Positions 1 to 64,000 of a DNA stretch of 64,000 nucleotides are shown piece by piece. The stretch is taken from the NCBI RefSeq assembly GCF_000523275.1, contig NZ_ATHQ01000001.1, forward strand, positions 909,799-973,798, given 5' to 3'. Under the pieces are notes generated by a model. It worked only from the letters and a program-made list of their open reading frames with translations, made no database searches and had not been told where the DNA came from. Source of the DNA: Lebetimonas sp. JH292 (lineage in GTDB: Bacteria > Campylobacterota > Campylobacteria > Campylobacterales > Nautiliaceae). The number at the start of each line of letters is the position of its first letter. The first letter of the stretch is position 1. Made by a program: the position numbers and the translations under genes.

Positions 1-109
1 GGTTTTTTCCTATAATATTTTTTTGATAAACGCTGCTCGGTTTGTATCCGCAACCTATTAAAAAAATGAAAAATGTAAAATGAAAAATGTAAAATAAATA
101 TTTTTTGAT
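1..109 (-). CDS. lptE: LptE-like LPS-assembly lipoprotein, 5' part only
   Basis: The gene runs off the left edge, so only about 36 codons are visible. Read leftwards it gives a Lys-Lys start, a very hydrophobic segment and a lipobox L-I-G-C with the Cys at residue 20, followed by GYKPSSVYQ: a lipoprotein signal peptide. Its place directly downstream of leuS matches lptE in Campylobacter, where LptE is the outer-membrane partner of LptD in LPS export; the name rests on that synteny. An AAAGGA lies at the right distance, but the expected start codon reads ATC (109-107) instead of ATG. The hydrophobic core is encoded by a 7-base tandem repeat (62-96). Confidence 0.5.
   Translation of the reverse strand, partial: MKKYLFYIFHFTFFIFLIGCGYKPSSVYQKNIIGKN
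62..96. repeat. heptamer tandem array, AAAAATG type
   Basis: Five consecutive 7-base units (AAAAATG twice, TAAAATG, AAAAATG, TAAAATA) run without a phase break. They encode the hydrophobic part of the lptE signal peptide on the minus strand. Gain or loss of a single unit would shift the reading frame. Confidence 0.85.
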
Positions 110-112
110 TGC

Positions 113-2568
113 TTATCCTTTTATTACAAAATTTATCATTCTTTTTGGCACAAAAATTTCTTTAATAATTTCTTTTCCTTCTATATATTTTTTAACCGCA
201 TTTTTGGGCTGTGTTTAGAATTTCTTCTTTGTTTGCATCTGTATTTACGGTAATTTCGGCTCTTTTCTTACCGTTTACACTTACCGGATAATGTATTTCA
301 TCTTTAATTAAAGCATTTTCGTCAATTTTAATTTCTTTAAAATTGTTTCTGTTGAATAAATTTTGGCTGATTTCACTGGACTATGTGAGGAACAATAGGT
401 TCCAATACATTCATTAATATCCAGTAACCTTCCGTATAAACATCAATGTTCTCTATTTTATTTAATGCGTTTAAACTTTCCATTGCGCTTGCGATTAATG
501 TATTAAAAGCGAATGTTTTTTTGTATGTTTCTTTTGCTTTTTTTAATGTTTCATATACTTTTCTTCTTGCTTCTTTTTCCTCTTTTGTCAGTTTATTTGT
601 GTCAATTTTAGGGATTGTGTCGGTTTTTTTGCATTTTTGGGAATTTAAATATACCCTGTTTAAAAATCTGTATGCACCCTCAACCCCGCTGTCGCTCCAT
701 TCCAACTCCTGCTCAGGCGGAGCGGCAAAAAGAATAAAAAGCCTTGCAGTGTCGGCTCCGTATTTTTTAATAATATCATCAGGGTCTACCACATTGCCTT
801 TTGATTTAGACATTTTAGAACCGTCTTTTAATACCATTCCCTGAGTTAATAGTCTTGCAAAAGGCTCGTCTACACTTACGTATCCTAAATCCCTGAGAGC
901 TTTTGTAAAAAACCTTGCATAAAGTAAGTGTAAAATGGCATGTTCTATCCCCCCGATATACTGGTCTACCGGCATCCAGTAGTTTTCGTCTTCTTTCCTG
1001 AAAGGAACATCTTTGAATTTTCTAAAATCACTTACATATCTAAACTGATACCAGCTGCTCTCAACAAATGTATCCATTGTGTCTGTTTCACGTATTGCCT
1101 CGCCTCCGCATTTAGGACACTTTGTATATTTCCAGGTAGGGTGTGTTTCAAGAGGATTGCCGCTTCCTGTGATTTCCACATCCTCAGGCAATGTAATCGG
1201 AAGGTTTTCTATTTTTTCAGGAACTATCCCGCATTTTGGACATTTTACAAACGGAAGAGGGGCACCCCAGTATCTTTGGCGGCTTATTCCCCAGTCTCTA
1301 AGGCGGTAATTTGTAACTTTTTTACCGATTCTAAGCTCTTCGAATTTTTTAATAATAGCCTCTTTCGCTTTGGTGTTTAACATTCCGCTAAATTCGCCGC
1401 TGTTTATTAAAATTCCCTCACCTGTATAGGCTTTGCTTTTATCAAGTTCCCCGTTTAGAGGTTTAATAACCCATTTAATCGGAAGATTAAATTTTGTGGC
1501 AAATTCAAAATCCCTTTCATCATGGGCAGGAACCGCCATTACAGCACCGCTTCCGTATTCAACCAAAACAAAATTCGCCATCCATACCGGTATTTTTTCG
1601 CCGGTTAGCGGATGAAGCACGTCAATTCCGAGATAACATCCGTCTTTTTGCATAGACTGTCTCTCTTTAGGTAGAATGCTTCTTATTTCCCTTACCTTTT
1701 TTTCTGTTTTTTCATCCAACAATCCGTTTTCGAGCATATAATCAATTATAGGATGTTCAGGGGCTAGGGCAGAGTAGGTTATTCCGTAAATTGTATCGGG
1801 TCTTGTTGTAAAAACTTCGTATCCGTCAAATTTATTGTTAAGTTTTTCTTTGCTGTTTTGCGTCAGGTTAAATTTAAATTCAAGCCCTGTGGATTTTCCA
1901 ATCCAGTTTTTCTGCATGGTGAGAACTCTTTCAGGCCAGCCGTCTTTTATTTTTTCCATATCGTTTAGCAGTTCTTCGGCATATTTTGTAATTTTGATAT
2001 ACCATCCCGGAAGTTCTTTTATTTCTATTGGATTGTCGCATCTCCAGCAGCATCCGTCAATCACCTGCTCATTTGCCAATACTGTATGGCACGTTTCGCA
2101 CCAGTTTACCTTTTGTGTACGTCTTTCAAGCAGGCCGTTTTCATAAAATTTAATAATAAATTCCTGCTCCCACCTTGTATATTCCGGGTCACTTGTGGCA
2201 AATTCCCTTGTTTTTGAAAAAGAAAGACCTAAAGAAGCTAATTCTTTTCTCATATAATCAATATTTTCATATGTCCATTTTTTAGGATGGACTTTATGTT
2301 TAATGGCCGCATTTTCAGCCGGCATTCCAAAACTGTCCCATCCTATCGGATGAAGTACGTTAAATCCGGATTTTCTGTAGTATCTGGCCAGTGCGTCGCC
2401 TATGGTGTAGTTTCTTACATGTCCCATATGTATTCTTCCGCTTGGGTACGGGAACATACTTAAAATATATTTTTTAGGAAGAGTTTTATCTTCTTTTGGC
2501 TCGAATGCTTTTTCATCATTCCAGATTTTTTGCCATTTTTTTTCAATAACAGCTGGATTATATTGCAT
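113..2568 (-). CDS. leuS: leucyl-tRNA synthetase, with two apparent frameshifts near the 3' end
   Basis: Class I aminoacyl-tRNA synthetase that charges tRNA-Leu in the cytoplasm. The HIGH-type motif HMGH is at about residues 47-50, the KMSKS loop is present as KMSKSKGNV, and the editing and zinc-type Cys pairs are visible. ATG at 2568 follows AAAGGAG by 5 bases and is preferred over the in-frame TTG at 2571. The uninterrupted frame stops after PHIVQ (373), but the next frame continues with [17 protein letters not shown] and, after a second shift near 200-205 (a T5 run on the plus strand), with [17 protein letters not shown] up to a stop at 113. Both shifts are single extra bases. As this enzyme is essential, sequence errors are the likely cause. 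Confidence 0.93.
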
Positions 2569-2589
2569 CAATTCTCCTTTTAATACTTT

Positions 2590-2666
2590 TTTACTATTTA
2601 CAATTCACCACTCACAATCCATAACTCATAATTCATAATTCATAACTTATAACTCATAACTCCCCA
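2590..2666. repeat. heptamer tandem array, YTCAYAA type
   Basis: Eleven consecutive 7-base units in perfect phase, for example TTCACCA, CTCACAA, CTCATAA, TTCATAA (twice), CTTATAA. It fills the gap between leuS and the DUF6394 gene. Degenerate minisatellite with no coding role that I can see. Confidence 0.85.
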
Positions 2667-2667
2667 T

Positions 2668-3012
2668 TTATTCCCAGTCTATATTTTTTGTTTTGGCTAT
2701 TTCTATAAAACTTAGAATTATCGTTACAATATTGGCTATTAATGCCCCTATTGCCATTGCGTAAGCGGCATCTAAATCATTTTTTATTTCAAGATAAATA
2801 AAAGCTGGAATCAAATGTAAATCCGCTACTAAACTTGCCGCAAACAGTTCTGCTGCAACTATGTTTTTTACACCTATTTTCAAAATAGTCGATATCAGGT
2901 TTAAACTCAGAGCTATAAAAAGGGCCACTTTATTATGGTCATATAAAAAACCGGCAACACTTGTAAGACTCATTAATTGAAAAAACACATATATTACTTT
3001 TCCCCAGTCCAT
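2668..3012 (-). CDS. small membrane protein, DUF6394 type
   Basis: 114 residues with four hydrophobic segments (about 5-25, 30-50, 52-72 and 82-106) and a short charged tail ending KNIDWE, so an inner-membrane protein. The composition and position between secF and leuS resemble the DUF6394 proteins of Campylobacterota, which have no assigned function. It is probably cotranscribed with secDF. The family name is from memory of that pattern and is less certain than the topology. Confidence 0.75.
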   Translation of the reverse strand: MDWGKVIYVFFQLMSLTSVAGFLYDHNKVALFIALSLNLISTILKIGVKNIVAAELFAASLVADLHLIPAFIYLEIKNDLDAAYAMAIGALIANIVTIILSFIEIAKTKNIDWE

Positions 3013-3027
3013 TATTGCCCTTTATAT

Positions 3028-3118
3028 TAATTATCAATTATCAATCATGGCCGTTTTTTAAACAGCCAGATGAGCAAGCTCATTTTATATTTCTCACTAC
3101 TTACCATTCACCACTCAC
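3028..3118. repeat. two-hairpin repeat element with heptamer tail (copy A)
   Basis: Hairpin 1 spans 3049-3067 (GGCCGTTT / AAACAGCC), hairpin 2 spans 3070-3083 (ATGAGC / GCTCAT, AA loop). TTATCAA units precede it and four heptamers (TTCTCAC, TACTTAC, CATTCAC, CACTCAC; 3091-3118) follow. Related copies lie at 19392, 19511 and, inverted, at 22447. Confidence 0.75.
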
Positions 3119-3123
3119 TTTTT

Positions 3124-4095
3124 TTATACCACTCCGCCCTGATACATCTGGCGCATTTTTTCTTTTTCTCTTTTTCTTTTTTCAATTTCGGCAAGTCTTT
3201 TTCTGTAATCGTCAATTTTAAATCCGAGCCAGATAAGAAGCGGAGAGGCTATAAAAATAGAACTGTATGTACCTACTATAATTCCCACTAAAAGAGTGAA
3301 ACTAAAAGGTCTTATAATTTCTCCTCCGAATAAGAAGAGTGTAAGCACAACAAAGAAAGTCGTGAGTGAGGTTAAAACAGTTCTTGAGAGCGTTTTAGAA
3401 ACGGCTTCGTTAATAAGCGCCGCCAAATCGTTTACTTTTGAGTCTCTGACCTGCTCTCTGATTCTGTCGAATACCACTATCGTATCGTTAAGGGAATATC
3501 CCATAAGTGTTAAAATGGCCGCCAATACATCAAGATTTGTTTCAATGCCAAAAAAACTAACAGCACCGAGTGAAATTATTGTGTCATGAAAAAGTGCCAA
3601 TACACTGGCCAGGGCAAAACGCCATTCAAACCTGAACGCAACATATATTAATATACCTATTACAGAAAGAATAAATGCACTTAATCCTTTTTCTTTCAAT
3701 TCGTTTCCTACTTTAGCTCCTACTATGTCCACCCTTCTTACATCAACATTTCCTATGGGTTTTAAAAGGTTTTTTATCTCTTTTCCGAGTGATTTTTGAA
3801 CATCCCCGGAAACAGAGTTAACATTAAGTCTTATTAGAATTTCTTTATTGCTGCCGAATGTTGTAATGCTTGGAGAAGTAAATTTTTTAGAAACTATTTT
3901 TCTTATTTTACTTAATTTTACCGGTTTATCGAATTTTACCTGAATTTCAATTCCGCCTTTAAAGTCTATCCCCCAGTTAAACCCTTTTGTAAAAATAGAA
4001 AACAGACTAAGTACAATCAATATAAGAGAAATGGAAACAAACAGGTTTCTTTTGCTCATAAAATTATATGTTTTATCACTTTTAAAAAGTTCCAT
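3124..4095 (-). CDS. secF: protein translocase subunit SecF
   Basis: RND-type membrane subunit that works with SecD and YajC to pull exported proteins through SecYEG using the proton-motive force. At 323 residues it is of normal length. One N-terminal membrane segment (about 18-37) leads to a periplasmic domain beginning NWGIDFKGGIEIQV, followed by five hydrophobic segments; the SecF signature ALFHDTIISLGAVSFFG and the downstream SLNDTIVVFDRIRE are clear. It starts one base after the secD stop, so the two are translationally coupled. Confidence 0.97.
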   Translation of the reverse strand: MELFKSDKTYNFMSKRNLFVSISLILIVLSLFSIFTKGFNWGIDFKGGIEIQVKFDKPVKLSKIRKIVSKKFTSPSITTFGSNKEILIRLNVNSVSGDVQKSLGKEIKNLLKPIGNVDVRRVDIVGAKVGNELKEKGLSAFILSVIGILIYVAFRFEWRFALASVLALFHDTIISLGAVSFFGIETNLDVLAAILTLMGYSLNDTIVVFDRIREQVRDSKVNDLAALINEAVSKTLSRTVLTSLTTFFVVLTLFLFGGEIIRPFSFTLLVGIIVGTYSSIFIASPLLIWLGFKIDDYRKRLAEIEKRKREKEKMRQMYQGGVV

Positions 4096-4096
4096 T

Positions 4097-5653
4097 TTAA
4101 GCCTTCATTCCAAAGTGTTTTGGAGTAATTTTTTTACCACCGGCAAGTATGTATCCCCAAATGCCGTGTGTTCCAAGAATAGCTGTGAGCATACTGGCCA
4201 TTATCCCCAAAGCCATGGTAATTGCAAAACCTTTAATTGTTCCGGTTCCGTATGCAAAAAGGGCAATCGCCGCAATCAAAGTTGTGATATTTGCATCAAC
4301 AATGGCGCTCATTGCATTTTTATATCCTCCTTCAATTGCTGTTTTTATATGTTTGCCTTCACGGATTAATTCTCTTATCCTTTCATTTATAATTACATTT
4401 GCATCCACCGACATACCGACTGTTAATACAATACCGGCCATTCCAGGAAGCGTAAGCGTTGCGCCAAAAAGCGCCATTACGGCAATAATTAAAAACAGGT
4501 TTACAATAAGTGCGATGTCTGCAATAATACCTGCGAGGTTATAATACCATGCCATAAATATAACAACTATTACAAATCCGCTTATCAGTGCTATCATTGA
4601 TTTTTTAATACTGTCTGCCCCGAGACTTGCACCTACGCTTCTTTGCTCAAGCAGTACCACCGGTGCCGGAAGAGAGCCGCTTCTTAGAGCTATGGCAAGA
4701 ACATGGGCTTCTTCAGGAGTACCTACGGTTATCTGACCGCTTCCTCCTCCTATTCTCTCCTGTATGACAGGTGCTGAATAGACTTTGTTATCCACTACAA
4801 TTGCAAGCCTTTTTCCTACATTTTTGCCTGTAAAATCTCCAAAAATCTGGGCGCCCTGTGAATTTAGGGTAAAGAAAATGGCGGGCTGGTTTGTTTTTTG
4901 TGTAAATCCAACGGTTGCGTCCGTAATCATACTTCCGTCAAGTACCGGTGGGGTTTTTAAAAGATATTTTCTATCAGGGTTATCTTTGCTCGGAAGCAGT
5001 ATATCTCCGTATTTTGCAGCGTCTTTTTTAGTTATGGCTTTATGCTCGTCATCAACGGCATACAGCTCCAAATGGGCCGAAGTGGAAATCAGTTTTCTGA
5101 CGGAATCTTTTTCTTTTTCAGTTTTTATTCCCGGAAGTTCCACCACAATTTTATCAATTCCCTGTTTTGTAACACTCGGTTCAGCTAAACCGAATGCATC
5201 AAGCCTGCTTCTTATTGTCTGAATTGCTTGATTTACGGCATCCTCTTTTGTTTTTTGAATTTCAGCCGGAGTTAGTTTAATAGTATATAAAACACTCTCT
5301 TTTTGAGGCTTTTTAATTATTTGAACACCTTTTAACTTTTTTAAAATTTTATCCATTTTAGCTTCGTCATCTTTGTCTATAAGTTCAAAACTTAAAGCGT
5401 CTTTTTTAACTTTCAAACTGTCTATAAATATTTCTTTTTTATTTGTTATATATTTGATTGTGGATGCAAATGTTTTAATTTTGTTTTTAACAGCTTCATC
5501 ACCCTTTACACCCAAAACCAAATACATTCCTCCCTGTAAATCGAGTCCCAGATTGACTTTAGGATTTTTTCCTATAAATGAGGGAACGGTAAATGCCACT
5601 CCAAAAAGGGCGGCTAATATAAATATAACCAGTCTGTAATTAAGTTTTTTCAT
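4097..5653 (-). CDS. secD: protein translocase subunit SecD
   Basis: Large RND subunit of the SecDF-YajC complex. 518 residues: N-terminal membrane anchor (about 8-25), NLGLDLQGGMYLVLGV motif at about 35, a long periplasmic P1 domain (about 50-330), then five membrane segments with the conserved GMSVDANVIINERIRE. It overlaps yajC by 4 bases (ATGA) at its start and abuts secF at its end, forming a yajC-secD-secF operon transcribed leftwards. Confidence 0.97.
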   Translation of the reverse strand: MKKLNYRLVIFILAALFGVAFTVPSFIGKNPKVNLGLDLQGGMYLVLGVKGDEAVKNKIKTFASTIKYITNKKEIFIDSLKVKKDALSFELIDKDDEAKMDKILKKLKGVQIIKKPQKESVLYTIKLTPAEIQKTKEDAVNQAIQTIRSRLDAFGLAEPSVTKQGIDKIVVELPGIKTEKEKDSVRKLISTSAHLELYAVDDEHKAITKKDAAKYGDILLPSKDNPDRKYLLKTPPVLDGSMITDATVGFTQKTNQPAIFFTLNSQGAQIFGDFTGKNVGKRLAIVVDNKVYSAPVIQERIGGGSGQITVGTPEEAHVLAIALRSGSLPAPVVLLEQRSVGASLGADSIKKSMIALISGFVIVVIFMAWYYNLAGIIADIALIVNLFLIIAVMALFGATLTLPGMAGIVLTVGMSVDANVIINERIRELIREGKHIKTAIEGGYKNAMSAIVDANITTLIAAIALFAYGTGTIKGFAITMALGIMASMLTAILGTHGIWGYILAGGKKITPKHFGMKA

Positions 5654-5955
5654 TTTTCTTCTTCAAGTTTTCTAGCAACTGCTGCTTTGTCTATTTTTAC
5701 TTCAACACCATCGGCTATTTTGGCTTTGATAAAGCCTTCTTCGTTTTTTACCACTTCTGCGATAATACCGCCTGTTGTGACAATTTTGTCACCTTTTTTC
5801 AGTTCCGCCACCATTGCTTTATGCTTTTTTGCCTGTCTTTGTTGTGGTAAAATTACAAGCAAATAAAAAATTGCGAATAAAATAATAAGAGGTAAAAGCG
5901 ATGCGACTAAACTCGGTTGGCCTGCTGCCGGTGCTGCTGCATATAGAAAATTCAT
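5650..5955 (-). CDS. yajC: preprotein translocase accessory subunit YajC
   Basis: 101 residues, one membrane segment (about 17-37) followed by the family motif LPQQRQAKKHKAMVAELKKG and a small soluble domain (GDKIVTTGGIIAEV). First gene of the yajC-secD-secF operon; ATG at 5955 preceded by AAAGGA. Divergent from lnt, whose start lies only about 40 bases away, so the two promoters must share a very short region. Confidence 0.96.
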   Translation of the reverse strand: MNFLYAAAPAAGQPSLVASLLPLIILFAIFYLLVILPQQRQAKKHKAMVAELKKGDKIVTTGGIIAEVVKNEEGFIKAKIADGVEVKIDKAAVARKLEEEK

Positions 5956-5993
5956 GTGTATCCTTTTTTAAGCGATATTTTAACACAAATTCT

Positions 5994-7195
5994 TTGATTG
6001 TGGCAACTCTAATATCTTTACCTGTTTATTTAAACTTTTTTATGCTTAAATTTGGAATTAATGATAATTTTTTTACAAAATTTATTTTTACATTTATTTT
6101 GCTTTTGGCTTTTATTTCTTTTTTTTATATCAAACACTCTTTTTTCCAAACAGGATTTTTTATAGGAGTTTTTTGGTTTTATTGGATTAGTCTTAGTTTT
6201 AGGTATTATAATTTAAGTTTTTTAATCCCTTTGGTGATTTTTGCAATAGGTGTTTTTTACGGGGCTGTTTTTTGGATTATAAAAAAAACAGAAAATTTTA
6301 TAAAAAACAGTTATATGAAAAAAATTTACTATATTTTAATATTTACTTTTGCTTTTGATTATTTAGCCCCTTTTACGTTTGACTGGCTGAAACCAGAAAT
6401 ATTATTTGTAAACAGTTTTTACGGTGTTGATAAAATTAACTTTGCTGATTGTGTTTTTTGGTATTTTGTTTTATGAAATAGATAAAAAATTTTTACTTTT
6501 ACTTATTATTCCTCTGTTTTTTATAAATTATGATGTTCCGAAAATGCCAAAAATTAAAATTTATCTGGCCAGTACTTATGCAGAATTTAAAATGGAAAAA
6601 GTTTTATATTCCTGTTGAAATAAAAAATAACTTTAATATAATTAATAAAGCCATTACAGATAATTATGAAGCGATTGTTTTGCCAGAGAGCGCATTCCCT
6701 CTGTTTTTGAATCTACATCAGGATTTAATGCAGAAATTAAAAATTTTGTCTCAAAAAATTGTAATAATAACAGGCGCGCTTCATTATAAAAACCGTAAGT
6801 TTTTCAATTCAACATATGTTTTTGAAAACGGTAAAGTTACTATTCTGGATAAGCATCTTCTGGTTCCTTTTGGAGAATATATCCCCCTTCCTTTTTTTGA
6901 AAAAGAAATCAACCATCTGTTTTTTGCTGACAGCAGCGATTTTTCCGTGAGTAAGAAATTTGGAGAATTTAAAATTAAAAATTACAAATTTATTAATGCC
7001 ATATGTTATGAACTTACCAGTGAAGATTTGTATAAATTAAAACCGAATTATGTGATAGGAATGAGCAATCTTGCATGGTTTAACCCTTCAATTATGCCGA
7101 GTATTCAGGAAATGCTTATAAAAATTTATGCAAAAAAGTATAAAAAGATGGTTTTTCATTCCATAAACGGGTTTAAAAGTCAAACAATAAAATGA
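5994..7195 (+). CDS. lnt: apolipoprotein N-acyltransferase, split by two frameshifts
   Basis: Adds the third acyl chain to lipoproteins in the inner membrane. The N-terminal half is a run of membrane segments; the C-terminal half is a nitrilase-like domain with the catalytic triad visible as Glu (VLPESAFPLF), Lys (ILDKHLLVPFGEYIPL) and Cys (NAICYE), ending FHSINGFKSQTIK. Three frames must be joined: shifts of one extra base near 6430-6450 and near 6570-6590. Corrected length is about 400 residues, normal for the short Campylobacter-type Lnt. The likely start is TTG at 5994; GTG at 6000 is an alternative. Confidence 0.88.
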
Positions 7196-7250
7196 ATGGA
7201 AAATGAAGTAATAGTTATATACCAATTGAAAATGGAAAATAATTAAAATG
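7195..7250. repeat. degenerate heptamer array after lnt
   Basis: Units such as AATGGAA, AATGAAG, AAATGGA, AAATAAT and TAAAATG keep a 7-base step, weakly in the middle. From 7251 to the tRNA terminator near 7359 I see only AT-rich sequence. Confidence 0.5.
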
Positions 7251-7358
7251 TTGAAACAATAAAAGTTTTATATTTTTTAAAGTAACTAATTGAGAATTGA
7301 TATAACTAATTGAAAAGAAATATTAAGATAATAGACTAATATAATAAATTAATTATTA

Positions 7359-7374
7359 AAAATGTTTACATTTT
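7359..7374 (-). terminator. possible terminator of the tRNA operon
   Basis: AAAATG / CATTTT hairpin with a 4-base loop, directly after the CCA end of tRNA-Asp on the minus strand and followed by T-rich sequence. The stem is all AT but one pair, hence low confidence. Confidence 0.4.
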
Positions 7375-7375
7375 A

Positions 7376-7452
<77 letters not shown>

Positions 7453-7467
7453 GTATGATAAAATATA

Positions 7468-7543
7468 TGGTGGTCGCTGCAGGGCTCGAACCTGCGACCC
7501 CCAGCTTGTAAGGCTGGTGCTCTCCCAACTGAGCTAAGCGACC
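7468..7543 (-). tRNA. tRNA-Val (TAC)
   Basis: 76-nt cloverleaf with acceptor stem GGTCGCT/AGCGACC, anticodon loop CTTACAA (anticodon TAC), TTCGAGC in the T loop and an encoded CCA. Third gene of the tRNA operon. A second valine tRNA (GAC) lies at 22944. Confidence 0.97.
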
Positions 7544-7561
7544 GTAAAGTTTTTTGGAGAT

Positions 7562-7637
7562 TGGCGTCCCCAACGAGATTCGAACTCGTGTCGCCGCCGT
7601 GAAAGGGCGGTGTCCTAGACCTCTAGACGATGGGGAC
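7562..7637 (-). tRNA. tRNA-Glu (TTC)
   Basis: 76-nt cloverleaf with acceptor stem GTCCCCA/TGGGGAC, anticodon loop CTTTCAC (anticodon TTC), GTTCGAATC T loop and an encoded CCA. Second gene of the tRNA operon. Confidence 0.97.
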
Positions 7638-7641
7638 CAAG

Positions 7642-7717
7642 TGGTGACCCGTGTTGGATTCGAACCAACGGCCCTCTGCTTAAAAGGCAGATGCTCTACC
7701 GACTGAGCTAACGGGTC
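7642..7717 (-). tRNA. tRNA-Lys (TTT)
   Basis: 76-nt cloverleaf with acceptor stem GACCCGT/ACGGGTC, anticodon loop CTTTTAA (anticodon TTT), GTTCGAATC T loop and an encoded CCA. First gene of the tRNA operon, starting about 18 bases after the -10 box. Confidence 0.97.
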
Positions 7718-7735
7718 AATCATTTGTGGAGTGAA

Positions 7736-7764
7736 ATTATAAGAAAAAAATATTTGCTTGTCAA
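7736..7764 (-). promoter_or_regulatory. near-consensus sigma-70 promoter of the tRNA operon
   Basis: On the minus strand: TTGACA (7764-7759), a 17-base spacer, TATAAT (7741-7736). Both hexamers match the consensus exactly, which is rare in this AT-rich genome, where -35 boxes are usually weak. It fits a strongly expressed stable-RNA operon Lys-Glu-Val-Asp. Confidence 0.88.
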
Positions 7765-7784
7765 GAAAAAAGGAAATAAAAAAT

Positions 7785-7926
7785 TGCACCGAGCCCTTAG
7801 GGCTGCAGGCGTATGAAGTGCAAGTTTGCACAAATTCATCGCCGTGCGAGCCTAAAAACGACAAGCAGTTGTCGTTTTATTAACGGCTCTCCTGTTTGCA
7901 ATTTTTAGCAAAATTTGAGCGGTGCA
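7785..7926 (-). ncRNA. candidate structured RNA with five-helix junction, unknown family
   Basis: A closing stem TGCACCG/CGGTGCA (7785-7791 with 7920-7926) encloses four consecutive hairpins: AGCCC/GGGCT (7792-7804); a bulged stem of about 17 pairs (7805-7847); GAGCC/GGCTC (7848-7852 with 7885-7889) holding a perfect 10-bp stem AAAACGACAA/TTGTCGTTTT (7855-7878); and TTTGC/GCAAA (7895-7912). Almost no bases are left unpaired between helices. On the minus strand the closing stem runs into a T-rich tail (ATTTTTTATTT), like an intrinsic terminator, which is why I assign that strand. It lies between the end of batD and the tRNA promoter. I recognise no SRP, 6S, tmRNA or RNase P motif. Confidence 0.6.
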
Positions 7927-7990
7927 TTAGCAAAATGAAGCTCTGAAGCTTTGTAGTTATATTTCTATAAATAATACGGGTAAAATAAAA

Positions 7991-9406
7991 TTAAAGAGAT
8001 TTGATTATTTCTATAATCTCTTTTTTGTCTATTTTATTTTTTTCACCTTTATAAATATTTGCTTCAAGTTTTTTTAATATTTCGTCTATTTTTTTGTTTC
8101 CAGCAAAAGGAAGCAATAATTGAAAAAGTTCTTTATTATCTGCTTTTTTGATTTGTTCATAAATATCTTTTTTTGGAAATTTTATTTTATATAAACTTAA
8201 ACTTAACAGCAGTGTAATTAAAACCCCTAAAACAAAAGCGATTAATATTAAAATATAATTTGTTTTATATACAATTTTTGTTTTAATTTTTACAGGATGG
8301 GTGAAATTTTCTGTTTTTGGCAGATTTATCATAGAATTTTCTATTTTTATATATAAAGGGTTGCTTTTTACTTCTTTTAATTTTCGGTTAAATTCCAGTA
8401 ATGAAACGGGTGAGAGATTAATATCTTTTGGACTTAATACGGTAAATTCTTTTTGATAAACGCCGCAAAGTATGTTATTTAGAATTTTTGTTTTCAATAT
8501 AGGTTTTTTTTCATATATTGTGGCGTTTTTTATATTTAATTTGAAATTTTTCATATCATAAAAATCTCCGCATCCGCTTATTTTCAATGTTATATGAACA
8601 GGCGTGTTTGCAAGCGCTTTTTTTTTGTCAGCACTTAATGTTATGTTAAAATCGCCCCAGATACTGTTTTGGGGAATCGGTTTTACTTTTAATTTTACTT
8701 CATTTGATACTATTCTTTTATATCTGATAAAAGCGGCTGAAAAGAAAGGGTCATCAAACGGGTTTTCTTTTTGCAAAATTCCGATATTGGCCAGAATAGG
8801 CCCTATTTCAAAAATTCCGCTTTTTTGAGGTATTATCAAAAATTTATATTTGGTTATTTTATAATTGTTTTTAATAAAAGTTTTGCTGGAAATTTGATTT
8901 ATTAAAAAATCCTGAAGTGCAGGTCTTTGAATTTGAATACTCTGTGGATTTGCATCAATATTTTGGGAAAATTTAATGGTTAATATCTTTCCTTCCCCTA
9001 AGAAACTTTCATTTTTGTCTAAACTGAGGGTCAAATCATAATTTTTATCATTTGTTTTTTCCAATTTATGAACGGTAATTTTTATCGGCTTTGTATAAAA
9101 GGTTTTGCCGTCTACAATAACTTTAAAAGAAGGTATTGTTATATTTTTTAAAGGATAAAAAATATAACTTCTGGAAATTTGTGTGTTCATTTTTCCGTTT
9201 ATAATAGTCACATTTTCACTCTTTGCGCTTCCCTGCACTTGGTATGGCCCTATTTGCGCAATATCCGGCATTTTTACATTTTTACCTTCCGCTGTGATTG
9301 TGAAAATTACTTCATTGCCTTCGGATATGTCAGTTTTGTTTACGCTTACGTTTACGTTTACATTTGCAAAAAGCAAAACCGCTATTAATAAAATAAATTT
9401 TTTCAT
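7991..9406 (-). CDS. batD: BatD-like exported membrane-anchored protein
   Basis: 471 residues: signal peptide (about 1-17), extracytoplasmic beta-rich region starting VSVNKTDISEGNEVIFTITA (the BatD 'oxygen tolerance' domain start), and one membrane segment near 385-408 followed by a charged cytoplasmic tail. BatD proteins are thought to act with BatA/BatB von Willebrand proteins and MoxR in envelope stress tolerance. Last gene of the leftward operon moxR-DUF58-small membrane protein-batA-batB-batC-batD, one base after batC. Confidence 0.85.
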   Translation of the reverse strand: MKKFILLIAVLLFANVNVNVSVNKTDISEGNEVIFTITAEGKNVKMPDIAQIGPYQVQGSAKSENVTIINGKMNTQISRSYIFYPLKNITIPSFKVIVDGKTFYTKPIKITVHKLEKTNDKNYDLTLSLDKNESFLGEGKILTIKFSQNIDANPQSIQIQRPALQDFLINQISSKTFIKNNYKITKYKFLIIPQKSGIFEIGPILANIGILQKENPFDDPFFSAAFIRYKRIVSNEVKLKVKPIPQNSIWGDFNITLSADKKKALANTPVHITLKISGCGDFYDMKNFKLNIKNATIYEKKPILKTKILNNILCGVYQKEFTVLSPKDINLSPVSLLEFNRKLKEVKSNPLYIKIENSMINLPKTENFTHPVKIKTKIVYKTNYILILIAFVLGVLITLLLSLSLYKIKFPKKDIYEQIKKADNKELFQLLLPFAGNKKIDEILKKLEANIYKGEKNKIDKKEIIEIIKSL

Positions 9407-9407
9407 C

Positions 9408-10127
9408 TTAATCCTTTAGGGGTATTATTAAAGAATTGAAATTTAAATTTTTTAATGTTTTTTCATAAAATTTCATTCTTAAATCTGTTGTATTGTTTTC
9501 TTTTTTTTGTGTTTTCATTTTAGCATTTTTTAATGAATTTTTTTCTAAATCAGTTTTTTGCTGCTTTTTTTGTAACGAATTTTTGTTTTTTGTTTGTTTT
9601 TTGTTTTTTGTTTGTTTATGTTCGGATTTGTTTTGTTTTTTACCGGCAGTGTTTTTTTTGTTTTTATTAAGGTCTTTATTTTGGGAATTGTGTTTTTTTT
9701 GAGAATTTTTATTGTTTGAATTGTTGTTTTTTGATTTATTTTTTCTTTTTTTAAGCAGTTTTTCAATCAGTTTCAGATTATATTCGGCATCTTTGTCTTT
9801 TTTTAAATTAATGGCTTTTTTATACATTTCAACAGCTTTATTTAATTCTTTTAATCTGACATATGCGTTTCCTGAATTGTAATATCTATCAAAAAGTAAA
9901 TTTTTATCTTTTATTTTTGAATAGAGTGTCAATGCTTTTTTATAATTTTTCTCTTTGTAATAACTGTTTGCCGCATCTAAAAGGGCTTTATCGGAATGGA
10001 TTTTTTCATATTCTTTAGCCGCTTTTATATATTCTTTGTTTTTAAAATAATTATTTGCCTTAAGAATATGAAAAAAATCAAATGCAAATAAAAATTTAAA
10101 CATAATTAAAAATATAATTATTCTCAT
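9408..10127 (-). CDS. batC: BatC-like TPR protein with Lys/Asn-rich tail
   Basis: 239 residues. A signal peptide or N-terminal anchor (about 1-16) is followed by tetratricopeptide-like helices (about 20-125; for example YYNSGNAYVRLKELNKAVEM) and an extremely Lys/Asn/Gln-rich, probably unfolded region (about 128-215). The same design is known for BatC/BatE proteins of Bat operons. It overlaps batB by four bases (ATGA). The low-complexity tail is encoded by homopolymer-rich DNA, so its length may be unreliable in assemblies. Confidence 0.8.
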   Translation of the reverse strand: MRIIIFLIMFKFLFAFDFFHILKANNYFKNKEYIKAAKEYEKIHSDKALLDAANSYYKEKNYKKALTLYSKIKDKNLLFDRYYNSGNAYVRLKELNKAVEMYKKAINLKKDKDAEYNLKLIEKLLKKRKNKSKNNNSNNKNSQKKHNSQNKDLNKNKKNTAGKKQNKSEHKQTKNKKQTKNKNSLQKKQQKTDLEKNSLKNAKMKTQKKENNTTDLRMKFYEKTLKNLNFNSLIIPLKD

Positions 10128-10927
10128 TTTCTGCCTTTAAAAAGAGCTAAAAATATGAATAAAATTCCCAAAAACAAAGGATAATAAAACAGCTCTTTTT
10201 TGTCTTTTATTTTTATCACTCTTTTTTTATTTATTGAATTTATCATACTGGATAGATTTTTAATATCAGTGTTCGAATAACCTGCGTATACTATCCCTCC
10301 GTCTGTAATTCTGGCAAAATTTTCCATTGTTTTGTTTTGCTGTTTGCCTATAAAATATATAAAAACCTTAAGGTTTTTGTTTTTTGCTTTCTCCAAAGCT
10401 TTTTTCGAAGCCGTGCTGTTAGTGAAAATCACCAGAACTTTGGGATTTTTAAACTGGTTTGTTTTTTTTATCAGATTATAAAAGTCTGGGTAAAAAGAGG
10501 TTTGTATTTTAGGAATATGTATTAGAAGATAAACAACCGAATTATAATCAGTGCTTAAAGGGGAAAGCAGATAAACATCTTTATCAAATAAAAGAAGCGA
10601 GACTGGCTCGTAATTCAGATATTTTACAAATTTTGAAAATTTGTTTTTTGCAAATTCCAAATTATCGGGATAAAAATCATGTTTTTGCATATTTTTGCTT
10701 ATGTCCAGCCCTATTATTATATTTGTTTTCGGAAGTTTGACATTTATATAGCCGTTGTTTATCACAGGACGGCAAAGTGCTGTAACCAACAATAAAAAGG
10801 CAATTAAAAAGAAATAATTTTTTTGGGAATAGATGGTAATTTTTTTAAGTGTGTTTAATTTTCTGTGTTTAAAAAAAAGAGGAATAAAAATTAACAGTAT
10901 TAATGCCCACGGGTTTAAAATTTCCAT
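10124..10927 (-). CDS. batB: BatB-like von Willebrand factor A membrane protein
   Basis: 267 residues with an N-terminal membrane segment (about 37-56), a VWA domain (about 68-235) and a C-terminal membrane segment (about 246-263). The metal-site loop reads DISKN where a classical MIDAS has DxSxS, so metal binding may be altered; the neighbouring BatA has an intact site. Overlaps batA by 13 bases. The paired VWA proteins presumably form one complex in the inner membrane. Confidence 0.82.
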   Translation of the reverse strand: MEILNPWALILLIFIPLFFKHRKLNTLKKITIYSQKNYFFLIAFLLLVTALCRPVINNGYINVKLPKTNIIIGLDISKNMQKHDFYPDNLEFAKNKFSKFVKYLNYEPVSLLLFDKDVYLLSPLSTDYNSVVYLLIHIPKIQTSFYPDFYNLIKKTNQFKNPKVLVIFTNSTASKKALEKAKNKNLKVFIYFIGKQQNKTMENFARITDGGIVYAGYSNTDIKNLSSMINSINKKRVIKIKDKKELFYYPLFLGILFIFLALFKGRK

Positions 10928-11775
10928 TTAAGCTGCCTTTTGTAAACCGTTATTAATAAAAATAAAATTCCCAAAAAGAGAGGGTATTTGAAATAATAAA
11001 TTTTATTTATTATCGTTTTTGAGCTTATTTTGCTTTTTTCGAGCCTGTTTATTGTTTCATAAACCTGTTTCAGTTCATCTTTTGAAAATACGTCAAAAAA
11101 TTTCCCTCCGGTTTTATTGGCTATCAACCTTAATGTTACAGGGTCTATTTCGTTTCCTATACCTACAGTGTAAACCCTGATTTTCTCTTTTTTAAGTTTT
11201 TTTATCGTTACGTCTATAGGTGTTATTGAGGCGTTGTCCATCCCGTCTGTTACAAGTATTATTATCTTGTTTTTTGCATGTGAATGTTTAAAAAGATTGT
11301 TTGAGAGAAACAGGGCGTCGTAAATAGCTGTTTTTTCTCCTGCGATTCCGGGATATATTCTTTTTAATATTTCATTTAATGCTTTTTTGTCCGGGGTCAG
11401 TGGTGAAGCAATATATGCAATATTTCCAAAAATAACAAGACCGACTCTGTCGTTTTTTCTTTTTTTTATAAAAGCTCTTATTACATTTTTTGCAATGTTT
11501 ATTTTGTTAAACTGAGCCATAGACCCGCTTGTATCCAAATCAATTACAATGTCGTAACCTTTCTTTTGAATGTTGGTGATTATTTTTGTTTTTACGGGGC
11601 TGGCAAGTGCAATGCTTAAAAAAAGTATGCTCAAAAATTCCCATATATTGATAAATTTTCTGTTTTTTAAAACAAAAGCATTTGGAAAAATTATTTTATC
11701 ATTTCTCAAAGGGCATTTTAAACGGCAGAATATATAAATCAGAGGAATTATTAAAAACAAAGGATATTCAAACAT
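10915..11775 (-). CDS. batA: BatA von Willebrand factor A membrane protein
   Basis: 286 residues, membrane segments near 4-18, 46-63 and 265-281 and a VWA domain between. The MIDAS is complete: DTSGSM, the Thr in GEKTAIYDAL, and the Asp in VTDGMDN. BatA proteins take part in the MoxR-dependent Bat system, which affects aerotolerance and envelope integrity in other bacteria; the true substrate is not known. Eight-base overlap with the upstream small membrane protein. Confidence 0.88.
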   Translation of the reverse strand: MFEYPLFLIIPLIYIFCRLKCPLRNDKIIFPNAFVLKNRKFINIWEFLSILFLSIALASPVKTKIITNIQKKGYDIVIDLDTSGSMAQFNKINIAKNVIRAFIKKRKNDRVGLVIFGNIAYIASPLTPDKKALNEILKRIYPGIAGEKTAIYDALFLSNNLFKHSHAKNKIIILVTDGMDNASITPIDVTIKKLKKEKIRVYTVGIGNEIDPVTLRLIANKTGGKFFDVFSKDELKQVYETINRLEKSKISSKTIINKIYYFKYPLFLGILFLLITVYKRQLKWKF

Positions 11776-12130
11776 GAATTTCCTTTATAAAATTTTTTAA
11801 ATTTTGTTTATCTTCATTGCTTAAAGGCGGGACTTCTTTTTTGTATTTGTATTTTTCAAGCGAATTTACAATTTTTTCATATTTTCCTTTGTTTTCTTCA
11901 TTTATAAAAAACCTTGCAAGTGCGCTGAATTCATAAGCGGCTTTTTTTGAATCGTTAAAATCTATGTTTTGAAGTTTTTTTAATATTTCTTTTTTAGGAT
12001 TTTTCTTTTTCAGCTTTTTAACTAAAAAAATGGTTGTAAAAATTAAAATCAGTAAAACAATAATTAAAAAAGCGATAAATTCCCAATCTATTATTGTAAC
12101 ATTCGGTTTTATATCACGAATCGGAATCAT
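11768..12130 (-). CDS. small membrane protein of the Bat operon (DUF4381-like)
   Basis: 120 residues with one strong membrane segment (about 18-37), then a basic stretch and an alpha-helical cytoplasmic domain ending NFIKEIHV. This architecture matches the DUF4381-type proteins found between DUF58 and VWA genes in Bat operons; the assignment rests on position and topology. Overlaps both neighbours by a few bases. Confidence 0.7.
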   Translation of the reverse strand: MIPIRDIKPNVTIIDWEFIAFLIIVLLILIFTTIFLVKKLKKKNPKKEILKKLQNIDFNDSKKAAYEFSALARFFINEENKGKYEKIVNSLEKYKYKKEVPPLSNEDKQNLKNFIKEIHV

Positions 12131-12912
12131 TTAAAAAGCCTTATCAGTTTAGGAATGGGATTTTCATCTGTATAAATTTTGACAAATGGAATTTTCAGTT
12201 TTTTAAAATGCAGAAAATTCTGTTTATCAACTTTTTGAATATACATATTTATTTTTTTTGCATCCCTATTTGTAAAATTGACATTGACATCTTCTTTCTT
12301 TACAGGGTCAAACAGTGTTATATCTCCTCTGAAAGGGGGATTTTCTTCCGCAATATCTCTTAATACGATGACGAATGTTTCATGCTTTAAATAACTTAAA
12401 TCAATTTTTTCAAAAAAATCTCCCATTAAAATAAGAAGCGATTTTTTAAATTTGTTTAGAATTTTCAAATCCCCGGGACGGGTGTTTAAAAAGTCGATAT
12501 TTTTTATTGTTTGGATATATGCAATATGGGTTTTTATATTTTTTGTAGGTTTGAAGACAACAGGGTTTTTTTCTAAGAGAATTATTTCAACCCTGTTATC
12601 TTCTTTTATTGCCTCTATACCCAAAAATTCAATTAAGCCTCGGAGATATTCGCTTTTTAATGTTTTTATTCCAAAATGCAGACTCGGTGTGGGAAAAACG
12701 GCGATTATAATTCTAAGTTCCCTTTCTTCATCATATTCTTTTACAAGCGGCTTATTTATTTTGGCGGAAATTTTCCAGTCTATTTTTTTTGCATCTTCAT
12801 TGAATCCGTATTCCCTGAATTCCCTGAAATCAAGGCCTTCACCTTTAAAGCGGCTTAAATTGCGGCCCTGAAGAAGGGAAAAAATCCTTTTTTTTGTTTT
12901 AAATTTAATCAT
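12127..12912 (-). CDS. DUF58 domain protein of the Bat/MoxR operon
   Basis: 261 residues, soluble. The DUF58 signature is plain: GEGLDFREFREYGFNEDAKK followed by IDWKISAKINKPLVKEY (about 25-62). The remainder resembles a degenerate VWA fold. DUF58 proteins are always coupled to MoxR ATPases, and here the gene overlaps moxR by four bases. No membrane segment. Confidence 0.9.
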   Translation of the reverse strand: MIKFKTKKRIFSLLQGRNLSRFKGEGLDFREFREYGFNEDAKKIDWKISAKINKPLVKEYDEERELRIIIAVFPTPSLHFGIKTLKSEYLRGLIEFLGIEAIKEDNRVEIILLEKNPVVFKPTKNIKTHIAYIQTIKNIDFLNTRPGDLKILNKFKKSLLILMGDFFEKIDLSYLKHETFVIVLRDIAEENPPFRGDITLFDPVKKEDVNVNFTNRDAKKINMYIQKVDKQNFLHFKKLKIPFVKIYTDENPIPKLIRLFK

Positions 12913-13844
12913 GGCAAAGGAATACTCTTTAGTATTTTTCCTATGATTTTATCTTCGTTTATTTCATCGATTTCTGCTTTATAGCTTAAAACAAGCCTGT
13001 GTCTTAAAATATCGGGGGCTAATTTTGCAATATCGAGCGGTGTTACATAATCTTTATTTTGTATCAAGGCATAAGCCCTTGCGGCGTTAAAAAGTGAAAT
13101 AGTGGCTCTCGGAGAAGCCCCGTAATCAATGTATTCTTCGATATTTATATTATATTTTTCAGGGTTTCTTGTCGCATCTACAATTTTAACAATATATTTT
13201 AAAACTTCTTCATCCATATGAATTTCTTTTATTTTATCCCTGAGGGCTAAAATGTCTTCTTTGTCCGCCACTTTTTTAACTTCTTTTTTTAAATCGAGTC
13301 TTTTGATAATTTCCATTTCTTCTTCGAAACTGTTGTATCCTATAACTATTTTCATTAAAAACCGATCAAGCTGTGCCGCCGGAAGAGGGTAAGTCCCTTC
13401 TTCTTCGATCGGGTTTTGAGTGGCAATTACCAAAAAAGGCTCATCTATTTTATATGTATTGTTCCCTATTGTTACCTGGCGTTCCTGCATAACCTCCAAA
13501 AGGGCGCTTTGAACTTTGGCGGGTGCACGGTTTATTTCATCTGCAAGCAGTAAATTTGTAAATGCCGGTCCTTTTTTTGTTTCAAATTCATGTGTTTTGG
13601 GATTAAAAATTTCTATTCCTGTAATGTCGCTTGGAAGTAAATCCGGGGTAAACTGTATCCTTTTAAAATCCAGATTCACTGTTTTGGAGAGTGTGTTTAC
13701 ACTTGTCGTTTTTGCAATACCGGGTACGCCTTCTATTAAAAGGTGGGAGTCTGTGATTAACGCCAAAAGCATTGAGTCTATAAGTTTTTCATGGCCTACA
13801 ACAATTTTTTGGATTTCTTCTTTTATTTTCTGTATAATCTCCAT
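12909..13844 (-). CDS. MoxR family AAA+ ATPase
   Basis: 311 residues. Walker A is GVPGIAKTTS (about 38-47), Walker B is LLADEINRAPAKVQSALLEV and sensor 1 is VIATQNPIEEEGTYPLPAAQ, all typical of MoxR chaperone-like ATPases. It is the promoter-proximal gene of the seven-gene Bat operon; a TATAAT lies about 20 bases upstream of the start, in the short divergent gap shared with the lipoprotein gene at 13906. Presumably it remodels the VWA proteins. Confidence 0.93.
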   Translation of the reverse strand: MEIIQKIKEEIQKIVVGHEKLIDSMLLALITDSHLLIEGVPGIAKTTSVNTLSKTVNLDFKRIQFTPDLLPSDITGIEIFNPKTHEFETKKGPAFTNLLLADEINRAPAKVQSALLEVMQERQVTIGNNTYKIDEPFLVIATQNPIEEEGTYPLPAAQLDRFLMKIVIGYNSFEEEMEIIKRLDLKKEVKKVADKEDILALRDKIKEIHMDEEVLKYIVKIVDATRNPEKYNINIEEYIDYGASPRATISLFNAARAYALIQNKDYVTPLDIAKLAPDILRHRLVLSYKAEIDEINEDKIIGKILKSIPLP

Positions 13845-13905
13845 TAGCGGCCTTTTTTATTATAATTTTAAATCAAATTAATTAAAAACAAATTAAGGAG
13901 TGGAA

Positions 13906-14340
13906 ATGAAAAAATTAATTTTTGCGGTAATCGCACTGTTTATGTTTAGCGGATGTACGCAAATGTATAATTCAAACGAAGTAGATCTGCAGCAGACAAA
14001 CGGGATTTATACTTATGAAAAAGGGCGCATAACGGATGTCAGACTGGTTACAATAAGAGACAACGGAAGCGGAACAATGATTGGAGCACTGGTCGGAACG
14101 GTACTTGGGAGTATGTTTGGACACGGCAAAGGAAATGCCCTTACAACCCTTGCGGGAGGACTCAGCGGTGCATATGTGGGAACGCAGGCGGATAAGGCAA
14201 ACGGTGAAGAGCTTTATATCCATTTGAACGACGGAAGGGATATTGTGACGATAGTAAAAGGTGTTGCTTTTGGTAAAGGGGAATGCGTAAGAGTGGTATT
14301 TAACGGGAACAGAATTTTAAGGGTAGAGCGTTGTTACTAA
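13906..14340 (+). CDS. glycine-zipper outer-membrane lipoprotein (SlyB/Pcp-like)
   Basis: 144 residues. The signal peptide ends in the lipobox MFSGC, so the mature protein begins CTQMYN. A glycine zipper (about 60-100: GTMIGALVGTVLGSMFGHG..) could form a membrane hairpin; a small beta domain follows, ending RVERCY. Start: AAGGAG at 13895 points to ATG 13906 rather than the in-frame GTG at 13900. Monocistronic, closed by the hairpin at 14325. Confidence 0.85.
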   Translation: MKKLIFAVIALFMFSGCTQMYNSNEVDLQQTNGIYTYEKGRITDVRLVTIRDNGSGTMIGALVGTVLGSMFGHGKGNALTTLAGGLSGAYVGTQADKANGEELYIHLNDGRDIVTIVKGVAFGKGECVRVVFNGNRILRVERCY

Positions 14341-14346
14341 CGCTCT
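14325..14346. terminator. bidirectional terminator between lipoprotein and chemoreceptor genes
   Basis: AGAGCGTT / AACGCTCT, a perfect 8-bp stem with the 6-base loop GTTACT, T-rich to the right and A-rich on the opposite side. Both convergent genes end inside or next to it. Confidence 0.75.
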
Positions 14347-15517
14347 ATATTTTAAATTTTGACAGTTCTTTCAATAATTTCTGAAGGGCGGATTTTAATG
14401 AATTTGTAACAGATGAAATTGTTTGGGATATTTTAAGGTTTGTATCGGAAATTTTTGTTAATGTGTCGGTGTTGTTTAGAAGCTGTTTTGAATAATGGGA
14501 CATTATTGTTACGTTTTTGGTGGCTTCTTTTGCATAGTTTATATTTTCTTTGTTTATATCCAATATTTGAGTCAATTCTTCTTTTATTTTTGTTGTTTCA
14601 TCTGCAACTTTGTTCATTTTTTTAGAATTGTTATTAATCTCGCCGGATGTTTTTTCTATTGTGGAAGTAATCGTTTTTACAATATTTTCTATATCCCTTA
14701 AACTTTCTGTGCTTTTTTCTGCAAGTTTTCTAACCTCATCTGCAACAACAGCGAATCCTCTCCCGTGCTCACCTGCCCTTGCCGCTTCTATTGCCGCATT
14801 GAGGGCAAGTAATTCTGTTTGTTCTGTTATTTCGTTTATTATTTTTAATACATTTTTTATTTCATCCGTTTGGGAATTCAGATTGGTTAATAAATCATTT
14901 AATTCTATTTCTTTTGTGTTTACTTCCAATATTTCGTTTATTTCACCTTCAAGAGAAATTGCGAAATTTTCCAGAAAATCCGCTGTTTTTATCAATGTTT
15001 CCGTTGTAAAAGAGACAGACTCTTCCGTTTTATCCAGATGCTCTCCGAGTTTATTTGAAATGTCTGCTATGTCTTTGGCCTCTTTGTCTGTTTGGGCAAT
15101 TGTTTCTTTAAGCTTGGCCGTAACTTTTTCTAGCTGATTTGTATTGGTTCTTATTGTGGAACTTATTGTTTTAATATCTGTTATAACATTTTTTACATTA
15201 TTAATAAATTTATTTATATAATCAGCTGCAAGTTTTATTTCGTTTTGCTGTTTTATAATAATCTGTTTTGTTAAATCGCCTTCCCCCTCGCTTAATTCTT
15301 TTGATACGCTGATATATTCCCTTACAGGTTTTACAACATATATTTCCAATAAATAATAAGCCGCTATCTGGATAACAACGGCTATTATAAGATGTTCCCC
15401 GGCTGTCTCCCAAAAATGGGCATAATCAACCATATATGTATATATCAAAAGAACGGCGCTTGTCAGTATATTGATAATAAGAAGTTTTATATTGAAATCT
15501 TTAATAATGGAATGCAT
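14345..15517 (-). CDS. methyl-accepting chemotaxis protein
   Basis: 390 residues. Two membrane segments (about 12-29 and 41-62) with only a dozen residues between them, then a HAMP-like linker ([20 protein letters not shown]) and a long signalling coiled coil with the hairpin tip [20 protein letters not shown]. With almost no periplasmic domain, it probably senses in the membrane or through partners. ATG 15517 follows the STAS stop by one base and has AAAGGAT upstream; the ATG at 15535 would overlap the STAS gene and has no better site. Third gene of an operon with a PP2C phosphatase and a STAS protein. Confidence 0.92.
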
Positions 15518-15518
15518 T

Positions 15519-15800
15519 TTATATCCTTTTGACATTAAAAGTTTTTGTAAGATTTAAATCATCAAGCATTTCGTAAAGAACAGGGTCTTTTACTTCAAGA
15601 ATAACTTTTTTGCCCATATCCGTAAGTTTTAAAAGTTCTCCTATAATACTCGAAGGCAGAGAAAAGCTGTTTTTTATTTTAATAATAATACTGTCTTTAT
15701 CGCTCAAAGAATAAAGAGCGTTAATTATTTTTTCCGCATCTTTGATGGTTGTGATATTCCCTTCTATTGTTAAAATATTGTTGTTTATACTCAAATTCAT
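15519..15800 (-). CDS. STAS domain protein (anti-sigma-factor-antagonist-like)
   Basis: 93 residues, a single STAS domain. The segment [13 protein letters not shown] carries Ser residues where SpoIIAA/RsbV proteins are phosphorylated, so it is a plausible target of the HATPase kinase domain and PP2C phosphatase encoded just upstream (4-base overlap). In partner switching its phosphorylation state would decide which protein it binds; here the obvious neighbour is the chemoreceptor. Confidence 0.85.
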
Positions 15801-16939
15801 TTTGTTTCCTTTAAAAAAATTTTTATTTTATTGCCTTTTTCATTTAAAAAAACTCCGTCGCTTAAATTTCTGATAATCTTAAAACCTTTTCCGTGATGTT
15901 TCAAATGCAGGGCGTTTGAAAGATTTTTTCTTTCAAATCCCTCTGTGTCGTCTTCGTAAAGTAATTTTAACATAAATTTATTTTTATAAAGTTTTATTCT
16001 GATTTTATTGTTTATATTTTTGAATTTGGGGAAATTTTTTAGTAGGGCATTTTCTTTTTGTTTTTTTGTATTTATTTTTAAAACGGAATGTTCTACTATA
16101 TTCATAAAAATTTCATGTAAAATAAAAATTATTTTTTCTTTTTGAGGTAAAGAACCAAGCTCTATTTCTTTTAGTGTATTATCTAAATTTTGCTGTGAAA
16201 TTAAAATCTCTTTTTCAAAAATTTTATCCATTATAAAATCATCTTTTCTCATCATAAAAATACTGATATCATCTGTCTGAACAGCCTTTTCATTAAAATC
16301 TCTGATTATGTCTTTTAAAAAAACGGCATTATCAAAACTTTTTAAAAATTGGGAATAATAAACACCGCTTTTGTTTTTCAATATTGATTCAATCAGTCCG
16401 TCGCTTGTTGAAACCATTTTTTGGGGGCATTTAAAAACATCAACATTAAAATTTTTTGTTTCCTCCCTGATAGGTAAATTATTTGCTTTCATTTTCCCTT
16501 TTTCTGTAAAAATAGGCGGCTGTCCAAAATTGGCATATAATACTTTGTTGTTTTTTATATAAATAAATTTTGCACATAATGTTTCATTGTCTATTAAAAT
16601 TGATTTTACATAATTTATAAAATCTCTTAAAAGTTTTTCAAAATTAAAATCATTGTATTCCAACGCTTTCTTTAAAGAATGTCTGACAAAACTTATTGAA
16701 TTAATTGCGCTTAGGGCGGCTGAAATTCCTTTTCCCATTGCATCAACCATAACACATAAATATTCATTTTCTTTTATAATCTTAGAATATATCATATCTC
16801 CGTTTAATGTGTCTTTCGGTTTAAAATATACATCAAAAAGTATATCTTTTTTAAAAAACATTTCAAGTTCGTTTTCTGTGAGTTTTAACTGTTTTTTTAA
16901 TGCGTTTTCTTCCTGTTTTTTTCTATAATCAAGCAGCAT
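15797..16939 (-). CDS. PP2C-type (SpoIIE/RsbU) phosphatase fused to HATPase domain
   Basis: 380 residues. N-terminal PP2C-like domain (about 30-230) with metal-binding Asp residues in NGDMIYSK, VMVDAMGKGISAALS, STSDGLIES and TDDISIFMM. The C-terminal domain (about 260-378) is an RsbW-like HATPase with the N box ILHEIFMNIVEHS and the G box HGKGFKIIRNLSDG. One polypeptide could therefore both dephosphorylate and phosphorylate the STAS protein encoded next. No membrane segment and no classical sensor domain; a short coiled coil (about 5-27) leads the protein. Confidence 0.85.
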   Translation of the reverse strand: MLLDYRKKQEENALKKQLKLTENELEMFFKKDILFDVYFKPKDTLNGDMIYSKIIKENEYLCVMVDAMGKGISAALSAINSISFVRHSLKKALEYNDFNFEKLLRDFINYVKSILIDNETLCAKFIYIKNNKVLYANFGQPPIFTEKGKMKANNLPIREETKNFNVDVFKCPQKMVSTSDGLIESILKNKSGVYYSQFLKSFDNAVFLKDIIRDFNEKAVQTDDISIFMMRKDDFIMDKIFEKEILISQQNLDNTLKEIELGSLPQKEKIIFILHEIFMNIVEHSVLKINTKKQKENALLKNFPKFKNINNKIRIKLYKNKFMLKLLYEDDTEGFERKNLSNALHLKHHGKGFKIIRNLSDGVFLNEKGNKIKIFLKETK

Positions 16940-17016
16940 AAAATCCCTTTTAGTTTTTAGATTTAAAATAATAACAAATTATGTTATACTTTCATTAGTG
17001 ACAGACACAATATTAA

Positions 17017-17107
17017 GTGAGTAGTGAGTAGTAAAAATTAAAGTGCAATTTATAACTCAACATTCATAATTAACAATATTAACAATTTACTACTCACCAT
17101 TTTTCAT
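17017..17107. repeat. inverted heptamer array upstream of the RAYT gene
   Basis: GTGAGTA units at 17017-17030 on the left and TTTACTA, CTCACCA units near 17086-17099 on the right are inverted copies, with CTCAACA, TTCATAA and TTAACAA heptamers between. This fills most of the 193-base gap before the transposase. The rest of the gap (16940-17016) is AT-rich with nothing recognisable. Confidence 0.7.
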
Positions 17108-17132
17108 GTTTTTACCATCTTAAAGGAGTAAA

Positions 17133-17885
17133 ATGGCAAGAAAACCGAGAGTAAATGACCCTGGATTTTATCATATCGTCAACAGAGGTGTAAACGGGGC
17201 GGAAATTTTTAATGAAAAAGAAGATTTTTATAAATTTTTATCACTGATGTTAAAAACAAAATATGATTATGACATTACATTTCATGCTTTTACAATTTTG
17301 CCAAATCATTATCATTTGTTAGTGCAAACGCACAAAGCAAATTTAAGCGAAGCCATGAGGCTTTTAAACAGTGCATATGCCGCATGGTATAACTATAAAA
17401 GCAACAGAATCGGGCATTTGTGGAAAGGAAGGTTTGACAGTTTTATGCTTTTTAATAAAGAGCATTTTTGGAAGATTGTAAAATATATAGAAAGAAATGC
17501 TTTTGTATTGGGACTTGTGGATGATATTGAAAAATGGAAATATCAGTCTTTGTATTTAAGAGAGCATAAAACAAAATTCAATGAAATTATTGAGGGAAGT
17601 AAAATATTAACAAAACCTGTTGACGAATATATAAAATGGCTAAATAAACCTCTCGAAAAATTTGAACTTGAGGAAATTTATAATGAGCCTAAAATTGTTA
17701 AAACAGAAGACGGCAGCCTCAAAGTAATCAGAAAAAAAATAGGTGATTTTTTTAATGAATATAAAGATAAAGCAAAAGCCGTAAGAGAAGCCAAAAAAGC
17801 AGGATACAAATATACAGAAATTGCAAGATATTTAGGTGTTAATAATGCATATATTCAAAAAATTTTAAAAAATAAAGAGGGTTAA
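17133..17885 (+). CDS. REP-associated tyrosine transposase (RAYT, IS200-like Y1 family)
   Basis: 250 residues. The N-terminal ARKPRVNDPGFYHIVNRGVN and the HUH motif NHYHLL are typical of RAYT proteins; RIGHLWKGRF and KYIERNA (probable catalytic Tyr) follow. The C-terminal part (about 195-248) adds a helix-turn-helix, YTEIARYLGVNNAYIQKIL. RAYTs are single-copy, domesticated Y1 transposases linked to REP palindromes rather than insertion sequences. Good ribosome site (AAAGGAG) at 17122. No insertion-sequence ends are seen around it. Confidence 0.9.
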   Translation: MARKPRVNDPGFYHIVNRGVNGAEIFNEKEDFYKFLSLMLKTKYDYDITFHAFTILPNHYHLLVQTHKANLSEAMRLLNSAYAAWYNYKSNRIGHLWKGRFDSFMLFNKEHFWKIVKYIERNAFVLGLVDDIEKWKYQSLYLREHKTKFNEIIEGSKILTKPVDEYIKWLNKPLEKFELEEIYNEPKIVKTEDGSLKVIRKKIGDFFNEYKDKAKAVREAKKAGYKYTEIARYLGVNNAYIQKILKNKEG

Positions 17886-17892
17886 TCCTCTT
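17875..17892. terminator. bidirectional terminator between RAYT and gap
   Basis: AAGAGG / CCTCTT with a 6-base loop; the stop codons of both convergent genes lie in it. A-rich before and T-rich after. Confidence 0.55.
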
Positions 17893-18907
17893 AAAGTTTT
17901 GAAGCTACGAAATCAGCTAATTCTAAAAGTCTTCCAGAATATCCAAATTCATTATCATACCAAGCAAATACTTTTACTTTATTACCGTCAACTACCATTG
18001 TTGAAAGTCCGTCAATAATGCTTGAATGAGGATTATTGATAATATCAGTTGAAACCACTTCATCATAAGTGATTTCTAAAATTCCTTTTAAGTATGAATT
18101 CATAGCTTCTTCAAAAGCTTTATTTACTCCTTCTTTTGTTACGTTTTTTTTAAGTGTTGCAGAAATATCTGTAATTGCAACATCAGGAGTTGGAACTCTA
18201 AGAGCTAATGCATTCATTTTGCCTTGTAGTTCTGGAATAACTTTTGTTGTAGCAATAGCCGCTCCTGTTGTTGTAGGAATAATGTTTGCAGCAGCAGCAC
18301 GTCCACGTCTATGTTTTCCTGGATTTTTTCTGTCAACTATAGCCTGAGATGAAGTATATGAATGAACAGTTGTAACAAGTGCACTTTCAATTCCGAAACT
18401 GTCATTAAGTACTTTGATTGCCGGTGCGAGTGAGTTTGTTGTGCAGCTTGCATTTGAAATTACGTCATGTTTGGCCGGGTCGAACCAGTCCTGATTTACA
18501 CCAAGAACTACTGTAAGTTCAGCATCTTTACTCGGGGCTGATATAAGCACCTTTTTTGCTCCGGCCTTTAAATGTCTTGCAGCATCGTCCCTTTTTGTAA
18601 AATGGCCTGTACATTCTAAAACAATATCAATTCCAAGTTCCTTCCATGGAAGTTTTTCGGGGTCTCTTCCTGTAACCAATTTAATTTCTGTATCCCCAAC
18701 TTTTAATGTGTCTTCAGTATAGCTGATATTAGCCGGAAATTTACCATGTACTGAATCATACTTTAGCATATACGCCAAATCTTCCGCTGTTCCGCTTCCC
18801 CCGTTTGCCGCAACTATTTCGACATTTTTTGGTTTATTTGTAACGTAATGCCAAAGAACCATTTTCCCGATTCTTCCAAGTCCGTTTATTGCTACTTTTA
18901 ATGCCAT
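17891..18907 (-). CDS. gap: glyceraldehyde-3-phosphate dehydrogenase
   Basis: 338 residues, normal length. The Rossmann start is KVAINGLGRIGK, the catalytic Cys is in SNASCTTNSLAP (about 157), and the active-site His is in TTVHSYTSSQ. Glycolytic or gluconeogenic conversion of glyceraldehyde-3-phosphate and 1,3-bisphosphoglycerate; in an autotrophic relative it would serve gluconeogenesis (inference). The Nudix gene lies 22 bases upstream and may share a transcript. Confidence 0.97.
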   Translation of the reverse strand: MALKVAINGLGRIGKMVLWHYVTNKPKNVEIVAANGGSGTAEDLAYMLKYDSVHGKFPANISYTEDTLKVGDTEIKLVTGRDPEKLPWKELGIDIVLECTGHFTKRDDAARHLKAGAKKVLISAPSKDAELTVVLGVNQDWFDPAKHDVISNASCTTNSLAPAIKVLNDSFGIESALVTTVHSYTSSQAIVDRKNPGKHRRGRAAAANIIPTTTGAAIATTKVIPELQGKMNALALRVPTPDVAITDISATLKKNVTKEGVNKAFEEAMNSYLKGILEITYDEVVSTDIINNPHSSIIDGLSTMVVDGNKVKVFAWYDNEFGYSGRLLELADFVASKL

Positions 18908-18929
18908 AATTCATCCTTTTTTTTATTAA

Positions 18930-19388
18930 TTATATCATATTTAAAAAATTTTTTAAGATTTTTGAATGGTCAAATACCAAATTTTCAAAAGGAATTTTCT
19001 CAAGTTTAAAAATTTTACATTCTTTTGCGTCATCCCCGGCTTTTGGAAGAGAGTTTGCTTCACAAACAAATACGCAACTTGCAGTATGCATTCTTGGATC
19101 TCTATTTGGGTTAGAGTAAACTCCAAGAAGTTTTTTTCTTTTTATATCTAAAGAAGTCTCTTCTTTCATTTCACGCTTTAGGGCATCTTCTACACTTTCC
19201 CCGTAATCTACAAAACCACCGGGGAGAGCATATCCAAGAGGAGGGTTTTTTCTTTTAATTAACACAATCCCGCTAAATTCCGGATTAAAAATTTTAATAA
19301 TCCCGTCAACCGTTAAAAAAGGGGTTGGTCTAACCCAATGTGGAATATTTAATTTTTTCGCTTCTTCACAAATTTTCAACTTTTCCAC
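18930..19388 (-). CDS. Nudix hydrolase
   Basis: 152 residues with a complete Nudix box: GGFVDYGESVEDALKREMKE followed by ETSLDI (about 67-92). The DPRMHTASCVFVCEA segment is like that of ADP-ribose or NADH pyrophosphatase relatives, but the substrate cannot be told from sequence. Sits between gap and prfA; its 5' flank is occupied by a repeat element. Confidence 0.92.
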   Translation of the reverse strand: MEKLKICEEAKKLNIPHWVRPTPFLTVDGIIKIFNPEFSGIVLIKRKNPPLGYALPGGFVDYGESVEDALKREMKEETSLDIKRKKLLGVYSNPNRDPRMHTASCVFVCEANSLPKAGDDAKECKIFKLEKIPFENLVFDHSKILKNFLNMI

Positions 19389-19391
19389 CGT

Positions 19392-19461
19392 GTCCGTTTT
19401 TCAAACGGCCAGGTGAGCGTAATTCGCTTTGCTCATTTTCGCTCATTTTCCATTTTCCTAA
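19392..19461. repeat. two-hairpin repeat element (copy B)
   Basis: CCGTTT / AAACGG hairpin (19394-19408), then TGAGC..GCTCA (19414-19435) and CATTTTC heptamers. The first 60 bases match copy D (22447-22500) read on the other strand almost base for base. Confidence 0.75.
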
Positions 19462-19487
19462 ACTTATTTTTTTGGCACTTGGCAACT

Positions 19488-19571
19488 CACTATTCACAAC
19501 TCACCACCCCGCCGCTTTTCAAGCGGCCGGCAAGCTCACCACTCACTATTCACTACTCACAACTCACTATA
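19488..19571. repeat. hairpin (copy C) embedded in a heptamer array
   Basis: Units CACTATT, CACAACT, CACCACC, then a hairpin GCCGCTT / AAGCGGC (19511-19527), then CACCACT, CACTATT, CACTACT, CACAACT, CACTATA in exact 7-base phase (19537-19571). Ends at the prfA stop codon. Confidence 0.8.
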
Positions 19572-20639
19572 TTACAGCCCCGCCTCTTTTAATGCTTCTG
19601 CCTGATAATGGGTTATAAGCGGGTCGATTATTTCATCAAAAAGCCCCTCGTTCATAATTTGCTCTAATCTATATAATGTAAGTCCGATTCTGTGGTCGGT
19701 TATTCTGTTTTGAGGATAGTTGTATGTTCTTATTCTTTCGCTCCGATCCCCGCTTCCAACCTGACTTTTCCTGTTTTCTTTAGTTTCGGCCGCTCTTTTT
19801 TCTTCATAATATTCGTAAACCCTTGCTTTAAGTATCTGCATGGCTTTATCTTTGTTTCTCTGCTGGCTTCTTTCATCCTGCATAGATACTGTTATTCCTG
19901 TGGGGATGTGGGTGATTCTGACGGCACTTTCCGTTTTGTTTACATGCTGTCCTCCGGCTCCTCCGGCTCTCATTACATCAATTCTCAAATCTTTTTGATC
20001 AATTTCCAAATCCACATCGTCAATTTCCGGCATAATGGCAACCGTTACGGCTGAGGTATGAATTCTTCCCTGAGATTCGGTTTCGGGAATTCTTTGAACC
20101 CTGTGGGTTCCGCCTTCATATTTAAGGCGTGAATAAGCATTTTCACCTTTTATTAATACAATAATCTCTTTGAAGCCTCCCATGTCGTTTTTGCTTTCAC
20201 TTACAATTTCTGCCTTCCAGCCTTTATTCTCAGCATACCTGAGGTATGCTTTTAATAAATCTCCCACAAACAGGGCCGCTTCATCCCCTCCGGTTCCTGC
20301 TCTTATTTCAAGGAAAATATTTTTATCGTCATTTGGGTCTTTTGGAAGTAAAAGAATTTTTATCTCTTCTTCAAGTTTTGGTAATTTTTCTTCAGCTTCT
20401 TTTAACTCTTCCTTTGCAAGTTCCGCCATTTCAGGATCATCAAGCATTGATTTTGCCTCTTCAATAGTATTTATGGTTTTTTCATATTCTTTTGCTTTTT
20501 GGGTAATTTTTTCAAGATGTTTTGCTTCGCGTGAAAGTTTTGTCATTTTTTTGATATCTTTTGTTATTTCGGGCGAGCTTAATTTTTTATTTATTTCATT
20601 GTATTTATCAACAAACGGTTTAAGTTTATCAAGCAGCAT
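19572..20639 (-). CDS. prfA: peptide chain release factor 1
   Basis: 355 residues. The peptidyl-tRNA hydrolysis motif [18 protein letters not shown] is present (about 227-244) and the decoding PxT-type loop lies before it. Reads UAA/UAG. Normal length with no frameshift. rpsT follows upstream in the same direction but with a repeat-filled gap. Confidence 0.97.
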
Positions 20640-20650
20640 TTTTATTCCTT

Positions 20651-20706
20651 AAGAGTTAAAAGTTAAAAGTGAAAAGCGAAAAATAGAATTTCACCTTTCA
20701 TTTTTA
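20651..20706. repeat. heptamer array between prfA and rpsT, partly palindromic
   Basis: Eight 7-base units in phase: AAGAGTT, AAAAGTT, AAAAGTG, AAAAGCG, AAAAATA, then the inverted-type units GAATTTC, ACCTTTC, ATTTTTA. The two halves can pair. Confidence 0.75.
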
Positions 20707-20744
20707 ACCTAAAGTAAATTAAAATAAAAAAAGAAGGGAGAAAA

Positions 20745-21017
20745 TTATGCGCTTGGTTCTATTGATTTTACTAAATGATGGAGTCTGCTTATTTTTCTTT
20801 TTGCTGTATTTTTCTTTAAAATACCTTTATTTGTATAACCCTGGAATTTTTTGTTTGCAACTTTGAACGCATTAAAAGCTTCCTCATAATTTCCCTCAGC
20901 CACTGCGTTTTCTATTTTTTTAGTAATTGTTTTTACTCTTGTTTTAAAATATCTGTTTCTTTCAGTTCTTTTTTTTGTTTGTCTAATTCTTTTTAGAGCT
21001 GATTTGTTATTTGCCAT
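20745..21017 (-). CDS. rpsT: 30S ribosomal protein S20
   Basis: 90 residues, very basic, with the family start MANNKSALKRIRQTKKRTERNR and the C-terminal KNTAKRKISRLHHLVKSI. Binds 16S rRNA early in assembly. Divergent from glmM. Confidence 0.97.
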   Translation of the reverse strand: MANNKSALKRIRQTKKRTERNRYFKTRVKTITKKIENAVAEGNYEEAFNAFKVANKKFQGYTNKGILKKNTAKRKISRLHHLVKSIEPSA

Positions 21018-21096
21018 TTATATCCTTTTTTGAAGCGTATTTTATAAAAATTTGGTAAAATTTGCAAATTAATTTTTCACTCCACAAAGGAAAAGA

Positions 21097-22419
21097 ATGA
21101 AATTATTCGGCACAGACGGGATAAGAGGTAAAGCGGGAGAAAAAATCACACCCTTTTTGGCTACAAAAATAGCAATGGCTTTCGGGGAGACAATAGAGAA
21201 AAAAACCGGAAAAATACTGGTCGGCAAAGATACGAGAAGAAGCGGTTATATGATAGAAAACGGAATTGTTTCCGGGCTTACGGCCATAGGATACAACGTT
21301 ATCCAGATAGGCCCTATGCCGACACCTGCGATTGCTTTTTTAACGGAAGATATGAGATGCGACGGCGGAATAATGATAAGTGCCAGTCATAATCCTTTTT
21401 ATGATAACGGAATAAAATTTTTTGATGCAACGGGAAATAAACTTGATGAAAAGATAGAAGTAAAAATAGAAGAGAGATATTTTAAAAATGATTTTTCCTT
21501 AAAAACAGGAAAAGAAATAGGGAAAAGCAAAAGAATAGACGACGTTATAGGCAGATATATAGTTCATATCAAATCTTCTTTTCCTAAAAATCTTAATTTA
21601 AACGGATTTAGAATCGTAATCGATACGGCAAACGGGGCGGCTTACAAAGTGGCCCCCACTATTTTTGAAGAATTGGGAGCCGATGTAATTACAATAAACA
21701 ATAATCCCAACGGATTTAACATAAATTCAAATTCGGGAGCCATGCATCCTGAAATTTTGGCGGAAAAAGTAAAAGAGTACAGGGCCGATGTGGGTTTTGC
21801 ATTTGACGGAGACGCCGACAGGCTTGTGGTGGTTGATGAAAAAGGCGAAGTTATAGACGGCGATAAATTACTCGGTGCTTTGGCATACTATTTACATAAA
21901 AAAAATAAACTTTCCACCAATAAAACAGTGGTTACCGTTATGAGCAATTCCGCACTTGATAAATTTTTAAATAAATTCGGCATTGAAGTATTAAGAAGCA
22001 ATGTGGGCGATAAAAACGTATTGGAACTTATGAAAAAAGAAAATATAAATTTCGGAGGAGAACAGTCGGGCCATATAATTTTCAGCGATTATGCAAAAAC
22101 GGGCGACGGGCTTGTAAGTGCGCTTCAGGTATGTGCATATTTGTTGGAATCGTCTAAAAAAGCGAGTGAGGCGTTTAATCTGTTTGAACTGTTTCCCCAG
22201 ATTCAGGCAAATATAAATGTGGTGGAAAAAATTCCCCTTCAAAAAATAGACGGGGCAAAAGCACTTTTCGAAGAAATTGAAAAAAACGGATTCAGACATT
22301 TAATAAGATATTCCGGAACGGAAAATAAATTAAGACTTTTAATAGAAGGGGAAAACGAAAAAAGAGCAAAAGAGCTTTTAAATAAACTGACGGAATTTTT
22401 TAAAAGTAAACTTTCATAA
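21097..22419 (+). CDS. glmM: phosphoglucosamine mutase
   Basis: 440 residues. Opens [12 protein letters not shown]; the phospho-serine loop is [15 protein letters not shown] (about 97-111), the metal loop is FDGDADRL and the C-terminal sugar-phosphate loop is [10 protein letters not shown]. Converts glucosamine-6-P to glucosamine-1-P for peptidoglycan and LPS. The glmM-lspA order is common in Campylobacterota; lspA follows after a repeat. Confidence 0.97.
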
Positions 22420-22500
22420 ATGGAAAATGGATAATGGAAAATGAGTGTAAATGAGCTAAGCGAATTAAACTCATCTGGCCGTTTGAAAAACGGCCATGAT
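22418..22500. repeat. heptamer array and inverted two-hairpin element (copy D) at the lspA start
   Basis: AAATGGA, AAATGGA, TAATGGA, AAATGAG (22418-22445), then ATGAGC..ACTCAT and the hairpin GGCCGTTT/AAACGGCC (22477-22495), inverted relative to copies A and B. It supplies the apparent start codon and first 20 or so codons of lspA. Confidence 0.8.
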
Positions 22501-22953
22501 GGAAAATTAAAATTTATTTTTTCTTTTTTAATTATTTTTGTAATAGACCAAGCTATAAAAGTTTTATTTTTAAACGGATTTGAATGGAATAACAGATGTA
22601 TATCTTTAACACTTGCAATAAATAAAGGCGTTGCTTTTTCTATGTTCAGTTTTTTGGGAAATTATTTAAAATACATTCAGTTAATTTTGATTGTTTTATT
22701 GGGATTTTATTTTATAAAAGAAAAAATTATAAATAAATATCCAATACTTAGTGGTATTTTGTTTGGGGCGGCTTTATCTAATTTGTCTGACAGGTTTATA
22801 AGAGGAGGGGTTGTGGATTATGTTTACTGGCACTGCGGATTTAATTTTGCTATTTTTAATTTTGCTGACACAATGATAGATTTAAGTATAATACTTTTTG
22901 CTTACTTTTATTTTTTTAAAAAAAATGATAAAATTTCATCCACGGTCGCATAG
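22441..22953 (+). CDS. lspA: lipoprotein signal peptidase (signal peptidase II)
   Basis: 170 residues, four membrane segments. The catalytic Asp residues are in LSDRFIRGGVVDYVYWH and FNFADTMIDLS. Removes signal peptides from prolipoproteins such as those at 109 and 13906. The first 20-25 residues (SVNELSELNSSGRLKNGHDG) come from a repeat element and resemble no LspA N-terminus; in-frame starts are ATG 22441 or TTG 22483, both inside the repeat. The stop codon (22951-22953) lies inside tRNA-Val, a 10-base overlap. Confidence 0.92.
   Translation: MSVNELSELNSSGRLKNGHDGKLKFIFSFLIIFVIDQAIKVLFLNGFEWNNRCISLTLAINKGVAFSMFSFLGNYLKYIQLILIVLLGFYFIKEKIINKYPILSGILFGAALSNLSDRFIRGGVVDYVYWHCGFNFAIFNFADTMIDLSIILFAYFYFFKKNDKISSTVA
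22865..22892 (+). promoter_or_regulatory. possible promoter for tRNA-Val inside lspA
   Basis: CTGACA (22865-22870), a 16-base spacer, TATAAT (22887-22892), 51 bases upstream of the tRNA. It lies in lspA coding sequence, so the match may be chance; read-through from glmM-lspA is the alternative. Confidence 0.35.
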
Positions 22954-23019
22954 CTCAGTTGGTAGAGCACTATCTTGACGTGGTAGGGGTCACAGGTTCG
23001 AGCCCTGTTGCGACCACCA
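22944..23019 (+). tRNA. tRNA-Val (GAC)
   Basis: 76-nt cloverleaf: acceptor stem GGTCGCA/TGCGACC, anticodon loop TTGACGT (anticodon GAC), TTCGAGC T loop, encoded CCA. Its first 10 bases are also the last codons and stop codon of lspA. Confidence 0.97.
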
Positions 23020-23021
23020 TT

Positions 23022-23090
23022 AATTAGTAAGTGATAAATTGTGAATAGTGAGTTGTAAAAATCTCTATACTACCTCACTACTCACTAAGG
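23022..23090. repeat. heptamer array after tRNA-Val, partly palindromic
   Basis: About nine 7-base units: AATTAGT, AAGTGAT, AAATTGT, GAATAGT, GAGTTGT, AAAAATC, TCTATAC, TACCTCA, CTACTCA. The left GTGAGT-type and right ACTCAC-type units are inverted copies, so it could act as the tRNA terminator. Confidence 0.75.
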
Positions 23091-23097
23091 ATGTAAA

Positions 23098-23559
23098 ATG
23101 AAACTTGAAATTCAAAATATTGGTGTTATAGAAATAAAAAATGTAGTTCTGGATTTTAACGGAACTATTGCAAGAGACGGAAAAATTTTTGAAGAAATGA
23201 AAGTCTATTATAAAAGGATTTCAGAAAATTTTAATATTTATGTTATAACATCAGATACACACGGAAATGCCACTAAAGAGCTCCAAAATCTGCCGGTTAA
23301 ACTTACAATATTAAAAACAAACAATCACACAAAAGAAAAAGAGGAATTTGTAAAAAATTTAAAAAACACATTTGCTATAGGAAACGGAAATAATGACTCC
23401 TTGATGCTTAAAGCTGCGGATATTGGAGTATGTGTAATAAATGAAGAAGGGGCAAGTTCTAAATCGATTGTAAATTCTGATATTGTCTGTAAAACCATAA
23501 TTGATGCATTAGGGCTTTTGGAAAATTCAAAAAGGATTGTTGCTACTTTAAGAATGTAA
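23098..23559 (+). CDS. small HAD-superfamily hydrolase (soluble P-type-ATPase-like)
   Basis: 153 residues. Motif I reads DFNGTIA instead of DxDGT: the first (nucleophile) Asp is kept and the second is Asn. Motif II is ITSDTHG and the acidic motif GNGNNDSLMLKAADIGVCV is the P-type ATPase hinge-like motif IV. This matches the small 'soluble P-type ATPase' group of unknown substrate; the missing second Asp suggests phosphatase activity may be weak (inference). Ends overlap tilS by 17 bases, tail to tail. Confidence 0.82.
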   Translation: MKLEIQNIGVIEIKNVVLDFNGTIARDGKIFEEMKVYYKRISENFNIYVITSDTHGNATKELQNLPVKLTILKTNNHTKEKEEFVKNLKNTFAIGNGNNDSLMLKAADIGVCVINEEGASSKSIVNSDIVCKTIIDALGLLENSKRIVATLRM

Positions 23560-24478
23560 AAATATATCCCCTGATTTTTGGAGGAATTTTTTCTTTTCTC
23601 ATTTTTTCTTTAAATTCTTTTGGCATTGAAGTTTTAATATAAGGTGATATATAAATAAATTTTTCATTATTATCTATAGCAATTTTTCCTTGAATTACGC
23701 AGTTAAAGTTTGTTTTTAATATTTCTTCCCTTTGTTTGGATGTTAAAAGAGCCCCTAATTTTTTAATAATTTTATCTGCTATTCTTATATCAATTTTAGG
23801 GTTTGATTTTTCAAAATAAAATAGTTCTTTTTTTCTTTGAATAGGTTTATCAAATAAAAGTTTTTTATCCTTCTCTAAATATTCAAAACTTTTTTTAACC
23901 CCTTCTCTAAATTGTTTAATAAATTCATTTGAAAATCTGTGTCTGATTAAATTTCTTACAAATTTTATGTCGTCATTGCTTTTATCGTAAAAATATTTAA
24001 CACCTGATTCATTTAAGTATGTTAATATTTCATCACGAGATATATTATAAAAAGGTCTATATATTTTATAAAAATCTCTCTCCTCCGTTTTATCCATTGC
24101 TATTAATTCATTAAGTCCCGCACCTTTGCCAAACTGCATTAAAAACCATTCAAACCTGTCATTTAACTGGTGTGCTAAAATAAGTGTATTATAATTAAAT
24201 TTTTTTATAATTTCTTCAAAAAATTTATATCTGCACTTTCTTGCCTCTTTTTCGCTGAATTTTTCTAAAAAACAGTCTTTTATATATATTTTTTTATTAT
24301 ATTTTTCAGCAAGTTCTTTGGCATATGCAACCTCTTCATCACTCTCTTTTCTTGTGTGATAATTTACAGTAGCCATATCAAATGGAATATTTCTCTCAAG
24401 AAGATAAAAAAACAGAGCTGTAGAATCAACTCCGGCTGAAAAAGCTAAAAGGTTATTTTGATTTTGTAATTTTTCCAA
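23543..24478 (-). CDS. tilS: tRNA(Ile)-lysidine synthase
   Basis: 311 residues, the short form without the C-terminal domains of E. coli TilS. The N-type ATP-pyrophosphatase loop is SAGVDSTALFF (family SGGxDS), and HQLNDRFEWFLMQ is the family's AHHxxDQxE-like motif. Modifies C34 of the CAU tRNA so that it reads AUA, a codon used often in this window. Overlaps rimO by 26 bases. Confidence 0.93.
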   Translation of the reverse strand: MEKLQNQNNLLAFSAGVDSTALFFYLLERNIPFDMATVNYHTRKESDEEVAYAKELAEKYNKKIYIKDCFLEKFSEKEARKCRYKFFEEIIKKFNYNTLILAHQLNDRFEWFLMQFGKGAGLNELIAMDKTEERDFYKIYRPFYNISRDEILTYLNESGVKYFYDKSNDDIKFVRNLIRHRFSNEFIKQFREGVKKSFEYLEKDKKLLFDKPIQRKKELFYFEKSNPKIDIRIADKIIKKLGALLTSKQREEILKTNFNCVIQGKIAIDNNEKFIYISPYIKTSMPKEFKEKMRKEKIPPKIRGYIFTFLK

Positions 24479-25754
24479 TTAATTCATCTCCTGCTAATTC
24501 TTGTATTTCTACATTGTATAAATTACCAACTTCAAGATTTTCAACTTCGCTTTCGTTTATTAAAACATCTCCATCAACATCAGGTGCCCAGAGTTTAGGG
24601 CGGACACTGTAAAAAAGGTTATCTTCCGTTAAGCCGTCAAAATAACATTTACAGGTTTTTCCAATATATTTTTTAAGAGAGTTTATTGTGGTTTCTTTTA
24701 CAACTTCTTCTATTTCAAAGAGTCTTTTTTCAATAATTTGTTGAGATATTTTATCTTTTCTTTTAAAAGCGGCCGTATCTTCTTCGTCTGAATATGCAAA
24801 AACATTTACCCTATCAAACTGATACTCTTTTAAAAATTTTTTAAGCTCGTTAAAATCTTCTTCACTTTCTCCCGGATGGCCTACAATAACGGAAGTTCTA
24901 ACAAATGAAAATTCTTTTCTCATCTCTTCAAGAAGTGATTTTAATTTTTTAACACTTGAATTTCTTTTCATAATTTTAAGCATTTTTTCACTAATATGTT
25001 GTATTGGCATATCAAAGTAATTTTCCACTACGCTTGAATCAAATATCCTACTAATCAGTTTTTTAGTTGTGGTGGCAGGGTAAAGGTATAAAATCCTAAC
25101 TGTTATACCTTTAATTTTATCTATTTCATCTATTAATCTCTCAAGTCCATCTCTAATTCCATAATCCCTTAGATATGAGCTACTATCTTGAGAGGCAAGT
25201 GAAAAATCTCTAAAGCCTTGCGATTTTAGTCTTTTTATTTCATCAACTATTTCTTCAATAGGACGGGAATTTAATTTTCCTTTAAAGTTTGGAATAGCAC
25301 AAAAAGCACACTTTTGATTGCATCCTTCGCTAAGTTTTATATAAGCATGGTAACTGCTACCTGTAATAACCCTATCTTCATTATGAATTAAATATACGTT
25401 TGGAGTAAACTGAGACTTTTTATTTTCAATCAATTCATCAATTTTATTAAAATCCCCAACCCCACTCCAAATATCAACTTCTGGAATCTCTCTTGGCAAA
25501 ATATTTTTATACCTTTCACTAAGACATCCTGTAACTACTAAAAGGGCATTTTCTTTTTTTTCATTTGCAAGAGTTAAAATAGTTTCAATACTCTCTTCTT
25601 TTGCTGCTTCTATAAATCCGCAGGTATTAACAATTATTACATCCGCTTCATTCGGGTTTTGTGTTAATGAATAGTTTTTAAGTTTGCCAAGCATTACTTC
25701 TGAATCTATTAAATTTTTTACACAGCCAAGAGATGCTAAGTATAATTTTTTCAA
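24453..25754 (-). CDS. rimO: ribosomal protein S12 methylthiotransferase RimO
   Basis: 433 residues. N-terminal UPF0004 domain (LGCVKNLIDSEVMLGKL), radical-SAM cluster motif CNQKCAFCAIP (about 145-155) and C-terminal TRAM domain. LGCVKNLIDSE is characteristic of RimO rather than MiaB. Adds a methylthio group to S12 Asp. Operon with tilS. Confidence 0.96.
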   Translation of the reverse strand: MKKLYLASLGCVKNLIDSEVMLGKLKNYSLTQNPNEADVIIVNTCGFIEAAKEESIETILTLANEKKENALLVVTGCLSERYKNILPREIPEVDIWSGVGDFNKIDELIENKKSQFTPNVYLIHNEDRVITGSSYHAYIKLSEGCNQKCAFCAIPNFKGKLNSRPIEEIVDEIKRLKSQGFRDFSLASQDSSSYLRDYGIRDGLERLIDEIDKIKGITVRILYLYPATTTKKLISRIFDSSVVENYFDMPIQHISEKMLKIMKRNSSVKKLKSLLEEMRKEFSFVRTSVIVGHPGESEEDFNELKKFLKEYQFDRVNVFAYSDEEDTAAFKRKDKISQQIIEKRLFEIEEVVKETTINSLKKYIGKTCKCYFDGLTEDNLFYSVRPKLWAPDVDGDVLINESEVENLEVGNLYNVEIQELAGDELIGKITKSK

Positions 25755-25834
25755 TTGTTTCCTTTTTTCATTAATTTTATCAAAGTGATATAATTAAATC
25801 AATAAAAATTAATAAAAGATGAAAAGAGGAAAAG

Positions 25835-26026
25835 TTGGGACTATTTGTCGGTTTGATTTTGTCAATTATAGGAATGTATTATATTGATAACAATATTTTG
25901 CTATCGTTTGAGCTAAATCAAAGCAAATGGTTTGGTAGATATGTCTTTTTTTTAGCTTTTAATGTATTAATTTTATGGGTTTTGTGGATTTTTTATAAAA
26001 AATTAAGAGGTATTTTTAAAGTTTAA
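25835..26026 (+). CDS. hypothetical two-helix membrane protein
   Basis: 63 residues from TTG 25835 (AGAGGA just upstream): two hydrophobic segments (about 3-20 and 33-52) around a short loop, with a basic C-terminus KKLRGIFKV. A TATAAT lies at about 25793. No family recognised. It precedes the mshQ-like gene by 44 bases in the same direction and might belong to the pilus cluster, but nothing proves that. Confidence 0.55.
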   Translation: MGLFVGLILSIIGMYYIDNNILLSFELNQSKWFGRYVFFLAFNVLILWVLWIFYKKLRGIFKV

Positions 26027-26070
26027 TGCCGCTTTTATTGGAATAATAATTTTGTTTATAGGAGTTAAGC

Positions 26071-28565
26071 TTGCGTAAATTGATTGTTTTATTCGGTTTG
26101 TTTTTTAGTTTTTTATATGCAATATCTCAACCAGTAATAGATTTAAGAATGGATGAATGTAAATGGGATAATAATCCAAATACATATGAAATAAACAATA
26201 GTGGTAATTCAGGGAATACATATAATGCCACAGCTTTAAATGGCGCAAATACAACTGAAGGAAAAATTTGCAGAGGCGGTGATATAAATTCAACTTCAAC
26301 AGAAGATAAAGCAGTTTTATTAAAAAATAATTATAAACTGCCTAAAAAATACACACTTAATGTATGGATTAAATTTCCTTTGAATACGCAGGGGCATAAA
26401 GATTTTGAAGTATGTACAAATTATTTTTTTGGGATTTGTTTAGAATATAATATTATTGCAGACAGGGTTGGAAGTAAATATGATTTTATCTATTTTACTG
26501 AAGAAAAAAGCTGGTTTTCAGATTCGTGGACTTTAAATGTAGATGATGATAATGGCGGGGACTTCAATCCTCAAAATCTTAATGGATGGCATTTAAAATA
26601 ACTAACAAAAATACGAAGTTTTATTTGGATGGGAAATATTATGATAAATTTAATACTCATCCTAATACAGGATATTTAGGGCTTATATTTAACAGTGATT
26701 ATGGAAGCAATACAGACAATGAGCCAAACGGTCAGTCAATCGGAACTGATGTGGATGAATTTGAAATATACAATACCACATTAAGAAAAAGAAGTATTAG
26801 ATTTATTTATAAAAATGAAAAGAGTGGAAAAAATTATGATGGAAGTGAAAGAAAATGCCCTACATGCGAAGGCACTCAGGAAACAAACGGAACTTTTAAT
26901 GCAGTTGATTATTTTTTAGGTGATTGTAATGCTATAAATAATTGGGATAGAAATATAACTACAAAAATTGTAAATAGTGATTTTAATTTAACAATACTGG
27001 CAAAAGATAAAGATTTCAAATTGAAGCAAATATTACAAAAGTTGATTTTTATGAATATAATTCAAGAAAATATTTGTACTAACTGTGGCCAAACTTCTCC
27101 TACCGGCTGTCTGGGTATTTCTGATGTTAAAATAAATAAAGCTGTAAAATGTATAAAAGTCTATATTGAGGGAAACGTTACAAATCCTATTAATCCGATT
27201 CAAGAGAGTAATTCAACCGATAATTTTTCAATTAGGCCTTGTAAGTTTGAAATAACAAATATTCCTTCAAATATTAAAGCCGGGGATGAGTTTAATTTAA
27301 CCCTAAAAGCTTTAGATGTTAACGGTAATCCTTCAAAAGATTATAATGAAAGCGTAAATATTAATGGAGCTAGTCCCGATTTGGAATACAATATTTCAAA
27401 AAATAATTGTGATAACGGAAATTTAGAATTAGTTAGTGGTGTTAATTTGACGCTTAAAGAAGTAAATGGCAGTGAATTTTCAATTGCTGATAATGATGAC
27501 ACTTCTGATAATGATAGGCTAATAGTGCCTGCAGAAGCTAAAATTTCAGTTTCTCCTCATCATTTTGAAGTAAATGCAACTATTCAAAATTATGATAATA
27601 AATTTACCTATTTAGATAATGATTTAAATTTATATTCAATTTTGGATATTAATATTACTGCAAAAAATAAAAACAATAAAACCACAACGAATTATAATAA
27701 AGATTGTTATGCAAAAGATATTGATATAAATGTTTCTAAAATTTTATCTCCTATGCCTAAATTGGATAAAATGAAATATTATTACATTGATGCAAAAGAT
27801 AATAAATCAAATATTTCTTCTCCGGATATTAACAAAAACCTTCAAATTGATTATAATGATACAAATTTTACAACAGATAATAATGGTTCAACTAAAATAA
27901 CACTTTTTATTAATTTTGATAGAAACTCTTCAAAACCAATAAATCCGTTTGATATGAATATAAGTGAAATAAATGTAAGTGATGGTGTGGCTGATGGAAA
28001 TATCACAAATATAGGAAAAGTTCTTTATTATTATGGAAATGTTGTGCTTTTTGACGAAAAGGCTCAAAGTGATGAATTTAATACAAAAAAAGATTATTTT
28101 ATAGTTTATGACAAAAATGAAAGTGATAATAAACTACCTTCAAATAATGAAATACTGCCTGATTGGTATGTAAATAATTACCATTCTTCAAAAGATGGAA
28201 ATATAAGCAACGATAATATTATTGTCTCAAGTGATTATAACGCTTCTAATAAAATAAATGGTGTTGAGGTAAGTGTGAATTCTATTCAAAATGGAAAAGT
28301 TACTTTTCATATTAAAAGAACTAATTCGTCTATTAATTTTGCGGTTGTGCATTTGCTTGAACCAAATCTAAAATGGCTTTGGTATTCAAAATATGGAAAT
28401 GATTACAACATTTCACCTAACTCTACCTGTTTAAATCATTTCTGTTTTAGCATAACATGGGAAAACGGAGAAAAAGGGGTTATTAAAAGCGGAGAAATAA
28501 AAGGAACCGAGGCAAATACTACAAAAGTAAATGAAACAAAAAGGGGGGTTAAAATATTTAGATAA
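26071..28565 (+). CDS. MshQ-like exported protein (LamG-type plus DUF6701-like), with three frameshifts
   Basis: TTG start with GGAGTT upstream; signal peptide (about 1-17). A concanavalin/LamG-like region ([12 protein letters not shown].. then [13 protein letters not shown]) spans a one-base deletion near 26596 in an A4 run. A Cys-rich stretch ([18 protein letters not shown]) and a long Asn/Asp-rich beta region follow, ending in a DUF6701-like part (NAVVHLLEP-type motif seen as [24 protein letters not shown] biogenesis MshQ family). Between about 27018 and 27081 the other frame reads [20 protein letters not shown], so two compensating shifts occur there. Probably a surface or pilus-tip protein. 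Converges on panC with 8 bases overlap. Confidence 0.75.
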
Positions 28566-29376
28566 AAATATTATCAATAAGCCTTGTTTCTCCAACTTTT
28601 GCAGCAATTAAAATTATTGTGTTTCCTGGAATAATTTCTTTTATATAATTAAAATCCCTGTCTACAAAAGCAATATACTGAAGTTCGTTTACATCTAAAA
28701 TTTTTAGCATCTCTTCTTTAATTTTTTGAGTATCTTTAATAGTAGCTGAAAGTTTTGCAGCTCTTTTTAGTGATTTTGAAATACTTAAAGCTCTTTTTCT
28801 TTCATCTTCGCTTAAATAGATATTTCTGCTTGAAAGTGCTAAGCCATCTTTTTCTCTTACTGTATTACATTCAACTATTTCAATATCAAAAAAGAAATTT
28901 TTTACCATCTGTTTTATTAGATATAGCTGCTGGGCATCTTTTTTACCAAAATATGCGCGGTTTGGGCGGATTATATTAAAAAGTTTATTTACTACCTGTA
29001 ATACTCCATCAAAATGTCCTGGTCTAAAAAAACCTTCAAGTATATAACCTTTAACTTTTGGAGCTTTTATTAAAATTTCATCTTCATTATACATATTCTC
29101 AGGTGTTGGAGTAAACACTGCATCTACTCCTGCTCGTCTACATATTTCAAAATCAGCTTTCATTCTTCTTGGATATTTATTAAAATCTTCCCCCGGCAAA
29201 AATTGGGTTGGATTTACAAAAATTGATACTATTACAAAATCATTTTCATTTCTTGCTTTTTTAATTAAACTTAAATGTCCTTCATGTAAAGCACCCATTG
29301 TTGGTACAAAACCGATATTGCCTTTTAAGCTTTTTGTGTATTCAATGGCCTCTTCGGGTGAGCTTAAAATTTTCAT
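28558..29376 (-). CDS. panC: pantothenate synthetase
   Basis: 272 residues. ATP-binding HIGH motif [12 protein letters not shown] (about 27-38), [10 protein letters not shown], and the substrate loop [14 protein letters not shown]-terminal ETRLIDN. Joins pantoate and beta-alanine in coenzyme A synthesis. It is antisense to the flanking pilus genes, separating mshQ from the rest. Confidence 0.97.
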
Positions 29377-29422
29377 AACCAGCCTTTTTTGGTAGAATTA
29401 TATAAAAAAAACAAGGAATGTG

Positions 29423-30523
29423 ATGGACGCATTTGAATATTCTGAATTAAGTAAAGAACTCGAAAATAAACTTAATAACATAAAAGCTATTTTAAAACCA
29501 GATGTTATTAAAAAAAGACTCTCTGAAATTGAACAAATGGAAAACGAGCCTGAATTTTGGAATGATCCTAAAAAAAGCGCAAAAATTCAAAAAGAAAAAA
29601 ATATTTTATTAAAAAAACTAAATAAATATCTTGAAGTTGAAAAAGAACTTATGGATAACAACGATATGTATGAGCTGGCCAGTGCCGAAGAAGACGAAGA
29701 AACACTGGAAGAAGTTTTTAATGAAGCTAGTAAATTAAAAGATAAAATAAGAGAGCTTGAAATTGAAGTTATGCTAAGCGGTGAAAATGATTCAAAAAAT
29801 GCAATTATTACAATTCACCCAGGAGCCGGAGGGACTGAAAGTCATGACTGGGCAAGTATGCTTTATAGAATGTATTTAAGATTTGCTGAAAGAAAAGGCT
29901 GGAAGGTAAAAGTACTTGATTATCAGGCTGGAGATGAGGCCGGGATAAAAGATGCGGCTATTTTGATAGAAGGTGATAACGCCTACGGGTATTTAAAAGC
30001 TGAAAACGGAATTCACAGACTGGTAAGAGTGTCTCCGTTTGACAGTGGGGGCAGACGCCATACCTCTTTTGCATCTGTTCAGGTTTCTCCTGAGATTGAT
30101 GATGATATAGAAATTGAAATTGATGAAAAAGATGTAAGAATAGATGTTTTTAGGGCAAGTGGTGCTGGAGGACAGCATGTAAATAAAACGGAAAGTGCTG
30201 TTAGAATTACTCATATTCCAACAGGAATTGTAGTTTCTTGCCAGCAGGATAGAAGTCAGCATAAAAATAAAGAAATGGCATTTAAAATGCTAAAATCAAA
30301 ACTTTATGAATTTGAAGCTGAAAAAAGAAGAGCAGAAGAAGATGGAAAACCAAAAGATGAAATGGGCTGGGGACATCAAATTAGAAGCTATGTGTTATTT
30401 CCGTATCAGCAGGTAAAAGATAACAGAAGCAATAAGTCATATTCAAAAGTAGACGATATACTTGATGGGGATTTGCAGGAAATTATAGAAGATGTATTAA
30501 TTAGTGAAAAGGAAAAAAGCTGA
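29423..30523 (+). CDS. prfB: peptide chain release factor 2, no programmed frameshift
   Basis: 366 residues with GGQ motif [16 protein letters not shown] and the decoding loop [16 protein letters not shown] (SPF, typical of RF2). The gene is one open frame: the autoregulatory in-frame UGA frameshift of E. coli prfB is absent. ATG 29423 has AAGGA 5 bases upstream and is preferred to GTG 29420. Its TGA stop overlaps the CTG start of the first pseudopilin, coupling a translation gene to the pilus operon. Confidence 0.95.
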
Positions 30524-31136
30524 AAAAAGCGCTAACTTTAATAGAACTTATTTTTACCATGGTGATAATTGCTTTTACATTTACTGTAATTCCAAAAATT
30601 ATTCAAATTTCAAATAAATCTTTGGAATTTTCAAAAAAAGAGGATGCGCTTTTTAATATGATAAGTAAAGCTATGGATATTTCTTTAAAAGAATATGATG
30701 AACAAAATACCAATTATGATGATATTTTATTAACAGGAAATCAAAATATTCTGGAATGTAATACAACAACAAACTATAGAGTTGGCGGATTTGTGGGAAG
30801 CAGAAACTGTATAAACCATATTGAAGAGAGTGGTATAGGTGTTGATTCAAATGAGCCCCCTTATGATGATGTGGATGATTATAACGGTTTTCATGAAACA
30901 TTAACTTATGGACATACAACTTATGATATAAATGTAACTGTTGGTTATACAGATGAATGGAAAACGGTTATAATAATGATACTTTAAACTTTCATTTTAC
31001 CAATAAAAGCGATAATACAAAAACTAATATAAAAAGAATAAAAATCATTGTCTATAAAGGAAATAATATAATCTCTTCTGTTAAATATTATTCTGCAAAT
31101 ATAGGGCATATAAAAATTGGAAGTGTGTTATGGTAA
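30520..31136 (+). CDS. type IV/MSHA-like prepilin (MshD-like), CTG start, one frameshift
   Basis: Prepilin start [18 protein letters not shown]: short basic leader, Ala at -1, LTLIE at +1 and a hydrophobic helix. The only start that fits is CTG 30520, since TGA closes the frame at 30505; AAAAGGA sits 6 bases before it. The frame ends at 30987, but one missing A near 30961-30964 joins it to [17 protein letters not shown].. ending at 31136, four bases into the next gene. Corrected length is about 205 residues. First gene of the pseudopilin group D-O-P-C. Confidence 0.78.
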
Positions 31137-32077
31137 AAAAATCTTTTACTTTAATTGAAATGATTTTTGTAATTGTTATTTTGGCTTTTATTGCAATTGG
31201 AAGTTTTAATTTAATTTCAAAATTATATAAAAGAAACTACATTGCAAAAACGTCGAGTGATTTTGAATATTTTTCCCAGCAGCTGAGCGATCAATTATCA
31301 ATTTTTTTATATAACAGAATTCCTTTGAGTGTAATTGGTTATAACGGAAATAATTTTAAATATATAGGTTATATTGATGAAAATGACAATTATCCGATAA
31401 TGGAGTGGATGAGTGAATTAAGCGAAGCAAAAGTAGGTAAGAATTTAAGCGGTTTTGCCGATTTGTATGACAGCAGTAAGCCTACGTTAAAAGCACTTGA
31501 TTTTAATTCTTCTTTTATTAATGATGTTTTGCATAACAAATACAATACTTCAGACAATTTAGATAGTTTAACAGCTTTAATTTTTGCCGGGACGTTTGAT
31601 ATAGGAGCACAGGAGGTTTTGAGTGATTATAATAACTCTTTTGGTTGGCATGGAAATAATCATAACTATGTTTTTACAATATCAAATTATTCTCAAAACG
31701 GAAATAACTGCTTTTTAAGTTTAAACAATACAGACTCTAAAAAAATTTATGCAAAATTTTATTTGGCCGACAGTGCCTATGCACTGGCGCTTGGAAAAGA
31801 TATAAATAAAAACGCTGCGTGTATAACAAATCTTCATATACCAGATAATGAAATAGATAATACTCTTTTTTTGTTTTATAATTACAGACCATGGAAGGGT
31901 GATACTTTTTGTGCAGATAATAACGGAAATCCGGAAGGAAACGTTACAGTATTGGCTCAAAATGTAAAAGGATTTAAATTTAAAAAAGTAAATTCACATC
32001 TTGAAATGTTTTTTACATTTTTTAAAAGCAGGGGTGATATTAATATCTCCGTTTCCAAACAGAAGGTGGTATTTTGA
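31130..32077 (+). CDS. large pseudopilin (MshO-like)
   Basis: 315 residues. Class III leader [21 protein letters not shown] with cleavage after Ser or before Phe; the rest is a Ser/Asn-rich extracellular domain. Its size and position before the MshP-like gene fit MshO (or GspJ). Overlaps both neighbours by a few bases. Confidence 0.8.
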   Translation: MVKKSFTLIEMIFVIVILAFIAIGSFNLISKLYKRNYIAKTSSDFEYFSQQLSDQLSIFLYNRIPLSVIGYNGNNFKYIGYIDENDNYPIMEWMSELSEAKVGKNLSGFADLYDSSKPTLKALDFNSSFINDVLHNKYNTSDNLDSLTALIFAGTFDIGAQEVLSDYNNSFGWHGNNHNYVFTISNYSQNGNNCFLSLNNTDSKKIYAKFYLADSAYALALGKDINKNAACITNLHIPDNEIDNTLFLFYNYRPWKGDTFCADNNGNPEGNVTVLAQNVKGFKFKKVNSHLEMFFTFFKSRGDINISVSKQKVVF

Positions 32078-32511
32078 GAAAAGGAATTGGGCTTATATGG
32101 GCTATTATTATTTTGCTTTTAATAGCTTCATTAATGACTGCTGTAACAAAAATAGCATTTTTCAGTGTTAAACATACAAGCGATACTTATATGATTGAGA
32201 GGGCACAGCTTTTTATGCAAAGTGCAATTGAAAATGCTCTTCTTGCAATTGAAGGATATGATAGAAGCGGTGGAAATTGCCTTAAAACAATTCATTTTAC
32301 AGATGAAGATGGCAGATTTGAAGCAAATATTACAATTTTAAGATATTATATTTATAATAAATGCCCAAATAACTGTAATATATGTGTTCCTATAAAAACA
32401 GGTTTTTCAAACGGATATGTGTTAATGGATGTAAAAGTAGTAAGCTTAAACAGTGCAAAAAATGACAATAAAAAAATAGTGCTTGAAAAAGTAACACTTC
32501 AAAGGCCGTGA
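32074..32511 (+). CDS. MshP-like pilus assembly protein
   Basis: 145 residues; TTG start overlapping the previous stop (TTGA). N-terminal membrane helix GIGLIWAIIILLLIASLM without a TLIE motif, then a small periplasmic domain with two Cys pairs (CPNNCNIC). This resembles PilX/MshP/GspK-type minor components. Order O-P matches Vibrio MSHA operons. Confidence 0.72.
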   Translation: MRKGIGLIWAIIILLLIASLMTAVTKIAFFSVKHTSDTYMIERAQLFMQSAIENALLAIEGYDRSGGNCLKTIHFTDEDGRFEANITILRYYIYNKCPNNCNICVPIKTGFSNGYVLMDVKVVSLNSAKNDNKKIVLEKVTLQRP

Positions 32512-32952
32512 ATGAGAGCATTTAGTTTGATAGAACTTATTTTTATTTTAGTAATTATGGGAATACTTGCTTTTGTTGGTATGCAGTTTATTCCTAATGA
32601 AACGCCTTTAAGTGATTTTGAAATTTTAAAAAAATTAATTCTTACAAAAAAAACAAATGCTCTTGGATATAAAGTTTTTGGTGAAAACAACGAAACGTGT
32701 ATAAAACTTACAAAAAATGATATTAACAAAGAAGAAAACGCATCAAGAGTTAAATATTATTTTAAATCAGATATTCAGGTAAGGGGTTTAAGTGGAAATT
32801 TACTCTGTTTTGATTATATGGGAAGGCCTTATGATGGGGTAGTAAATCAAAAGCTTACAAATTTGCTTAAAAATTTTGTTACAATAACATTAAGTTATAA
32901 AAATAAAGAAAAAAATTTAACACTCTATCCAATAAGTGGATATGTAAGGTAA
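32512..32952 (+). CDS. pseudopilin (MshC/GspH-like)
   Basis: 146 residues. Very short leader RAFSLIELIFILVIMGILAF (cleavage after Ala), hydrophobic helix, then a globular domain with one Cys pair. Starts directly after the MshP-like stop. Minor pilin by architecture; subtype uncertain. Confidence 0.8.
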   Translation: MRAFSLIELIFILVIMGILAFVGMQFIPNETPLSDFEILKKLILTKKTNALGYKVFGENNETCIKLTKNDINKEENASRVKYYFKSDIQVRGLSGNLLCFDYMGRPYDGVVNQKLTNLLKNFVTITLSYKNKEKNLTLYPISGYVR

Positions 32953-32955
32953 TTA

Positions 32956-34392
32956 ATGGAAAATGTCTATTTTTTAACTAAAGATTATATGTATGAATAT
33001 GTTGACGGAAGAGTTGTAAAAAAAGAACTTAAAAAAGAAAAAGGAATATATACCTCTATAATTTATTTTAAAGATATTTTTAATAACACATTTAAACTCC
33101 CTGCGGATTTAAATAAAGACGAATTGGTTATAGAAGCTGAAAAAACGGTTTTTAACGAAGCCACGCTTGATTTGAGTAAAGAATATAAAATTAATTATAA
33201 ATTTCAAAAATTTGATGATTATTATTTGGTGGATGCTTTTATAGCTGAGGCTGACAGGTTAAAAGAAGAATTTTCCGATATTATTAAAAAATTTAAATAT
33301 ATCGATTTTGTCGGGGCCGCCCCTTTTGTTTTCGAAGAATATTATAATATTGCAAATATAATTCCCAAAAACGATATATTTATATTTTTTACTCCAAAAG
33401 ACGCATTTTTGGTGGGATTTAAAGATAAAAAATTTGTTTTTGTCAAAAGTCTGGATAAATTTTCCAAATTGGCTGCAATTACAAATCTTAAAGAAGACGC
33501 CCTTATCACTCTTTTAAAAGAAAAAGGCTTAAATAAAACATCTTATGAAAATGATGAATTTTTTAATAAAATAGAAAGTTTTTTTTCACAGTTTTTTATG
33601 AAAGTGAATAATTTGATTAATTATTCCAAAAATTTTTACCATATGGATGAAATTAACAGGATATTTTTTTATTCAGATATAAAAATAAACGCTTTAATTG
33701 AAACGTATGAAAATTTTTGGCATTTAAGCGGTATTGAATTTAAAAAATTTGAAATTGAGAGCGAATATGACCCGTTTGAATATTGTGCAACTGTATATAA
33801 TGCTAAAAATTATAATAATGAAGAAGTCAATTTCAGTATTTTTTTAAGACCTCCGAAATTTTATAAAACAAAAAGCGGTAAATTTGTGGTATTTTCTTTT
33901 ATTATTTTAATGTTTTTATTAATTGACGGAATATACAAATATTATTTGATAAACAATCAACAAAAACAGATTTCAAGATTGCAAAATTTTTTTCAAAAAA
34001 AAGAAAAAGAAATAAAACTGGTTAAACTTTACATAAAAAAATATAAAGAAAAAATTAACAAAGAAAAAGAAAATACTGCAAATATTGACACCCAAACAGA
34101 AGACATTTCATCAAAAATAGATTATTTATATGGTTTAAAAGTTAAAAAACCCCTTTTCAATGAAATAGCCGATGCAGTTGATTTTGCGGTTAAACATAAT
34201 TTACAAATTATAAAATTTGAAAAAAACAAAAATAAAATAAACTTAATGATAAAAAGCAATATTGACAATTCAGATTTAATTGCAAAATTTGTAAAAAAAC
34301 TTATAGATTTGGGATATAAAAATGTTTTCTCCAATAAAATTACCAATAAAAAAAACAGATATATCACTGTAATAAAGTATAATGATGAATAG
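32956..34392 (+). CDS. MshI/PilM-PilN-like assembly protein
   Basis: 478 residues: a cytoplasmic actin-like region (about 1-300), one membrane segment (about 309-330), a coiled coil (about 333-385) and a periplasmic PilN-like domain (about 390-478). MshI of MSHA systems and GspL combine these parts in the same way. The ATPase signature is weak. Overlaps the PilO-like gene by 11 bases; the complex would link the ATPase to the periplasm. Confidence 0.75.
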   Translation: MENVYFLTKDYMYEYVDGRVVKKELKKEKGIYTSIIYFKDIFNNTFKLPADLNKDELVIEAEKTVFNEATLDLSKEYKINYKFQKFDDYYLVDAFIAEADRLKEEFSDIIKKFKYIDFVGAAPFVFEEYYNIANIIPKNDIFIFFTPKDAFLVGFKDKKFVFVKSLDKFSKLAAITNLKEDALITLLKEKGLNKTSYENDEFFNKIESFFSQFFMKVNNLINYSKNFYHMDEINRIFFYSDIKINALIETYENFWHLSGIEFKKFEIESEYDPFEYCATVYNAKNYNNEEVNFSIFLRPPKFYKTKSGKFVVFSFIILMFLLIDGIYKYYLINNQQKQISRLQNFFQKKEKEIKLVKLYIKKYKEKINKEKENTANIDTQTEDISSKIDYLYGLKVKKPLFNEIADAVDFAVKHNLQIIKFEKNKNKINLMIKSNIDNSDLIAKFVKKLIDLGYKNVFSNKITNKKNRYITVIKYNDE

Positions 34393-34969
34393 ATTGGAAG
34401 AATTTTTACAAAATCTTGATAAAAAAAATTTATTATTACTTTATTTATCTGTATTTATAATCGGAATTATTATTTATTACAATTTTAATTATAATGTTTT
34501 AAGTTCAAAAATTGATGAAAACAGCCGATTGATTGGTGATTTGGAAAATAAAGCAAATGTTTCATTAAAAAAATACAATACAAAACTGGCAAAACTGAAA
34601 AAAGAATATAGAAATTTAAAAATAAAAGAATATTCAAAGCTTCAGGATCTGGATTATTTAAATAAAAAAATTGATTTAAGTATTTTGAATATAAATGATA
34701 AAAATTTCTACTCCCTGCTTGAAAATATTTTGTATAAAAGTTCGGTTTTAAATTTAAACCCTAATTTCTATATTAGTAAAAACAATAATAATTTTAAAAT
34801 TTACAATATAGAAATAAACGGGACTTTAGGGTATTGCAATGAAAGAAATTTATTCAATCTTATTAAATTTTTGGAATCCCAAAAATATGTAAACAGTGTA
34901 GAGAGTTGTTATATTGATGAAAACAGATCAAATTTTTACATAAAATATAATGTCTGGGGACTTAAATGA
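34382..34969 (+). CDS. MshJ/PilO-like assembly protein
   Basis: 195 residues: membrane segment at about 18-34, coiled coil (about 40-95) and a ferredoxin-like periplasmic domain with one Cys pair. Small size and place between the PilN-like and PilP-like genes support PilO/MshJ. Start ATG 34382, with a second Met in position 2. Confidence 0.75.
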   Translation: MMNRLEEFLQNLDKKNLLLLYLSVFIIGIIIYYNFNYNVLSSKIDENSRLIGDLENKANVSLKKYNTKLAKLKKEYRNLKIKEYSKLQDLDYLNKKIDLSILNINDKNFYSLLENILYKSSVLNLNPNFYISKNNNNFKIYNIEINGTLGYCNERNLFNLIKFLESQKYVNSVESCYIDENRSNFYIKYNVWGLK

Positions 34970-35322
34970 AAAAATTTTTATTTTTATTAGCAGGGATTTT
35001 TTTATATGCGGGTATTAGCAATGCTTTAATGGAAATAGTAAAAATAGAAAATTTTAAACCTCGTTTTAAAAAAATATTTTTACCAGCATGTACTTTAAAA
35101 GGAAAAAAAACTGTATTAAACAATACTGTTAGTAATTTGAATTTAAAACTGGAAGCGATTTTTAATAAAAAAGCTCTTATTAACCATAAATGGGTGAGGG
35201 CTGGAAACAGTGTAAAAGGTTATAAAATAATAAAAGTGTTTCCAAAAAAAGTGATTTTGAAAAAAAACAACAAATATGTTGTTTTAAAATTTGAAAGTAA
35301 TATTTTAAAGGTTAAAAAATGA
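34966..35322 (+). CDS. MshK/PilP-like periplasmic protein (CtsR position)
   Basis: 118 residues with signal peptide (about 1-20) and a compact beta domain, IFNKKALINHKWVRAGNSVKG followed by YKIIKVFPKKVILKKNNKYV, typical of PilP/GspC homology regions that bind the secretin. It occupies the place of CtsR/MshK, overlapping the secretin gene by 4 bases. Confidence 0.75.
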   Translation: MKKFLFLLAGIFLYAGISNALMEIVKIENFKPRFKKIFLPACTLKGKKTVLNNTVSNLNLKLEAIFNKKALINHKWVRAGNSVKGYKIIKVFPKKVILKKNNKYVVLKFESNILKVKK

Positions 35323-36668
35323 AAAAAATATTTCTGTTTTTAATTATTGCAATAACTCTTTTTGCCACAGATTGTAATAAAAAACTCTTTACCCTGCATC
35401 TAAAAAGCCCTGTAAAATTCAGTAACATTATTTCAGACATATCAAGCGAATGTAATTTAAATGTGGTAATTATTGATAAAAAAGCAAAGGATATTTTAAA
35501 TACCGATATAAATTATATAAATATTGACAATGTCTCATTAAAGGATTTTTTAAACACCCTTTTTGATGTTAAAAATCTTTTTTATAAAATAGAAAACAAT
35601 AATATATATATATCTTATTATAAAACAAAGACATTTAAGCTCGATTTTGTACCAAATTCCATAACCGGTGTTTCAAATATGGATACAACCGACAATACGG
35701 TAAAAACCGATTACAGTTTTGATTTTTGGCAGAACCTCAGAAATAATTTGATAAATATTCTTTCAAATATAAACGGGGATTATAAAAAACCTGTAATAGA
35801 TAAAAATGCAGGGCTGATAACAGTAACTGCGAATAAACCGCAAATGGATCAAATAAAAAAATATTTCAATGATTTAAGTGACAGGCTTCATAAAGAAGTG
35901 TTAATTGATGTTAAAATTTACAGTGTGGAACTCTCAAAATCACATCAGACTGGTATAGACTGGTCAAAACTCAATATTGCAATGGATGCTTCGAATATTC
36001 CTCTCAGGGCGGCATATATTGGAGGCAGTGAATCTGTTTTCAATTCGGCAACGTTTAATATAAGCGGATTTTTAAATTTTTTAGCTCAAAACGGAAATGT
36101 AAATTCAATATCAAATCCTAAAATAGTAACACTTAATAATCAAAAAGCCTTAATCAGGGTAGGGGATACAATTTATTATAAATATGCAAATGAAATTACA
36201 ACTGATTCAAACGGAAATCCAACAGCTTCATATGAGATTAATTCTACATTTGTAGGAGTCATATTAGATATTACACCTCAAATTAGTGATAATGGAGTAA
36301 TAATTCTTAGTATAAGTCCAAGAATTAGCTCTTTTAAAGATATTACCCAGCTAAATGATACAAAAAGGGAAATGCCGCCTGATACAAAAGATAATTCATT
36401 AATTAGCGTTGTTAGAATGAAAAATAACCAAACATTGGTTCTTGGAGGTTTGATAACAAACGATTCAAATATAAATGTTAATGGAGTTCCTGTTCTGAAA
36501 GAAATTCCATTAATTAAATATCTTTTTTCTTCAAAAGAGGAAATAAGTTCAAGAAAAGAACTTGTATTTGTTATAACCCCGCATATTATCGATTTGAATA
36601 CCAAAAAAACGCTTGAAAGTTATGGATATAAAAAGCTTCCTAATTTAGAGGATTTGGATGTTAAGTAA
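35319..36668 (+). CDS. MshL/CtsD secretin
   Basis: 449 residues. Signal peptide (about 1-17), N-terminal short repeats, then the secretin core: VLIDVKIYSVELSKSHQTGIDW, SNPKIVTLNNQKALIRVGDT, VGVILDITPQISDNGVI and the C-terminal SRKELVFVITPHII. Forms the outer-membrane ring through which the pilus (or DNA) passes. No lipobox seen. Confidence 0.9.
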   Translation: MKKIFLFLIIAITLFATDCNKKLFTLHLKSPVKFSNIISDISSECNLNVVIIDKKAKDILNTDINYINIDNVSLKDFLNTLFDVKNLFYKIENNNIYISYYKTKTFKLDFVPNSITGVSNMDTTDNTVKTDYSFDFWQNLRNNLINILSNINGDYKKPVIDKNAGLITVTANKPQMDQIKKYFNDLSDRLHKEVLIDVKIYSVELSKSHQTGIDWSKLNIAMDASNIPLRAAYIGGSESVFNSATFNISGFLNFLAQNGNVNSISNPKIVTLNNQKALIRVGDTIYYKYANEITTDSNGNPTASYEINSTFVGVILDITPQISDNGVIILSISPRISSFKDITQLNDTKREMPPDTKDNSLISVVRMKNNQTLVLGGLITNDSNINVNGVPVLKEIPLIKYLFSSKEEISSRKELVFVITPHIIDLNTKKTLESYGYKKLPNLEDLDVK

Positions 36669-37335
36669 TTTAATAAATGAATTTGAGGATAAAATAAATT
36701 TGAAAGATTATTTTTCTTATGTAAATTTTGAAATAATTAAAGAATCGGTGCTTTTTTCAAAATCAAATATTATTTTTCTTTTGGGAGAGCCTGGAAGCGG
36801 AAAAAGTTTTTTATTAAATTATCTTTATAAAAATTTCAATGATTATATTTTAATTAATGAAGCATTTGAAAGTAAAGAAGAATTTTTTAAACTTGCCGGA
36901 AATATTGAAAATAAAAGATTGTTAATTGATGAAGCGCAGCTTTTGGATATTAAAATACTTGAATTTTTAAGAACACTTAGCGATAAAGGAAATCAGGTCG
37001 TTTTTGCGATGCACAAAATTGAAGGGGAAAAAATTGCAAAACTTCCACAGTTTTTTTCAAGATACAATGAGAAAATTTATTTAAAACCGTTGAATTTTGA
37101 AGAATTTCAAAAATACACAATGTCAAAATTTATAAAAAACAATAAACCTGAACTTATAGATGAAAAAATACTTAAAAAAATTTATAACCTTTCCGGAGGT
37201 AATTTTAGACTTTGTAAAAAAATTGTTTTTACAGCTTTGGATTTATTAAACTTTTCTTTGAAAAATTCGTTAAAATACAGGAAAATAGATAATTGTATTT
37301 TAACAATGAGCGCTATAAAACTGGAATTAAAATGA
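36658..37335 (+). CDS. MshM/CtsP-like AAA ATPase
   Basis: 225 residues, cytoplasmic. Walker A LLGEPGSGKSFLLN (about 41-54), Walker B RLLIDEAQLLD. ExeA/MshM family proteins belong to MSHA and general secretion systems; CtsP has the same place in Campylobacter transformation clusters. Overlaps the secretin by 11 bases. Confidence 0.82.
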   Translation: MLSNLINEFEDKINLKDYFSYVNFEIIKESVLFSKSNIIFLLGEPGSGKSFLLNYLYKNFNDYILINEAFESKEEFFKLAGNIENKRLLIDEAQLLDIKILEFLRTLSDKGNQVVFAMHKIEGEKIAKLPQFFSRYNEKIYLKPLNFEEFQKYTMSKFIKNNKPELIDEKILKKIYNLSGGNFRLCKKIVFTALDLLNFSLKNSLKYRKIDNCILTMSAIKLELK

Positions 37336-37813
37336 CTTTTTACGAATTGGAAAAAGAGTGTAAAAAAAGGAAAAGAAACCGTTTTTTATTTTTGTTTTTT
37401 TTAATTTTTTTAATATTTTTCTTTATAAAAAAATAAAAAGATATTAAAAAAACAAAAAAGAAAAAAATTAAAAAAAAAAATTAAAATAATCAAATAAACA
37501 GCAATTTACAAAAATTATTAAATCCAAAAAAGAATTATTAAATATTTCAACCCTGCCTTCGTATGAAACATGTATAACACTTGCCAAAAATTATTATAAA
37601 AACGGTGATTATGAAAATGCTTTAAAATGGGCAAAAAATGCCAATTTGCAAAATAAAAATAAACCTGAAAGCTGGATTATTGTGGCCAAAAGTCTTTATA
37701 AATTAAATCAAAAACAAAAAGCGATTAAAATTTTAAAAATTTATTATGATTATACTAAAAATAAAGATATTTTAAATATTATAGAAAGGATGAAAAATGG
37801 GGAAACTTTTTAG
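37332..37813 (+). CDS. MshN-like membrane-anchored TPR protein, broken in a poly-A region
   Basis: ATG overlaps the mshM stop (ATGA). First frame: basic N-terminus and membrane helix (RFLFLFFLIFLIFFFIKK), then a stop at 37434. From about 37500 another frame gives SNKQQFTKIIKSKKELLNIS and TPR helices (ITLAKNYYKNGDYENALKW, PESWIIVAKSLYKLNQKQKA), ending at 37813. Between 37430 and 37500 the DNA is nearly pure A with several homopolymers of 6-11, so more than one indel is needed. The order M-N-E fits MshN, or Cj1472c of Campylobacter. Confidence 0.65.
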
Positions 37814-38303
37814 CGTTTTTATTTTATTGACAGTTTTTTTAAATGCTTCAATAATTGATGAATATAAAAATAAAAATTATAATAAAATATGCAGTTATAA
37901 AAATATAATGAAATATAAAAAAAATGAAAAAATTCTCTCAGTTATAGGTGTATCCTGTGTAAAAATAAACAGTTTATATTTGCTTCCATATATTATTAAT
38001 TATTTAAAGCATACAACAGTCGGCAGAAAAAACGCTATTTATTTTCTTGTAATATTTAATGAAAAAAAACTTCTTTATTCATTTTTGTTTGATAATTTTA
38101 ATGTCAGCGATTTTAATTTTCCAAAAACCGGGCATATTTTATCTACAGTTTTTAATGCTGTTAAAAATAAGAAGTATAAAAAAACGGGTGAGGTTTATTT
38201 AATCAAAAAAAACGATATAACCATAAAAATGTATAAAGAAAATGATAAAATGATAATAGAAAAGATTAAAGGTAAAAAAATAAAAAGGTATTGGTTCAGA
38301 TGA
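37797..38303 (+). CDS. exported protein of unknown function in the pilus operon
   Basis: 168 residues, signal peptide (about 1-17), mature part Lys/Asn-rich with two Cys (CSYKN, VSCVK) that could pair, and a beta-rich C-terminal end. I recognise no family. It lies between the MshN-like and MshE-like genes with ATGA-type overlaps on both sides, a position that has no counterpart in the Vibrio MSHA operon, so it may be a lineage-specific part of the machine. AAAGGA precedes ATG 37797. Confidence 0.8.
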   Translation: MGKLFSVFILLTVFLNASIIDEYKNKNYNKICSYKNIMKYKKNEKILSVIGVSCVKINSLYLLPYIINYLKHTTVGRKNAIYFLVIFNEKKLLYSFLFDNFNVSDFNFPKTGHILSTVFNAVKNKKYKKTGEVYLIKKNDITIKMYKENDKMIIEKIKGKKIKRYWFR

Positions 38304-39973
38304 TTAGAAAAAATGTAAGATTAGGGGATTTATTAATACAAAATAAAATAATTAACGAAGAAGAATTAAACAATGCTCTTGAAAAACAAAAAGAATTAAA
38401 AAAAGAGGGGGTTTATAAAAAACTTGGCGAAATATTAATTGAACTCGGTTTTGCAACGGAAAAAGAGATACTTGAAACACTTTCTCGTCAGCTTGGATAT
38501 CCTTTTGTAGATTTATTTGGTGAAAAAGTAGATTATGATTTGATGAGCTCATTTCCAATTGCTTTGCTCGAAAGACATAAGATTCTGCCTTTTAGAAAAG
38601 ATGACGAATATATTTATGTTGCCACTTCAGACCCTCTTGATTATGAAGCGGTGGAAACGGTTGAAAAATTTTCTCCAAAACCTCTTCAAATATATATAGC
38701 TTTAAGCAAAGATATAAATGCCATACTTGAGAGGTTAAAAGTTACCATTTCAACCAACGAATTGATTAAAAAGGTAAAAATTGAACTTCAAAAAGGAGGT
38801 GGGGAAAATATAGCCGCAATAGATGAGCTTTTGGATGTAATAATTCAAAATGCGATAAAACAGCGTTCAACCGATATTCATATAGAACCGGGAAGATACA
38901 ATTTTTCGGTAAGAAGCAGAATAGACGGGGTTTTAAGAGAGCTTTTTTCTTTCGATAAAGATATATATTTTCCTTTGATTTCCAAAATTAAATTACTCTC
39001 AAATATGGATATCAGTGAAAAAAGAAGACCGCAGGATGGAAGATTTACAAAAAATTATAATAACCGTATTTATGATTTCAGGGTTTCCACCACACCAACT
39101 CTTCATGGAGAAAGCGTAGTTTTAAGGGTACTTGATCAGCAAAAAATTCTTCTTAGACTTACCGAACTTGGAATGAGCGAATATAATTTAAAAAGATTTG
39201 AAAAACTTATCCACACCCCTTATGGAATAGTGTTTGTAACAGGTCCTACAGGAAGCGGTAAAACAACCACTTTATATGCTGCACTGAATGAATTAAAAGG
39301 AGTTGATAAAAAAATTATTACCGTAGAAGATCCTGTGGAATATGAAATTCCTCTGATTCAACAAATTCCTGTTAATTATAAAATAGGTGTAACATTTGCC
39401 GTGGCTTTAAGAAGTATTTTAAGGCAGGACCCTGATATTATAATGATAGGTGAAGTCAGAGACACTGAAACACTTACCGCTTCTATTCAGGCGGCACTTA
39501 CCGGACATTTGGTGCTTGCTACGCTTCATACAAACGATGCACCAAGTGCAATTACAAGAATGGTTCAGATGGGGGCGGAAAATTATCTGGTGGCCGACGC
39601 TTTGATCGGAGTGGTTGCCCAAAGACTTGTAAGAAAAATTTGTCCTTACTGCAAAGAAGTTTTTCATCCAAGCAAGCAGGAACTGGAATTAATAAAACCG
39701 TATTTAAAAGAAAATATTACCTTTTACAAAGGCAAAGGATGTAAGGAATGTAATTTTACCGGATATTTGGGGCGTGAAATGATAAGCGAAGTATTAATTA
39801 TTAATGATAAACTGGCCCATTTGATAGCGAACAGCAAAGACAAGGTTGAAATTCTCGAAATTGCAAAAGAACTTGGGTTTGTAAGTATGATAGATGACGG
39901 CATAAATAAAGTAAAATCAGGTATTACTACATTAGAAGAAATCTTGAGGGTTGTAAAAGTAGATGTGGTTTAA
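38300..39973 (+). CDS. MshE/CtsE (GspE/PilB-type) assembly ATPase
   Basis: 557 residues. N-terminal MshEN-like domain (about 1-140: LGDLLIQNKIINEEELNNAL, a motif linked to cyclic-di-GMP binding in MshE), Walker A GPTGSGKTTTLYA, Walker B-type RQDPDIIMIGEVRD, and zinc Cys pairs CPYC and CKEC. Powers pilus polymerisation. ATG 38300 overlaps the upstream stop; TTG 38291 is in frame but less likely. Confidence 0.93.
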   Translation: MIRKNVRLGDLLIQNKIINEEELNNALEKQKELKKEGVYKKLGEILIELGFATEKEILETLSRQLGYPFVDLFGEKVDYDLMSSFPIALLERHKILPFRKDDEYIYVATSDPLDYEAVETVEKFSPKPLQIYIALSKDINAILERLKVTISTNELIKKVKIELQKGGGENIAAIDELLDVIIQNAIKQRSTDIHIEPGRYNFSVRSRIDGVLRELFSFDKDIYFPLISKIKLLSNMDISEKRRPQDGRFTKNYNNRIYDFRVSTTPTLHGESVVLRVLDQQKILLRLTELGMSEYNLKRFEKLIHTPYGIVFVTGPTGSGKTTTLYAALNELKGVDKKIITVEDPVEYEIPLIQQIPVNYKIGVTFAVALRSILRQDPDIIMIGEVRDTETLTASIQAALTGHLVLATLHTNDAPSAITRMVQMGAENYLVADALIGVVAQRLVRKICPYCKEVFHPSKQELELIKPYLKENITFYKGKGCKECNFTGYLGREMISEVLIINDKLAHLIANSKDKVEILEIAKELGFVSMIDDGINKVKSGITTLEEILRVVKVDVV

Positions 39974-41183
39974 AATAGATTATATAAAAAACGGAAAATT
40001 ATATTCAAAAACACTTAAAGCAAAAAGCATTAACGAAGCTGTAAAATTATTAAAAAAAAGAGATAACAGGGCAATAATCAGAGATATAAAAAAAATTGAA
40101 AAAGAATCTTTAATAGACGAATTTTTAACAAAACTTGATTTGGCAAAAATCGATTTTGAAGAATATATAAGCGTTATTGATCAATTATATGTAATGCTTG
40201 ATGCCGGACTTGGTATAGATACAGTAATAGATAATATAAAAGAAAATATAAAAAATAAAAAATTAAAAAAAATATTTTTTTCACTTGCAAATGATATTAG
40301 AGCCGGTCTTTCACTGAGCGATAGTGTTAAAAAGTTTGAAAAAGATTTGGGCACATTAAGTACAGCAATGGTTTCTTTGGGTGAAGAAACAGGGGATCTG
40401 GCAAGGGCGATGCATGATCTCTCTCAAATTTTAAGTGAAATTTTGGAAAACAGAAAAAGACTTAAAAAAGCAACCCGTTATCCTGTTTTTATTATATTTG
40501 CAATGATGATTGCATTTGTAGTGGTGATTTTATTTGTAATTCCTCCATTTAAATCCCTTTTTGCCTCTCTTCATACCGAATTGCCGCTTCCTACAAGGTT
40601 TTTATTATGGATAGAATATGCATTTGAACAATATGGACTTTATGTATTAGCAGGTGCTGTAATAATTTTTGGAATATTAACATATATTTATAATACCAGT
40701 GAAAAAGCAAGACTTAAAATGGATAAATTTATGCTTAAAATTTATATAGTGGGTCCCGTTATAAAGTTGGCTATGATTGGCAGGTTTATTTTTGTAATGC
40801 AAAGACTTATTGATGCGGGGATTCCTATAATTAATGCAGTGGAAATTGCTTTAAATATTGTTGATAACAGATTTATCTACAAAAGACTGATACTGATTAA
40901 AAATTCCATTCAGATGGGTGGGACTGTAAAGCAGGGCTTTGTTGAGAGCGGACTGTTTGAAAATATGATAATTCAAATGATAGCGGCTGGGGAAGAATCG
41001 GGCTCGCTTGTACTTATGCTTCAAAAGGCAAGCAATTATTATCTGAGTAAATACAGGTATATTGTTGATAATATTGCAGCGCTGATTGAACCTGTTTTAA
41101 TAGCTGCAATAGCGGGATTTGTATTTACACTGGCACTTGGAATATTTTTGCCGATGTGGAATCTTACAGAAGCAATGCAATAG
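39963..41183 (+). CDS. MshG/CtsF (GspF/PilC-type) inner-membrane platform protein
   Basis: 406 residues: two T2SSF domains, each followed by membrane helices (about 173-196, 220-240 and 374-397), with repeated GLGIDTVI / AGIPIINAV and GEETGDLARAM / GEESGSLVLML motifs. Forms the inner-membrane base acted on by the ATPase. 11-base overlap with the ATPase gene. Confidence 0.93.
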   Translation: MWFKIDYIKNGKLYSKTLKAKSINEAVKLLKKRDNRAIIRDIKKIEKESLIDEFLTKLDLAKIDFEEYISVIDQLYVMLDAGLGIDTVIDNIKENIKNKKLKKIFFSLANDIRAGLSLSDSVKKFEKDLGTLSTAMVSLGEETGDLARAMHDLSQILSEILENRKRLKKATRYPVFIIFAMMIAFVVVILFVIPPFKSLFASLHTELPLPTRFLLWIEYAFEQYGLYVLAGAVIIFGILTYIYNTSEKARLKMDKFMLKIYIVGPVIKLAMIGRFIFVMQRLIDAGIPIINAVEIALNIVDNRFIYKRLILIKNSIQMGGTVKQGFVESGLFENMIIQMIAAGEESGSLVLMLQKASNYYLSKYRYIVDNIAALIEPVLIAAIAGFVFTLALGIFLPMWNLTEAMQ

Positions 41184-41191
41184 GGGAAATT

Positions 41192-41287
41192 ATGGGAATA
41201 GAAACTGGTAGTATAGTTATAGCGATAATTAGTACGATTATTTTGGCTTTTGCTTTATGGATAATATATAAAATTTCGAATATATAA
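41192..41287 (+). CDS. 31-residue single-helix membrane peptide
   Basis: ATG 41192 with AGGGGAAAT just upstream; reads MGIETGSIVIAIISTIILAF then ALWIIYKISNI and stops. One membrane helix with no charged cluster. It sits between the platform gene and the major pilin, where Vibrio has the small mshF, but at 31 residues it is far shorter. Could be chance; the good ribosome site and purely hydrophobic helix argue for a real gene. Confidence 0.5.
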   Translation: MGIETGSIVIAIISTIILAFALWIIYKISNI

Positions 41288-41315
41288 AAAAATAATGAAA
41301 TATTTATTAATTCAC

Positions 41316-41343
41316 TTGATTTTAAAAAAAAATGTAGTATAAT
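41316..41343 (+). promoter_or_regulatory. likely promoter of the major pilin gene
   Basis: TTGATT (41316-41321), 16-base spacer, TATAAT (41338-41343), about 26 bases before the pilin ATG, which has AAGGAG upstream. A separate strong promoter suits a pilin needed in higher amount than the assembly proteins. Confidence 0.65.
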
Positions 41344-41368
41344 TATTAAAATTTAAAAAGGAGTAGAA

Positions 41369-41836
41369 ATGAGAAAAGGTTTTACGTTAATTGAATTAAT
41401 TTTTGTTATTGTAATTATCGGTCTTTTAGCAGCAGTTGCAGTTCCTAAATTTTTAAATCTAAAACAAAATGCAGAGGCAGCGCCATTGTTAGAGGCAATA
41501 AATGATTTAAACGGAAGTGGTGGAGCAAGTGCTTATCTGAATGCATCAGAATTGAGAGGAATTAAAGATAATGAGTTAAATATAACTAATTTCTATAAAT
41601 TTCAAGGCGGTTATTGGACAGTATCAACTGACAATAAAACTGCTACATATAGAAGCGGATATACTGATTTAAATGCCACTATTTCTTATAACAATAATGG
41701 TACAGCAACTGTAACAAATTATTGTGATACCACATCAGATCAAGGAAAAGCAGCTGAAGGTTATTTAAAAGCTCATGGTTTAGATTGTTCACCAACTGGA
41801 ACTTCCTATACTATAAATTTAGCAACACAAAAATAA
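41369..41836 (+). CDS. major pilin candidate (MshA-like prepilin)
   Basis: 155 residues with a textbook leader RKGFTLIELIFVIVIIGLLA: cleavage between Gly and Phe, Glu at +5. The mature domain has a C-terminal Cys pair (YCDT..., LDCS) spanning a D-region-like loop. Own promoter and the G/F leader suggest the main subunit. A second prepilin follows four bases later. Confidence 0.9.
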   Translation: MRKGFTLIELIFVIVIIGLLAAVAVPKFLNLKQNAEAAPLLEAINDLNGSGGASAYLNASELRGIKDNELNITNFYKFQGGYWTVSTDNKTATYRSGYTDLNATISYNNNGTATVTNYCDTTSDQGKAAEGYLKAHGLDCSPTGTSYTINLATQK

Positions 41837-41839
41837 TTA

Positions 41840-42329
41840 ATGGGAAGAGCATTTACATTAATAGAAATTATTTTTGTAATTGTTCTCATAGGTCTTCTGG
41901 CCTCTGTGGCCATACCTAAGTTTACCAATCTTACAACAAATGCAAAAAATTCCGCGCTTAAATCAATAATTACTTCTGTCCAGTCTTCAATTGACAATAT
42001 TCATTCTCAGTGGGTTGTAAATGATGATTTTAAATGGATCGGGGCTGACGGAATTGACCGATTTTGACAATAATACAGGTTATCCTAAAAAATTAGATGA
42101 GGGTAAAAATACAAACAAACTTTTTTCTTATGTTTTAAAAGTGCCTGTTTTAAGTTGCGGGAATAAAAATTCAGGCTGTTTTGAAGAGTATGATGATAAT
42201 AAATACGAATATAAATACAATTCTTCAAAAGATTTAAAATTTCATTATGACAGCTCAAGCGGATTAATTGTATGTGATGACGGAGATGGAGTAAGTAAAG
42301 AGGAATGTGAAAATCTATTATTTAAATAG
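41840..42329 (+). CDS. second MSHA-type prepilin, one frameshift
   Basis: Leader GRAFTLIEIIFVIVLIGLLA. The first frame stops at 42067; a run of four G at about 42041-42044 with one extra base explains the shift into LTELTDFDNNTGYPKKLDEG and onwards to a stop at 42329. Joined length is about 162 residues with two Cys pairs. Its last 85 bases overlap the convergent kinase gene. Confidence 0.8.
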
Positions 42330-43270
42330 GCAAGATAAATCCTAAATCCTTTTTTTTCTTTAGCTAATTCTATCTTTCCTTTATGAGCTTCTATAATTTC
42401 CTTACTTAAAGCAAGTCCAAGACCGTTACCTTTTGTTTTTGTGGATTTAAAAGGTGTAAAAAGTATATTTTTATCTTCTATTTCTTTTCCGGAATCATAA
42501 ATATTAATAATATGATAATTATCTTTTTTATCGTATAAAATTTCAATTAATCCTTCTTCATTTTCATCTTCTTCTATTGCATCAATCGCATTTATTAACA
42601 TATTTTGAAGAACGAGTAATATTAAATCATAATCGGCATTTATTTCAATGTCAGGTAAAAAGAATATAAATTCTATGTTTTTAGAATATGAATAATATTT
42701 TATAATCTCTTCCAAATCTTTTTGTAATTCGCTTAAAAAAAAGATTCTTTTATTAAGTTTTAAGCCTTTTGAAAAAAGAAGAGTCGATTTAATTATTCTT
42801 TCAATCCTGAAAATTGAGCTTTTTGCTTCATTAATTAATTCATTGTTTGGACATTCTTTTTTTAATAAAGACAAAAGTATGGAAATAGAACCTATTGGGT
42901 TTCTTATTTCATGTGCTAAATGTGCTGCCATCTGACCCATTGAGATTAATCTTTCATTTCTTTTTTGTTCAGTTATATCTGTTGCGCTTATTATTTTTTT
43001 GTTTTCAATTTTTGAGCTTCTGATTAAATAGACTTTATCATTTATCTCTATTTCCCCTTCATTTGGAATAAAATTAAACTCATTGGTTTTAGAATTCTCG
43101 GCAATAATTTCCTCATTTTCATCTATAACCCATAGAGCATGTGGTAAAAATTCAATAACCCCATTTAATATGTTTTTTAATTCAATAAATTCGTTTTCTA
43201 CTTCATAAGTCCTCTCAATTAATGTTTCAAGATTTTTTATCAGCTCTTCATTTTCTTTTGAAATATTCAT
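42245..43270 (-). CDS. flgS: cytoplasmic histidine kinase, FlgS-like
   Basis: 341 residues, no membrane segment. PAS-like region (FLPHALWVIDENEEIIAEN, about 53-71), phospho-acceptor helix AHLAHEIRNPIGSIS (about 116-130), HATPase domain (NMLINAIDAIE; STKTKGNGLGLALS). The N-terminus and NtrB-like design fit FlgS, the sigma-54 flagellar kinase of Campylobacter and Helicobacter; its partner FlgR is not in the window. The last 22 or so residues (NNRFSHSSLLTPSPSS..) are antisense to the pilin and look like read-through. Confidence 0.75.
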   Translation of the reverse strand: MNISKENEELIKNLETLIERTYEVENEFIELKNILNGVIEFLPHALWVIDENEEIIAENSKTNEFNFIPNEGEIEINDKVYLIRSSKIENKKIISATDITEQKRNERLISMGQMAAHLAHEIRNPIGSISILLSLLKKECPNNELINEAKSSIFRIERIIKSTLLFSKGLKLNKRIFFLSELQKDLEEIIKYYSYSKNIEFIFFLPDIEINADYDLILLVLQNMLINAIDAIEEDENEEGLIEILYDKKDNYHIINIYDSGKEIEDKNILFTPFKSTKTKGNGLGLALSKEIIEAHKGKIELAKEKKGFRIYLAYLNNRFSHSSLLTPSPSSHTINPLELS

Positions 43271-44811
43271 TTCATATATTCCTCAATATTTTCTCTTAAT
43301 TTTCTTTTTAAAACTTTTCCGGTGGCATTTTTTGGAAGTTCATCTATTACATAAAAAGCTTTTGGGATTTTATAATTTGCAAGATGTTTTTTTAAGTATT
43401 TTTTAAATTCTATTTCATTAAATTCTGCATTGTCTTCAAGCTCAATAAATGCAACAGGAATTTCATCATTATTTTCTTTTTTTCCAATTACCGCACACTC
43501 TTTAATTCCCGGAAATTTCAGGCAGATTTCTTCTATTTCTCTTGGATAAATATTTACGCCTTTAGAAATAATCAAATCTTTTTTTCTATCAAGTATATAA
43601 ATATACCCGTCTTCATCTATTTTTCCAATATCTCCCGTAAGCAGCCATCCATTAATAATGGTTTGTTGAGTGGCGTCTTCCCTTTTATAGTAGCCTTTCA
43701 TGACATTATCGCCTTTTACGATAATTTCACCGGCAACTCCTTTCGGCACTTCAATTAATTCATCATTTACTATTTTTACTTCAACTCCCGGAATTGCGGG
43801 GCCGACTGAAGAAGGTTTTTGAAGCTCGGCTCTGTTGACCGCCACTACAGGGGAGCATTCGCTAAGTCCGTAACCTTCAAGCAGTTTTGCCCTTTTGAAT
43901 TTTTTTGAAAATCTCTCCAGCACTTCCCCGGCGAGAGGTGCGGCTCCTGAAACAAAAAACCTTATTTTATTAAACCAATGAAAATAAAAAGGAAGTTTTG
44001 CCCTTGAGAGTGCTGAATAAACATCCGGAACACCTGTGAAAATTGTAACTCTTTTTAGTAGAGTCTCTTTAATAATTTTACTAAAAGGCATAATTGAGCG
44101 TATTATTACAACAGGGGAACCGTAAAACATTGGAAGTAAAATATTAACAGTCAGGGTGAATGAGTGAAACATAGGAAGATATGCTATAAATCTGTCTTTA
44201 TTTGTAAGTTTAATAAGCTCATTTATCCCGTAGATGTTTGAGAAAAAATTTTTGTATGTAAGCATTGCCCCTTTTGGTTTTCCGGTAGTTCCGGATGTAT
44301 AAATAATTACCGCCAAATCATTTCTTTTAGGAAGTTCTTTTACTTCATGAGATTCAAAGTTTGAGAGTATTTCAGAAAAAGAGATATTATTTTCATCTAT
44401 ATTTTCAACTTCACCTTCCCAAATAATTTTTTTAATATTTGTATTGTTTCTTATATTTTTTAGATTGTTTTTAAATTTGCTTGAAGCTATTAAAATTTCA
44501 GCTTCAGTGTCATTTAAAATAAAAGTAATTTCTTCTTCTTTTAAAAACGTATTAACCGGTACGGCAACGGCAGAGAGTTTTTGTATGGCAAGAATTGCAA
44601 CAATAAATTCTATTGAATTTCCAACTAAAACAGGAACTAAATCACCTTTTTTAACACCTATTATTTCCAAAGCCCTGGCAAATGTGTCAACTTTTTTTTT
44701 GACTCTCTCCCAGGAAATTTTTCTGTTATTTAGAAAATAGGCAGGTTTGTTTTTTAAATTTTTTGCATTTTTTTCAAGTATTTCATAGAAGTTATTATAT
44801 TGATAATTCAT
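43267..44811 (-). CDS. long-chain acyl-CoA ligase (AMP-forming)
   Basis: 514 residues, ANL superfamily. P-loop-like IYTSGTTGKPKGAML (about 169-183), A5 EGYGLSECSPVV, A7 LTGDIGKID and A10 KNATGKVLKRKL. Fatty-acyl-CoA synthetase by overall pattern (FadD-like); substrate chain length is not fixed by sequence. Start overlaps nothing; the 3' end overlaps the kinase start by four bases. Confidence 0.88.
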   Translation of the reverse strand: MNYQYNNFYEILEKNAKNLKNKPAYFLNNRKISWERVKKKVDTFARALEIIGVKKGDLVPVLVGNSIEFIVAILAIQKLSAVAVPVNTFLKEEEITFILNDTEAEILIASSKFKNNLKNIRNNTNIKKIIWEGEVENIDENNISFSEILSNFESHEVKELPKRNDLAVIIYTSGTTGKPKGAMLTYKNFFSNIYGINELIKLTNKDRFIAYLPMFHSFTLTVNILLPMFYGSPVVIIRSIMPFSKIIKETLLKRVTIFTGVPDVYSALSRAKLPFYFHWFNKIRFFVSGAAPLAGEVLERFSKKFKRAKLLEGYGLSECSPVVAVNRAELQKPSSVGPAIPGVEVKIVNDELIEVPKGVAGEIIVKGDNVMKGYYKREDATQQTIINGWLLTGDIGKIDEDGYIYILDRKKDLIISKGVNIYPREIEEICLKFPGIKECAVIGKKENNDEIPVAFIELEDNAEFNEIEFKKYLKKHLANYKIPKAFYVIDELPKNATGKVLKRKLRENIEEYMK

Positions 44812-44849
44812 AAAATTACCTTTTTATCATTATTATATCAAATTATTAA

Positions 44850-44884
44850 TTTTCCATTTTATATTCTCAATTATCCATTATTTA
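44850..44884. repeat. heptamer array at the 3' end of rsmI
   Basis: TTTTCCA, TTTTATA, TTCTCAA, TTATCCA, TTATTTA in phase. The rsmI stop codon (44871-44873) lies inside it. Confidence 0.65.
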
Positions 44885-45662
44885 ACAGTGAATTGTATAT
44901 CTCTTTTTGTGATTTTTCACTTATTTTAGCAAGAAGTTTTGATTTTTCTTTTATGGGAAGGTTAAGGTTTAATATGTCTTCATAAGTCAGATTTAGTGTT
45001 TTTGTTTTTTCGGCTTTGTTTATTACAACAACCCATTCGCCTTTAGTATTATCTAACTTTATATCTTTTGCTTTTGCTTTTATAAATTTTTCATGAATTT
45101 TTGATATTTCTTTTATTAGAAAAATTTCTCTGTTTTCATCTATTTTTTGAATTTCTTTAATCAGTTTTTCAATTCTGTGAGGAGCTTCGTAAAGAATAGA
45201 AATTTTGCCTGTTTGCATAATTTCATATAATTTATCGGTTCTTTCTTTTCCTTTATTTGGTAAAAACATATAAAAACAAAATTCACCTTCAAATCCGCTT
45301 GCAACAAAAGCTGTTACAAAAGCGCTTGGTCCCGGTAAAACAGTATAGGGTATATTGTTTTTCTGACAAAACCGAATTAATTTACTACCTGGGTCACTTA
45401 TTCCTGGCATTCCGGCATCACTGACGTAAGAGCATTCTTTAGTTTTCAAAAGATTTATATCCAGGCTGTTAATTATTTTTGATTCATTATGTGAATGCAT
45501 CGAAATAAAAAATTTATTTAGTGGGATGTTTAACAGATTCAGAAGTTTTTTTGTTACCCTTGTGTCTTCGCAAAATATAATTTCGGAATTTTCAAGGGCT
45601 AAAAGAGCCCTTTTTGTAATATCGGCTAAATTTCCAATTGGTGTTGGAACAAAATATATCAA
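44871..45662 (-). CDS. rsmI: 16S rRNA (cytidine-1402-2'-O)-methyltransferase
   Basis: 263 residues. Tetrapyrrole-methylase fold: FVPTPIGNLADITKRAL at the start, ISMHSHNE, SDAGMPGISDPGSKL and LPGPSAFVTAF. Modifies C1402 in the decoding centre. Its 3' end is made of a heptamer repeat, so the C-terminal residues (NSLLNNG) may not be ancestral. Confidence 0.95.
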   Translation of the reverse strand: MIYFVPTPIGNLADITKRALLALENSEIIFCEDTRVTKKLLNLLNIPLNKFFISMHSHNESKIINSLDINLLKTKECSYVSDAGMPGISDPGSKLIRFCQKNNIPYTVLPGPSAFVTAFVASGFEGEFCFYMFLPNKGKERTDKLYEIMQTGKISILYEAPHRIEKLIKEIQKIDENREIFLIKEISKIHEKFIKAKAKDIKLDNTKGEWVVVINKAEKTKTLNLTYEDILNLNLPIKEKSKLLAKISEKSQKEIYNSLLNNG

Positions 45663-45863
45663 TTATTTTAAGCCGTATTTTTTCTTAAATTTCTCTACTT
45701 TTCCGCCTCTGTCTAAGTTTCTTTCCTGTCCTGTATAGAAAGGATGACATTTATCGCATACTTCAATTCTGAGTGTAGGTTGATTTGAAAGTATTTCAAA
45801 AGTGTGACCGCATGTGCATGTAACCTGACAAGTCAAATATTTGGGATGTATACCTTTTTTCAT
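45663..45863 (-). CDS. rpmE: 50S ribosomal protein L31
   Basis: 66 residues, zinc (C+) form with the Cys in TCTCGHTFE and [13 protein letters not shown]. Abuts rsmI, as in Campylobacter. Confidence 0.96.
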
Positions 45864-45873
45864 TTATCTCTCC

Positions 45874-46224
45874 TTATAGTGCCTCTTTAGCTTTTTGAAC
45901 AACCGCAGCAAAAACTTCAGGTTCGTTCATAGCTAAATCGGCAAGTATTTTTCTATCAAGTTCGATGCCGGCTTTTTTAAGCCCGTTTATAAATCTTGAA
46001 TAACTAATATCGTTTAATCTGCATGCGGCATTAATTCTTACAATCCATAATTTTCTGAAATCTCTTTTTTTCTGTTTCCTGTCTCTAAAAGCGTATACAA
46101 GACTTCTTTCAATCTGTTCTTTGGCTTTTCTAAAATGTTTTCTTCTGCCAGAATAGAAGCCTTTAGCCATTTTTAATATTTTTTTATGTCTTTTTCTTCT
46201 TACCGTTCCTGTTTTTACTCTCAT
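45874..46224 (-). CDS. rplT: 50S ribosomal protein L20
   Basis: 116 residues, [20 protein letters not shown] at the start. The frame is open up to 46251, but AAGGAG sits just before ATG 46224, which gives the family's normal N-terminus. Needed for early 50S assembly; in other bacteria it represses its own operon by binding mRNA. infC is not adjacent. Confidence 0.96.
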
Positions 46225-46235
46225 TATTTCTCCTT

Positions 46236-46307
46236 GTTTTTTGGCGTGCAAACTTTCGCAACTTAGCCTTTTAGGCGGGGTCTTTTACCCACTTGGCCAC
46301 TTCTACA
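46236..46307 (-). promoter_or_regulatory. structured spacer between rpmI and rplT, possible L20 mRNA-binding site
   Basis: On the minus strand the gap holds GTGGCCAAGTGGGTAAAAGA, a GGGT/ACCC hairpin, a GCC/GGC hairpin and a TGCG..TGCA pairing. AAGTGGGTAAA resembles the 23S rRNA segment around helices 39-41 bound by L20, so an autoregulatory mimic is possible. GTGGCCAAGTGG also looks like the D-arm of tRNA-Cys, but no T-arm or acceptor stem completes it. Function is inferred from place and similarity only. Confidence 0.4.
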
Positions 46308-46502
46308 CTAAACTCCTAAAAGTTCTCTTACTTCTTTGTAGTTTACTTTTGCAACATATTTAGGGGCTCTAAAATTTCTTTTTCTTTTTTGTGATTTTTT
46401 AGTTAAAATATGGCTTCTAAAAGCGCTTCCTCTTTTGATTTTACCGCTTTTTTTAACTTTGAATCTTTTAGCCGCCCCTCTGTTTGTTTTCATTTTAGGC
46501 AT
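46308..46502 (-). CDS. rpmI: 50S ribosomal protein L35
   Basis: 64 residues, [20 protein letters not shown] at the start. AAGGAGCTTAAA before ATG 46502 selects this start over the one at 46520. Operon rpmI-rplT. Confidence 0.96.
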
Positions 46503-46591
46503 TTTAAGCTCCTTACTCAAATTGAGATGAAATTATACCATAAAGTTTGATTTTATGCTACAATAATGATACCTTATGTAAGGATTAAAAA

Positions 46592-47395
46592 ATGATTATA
46601 GAAAAATATGTCGAAGACGTTTATTATAAAGAGTGTAATGAAGTAAAAGATATGACAATTAAAGAATTAATTGTTTTATCAAATAAATATAAAACGGATT
46701 CAATTTATCTGACAAAAAATAAATATCCTGTTTTTATGTTTGAACATATTGATTTTTTAGATGTGCTTTTGAGTAATGAATTGGATGTAAATGTTTTGGA
46801 GTATATCAAAAAACATCCTAAAAAAATAAATGTTTTAAATTATGATACAAATATTATAGATGCGTATTATTATATGCGTTCAAACAATTTAAAAAAAGTA
46901 GCTGTAATTAAAAACAACGAGCTTATCGGTGAAGTTAGTTTTAAAATGATAAGTGCACGAATTGCTGATATTGTAATAAAAGATCCTCTTACAGGTGTTT
47001 ATAACGAAAAATATTTTGAAGTGTTGATTGAAGAATACAAGGATTTCGACAAACCTCTCGGAATTATTTATATAGATATTAAAAACACAGGGGTAATTGA
47101 GGGATTATACGGAAGAGAAAAAGTAAATGAAATATTAAAAGCAATTGCCGATAAATTAAAAAATATGCTGAGAGATATAGATTTTATTTTCAGAAACGAT
47201 TTTAGATTTAAAATAATAACATTTTCTCCTCTTGATGTAACGGAAAAAATAATAAACAGAATAAGAAAATCATTAGATAATTTTGAAGTAGACGGAATTA
47301 AAATTGCATATTCTTTATCTTTTTCCCATATTCCCGAACTTGAAGGTAATGTGTTATTGGCTCTTGATGATTTGGAAAGAAATCTTATAGATTAA
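46592..47395 (+). CDS. CBS-like plus degenerate GGDEF domain protein
   Basis: 267 residues. N-terminal part (about 1-125) resembles a CBS pair (NLKKVAVIKNNELIGEVSF). The C-terminal part has the GGDEF-domain start DPLTGVYNEKYFEVLI and IIYIDIKN, but the signature GG(D/E)EF is replaced by RNDFRF, so diguanylate cyclase activity is unlikely. It may bind nucleotide or act through protein contact. Ends overlap fabH by 11 bases, tail to tail. Confidence 0.75.
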   Translation: MIIEKYVEDVYYKECNEVKDMTIKELIVLSNKYKTDSIYLTKNKYPVFMFEHIDFLDVLLSNELDVNVLEYIKKHPKKINVLNYDTNIIDAYYYMRSNNLKKVAVIKNNELIGEVSFKMISARIADIVIKDPLTGVYNEKYFEVLIEEYKDFDKPLGIIYIDIKNTGVIEGLYGREKVNEILKAIADKLKNMLRDIDFIFRNDFRFKIITFSPLDVTEKIINRIRKSLDNFEVDGIKIAYSLSFSHIPELEGNVLLALDDLERNLID

Positions 47396-48353
47396 AAGGG
47401 ACTATCGCACTTCCCCATGTAAATCCGCCTCCGAAAGCGTCAAGAAGCATAATATCGCCTTTTTTAATTTTTCCAATTTTATATAAATCATTTATTGCCA
47501 TAGGTATTGAAGCAGAAGAAGTGTTTCCATATTTATGAACGGTTAAAACAGATTTTTCTTTTGGCATTTTAATGGTTCTTGCAACAGCATCAATTATTCT
47601 GTAATTTGCTTGATGAGGAATAAACCAGTCTATTTCTCTGCTTGTCATACTGTTTCTTTTTAATATATCGGTTACAGACTGGGACAATGTTTTAACGGCG
47701 ACTTTAAATGTTTCGTTACCTTTCATTTCGAGCCAGATTCTATCGCTTTCACATCCATATTTTACACCTCTGCCGGGTGTTATTAAAAAATCTTTATATT
47801 TACCGTCGGCGTTTATATCTATATCTGTTATGGCTTCTTCTTTTTTCTCTGTTGCACTTATAATTGCGGCTCCCGCCCCGTCACCAAACAAAACACAGGT
47901 GGTTCTGTCTTTCCAGTTTACTATTTTACTGAGTGTCTCTGCACCGATTATCAATATGTTTTTATATACCCCGCTTTCAATAAAAGCCTTTGCCTGGGCA
48001 AGGGCATAGATAAAGCCGGTACAAGCGGCGCTGATATCCACTGCAGGCGCTGTAATCCCCAGTTTTTCAGCTACTAAACATGCGGTTGAGGGCATTGTGA
48101 AATAATCAGGTGTTATTGTGGCTAAAATAATCATATCAATATCTTCGGGTTTCATTTTGGCATTATTAAGTGCATCAACCGAAGCTTTATACGCCAAATC
48201 ACTTGTTACCTCATTTTCAGCGATATGTCTTGTTTTTATACCTGTTCTTTTTGTTATCCATTCATCTGTAGTATCTACTATTTTTTCCAAATCTTTATTT
48301 GTTAAAATTTTAGGAGGAACATATGCCCCTATACTTTTAAAACTTGCATACAT
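47385..48353 (-). CDS. fabH: 3-oxoacyl-ACP synthase III
   Basis: 322 residues. Catalytic Cys in [12 protein letters not shown] (about 112), His in [11 protein letters not shown], Asn in [12 protein letters not shown]. Starts fatty-acid synthesis by condensing acetyl-CoA with malonyl-ACP. Overlaps plsX by 17 bases in a rpmF-plsX-fabH operon. Confidence 0.97.
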
Positions 48354-49338
48354 TATGAACCTTTAGGGAATTTTCTATTTTTTGTGTTACATCGTTTTCG
48401 ATATATTTTACGGCTTGGAAGATTGCATTTTTTATGGCTTTGGAATTACTTTTCCCATGGCTTATAATAACACATCCGTTTATTCCAAGAAGAGGTGCAC
48501 CTCCGTATTCTGCATAATCTGTTGCTTTTTTTAGACCTTTGAATACGGGCTTTAATAAAAGTGCACCTATTTTCTGAAGAAGCCCTGAGGCATAAATTTC
48601 CTGTTTTATTAAAGTTGATATGGCTTCTGCCGCACCTTCGCTTGTTTTTAAAACAATATTTCCTATAAAACCGTCGCATACAACAACATCCACTCCGCCT
48701 TTAAATATGTCAGAGCCTTCTACATTTCCGATAAAAGCTTTGCAGTTTTCTTTTAATATTTTAAAAGTTTCTTTGGTAACGGAGTTTCCTTTGCTTTCTT
48801 CTTCACCGTTGCTTAAAAGCCCGATACTTGGAGTGTTTTTATTTAAAACCACTTTTGCATATTCTTCACCCATTAAAGCAAACTGATATAAATTATTTGC
48901 ATCACAGTCAACATTTGCACCTACATCAAGCACAAGTGTATATGATTTTTTGATATTCGGCATAAAAGTTACAATAGCAGGTCTTTTTATTCCCTTTATT
49001 CTGCCGAGTCTGAGTGTTGCAAGGCTCATTGTGGCTCCGCTGTGACCGGCTGAAACAACTGCGTCAACCTGTTTTTGTTTAAGTAATTCAATAGATTTAT
49101 AAATAGTGGATTCTTTTCTTCTTACAGCATCTGTAGCACTGTCACTCATACTTATAACATCTTCACTATTTATAAACCTAACTCTCTCTTGTAAATTTTT
49201 TGGAATTAAAGGTTTTATTTTCTTTTCATCTCCCACCAAATAAGCGGTAAAATCTTTCTTTTTCAGTGCTTCAACAACACCTTCGATAATAGGCCCGGGA
49301 CCGAAGTCCCCTCCCATTGCATCAATCGCTATTTTCAT
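48337..49338 (-). CDS. plsX: phosphate acyltransferase PlsX
   Basis: 333 residues, start [20 protein letters not shown], with [12 protein letters not shown] and [17 protein letters not shown]. Makes acyl-phosphate from acyl-ACP for phospholipid synthesis. Its ATG shares one base with the rpmF stop. Confidence 0.97.
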
Positions 49339-49487
49339 TAATACTCACCGCAGCTTGGGCATGCTCTGTGAGGTCTTTTGTAAGCCCCGCAGTTTGAACA
49401 TTTTACAACACTGGATAATCTGATTTTATAATGTGTTCTTCTTTTAGCTCCTCTTGTTTTAGAGTTTCTTCTTTTTGGAACTGCCAT
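49338..49487 (-). CDS. rpmF: 50S ribosomal protein L32
   Basis: 49 residues: [20 protein letters not shown], then zinc Cys pairs CSNC and CPSC, ending GEY. It starts ATG 49487 after a GGAGAAAC and ends TAA sharing an A with the plsX ATG. Confidence 0.97.
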
Positions 49488-49496
49488 TGTTTCTCC

Positions 49497-49823
49497 TTAA
49501 AATTCTTTGTTAAATTCTTTGTTTTTACATTTTTCGCATATATTATAATCAAGTTTTAAACTCTCTATTTCACTTTTTAGTATTTCATCTAAATCAAATT
49601 TTTCTTGTTCAATTATATCATACTCATCATCAAAACCGTGATAAGTAGGTTTTACAATTTTATATTTAACCTCTTCGTCAACTTTTCTTTCAAAAGTATT
49701 TAAACATTTAACGCATTCCACTTCTAATGTACCGGTGATTTTTCCTTTTACTAAATAAAAATCACCTTTTTTTTCACTATTGCCGATAAATTGAATATTA
49801 TTAATTTTTTTTTGAATATTCAA
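49497..49823 (-). CDS. YceD/DUF177-like protein
   Basis: 108 residues. Central CVKCLNTFERKVDEEVKYKI and C-terminal NICEKCKNKEF give two Cys pairs. DUF177 proteins are encoded directly upstream of rpmF in most bacteria and influence 23S rRNA processing in plants and E. coli; precise role here unknown. Confidence 0.88.
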   Translation of the reverse strand: MNIQKKINNIQFIGNSEKKGDFYLVKGKITGTLEVECVKCLNTFERKVDEEVKYKIVKPTYHGFDDEYDIIEQEKFDLDEILKSEIESLKLDYNICEKCKNKEFNKEF

Positions 49824-50237
49824 TTACAAAATCTCCCTGCCTGCAAAGAAAAATGCGATTTCTTTTTTTGCATTTTCAAGGGAATCACTGCCGTGAACTG
49901 CATTTGCTTCAATACTCTCAGCAAAATCAGCTCTAATTGTGCCCTCTGCCGCTTCTTTAGGATTGGTGGCTCCCATAAGTTCCCTGTTTTTAGCTACCGC
50001 ATTTTCACCTTCAAGAACCATAACTACAACAGGTCCACTGCTCATATATTCACATAAATCATTAAAAAACGGTCTTTCTTTATGTACTTCATAAAATTTT
50101 GCAGCGTCGTCTTTGCTTAATTTAATTTTTTTCATAGCTGCAATTCTAAATCCCTTATTTTCAAATCTATTTAGTATTTTTCCAATAACATTTTTAGCTA
50201 CAGCGTCAGGTTTAATTATTGAAAGTGTCTGTTCCAT
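49824..50237 (-). CDS. ndk: nucleoside diphosphate kinase
   Basis: 137 residues. [18 protein letters not shown] at the start, catalytic His in [12 protein letters not shown]. Balances NTP pools. Upstream of the yceD-rpmF-plsX-fabH group and one base from the yceD start. Confidence 0.97.
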
Positions 50238-50300
50238 TATCTCTCCTTAGCTTTTTAGAGAGGAATTATACAAAAAAATGAAGAAAAAAAGAAGAGGGGA

Positions 50301-50573
50301 TTATTCGATTACAGGAGTACCAGGTTCTCCTCTGTCTTCTCTGCAGGTTTGGCCTTCTTTGCATTCGTCCCAAACTATGCATCCCTCAGTAGGGCAAGCT
50401 TCAGCACATGCCGGAGAATCATAATATCCAACACATTCTACGCATTTGTCAGGATATACATAATATGTTTCTTCTCCTGTTGGGTTTTCGCTGTCATCTA
50501 CAATTGCTTCTACAGGACATTCGTCTATGCAAGCCCCGCAATTAATGCAAATATCAGTAATTTTTACTGCCAT
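50301..50573 (-). CDS. 2[4Fe-4S] ferredoxin, Allochromatium type
   Basis: 90 residues. First cluster CINCGACIDECP; second CVECVGYYDSPACAEACP, with the extra residues between Cys ligands seen in Alvin-type ferredoxins, and a C-terminal extension with two more Cys. Low-potential electron carrier. AAAGGAG before ATG 50573 decides the start (the frame is open to 50612). Confidence 0.94.
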   Translation of the reverse strand: MAVKITDICINCGACIDECPVEAIVDDSENPTGEETYYVYPDKCVECVGYYDSPACAEACPTEGCIVWDECKEGQTCREDRGEPGTPVIE

Positions 50574-50674
50574 TTTAACTCCTTTATTTTTTTTGTAATA
50601 GAAATATAACACACAAACCTTAAGTTTTGCTTAAATGTTATTTTTTAAAATTTTTTTGTTACGTTTTGTAATAT

Positions 50675-50765
50675 AAAAGTGAGTAGTGAATGGTGAGTAG
50701 TTAGTAGTTATAGGAATTTTTTAATTCACCACTCACAACTCACTACTCACAACTCACTATTTTAT
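50675..50765. repeat. large inverted heptamer array
   Basis: Thirteen 7-base units in one phase. The left half (AAAAGTG, AGTAGTG, AATGGTG, AGTAGTT twice) and the right half (ATTCACC, ACTCACA, ACTCACT, ACTCACA, ACTCACT) are inverted copies around ATAGGAATTTTTTA and can form a hairpin of about 30 imperfect pairs. Between the ferredoxin and DHH genes. Confidence 0.85.
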
Positions 50766-50798
50766 TATTTGTTATAATTCCATAAAAAAGGCTAATAT

Positions 50799-51743
50799 AT
50801 GAATTTATATAAACAGGTTTGGGAAAAAATAATAAATTCAGACAATATTTTATTGATAGCCCATGTAAATCCCGACGGAGATGCTCTTGGAAGTTCATTG
50901 AGCTTATATCCTATTTTAAAAAAAATGAATAAAAAAGTGACTGTTTTTAATATTACAAAACCTCTGCCGCAGTATTTGGATTTTTTACCTAATTTTAATA
51001 AAATAACAGACAGATTGCCTAAAAAAATAGATTTAATCATTTCATTTGACTGCGGCAGTTTTGACAGACTGGGACTTGAAGGCAAACCCTCTTTTCTTAT
51101 AAATATAGACCATCATATTTCAAATACAAATTATGGCGATATTAACCTTATAGAACCAAATGCGGCATCTACTTCACATGTTATATTTAATATGTTAAAA
51201 GCTAACAATGTTGAAATTGATAAAGATAGCGCAATATGTATGTATACGGCACTTGTAACCGATACAGGAAGTTTTCAGTATGAAAGTGTAAACGACAAAG
51301 TGTTCGAAATGGCGGCAGAACTTGTAAAATGCGGGGTAGAGCCAAATTATGTAGCTAAAATGCTCTTTCAAAGGGACAGGCTATCACGCCTCAGATTACT
51401 TGCAAAAGCTTACGATACAATAGAATTATGTTGTGATGGAAAAGCCGCTTTTGTTGAAGTTACAAAAGAGATGATGGAAATTACCGGGGCGATAAAAGAA
51501 GATACAGATACTATAGTAAACAGTGTAAGAGCTATTGCAACAGTTGAAGTAGCATGTCTACTCAGGGAAGAAGATGAGGGAATAAAAATTTCCCTTAGAA
51601 GCAAGGATTACGCCGATGTAAGTAAAATTGCTGTTAAATACGGCGGAGGCGGGCATATAAGGGCAGCCGGGGCTACAATTAAAGAATTTGATTTTAAAAA
51701 AATAAAAGAAATGCTTAAAAATGATATAAAGGAAATTTTATGA
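50799..51743 (+). CDS. DHH-family phosphoesterase (NrnA-like oligoribonuclease)
   Basis: 314 residues. Motifs AHVNPDGDALGSSLSL (about 21-36), FDCGS, IDHHISNTNYGDIN and the DHHA1 C-terminal GGGGHIRAAGATI. NrnA-type enzymes degrade nanoRNA and/or pAp; a role replacing Orn is plausible. Start of a run of coupled genes (4-base overlap with the peptidase). Confidence 0.92.
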   Translation: MNLYKQVWEKIINSDNILLIAHVNPDGDALGSSLSLYPILKKMNKKVTVFNITKPLPQYLDFLPNFNKITDRLPKKIDLIISFDCGSFDRLGLEGKPSFLINIDHHISNTNYGDINLIEPNAASTSHVIFNMLKANNVEIDKDSAICMYTALVTDTGSFQYESVNDKVFEMAAELVKCGVEPNYVAKMLFQRDRLSRLRLLAKAYDTIELCCDGKAAFVEVTKEMMEITGAIKEDTDTIVNSVRAIATVEVACLLREEDEGIKISLRSKDYADVSKIAVKYGGGGHIRAAGATIKEFDFKKIKEMLKNDIKEIL

Positions 51744-53030
51744 AAAAATTATGGATTTTTATATTAGTCTTAATAATAGCTGCAGGAGGATTTGTCTGGT
51801 TTTCCCCTATGTTTGAAAGAATTCCTCCTGAAATTAAGGTTAAAACAAATGGTTTTACAAATTTAAAAAACCCTGTGGAAATAGATTTGAGCGATAACAA
51901 CGGTATAAAATCCTATAATGTGACATTGATTACGGATTCCAATGCAAAAGAGCTTGTTAAAAAAAGCGGGAATTTCGGAAAAAACATAAAACTTGAAATA
52001 AAACTTCCGCCTGTTTCTTCTAAAAAAATAAAACTTGTAATCAGTGCCGTGGATACTTCAAAATGGAACTGGTTTGCCGGAAACGAAGCAAAAAAAGAGG
52101 TAACCCTAAAAGTTGATACAACTGCCCCTGATGCCGAGATTGTAAATAATTCCTATGCCATAGGAAACGGCGGGAGTGCAGCGGTCGTTGTAAAAGTGGC
52201 AGATGACAATTTAAAAAATGCATATATATTGGTCGATAACAAATATAAATTTAAACTTACACCTTTTTATAAAAAAAACTATTATGCGGCGCTAATTGCA
52301 TGGCCGGTGAAAGAAAAGACATTTGATGCAAATCTGGTTGCAATGGATTATGCAGGCAATAAATCAACAGCTCATATTCCTCTATATTGGAAAAAATATA
52401 AATACATTTCTAAAAAAGTTGTAATTACCGATAATTATATAAAAAATAAAGCCATACCGATTTTACAAAAAATGAAGGTAAGCATTCCAAGCGACTCTGT
52501 CAGTATATTTAAAAAAGAAAACGAATATGTCAGAAAACTGAATAATGAAGAAATTTCAAAATTGACAAGCGATGTATATGAAAATAGGATAAATAATTTT
52601 TCCATTGCAAGATTTAATCCGCTTCCGAGAAGCGCAAAAGAAGCAGATTTGGGAGATAAAAAGACATTATTTATATAAAAATAAACTCATTTTATATTCA
52701 ATACATGAAGGAATAGATCTTGCTAAGATTAAAAGAGCAAAAATATTTGCAAGTAATTATGGAAAAGTGGTAGCAGAAAAATGGATAGGAATTTACGGAA
52801 ATACATTAATTATTTATCATAAATTGGGACTTTATTCATTATATGCCCATACGTCGGAATTTGATGTGCCTGGAACCGGTAATACAGGAGGTGCTATAGG
52901 AGATCATTTGCATTTTGGTGTTTATATCCAGGGAATTGCCGTGAATCCTTATGAATGGATGGATAGCAATTGGATAAGAGTAAACATTATAAATATAATC
53001 AATTCATCAAAAAGGCTTATAGGTAAATGA
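51740..53030 (+). CDS. M23 peptidoglycan endopeptidase, one frameshift and a short catalytic loop
   Basis: N-terminal membrane anchor (about 5-24), long periplasmic region, then an LytM domain. The frame breaks near 52661-52665 (one extra A); joined, it reads EADLGDKRHYLYKNKLI.. SIHEGIDLA (His and Asp ligands), YAHTSE and DHLHFGVYIQG (HxH ligand). Between YAHTSEFDV and GTGNTGGAIGDHLHFG about 15-19 residues are missing against the usual V-G-x-x-V-x-x-G-x-x-I stretch. It stands upstream of minC-lpxC, where Campylobacter has the M23 gene Cj0131. Ends with an ATGA overlap with minC. Confidence 0.85.
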
Positions 53031-53551
53031 GGCAAAAAACCATAAGGGCTTTTATAGTGGAAGATTATGAAAAATTAAAAAATGTTGTAGAATCAAAATA
53101 TGCTCTGGTTAAAAATTACTATTTTTTTTTGAAAGAAAATAATGAGGCAATAGAAAATTTTTTAAAAGAAAAAAAATTAAACTATATTGTTGAAAACAAT
53201 ATTTTTACTTCTGAAAAGGAAAAAACGAAAGAAGTTAAGATTATTGAAAAAGAAAAAATTATAGAAAAACGTGTTAATACAAAAATTTATGATAAAATTA
53301 TAAGAGCGGGAGTTGAAATAGACAGTGATGAAAATTTGATATTTTTAAACAGAATTAATGCAGGAGCTAAAATAAAAACTTCCGGAAATGTTGAAATATT
53401 CGGGGAATGCGAAGGTAATATTGTTTGTGAGGGCGAATATTTGATAGTAAAAAAAAATAAAAAAGGGACGATTTTTTATAAAGGCGAAAATATCGGAACA
53501 GTAGAAAAATTAACCGTATTTACAAAAGACGGAAAAAGGGAACTGGAGTGA
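53027..53551 (+). CDS. minC: septum-site inhibitor MinC
   Basis: 174 residues. C-terminal beta-helix with the MinC pattern GVEIDSDENLIFLNRINAGA followed by KIKTSGNVEIFGECEGNI (about 98-140). The N-terminal domain is short and weakly conserved, as in other Campylobacterota. Would block FtsZ away from midcell with MinD. Confidence 0.85.
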   Translation: MRQKTIRAFIVEDYEKLKNVVESKYALVKNYYFFLKENNEAIENFLKEKKLNYIVENNIFTSEKEKTKEVKIIEKEKIIEKRVNTKIYDKIIRAGVEIDSDENLIFLNRINAGAKIKTSGNVEIFGECEGNIVCEGEYLIVKKNKKGTIFYKGENIGTVEKLTVFTKDGKRELE

Positions 53552-54423
53552 AACAAAGAACAATTAAAAAAGCAGTGGAAGCGGTAGGCATAGGCCTTCA
53601 TAAAGGGGTGCCTGTAAAATTAAGGCTTGAACCTTTGGGAGAAAACAGTGGAATAATATTTTACAGAAGCGATAAAGGTGTAAGTATTGAATTAAAACCT
53701 CAAAATGTCGTGGATACCAAAATGGCCACTGTAATAGGCAAAAACGACGTGGTAATTTCCACAATAGAACATTTGATGAGTGCCGTTTACTCTTTTGGAG
53801 TAGATAATTTAAGAATAGTCTTGGATAATGATGAAGTTCCCATTATGGACGGAAGTGCGATAAGTTTTGTAATGCTCCTGCAAGAAGCCGGTATAAAAGA
53901 GCTTGAAGCCCCAAAAAAATTTATAAGAATTACTAAAGAAGTTGAAATAAAAGAAGGCGAAAAATTTGCAAGGCTTAAACCCGATGAAAAAATTTCATTT
54001 GATTTTGAAATAAATTTTTCCCATCCTGTAATAGGAAAAGAAAAAAGAGAATTTGTTTTTTCCACCAGAAATTATATTGAAGAGATAGCCAGGGCGAGGA
54101 CTTTCGGATTTTTAAAAGAAGTTCAGTATTTAAGAAGCATGGGTCTTGCACTCGGTGGAAGCCTGGATAATGCCATAGTTCTTGATGACAAAGGGATTTT
54201 GAATGACACCCTTAGGTTTGATGATGAATTTGTAAGACATAAAATTCTTGACGCAATAGGAGATATGAGTCTGCTTGGCGGAAATTTTATAGGCAGATAC
54301 GAAGCTTTTGCCAGCGGGCATCATTTGAATCATTTATTAACAATAAAACTGTTTGAACAAAAAGCCTATGAAACAGTAACTTTTTCAAAAGAGGAGTTTT
54401 CACTTGTCAAAGCCTTTGGTTGA
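53548..54423 (+). CDS. lpxC: UDP-3-O-acyl-N-acetylglucosamine deacetylase
   Basis: 291 residues. Zinc ligands in STIEHLMSAVYS (His) and RHKILDAIGD (His, Asp), catalytic His in ASGHHLNHLLT. Committed step of lipid A synthesis. Overlaps both minC (4 bases) and the TsaB-like gene (20 bases). Confidence 0.96.
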   Translation: MKQRTIKKAVEAVGIGLHKGVPVKLRLEPLGENSGIIFYRSDKGVSIELKPQNVVDTKMATVIGKNDVVISTIEHLMSAVYSFGVDNLRIVLDNDEVPIMDGSAISFVMLLQEAGIKELEAPKKFIRITKEVEIKEGEKFARLKPDEKISFDFEINFSHPVIGKEKREFVFSTRNYIEEIARARTFGFLKEVQYLRSMGLALGGSLDNAIVLDDKGILNDTLRFDDEFVRHKILDAIGDMSLLGGNFIGRYEAFASGHHLNHLLTIKLFEQKAYETVTFSKEEFSLVKAFG

Positions 54424-54859
54424 TGTTGTAGCAGTTGTAATTTCAAAGCCCGTAAAAGTTGGAATCTATAAGAATAACAGATTAATAAAAACTGTACAAA
54501 AAGAAGGTTTAACAAGTGATGTTTTGCCTGAAATATTCGATGAAATTTTAAAAAAATATAAAGTCAATTCCATTTTCTATTCCAAAGGGCCGGGAAGTTT
54601 TATGTCCATAAAATTAGCTTTTGTGTTTTTTAAAACCCTTGAAACAGCAAAAAATATTAAATTATTTGCAGCCGACGGATTTTATTTTAATAACAATAGA
54701 CCCATAAAAGCTGTCGGGAAGAGTTATTTTGTAAAAAAAGAGGGTATAATTACACTTAAAAAAAATTTAGAAGAAGGCGAATTTTTTTTACCGGAAATTT
54801 TAAATAAAGATGATTTTTCTGCGGATAATTCGCCTCTTTATGTGTTAAAAGCAGTTTGA
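54404..54859 (+). CDS. TsaB-like protein (tRNA t6A synthesis), short
   Basis: 151 residues, against about 220 for typical TsaB. YSKGPGSFMSIKLAFVFFKTLETA corresponds to the TsaB motif GPGSFTGxRIG; most of the second lobe is missing. TTG start overlapping lpxC by 20 bases. The place between lpxC and thrB equals Cj0133 of Campylobacter. Named by motif and place. Confidence 0.7.
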   Translation: MSKPLVDVVAVVISKPVKVGIYKNNRLIKTVQKEGLTSDVLPEIFDEILKKYKVNSIFYSKGPGSFMSIKLAFVFFKTLETAKNIKLFAADGFYFNNNRPIKAVGKSYFVKKEGIITLKKNLEEGEFFLPEILNKDDFSADNSPLYVLKAV

Positions 54860-54868
54860 AAGGTTTTT

Positions 54869-55750
54869 ATGATTATAACGGTTCCGGCTACAAGCGCAAA
54901 TTTAGGTGCGGGGTTTGACACATTAGGTTTGGCGCTTAATTTGAGAAATGAAATAGAAATTTTACCCAGTGAAACAACAGAAATAGAGATATACGGCGAA
55001 AATGCCGATTTTTTAAGAAAACTTCCGAGAAATTATTTTGTGGATATATTTAGTGAACATTATAAATATTTGACAGATAAAGAAGTAAAATTTAAATTTA
55101 AATTTAATAATAAAATACCTCTCTCGCGCGGGCTTGGAAGCAGTTCGGCTGTAATAATAGCCGCGATTACGGCTGCATATGAAATGGCTCAGGTCCCGTA
55201 TAAAAAAGACAGAATTATAAATTTGGCACTAAATTACGAACCGCATCCCGATAATATCACCCCTGCGACACTTGGGGGATTTTGTGTTGCAAAACTGAGA
55301 AAAAACAGGGTTTATTTTCTTAAAAAATTTATTCCAACTTACCTAAGGGCTGTTATTGTAATTCCAAACAGACCTATTTCAACCCAGAGAAGCAGAGAAG
55401 CGTTAAAAAAATATTATTCTCTAAAAGATGTGGTTAGTAATATTTCATCTTCCTCGATGATTACCGCTGCATTTTTTTCTGAAAAATTTGATATTTTAAA
55501 ATATATTGTAGAGGACAGAATTCATCAGGAAAACAGGATGAGGCTGGTTCCTGAACTGTTTAAGGTAAGGGAAATAGCCTTGAGGGAAGGCGCTTTAATG
55601 TCCACACTCAGCGGAAGCGGTTCAACGTTTTTTAATATGGCGTATAAAGATGATGCATATAGTATTTATGCCGCTTTAAAAGATAATTTTAAAGATTTTA
55701 GTGTTAAAATATTGAATTTTGACAATTTGGGAGTTAAAGTATATAATTAG
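54869..55750 (+). CDS. thrB: homoserine kinase
   Basis: 293 residues, GHMP kinase. PATSANLGAGFDTLGLAL at the start, ATP loop PLSRGLGSSSAVIIAAI (about 88-104), C-terminal STLSGSGSTFF. Threonine synthesis. Same place as in Campylobacter (upstream of ylxR-infB). Confidence 0.95.
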   Translation: MIITVPATSANLGAGFDTLGLALNLRNEIEILPSETTEIEIYGENADFLRKLPRNYFVDIFSEHYKYLTDKEVKFKFKFNNKIPLSRGLGSSSAVIIAAITAAYEMAQVPYKKDRIINLALNYEPHPDNITPATLGGFCVAKLRKNRVYFLKKFIPTYLRAVIVIPNRPISTQRSREALKKYYSLKDVVSNISSSSMITAAFFSEKFDILKYIVEDRIHQENRMRLVPELFKVREIALREGALMSTLSGSGSTFFNMAYKDDAYSIYAALKDNFKDFSVKILNFDNLGVKVYN

Positions 55751-55752
55751 CG

Positions 55753-55813
55753 GTGAAATTAGAGAAGAGTGAACAGTGAATAGTAAAAATAAATGTGAAA
55801 TAGGAAATGAAAA
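55753..55813. repeat. heptamer array overlapping the ylxR start
   Basis: GTGAAAT, TAGAGAA, GAGTGAA, CAGTGAA, TAGTAAA (55753-55787) and, after a short break, TGTGAAA, TAGGAAA, TGAAAAA. It forms the gap after thrB and the first codons of ylxR. Confidence 0.65.
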
Positions 55814-56048
55814 ACAGATTAGAATGTGCGTTGCCTGCAGAAAAAGGGAAAAGCAAAGTAATTTGTACAGATTACAGTGCATTAATAATGAATTAATTAA
55901 ATTCACAGGAAATGGCAGAAGTTTTTATGTATGTGAAAAATGCATAAATTCAAAAAAATTTGTAAGATATATTTCAAAATTATGTCATTTTAATAAAGAT
56001 GAAGCAAAACAGAAAATTTTAACTTTTTCATTTTCCATTTTACATTAA
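55776..56048 (+). CDS. YlxR-like (DUF448) protein
   Basis: 90 residues if GTG 55776 is used. The family start is IRMCVACRKREKQSNLYRL; GNGRSFYVCEKCINS gives the second conserved Cys pair and basic pocket. YlxR proteins are nucleoid- or RNA-associated and coded between nusA/thrB and infB. True start uncertain: the first 12 or so codons, and the last ten (LTFSFSILH), lie in heptamer repeats. ATG 55824 is the alternative but would lose the conserved Arg. Confidence 0.8.
   Translation: MNSKNKCEIGNEKQIRMCVACRKREKQSNLYRLQCINNELIKFTGNGRSFYVCEKCINSKKFVRYISKLCHFNKDEAKQKILTFSFSILH
56017..56044. repeat. heptamer array in the ylxR 3' end
   Basis: TTTTAAC, TTTTTCA, TTTTCCA, TTTTACA in phase; translated as the last residues of YlxR. 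Confidence 0.7.
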
Positions 56049-56063
56049 AGAAAAGGAGTTTGT

Positions 56064-58511
56064 TTGAAGATAAAGGTATCAATAGTTGCAAGAGAAATGG
56101 GTCTTAAAGCAAAAGAACTGGTTGAACTTGCAAAAGAAATCGGGATAGAAGCTAAAGCAAGAGGTGAAATTACACCCCTTGAAGCGGCTAAAATTCAGGA
56201 ATATTTTTTAAATAAAGGAAAAGAACCTAAAGAAGAGGTAAAAAAAGAAAAAAAACAGGAAGTAAAAAAAGAAGAAGAAAAAAAACCTGCCAGACGCAGA
56301 AGAAAAACATTTAACGATTTGGTTAAAAAAACAAAACAGGGTATCACTCTCGTTAAAAGAAAAGAAGAGCCTAAGGAAGAAAAACCAAAAACGGAAATTA
56401 AAGAAGAACAAAATACCAAAGCTGTTAAAAAAACAGTTAAAAAGGCGCCTGCTAGACCTAAAAAAATTCAGGAAAAAGAATTAACTATTAATGTGGATTT
56501 GGCAGATATGGACGTTATAGAAGAAAACCAGGTTGAGCTTTTGGATCTCTATTTTAATGATGTTTCATTAAAAGACGAAGAAATAAGTGAAAAAGTAAAA
56601 ACAAAAAAAACTTTAAAAACAGAAGATAAAAAACAAGAAAAAAAAGCGGTTAAAACTGTTAAAAGAAAAAAAGTAAGCGAAGGCGGATTAATAAAAGAAG
56701 GGCTTAAGAGAAAAAGAAAAAAGAAAAAAGAAGTCAAAATCGAGATTATAAGAATTCCAAAAGAAGTAAGAGTCCATGAATTTGCAACTTTAATCAAAAA
56801 ACCTATAGAGGATGTGATTGAAGCATTAAGAGCTCTTGGGGAAGAGAGGGATAAAAACGACTTTTTGGGTGAAGAATATATCGAAACCCTTGCAGAGGAA
56901 TTTGGCTCAAACATAGAAATATATGACCCTCTTGCGGAATTTGATTATATAAAAAAATATGATGAAAAATGCAAAGATTCAGATAATTTGCAACAAAGAC
57001 CTCCTATTGTGACTATTATGGGGCATGTCGACCATGGAAAAACAAGTCTTTTGGATAAAATAAGAAATTCAAGAATTACTGCAAAAGAAGCCGGAGGAAT
57101 TACCCAGCATATCGGTGCTTATATGGTGGAAAAAGACGGTAAAAAAATTACATTTATCGATACACCGGGGCATGAAGCGTTTACAGAAATGAGGGCAAGA
57201 GGCGCACAGGTTACAGATATTGCAATTATTGTAGTCGCTGCTGATGACGGTGTTATGCCTCAAACCAGAGAAGCTATTGCCCATGCCCAGGCCGCCGAGG
57301 TACCTTTTATAGTGGCGGTAAATAAAATAGACAAACCTCAGGCCAATCCTGATTTGGTTAAATCACAGCTTGCTGAAATGGGAATAACCCCTGTTGAATG
57401 GGGAGGAGAATATGAATTCGTAGGAGTTTCGGCAAAAACGGGCGAAGGCATAGACGATTTGCTTGAAACAATTTTGATGCAGTCTGAAATTATGGAAATT
57501 AAAGCCAACCCAAAATGCCCTGCAAAAGCCATTGTAATCGAAAGCAGAATAGAAAAAGGAAAAGGTCCGGTAGGAACAGTTATAGTTAAAAACGGAACAC
57601 TTAAAAAACAGGACAGTTTTGTATGCGGAATAACCCATGGAAGGGTAAGATTAATTATAGATGATTTGGGAAAACAGAAAAAAGAGGTAAAACCGGGTGA
57701 GCCTGCGGAAATTACAGGATTTGACGAAGCTCCTATCGCAGGGGATAATTTAGTGGTTGTAGAGAGTGATAAAGAGGCAAAAGAAACTGCCGAAAAATGG
57801 AAAAATTATCTTGAAGCCAAAGAAAGAAGCAAGTCAACAAAAGCAACGCTTGAAGATTTACAAAAAATGATACTTGAGGGTGAACTTAAAAAACTTCCTG
57901 TAATTGTAAAAGCGGATACCCAAGGAAGTGTTGAAGCTATTAAAGGAAGTTTAGCTAAACTTAAAAACGAGGAAGTAAAAGTGGATGTTATTCATTCCGA
58001 TGTAGGGGCTATAACGGAAAATGACGTAATTTTGGCAAAAGCAAGCGAGCCTAAAGCTATTATTTTAGGATTTAATGTAAGACCTACAAACGGGGCTAAA
58101 AACAAAGCTAAACAAGAAGGAATAGAGATAAGGACATATTCTATTATTTATGATTTAATTGATGATATAAAAGAACTTTTAAGCGGTTTGATGACTCCTA
58201 AAATAAAAGAAGAAGTAACAGCAACTATTGAGGTCAGGGACACGTTTAACGTACCTAAAGTCGGAACCGTTGCTGGATGTTATGTAATAGACGGTATGGT
58301 TCACAGGGGCGATTTTGTAAGGGTTATAAGAGACGGCGTTGTTATTTACGACAGTAAACTTGCATCTCTTAAAAGATTTAAAGAGGATGTAAAAGAGGTG
58401 GGAAAAGGTTTTGAATGTGGTATTATGATTGAAGGATTTAACGATATTAAAGTGGGAGATATACTCGAAACTTATAAAAAAATTGAAGAAAAAGCCTCTT
58501 TTGAAGGATAA
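56064..58511 (+). CDS. infB: translation initiation factor IF-2
   Basis: 815 residues. TTG start with AAAGGAG. N-terminal IF2_N ([20 protein letters not shown]), a Lys/Glu-rich linker (about 55-230), a second IF2_N-like part, then the GTPase with [13 protein letters not shown] (about 322), [15 protein letters not shown] and NKIDKPQ. C-terminal domains complete. Followed immediately by rbfA. Confidence 0.97.
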
Positions 58512-58513
58512 TA

Positions 58514-58867
58514 ATGGGTAAAAGTATAAAAGTCCAAAGAAAAGAATCCCTGCTTAAAGAAATTATTCCTGAAGTGCTTGCTCAGATGAATGACAGCAGA
58601 ATCAGAGGCCTTGGGGTTGTTGATGTTGTTTGTTCCCGCGATGGAAGTGATGCAAAAGTATATTTAGAAAAAAGTTATTTAAATGAAAAAGAACAACGCG
58701 AGGCCTTAAAACAGCTTAAACAGGCAAGAGGATATATTCAAAATTACTGCCTAAAATCAACCGGCTGGTTTAAAGTCCCAAATTTAACTTTTACATTTGA
58801 CGAACTTCTTGAAAAAGAAAATAAAATGGAAGAATTGTTTGAAAAAATAAAGGCAAAAGGTGAATAA
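58514..58867 (+). CDS. rbfA: ribosome-binding factor A
   Basis: 117 residues with KH-like fold: QRKESLLKEIIPEVLAQMND, LTFTFDELLEKENKMEELF. 16S rRNA maturation factor. Overlaps rimP by 8 bases; infB-rbfA-rimP is conserved in Campylobacter. Confidence 0.93.
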   Translation: MGKSIKVQRKESLLKEIIPEVLAQMNDSRIRGLGVVDVVCSRDGSDAKVYLEKSYLNEKEQREALKQLKQARGYIQNYCLKSTGWFKVPNLTFTFDELLEKENKMEELFEKIKAKGE

Positions 58868-59300
58868 TTTAAAAGAAATTATTGAAAAAACAGTTAAAAA
58901 TTACGGCTGTGACCTTTATGATGTTGAAATTACAGAAGAGGGCGGACACAAATATTTCAGAATTTATATAACAAAACCGGGCGGCGTTAATTTAAACGAC
59001 TGCGAAGCCATAAACAATATGCTCTCTCCTATATTTGATGTGGAAGAGCCTATAAAAGAGAGATATTTTCTTGAGGTAAGCTCACCGGGGCTTGAGAGAA
59101 AACTTACCAAAAAAGAGCATTTTGAAAAAAGTATAGGCGAGAGGGTAAAAGTTAAAACAGCCGAAGGTAAAAAAATAAAAGGAATTTTAAAAAGTTTTGA
59201 CGGAGATGTTGCAGAAATCGGCGATGAAAAAGTAAAGTTTGAAGATATAAAAAAAGCAAAAACATATGTTGATTGGAATAATTATAAAGGCTTAAAATAA
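58860..59300 (+). CDS. rimP: ribosome maturation factor RimP
   Basis: 146 residues; GTG start inside rbfA. LRIYITKPGG-type core seen as YFRIYITKPGGVNLNDCEAI, and LEVSSPGLERKLTKKEHFEK. Needed for 30S assembly. Its stop overlaps the presumed ribD start region. Confidence 0.95.
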   Translation: MNNLKEIIEKTVKNYGCDLYDVEITEEGGHKYFRIYITKPGGVNLNDCEAINNMLSPIFDVEEPIKERYFLEVSSPGLERKLTKKEHFEKSIGERVKVKTAEGKKIKGILKSFDGDVAEIGDEKVKFEDIKKAKTYVDWNNYKGLK

Positions 59301-60260
59301 AAGCCTTAGAACTTGCCATTAATGAAGCCTGGAAATATCAGCTTCTAACCTATCCGAATCCGGCTGTCGGATGTGCTGTTTTGATAAAAAATCAAATTTT
59401 TACAGATGTCCATAAAAAAGCGGGAGAACCCCATGCCGAAGTAAATGCTCTTTTTAAAGCCTTTTCTTTTTTTCAAAAAACCCCGAAACTAAAAACTGCA
59501 AAAGAAATCCATGAATTTTTGATAAAAAATCATAACAATTTTTTTAATGATGCCCAGATTTATGTAACGCTTGAGCCTTGCTCTCACATAGGAAAAACTC
59601 CATCCTGCGCTAATTTAATTTCAATTTTAAAACCAAAAAAAGTAACAATTGGCTGGCTAGACCCAATTATTGAACACAGTGGTGGGGCGGAAATGCTTAA
59701 GAATAGAGGAATTGAAGTGAGAGTTGTTAATGATAAAAGATGTTTTGATTTAATTGAACCTTTTATCAAATGGAATAAAGATAAATTTATATTTTTTAAG
59801 TTAGCCCAGAGTCTAAACGGGGTAATTACAGGCGGATATATAAGTTCTGAAAGCTCTTTAAAGTGGGTGCATCAGATAAGAGATAAAATTGATTTATTAG
59901 TAATAGGCGGGAATACCGTTAGAATTGACAGACCTACACTTGACAGCAGAAGAGTAAACGGAAAAGCCCCTGATGTGCTTATTTATTCAAAACAAAAAGA
60001 ATTTGATAAAACTATTCCTTTGTTTAATATAAGCGGAAGAAAAGTTTTTATAGAGGATAATTTAGAAAAAAATAAATGATTATAAGTTTATTATGGTTGA
60101 AGGAGGAGAGAGACTTTATAACATTTTTAAAGATTTTGTGGATTGGAAAGTATTTATAATAACTCCTAAGATTTTTGATAGAATAAATTATAAAACAAAT
60201 GATGAAATTGAGATTTTACATATAGAAAAAAGAGATGATTTGATAGTGTGGAGCAGGTGA
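59297..60260 (+). CDS. ribD: riboflavin biosynthesis deaminase/reductase RibD, apparent ATA start and one frameshift
   Basis: Deaminase domain begins KALELAINEAWKYQLLTYPN with zinc ligands HAEVNAL and CSHIGKTPSCANL; reductase domain FFKLAQSLNGVITGG to the end. The frame cannot start earlier than 59288 (stop TAA at 59285) and contains no ATG/GTG/TTG before the deaminase core; ATA at 59297 lies where an ATGA overlap with rimP would be expected, so a G-to-A change is suspected. One extra base near 60070-60080 joins the frame to YKFIMVEGGERLYNIFKDFV, ending 60260. Confidence 0.85.
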
Positions 60261-61312
60261 TAGATTTATTTAAAATTAATCAAAGAAGATATTTAGGAAA
60301 TAAAACAAAAGTTTTAGATTTAATAAAACAAGTAATAGATGAAAATGTAAAAAATTTTTATTCTTTTTGTGATATATTTGCCGGGACTGGAAGCGTAGGA
60401 GCTTTTTTTAATGAAGAAAATAAAAAGATAATTGTTAATGATTTTTTATATCATAATTATGTGTCTTTGAGAGCTTTTTTGAGCGATGAAAAATTTGATG
60501 AGAAAAAGATATTGAAATTAATAGATGAACTAAATAATCTAAGTGTATTTGAAGAAAATTATTTTTCTATAAATTTTGGAGATAAATATTTTTGTAAAAA
60601 AAATGCTATTAAAATAGGGGCTATTAGAAAAAAAATAAATAATTGGTTTTTGGAAAGTAAAATAAATGTTAAGGAGAAAAATATTCTTTTAACTTCTTTA
60701 ATTTATGCGATTGATAAAATAGCAAATACAGTTGGACATTATGATGCGTATATAAAAAAAGAGATAAAAGAAAAAGAATTTAAATTAAAAATGCCTGATA
60801 TTGATTTGAAAAGAAATAAAAATAATGAGATTTATAATATGGATGCAAATACTTTAATTAGAGAAATTGAGTGTGATATATTATACATTGATCCTCCTTA
60901 TAATTCAAGGCAATATTCAAATATGTATCATCTTTTAGAAAATTTAGCTTTATGGCAAAAACCAGAAGTTAAAGGAGTTGCTGGAAAGTTTGATACAAGG
61001 CGTTTAAAAAGCGGATATAATCAAAAAGAAGCTGTTAAATTTTTTGAAGACTTGATAAAAAATGCCAAAGCTAAATATATTCTTTTTAGTTATAATAATA
61101 TGAAAGATAAAGGCCATAGCAGAAGTAATGCAAGAATTAGTGATGAAGACATTTTTAGAATACTAAAACAAAAAGGAAAAGTGGAAGTTTTTGAAAAAGA
61201 GTATAGGGATTTTAGAAGTGGGAAGAGTGAGATAAATAATCATAAAGAAAGAGTGTTTTTTGTGGAGGTCAAACATATAGTTGGAGTTATGGAACTACTT
61301 CTTTTAGAGTAA
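60248..61312 (+). CDS. DNA adenine N6-methyltransferase, D12 (Dam) class
   Basis: 354 residues. Motif X-like NQRRYLGNKTKVLDLI at the start, SAM motif FCDIFAGTGSVG (about 42), catalytic DPPYNSRQYS (about 216). RRYLGNK is typical of type II and IIS methylases (FokI, DpnM relatives). The GTG start at 60248 (or 60257) overlaps ribD. Its 3' end runs into the restriction-endonuclease-like remnant, and the last residues (VGVMELLLLE) may come from that gene's start. With the second methylase at 61972 it suggests a system with an asymmetric or doubly protected site. Confidence 0.9.
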   Translation: MEQVIDLFKINQRRYLGNKTKVLDLIKQVIDENVKNFYSFCDIFAGTGSVGAFFNEENKKIIVNDFLYHNYVSLRAFLSDEKFDEKKILKLIDELNNLSVFEENYFSINFGDKYFCKKNAIKIGAIRKKINNWFLESKINVKEKNILLTSLIYAIDKIANTVGHYDAYIKKEIKEKEFKLKMPDIDLKRNKNNEIYNMDANTLIREIECDILYIDPPYNSRQYSNMYHLLENLALWQKPEVKGVAGKFDTRRLKSGYNQKEAVKFFEDLIKNAKAKYILFSYNNMKDKGHSRSNARISDEDIFRILKQKGKVEVFEKEYRDFRSGKSEINNHKERVFFVEVKHIVGVMELLLLE

Positions 61313-61971
61313 GTGAATTAAAATATAAAATAGAAAGACAACTTATTAGATTAAAAGAATTAAGAAATATTTATCCTGATAAAAATTGGAAAGATTTACA
61401 AGAAATTTATTTTGATGTTATTAGAAGAAGGATTAGCAAAAGAAACTTCAAAAAATAAAGCAAAAGATGCAAGACAAAAAACATCTCCATTGGTAGATTT
61501 GGGATTAGTTGATAATATTTTGAGAAATATTATAAATAATTTATTTTTTTTATATTTTTGAAGCAAATTTGAAAGATAAATTCTATATAAAGATATTTTT
61601 TGTCATTAATATATATACTTATCAAAATTTTTGATTTAGAAAAATTTTTAAAACAGAAATATTTAGCAAATAAACTAAAAGAAAAAAAACATTTACATAT
61701 TGTTTTTAGAAGTTTTTAATGAATTGAAAACTTTTAATAATTCAAAAGAAGAAAATTCTTTATTTATTTAACATTTCTAAAAAAAGTTAATTTAGAAGAT
61801 AATAAACAAAAAATATTTGATGAAAAAAAAAAAAAAAGAGAAGAATTTAACTTTCATGTAATAGATGTTATTAGACATATTGGAAGACATAATTTTCAAA
61901 AAAAAGCATTTGGTGTTTTTATAGCTCCTTATTTAGACCCTAATGTTTTAGTCATTTTTAAAGGAAAATTT
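61276..61971 (+). pseudogene. restriction-endonuclease-like gene broken by at least four frameshifts
   Basis: Fragments in changing frames: SWSYGTTSFRVSELKYKIER (from 61279), LLEEGLAKETSKNKAKDARQ then KTSPLVDLGLVDNIL (about 61418-61530), IFEANLKDKFYIK, LEKFLKQKYLANKLKEKKHL, LEVFNELKTFNNSKEENSLF, and VIDVIRHIGRHNFQKKAFG then VFIAPYLDPNVL (about 61857-61950). The opening W-S-x-G-x-T-S-x-R and DARxKTSPLVDLGL look like AlwI-type type II enzymes, but I cannot confirm this. GGAGG at 61264 could be its ribosome site. The last fragment is in frame with the following methylase. Very AT-rich. Confidence 0.6.
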
Positions 61972-62808
61972 ATGCAGTTAAATAAAATATATTATGATAA
62001 TTGTCTTAATGTTTTAAACGATAAAAATAAAATAGAAGATAATTCAATTCAACTCATTTTTGCAGATCCTCCTTATAATTTAAGTGGTAATGGATTAAAA
62101 CTCGTTGGTAATAAGACAGGTGGAGATTATTTTATGGTAAATGAAGCATGGGATAAGATGAGTTTTGAAGAGTATAAAGACTTTACAAATAAGTGGATAA
62201 AAGCTTGTAAGAGAATATTAAAAGAAAATGGAAGTATTTTTATTTGTTGTAGTTATCACAATATTGGTGAATGCACTATGGGGCTTAAAGAAAATGGATT
62301 TAAGATAAATAATATAATTACTTGGCAAAAAACTAATGCAATGCCAAATTTGACAAGAAGAGTTTTAACTCATTCAACTGAATTTATTATTTGGGCTGTT
62401 AAAGGTAAAAATTGGATTTTTAATTATGAAATTTTAAAAGAATTAAATCCGGAAAGAACAAAGGATGGTAGGAAAAAGCAGCTTAGAGATGTTTGGCAGA
62501 TACCTTTATGTCAGGGGAAAGAGAGATTAAAAGATGAAAATGGTAAAGCTCTTCATCCTACTCAAAAACCAGAAGAGTTATTAAAAAGAATAATTTTAGG
62601 TTTTTCAAATGAAGGTGATATTGTGTTTGATCCATTTGCTGGAAGTGGAACAACACCATATGTTGCAAAAAAATATAATAGAAAATTCATTGCTATTGAA
62701 AAAGAAAAAAAATATTATAAGGCTATTTTAAAAAGATTAGGGGAGTTTTATATAGATAATATTACTGATAAAAGAAAAGAAAAAACTCTTTTTGATTTTG
62801 TAAATTAA
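61972..62808 (+). CDS. DNA methyltransferase, DpnA-like (beta class, N4/N6)
   Basis: 278 residues. Catalytic motif ADPPYNLSGNG near the N-terminus (about 30), SAM motif FDPFAGSGTT near the C-terminus (about 222), and HPTQKPEELLKRII between: the beta order. AAAGGA lies 7 bases before ATG 61972. In DpnII-type systems such an enzyme protects single-stranded GATC beside a D12 methylase, which fits the pair here, but target site is unknown. Confidence 0.92.
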   Translation: MQLNKIYYDNCLNVLNDKNKIEDNSIQLIFADPPYNLSGNGLKLVGNKTGGDYFMVNEAWDKMSFEEYKDFTNKWIKACKRILKENGSIFICCSYHNIGECTMGLKENGFKINNIITWQKTNAMPNLTRRVLTHSTEFIIWAVKGKNWIFNYEILKELNPERTKDGRKKQLRDVWQIPLCQGKERLKDENGKALHPTQKPEELLKRIILGFSNEGDIVFDPFAGSGTTPYVAKKYNRKFIAIEKEKKYYKAILKRLGEFYIDNITDKRKEKTLFDFVN

Positions 62809-62945
62809 TGAAAGAGAAAGAAATTATGTTTAAATATGGTAAATATGAATTAGTAAAAAAAGAATATCAAAGATTTAAAGCTGATAGTAATAGAAATCAT
62901 AAAGCAGATAAAACTTATGAATATTTACATATTTTAAGGAAGTAA
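62808..62945 (+). CDS. 45-residue protein of the methylase locus
   Basis: ATG shares one base with the methylase stop and the frame runs to 62945, ending immediately before ubiE. Reads MKEKEIMFKYGKYELVKKEY then a Lys/Arg-rich, probably helical part. No helix-turn-helix pattern, so not an obvious controller protein. No family recognised; may be a leftover C-terminal extension or part of the same acquired block. Confidence 0.45.
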   Translation: MKEKEIMFKYGKYELVKKEYQRFKADSNRNHKADKTYEYLHILRK

Positions 62946-63677
62946 ATGGATGTAAAAATATACGATAAACTTGCCCGCCGTTATGATTTGGCCACTAAAA
63001 TAGTCAGTTTTGGGATAGAAGAAGTTTGGAGATGGTTGTTTATCAGAAAAATAAAAAAATTTATAAAAAACGGGGTGATGATTGACGCGGCAAGTGCTAC
63101 GGGCGAAATGGCAAAAACAGGTTTTGATAAGATTTATTTTATAGAACCAAGCTCTGAAATGGTAAAAATAATGGTAGAAAAATTTAAGAGTGCCGGATTT
63201 AAAGAAGAAAAATTTGAAGTGCAGTTTCAAGAAAAGCCATATATTAAGCTTAAAAAAGAAAATAAAGAATATATAATTATTCAAGACAGCGCCGAAAATT
63301 TTAAAATAGATGAAAAAGCGGATTTAATAACTTCATTTATGGGACTTAGAAATTTTGATAATTTAGAAAAAGGTATGCAGAATTTGAATAAACATTTAAA
63401 ATCAGGCGGATATTTTGCTATTGTTGAAATGGTAAAAAACGATTCATTAATGGCTAAATTAATTATGTGGTACATGAATAAAATAGTGCCTTTAATTGCC
63501 GGGATACTGCTTGGAATGAAAGAGGAATATAAGTTGCTGGGAAAAAGTATAAATTCATTGAATGAAGATGATATTTTAAAAAATTTAAAAGGTTATGAAA
63601 TAGTAATGAAAGAAAAACTTATTTTTCCCGTTGCGACATTAATAATAGCAAAGAAAAATGGACGACAGGATATTTGA
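62946..63677 (+). CDS. ubiE: demethylmenaquinone methyltransferase, UbiE family
   Basis: 243 residues. YDKLARRYDLATKIVSFG at the start; SAM motif MIDAASATGEMA (less canonical than D-x-G-x-G-T-G); later SFMGLRNFDNLEKGMQ fits the UbiE FGLRNV motif; C-terminal FPVATLIIAKK. Makes menaquinone, the likely respiratory quinone. Starts one base after the small methylase-locus gene. Confidence 0.88.
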   Translation: MDVKIYDKLARRYDLATKIVSFGIEEVWRWLFIRKIKKFIKNGVMIDAASATGEMAKTGFDKIYFIEPSSEMVKIMVEKFKSAGFKEEKFEVQFQEKPYIKLKKENKEYIIIQDSAENFKIDEKADLITSFMGLRNFDNLEKGMQNLNKHLKSGGYFAIVEMVKNDSLMAKLIMWYMNKIVPLIAGILLGMKEEYKLLGKSINSLNEDDILKNLKGYEIVMKEKLIFPVATLIIAKKNGRQDI

Positions 63678-64000
63678 AATAAAAATTAATGACAATATTG
63701 AAGTTGTTATAGATTCAAGATTTAATATAAAGGGTTTTATAGAATTTATCAGACTTTCTTTCAATAAACTTGAAATAAAAGAGAATATTTATAAAATTTA
63801 TTTTGACAAAAATAATATTGAAAAACACAAATTGTTGATAAACGCCATTGGCAATATGTATAAAAAGAGAAAAGATTTTAATAAAGCCACATATAAAAAA
63901 CTTATTTTAAATTTTAAAAAAGACTGTATTGTAAAAATAAAAAAATATCAGGTTTTATTTGATGAAAAAGCAGTTTATATTACTGTTAGAAAAATTTCTT
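63658..64000 (+). CDS. unknown protein, 5' part, cut by the window edge
   Basis: ATG 63658 lies inside ubiE (20-base overlap) and the frame stays open to the end of the window (114 codons), reading MDDRIFEIKINDNIEVVIDS at the start. Lys/Ile/Asn-rich, no membrane segment, no motif I recognise. In Campylobacter xseA follows ubiE, but this does not look like an OB-fold XseA N-terminus. Confidence 0.7.
   Translation, partial: MDDRIFEIKINDNIEVVIDSRFNIKGFIEFIRLSFNKLEIKENIYKIYFDKNNIEKHKLLINAIGNMYKKRKDFNKATYKKLILNFKKDCIVKIKKYQVLFDEKAVYITVRKIS

Follow-up and report, generated by a model that had tools for sequence, protein, structure and literature searches.

Four tRNA genes (7376-7717, identified by ARAGORN) are encoded on the minus strand of the 64,000-nucleotide stretch of Lebetimonas sp. 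JH292 DNA analyzed here (the window). As originally predicted, a consensus promoter for these genes is found 20 bases from a compact structured element at 7785-7926. The features of this locus are listed below, where R1 and R2 are covariance models of the inner double hairpin and the percentages are alignment cells found to be paired.

about 7777..7968, minus strand: MITE remnant (outer layer), aligned with about 14 copies of the same genome
7806..7893, minus strand: inner double-hairpin repeat of 88 bp; 110 bits with R1 and 101 bits with R2
7848..7889, minus strand: hairpin A; helices 1 and 2, 95.7% and 98.4% of cells paired
7808..7843, minus strand: hairpin B, a bulged stem with a variable tip; helices 3-5, 82-89% of cells paired
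7792..7804, minus strand: hairpin C (AGCCC/GGGCT), in the MITE tip; 71% of cells paired in 13 composite copies
7895..7912, minus strand: small hairpin TTTGC...GCAAA in the MITE arm; present in the fold, 80% of cells paired, little covariation
7785..7791, minus strand: 3' half of the closing stem (partner 7920-7926); 44% of cells paired, like slid controls
7736..7764, minus strand: promoter of the tRNA Lys-Glu-Val-Asp operon; TTGACA-17-TATAAT, 12/12 matches

When the minus strand of 7785-7926 was folded, a minimum energy of -60.5 kcal/mol was obtained compared to a mean of -35.6 for shuffled sequences (z -7.5), and none of 200 shuffles matched it; the plus strand folded at z -6.0. All helices named in the original prediction were present in this structure: a closing 7-bp stem, the TTTGC/GCAAA hairpin, hairpin A with its perfect 10-bp stem, hairpin B with 17 pairs and bulges, and hairpin C. 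Hairpin A is built of a 5-bp outer stem, the internal loop GTTAA, the 10-bp inner stem and a fixed loop, AACTGCTT. The core has a G+C content of 0.47. That the element belongs to no known family was borne out by Rfam, which gave no match at gathering score across the whole window and none in 7720-8000 even up to E = 10.

By DNA search of 41 related genomes, the same genus and family were found to contain full-length copies sharing as much as 92% identity. In the genome of the window itself, about 14 partial copies matched the outer parts only and, in other families, the middle part alone was matched. Thus, the element is composed of two layers.

The inner layer was examined in an alignment (A2) of 130 copies, 123 of them distinct. 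Among the distinct copies, 92.1% of cells were paired compared to 38-44% in controls with slid partners; fitting to the model biases this alignment toward the structure, yet the slid controls still fall far below. The search for compensatory changes suggested in the original prediction yielded double changes at 29/29 pairs, including every pair of hairpin B, and 762 doubly changed cells compared to 212 in shuffles, in a set where related genomes contribute copies that are not independent of one another. The loop AACTGCTT and the internal loop GTTAA/GTAAA were mostly fixed while the stems varied, and AACTGC and TT of hairpin A were kept at 90% or above. The inner element spans 86-88 positions, comprises two hairpins and has GGAG, GTGAG or ATGAG at its 5' end. 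G-U pairs outnumbered A-C mismatches in the stems (94 vs 47), a mild hint of RNA on this strand of the element. Taken together, these results revealed the inner element is structured and constrained to fold.

The outer helices were assessed in 13 full-length composite copies, for which slid controls of the whole structure paired at 35-44%. Hairpins A and B were paired in 94-95% and 84-95% of cells, respectively, and hairpin C in 71%, whereas the closing stem (44%) paired no better than the slides. Thus, the proposal of a single five-helix unit was not confirmed. Conservation covers 7806-7893 and extends more weakly to hairpin C.

The 88-bp middle (7806-7893) was found by covariance model in 55 of 298 genomes. 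With a model built from 130 copies, the inner element was detected in 87 of the 397 sampled Campylobacterota genomes and in 37 of 68 genera, at 1 to 15 copies per genome and usually without the Nautiliaceae MITE. One strict pattern run against 84,980 species genomes matched in Campylobacterota only, in Helicobacter sp. 11S02596-1 and in Nautiliaceae, Campylobacteraceae and Campylobacterales records. Sequence-level searches of plasmids, phages and viral contigs gave no match, and a phage or plasmid origin was rejected at that level. A composite transposon was likewise rejected: in one genome (G084) two copies lie 5 kb apart, and the genes between them, as in a cluster of a second genome (G165), resemble common housekeeping genes or those of prophages. 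No matching description was found in an open-access library of the literature on Nautiliales or Campylobacterota repeats.

The outer layer is a Nautiliaceae MITE. Short copies in the same genome reach inverted ends, GGCACTGACTAAAT...ATTTAGTCAGTGCC. The exact 14-bp TIR, GGCACTGACTAAAT, occurs 28 times in 13 of the 21 family genomes (0 for the reversed control), and paired TIRs in Nautiliaceae are mostly 146-234 bp apart. Perfect 8-bp target duplications were detected in about ten MITE copies, such as CAAATTAA, TAAGTTTG, ATTAATCC and TAAACATA. This layer shares with MITEs its short length, lack of coding sequence, inverted ends, 8-bp duplications, intergenic position and multiple copies. It is unlike them in that no autonomous partner was found, the 28 TIR loci of the family and the single-ended TIR sites of the same genome having yielded no transposase between TIRs, and in that its tip has a structured module common to several families. 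Two loci of the same genome (L214 and L223) contain another MITE subtype, in which the TIR is unchanged but the interior differs (AAAGCGAAACAATTGCAAATTTT...).

The MITE copy in the window is decayed. Its left arm is degenerate, its right arm (ending near 7777, beside the tRNA promoter) and both TIRs are gone, and no 8-bp duplication was seen for it. Composite copies in G001 and G011 have recognizable inverted ends without clean 8-bp duplications, so the composite itself is only putatively mobile. The inner element is joined to MITE-like tips in the same way in different families; it may thus be a long-standing component of a MITE and not an insertion.

The sites of inner copies include stop codons, the 3' ends of tRNA genes, rRNA spacers and CRISPR array ends. 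About 20 of the 130 copies have an upstream stop codon within their first 14 nt. At groEL stop codons of several genera the copy lies at offset -4 or -2; at other stop codons it lies at -13/-14 and the ORF is ended by the TAA of the internal loop. A FabI-like gene (L155 4081-4929, G084) seemingly takes its last four codons and stop from the element (AWN-GEDR-stop). Gene pairs around copies, called by a simple ORF rule, were convergent in 37 cases vs divergent in 11. The 3' ends of tRNA genes carry the element in three genomes (G023, G168 and G222). In two others (G037 and G061) it is observed in the 16S-23S spacer after tRNA-Ala, at three places per genome, and a partial tRNA 3' end is repeated on the far side of the element in these spacers (L036 and L154). 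CRISPR array ends that are leader-distal, as judged from repeat orientation only, bear copies at G002, G007, G011, G037, G061 and L083. The last repeat of short arrays contains a copy at L029, L030, L035 and L153 (G002, G037 and G061), within about 1-2 kb of Cas1 or RT-Cas1 genes.

In 9 of 78 solitary copies, the adjoining target is directly repeated and the repeat stops at most 3 nt from the start of the element, compared to 3 of 466 shifted positions. These repeats are 16 to over 90 bp long and look like long, variable target duplications, the alternative being a tandem duplication followed by insertion. Ahead of one copy (L162 4033-4119, G023), the start of the adjoining peroxiredoxin-like gene is duplicated over 61 bp, and this duplicate ends exactly at the element.

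The inner element is thus a structured, dispersed, phylum-wide repeat family that is nested in a MITE within the window. We consider it probable (about 0.72) that this is a family of non-autonomous mobile hairpin repeats, often located at transcript ends, and that the window holds a decayed composite copy. The outer MITE would have been moved in trans by a DDE transposase. The inner element would likewise be non-autonomous, and its hairpins may be recognized as single-stranded DNA or RNA by some enzyme; searches of carrier genomes for Y1, Cas1 and RVT_1 revealed none that tracks it. Copies would be retained chiefly where transcription units end, since insertion does little harm there, and may persist as tolerated or useful transcript ends. 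Hairpin A, with an A-rich arm, a G-C-containing stem and TTTTTAG, is a possible transcription terminator; as a minus-strand terminator it was not reported by a terminator scan. The copy in the window would be a relic that separates the upstream operon from the tRNA promoter.

The overlap of about 20 of 130 copies with an upstream stop codon, groEL of several genera included, would also suit a functional RNA element acting in cis (a terminator or a processing or stability signal at operon 3' ends) that is selected in place and was captured by the MITE by chance. The preference for convergent over divergent context and the excess of G-U pairs over A-C mismatches (94 to 47) point the same way. 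This explanation is possible at best, as it does not sit well with the patchy spread (87/397 genomes), the tandem arrays, or the copies that lie within CRISPR repeats and behind a gene start duplicated in truncated form.

Somewhat more doubtful is that the double hairpin represents a mobile structured nucleic acid found class-wide and inserted by a mechanism of its own. This mechanism would duplicate target DNA, 16 to over 90 bp of it, at the 5' boundary of the element and favor RNA-coding sites: tRNA ends, the rRNA spacer and terminal CRISPR repeats beside RT-Cas1. Such a mode would fit a host enzyme whose insertion is target-primed or RNA-templated.

Insertion by a Cas1-type integrase (of CRISPR adaptation or RT-Cas1) is improbable. 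It would account for the long duplications and for CRISPR repeats and tRNA ends being hot spots: leader-distal CRISPR copies lie within about 1-2 kb of RT-Cas1 or Cas1 in G002, G037 and G061, and the direct repeats at tRNA and CRISPR sites (16-27 bp) resemble the duplications of casposons, which are 1-27 nt (PMC4046053). Like casposons and CRISPR spacer integration, the inner element is inserted near tRNA ends and CRISPR repeats with longer-than-usual duplications. By contrast to casposons, it carries neither Cas1 nor PolB. Direct repeats of 61 to over 90 bp occur at some copies, and the CRISPR repeat is interrupted internally. Cas1 was detected in 22 of 28 carrier genomes and missing from 6, while 21 of the 28 had no RVT_1 match; thus, neither Cas1 nor a reverse transcriptase is an obligate partner.

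It is more improbable still that the inner element is a repeat of REP/BIME type mobilized by a Y1 (RAYT) transposase. The window has a RAYT-like gene (17133-17885), the inner element is an extragenic hairpin with conserved unpaired bases that overlaps stop codons, and a longer element of G002 has an inverted pair of hairpins. However, Y1_Tnp (PF01797, searched in 41 and 21 genomes) was missing from 10 of 21 element-rich genomes, and the element was near 0 of 59 Y1 loci by R1 search, such that a RAYT/REPtron system is largely refuted. REP/BIME repeats (PMC3733652) share with the inner element extragenic palindromes, compensatory stem changes, a gene-end preference and termini that supply stops. 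REP repeats of the GTAG and CGTC families measure 20-40 bp and bear a GTAG or CGTC tag (PMC3733652), whereas the inner element spans 86 bp, forms two hairpins whose loops are fixed, lacks this tag, has a low copy number (1-15) and shows no RAYT linkage; from the GTAG/CGTC repeats of Sulfurovum (PMC3733652) it is set apart by description only. The gene at 17133-17885 (plus strand) encodes a 250-aa Y1_Tnp protein beside a glyceraldehyde-3-phosphate dehydrogenase gene, and one Y1_Tnp gene of about 250-290 aa was observed in most sampled Nautiliaceae genomes.

Equally improbable is a stand-alone small RNA of about 140 nt on the minus strand, which the strong fold would suit but which had no clear promoter of its own identified, has an unconserved closing stem and belongs to a multi-copy repeat with a truncated MITE arm. 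The small RNA gene offered in the original prediction is instead a repeat dispersed next to unrelated genes, with as many as 15 copies in a genome, and in the window it forms the tip of a truncated MITE; of its three options, the DNA palindrome element came closest to the outcome.

The hairpin repeats described here, proposed to be mobile, form a previously undescribed structured family that is phylum-wide, and repeats of this sort can readily pass for new non-coding RNA genes. The fixed loop, the long duplications at an exact 5' boundary and the CRISPR and tRNA sites provide a handle for finding an insertion enzyme. By description, mitochondrial repetitive hairpin elements are similar as mobile-looking, non-coding double hairpins; they are organellar, whereas the inner element is one defined family with conserved loops. 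As judged by alignment only, the inner element is the opposite of integron attC, which has a variable loop, conserved AAC...GTT boxes and a linked integrase: the loop of the inner element is fixed and its stems vary.
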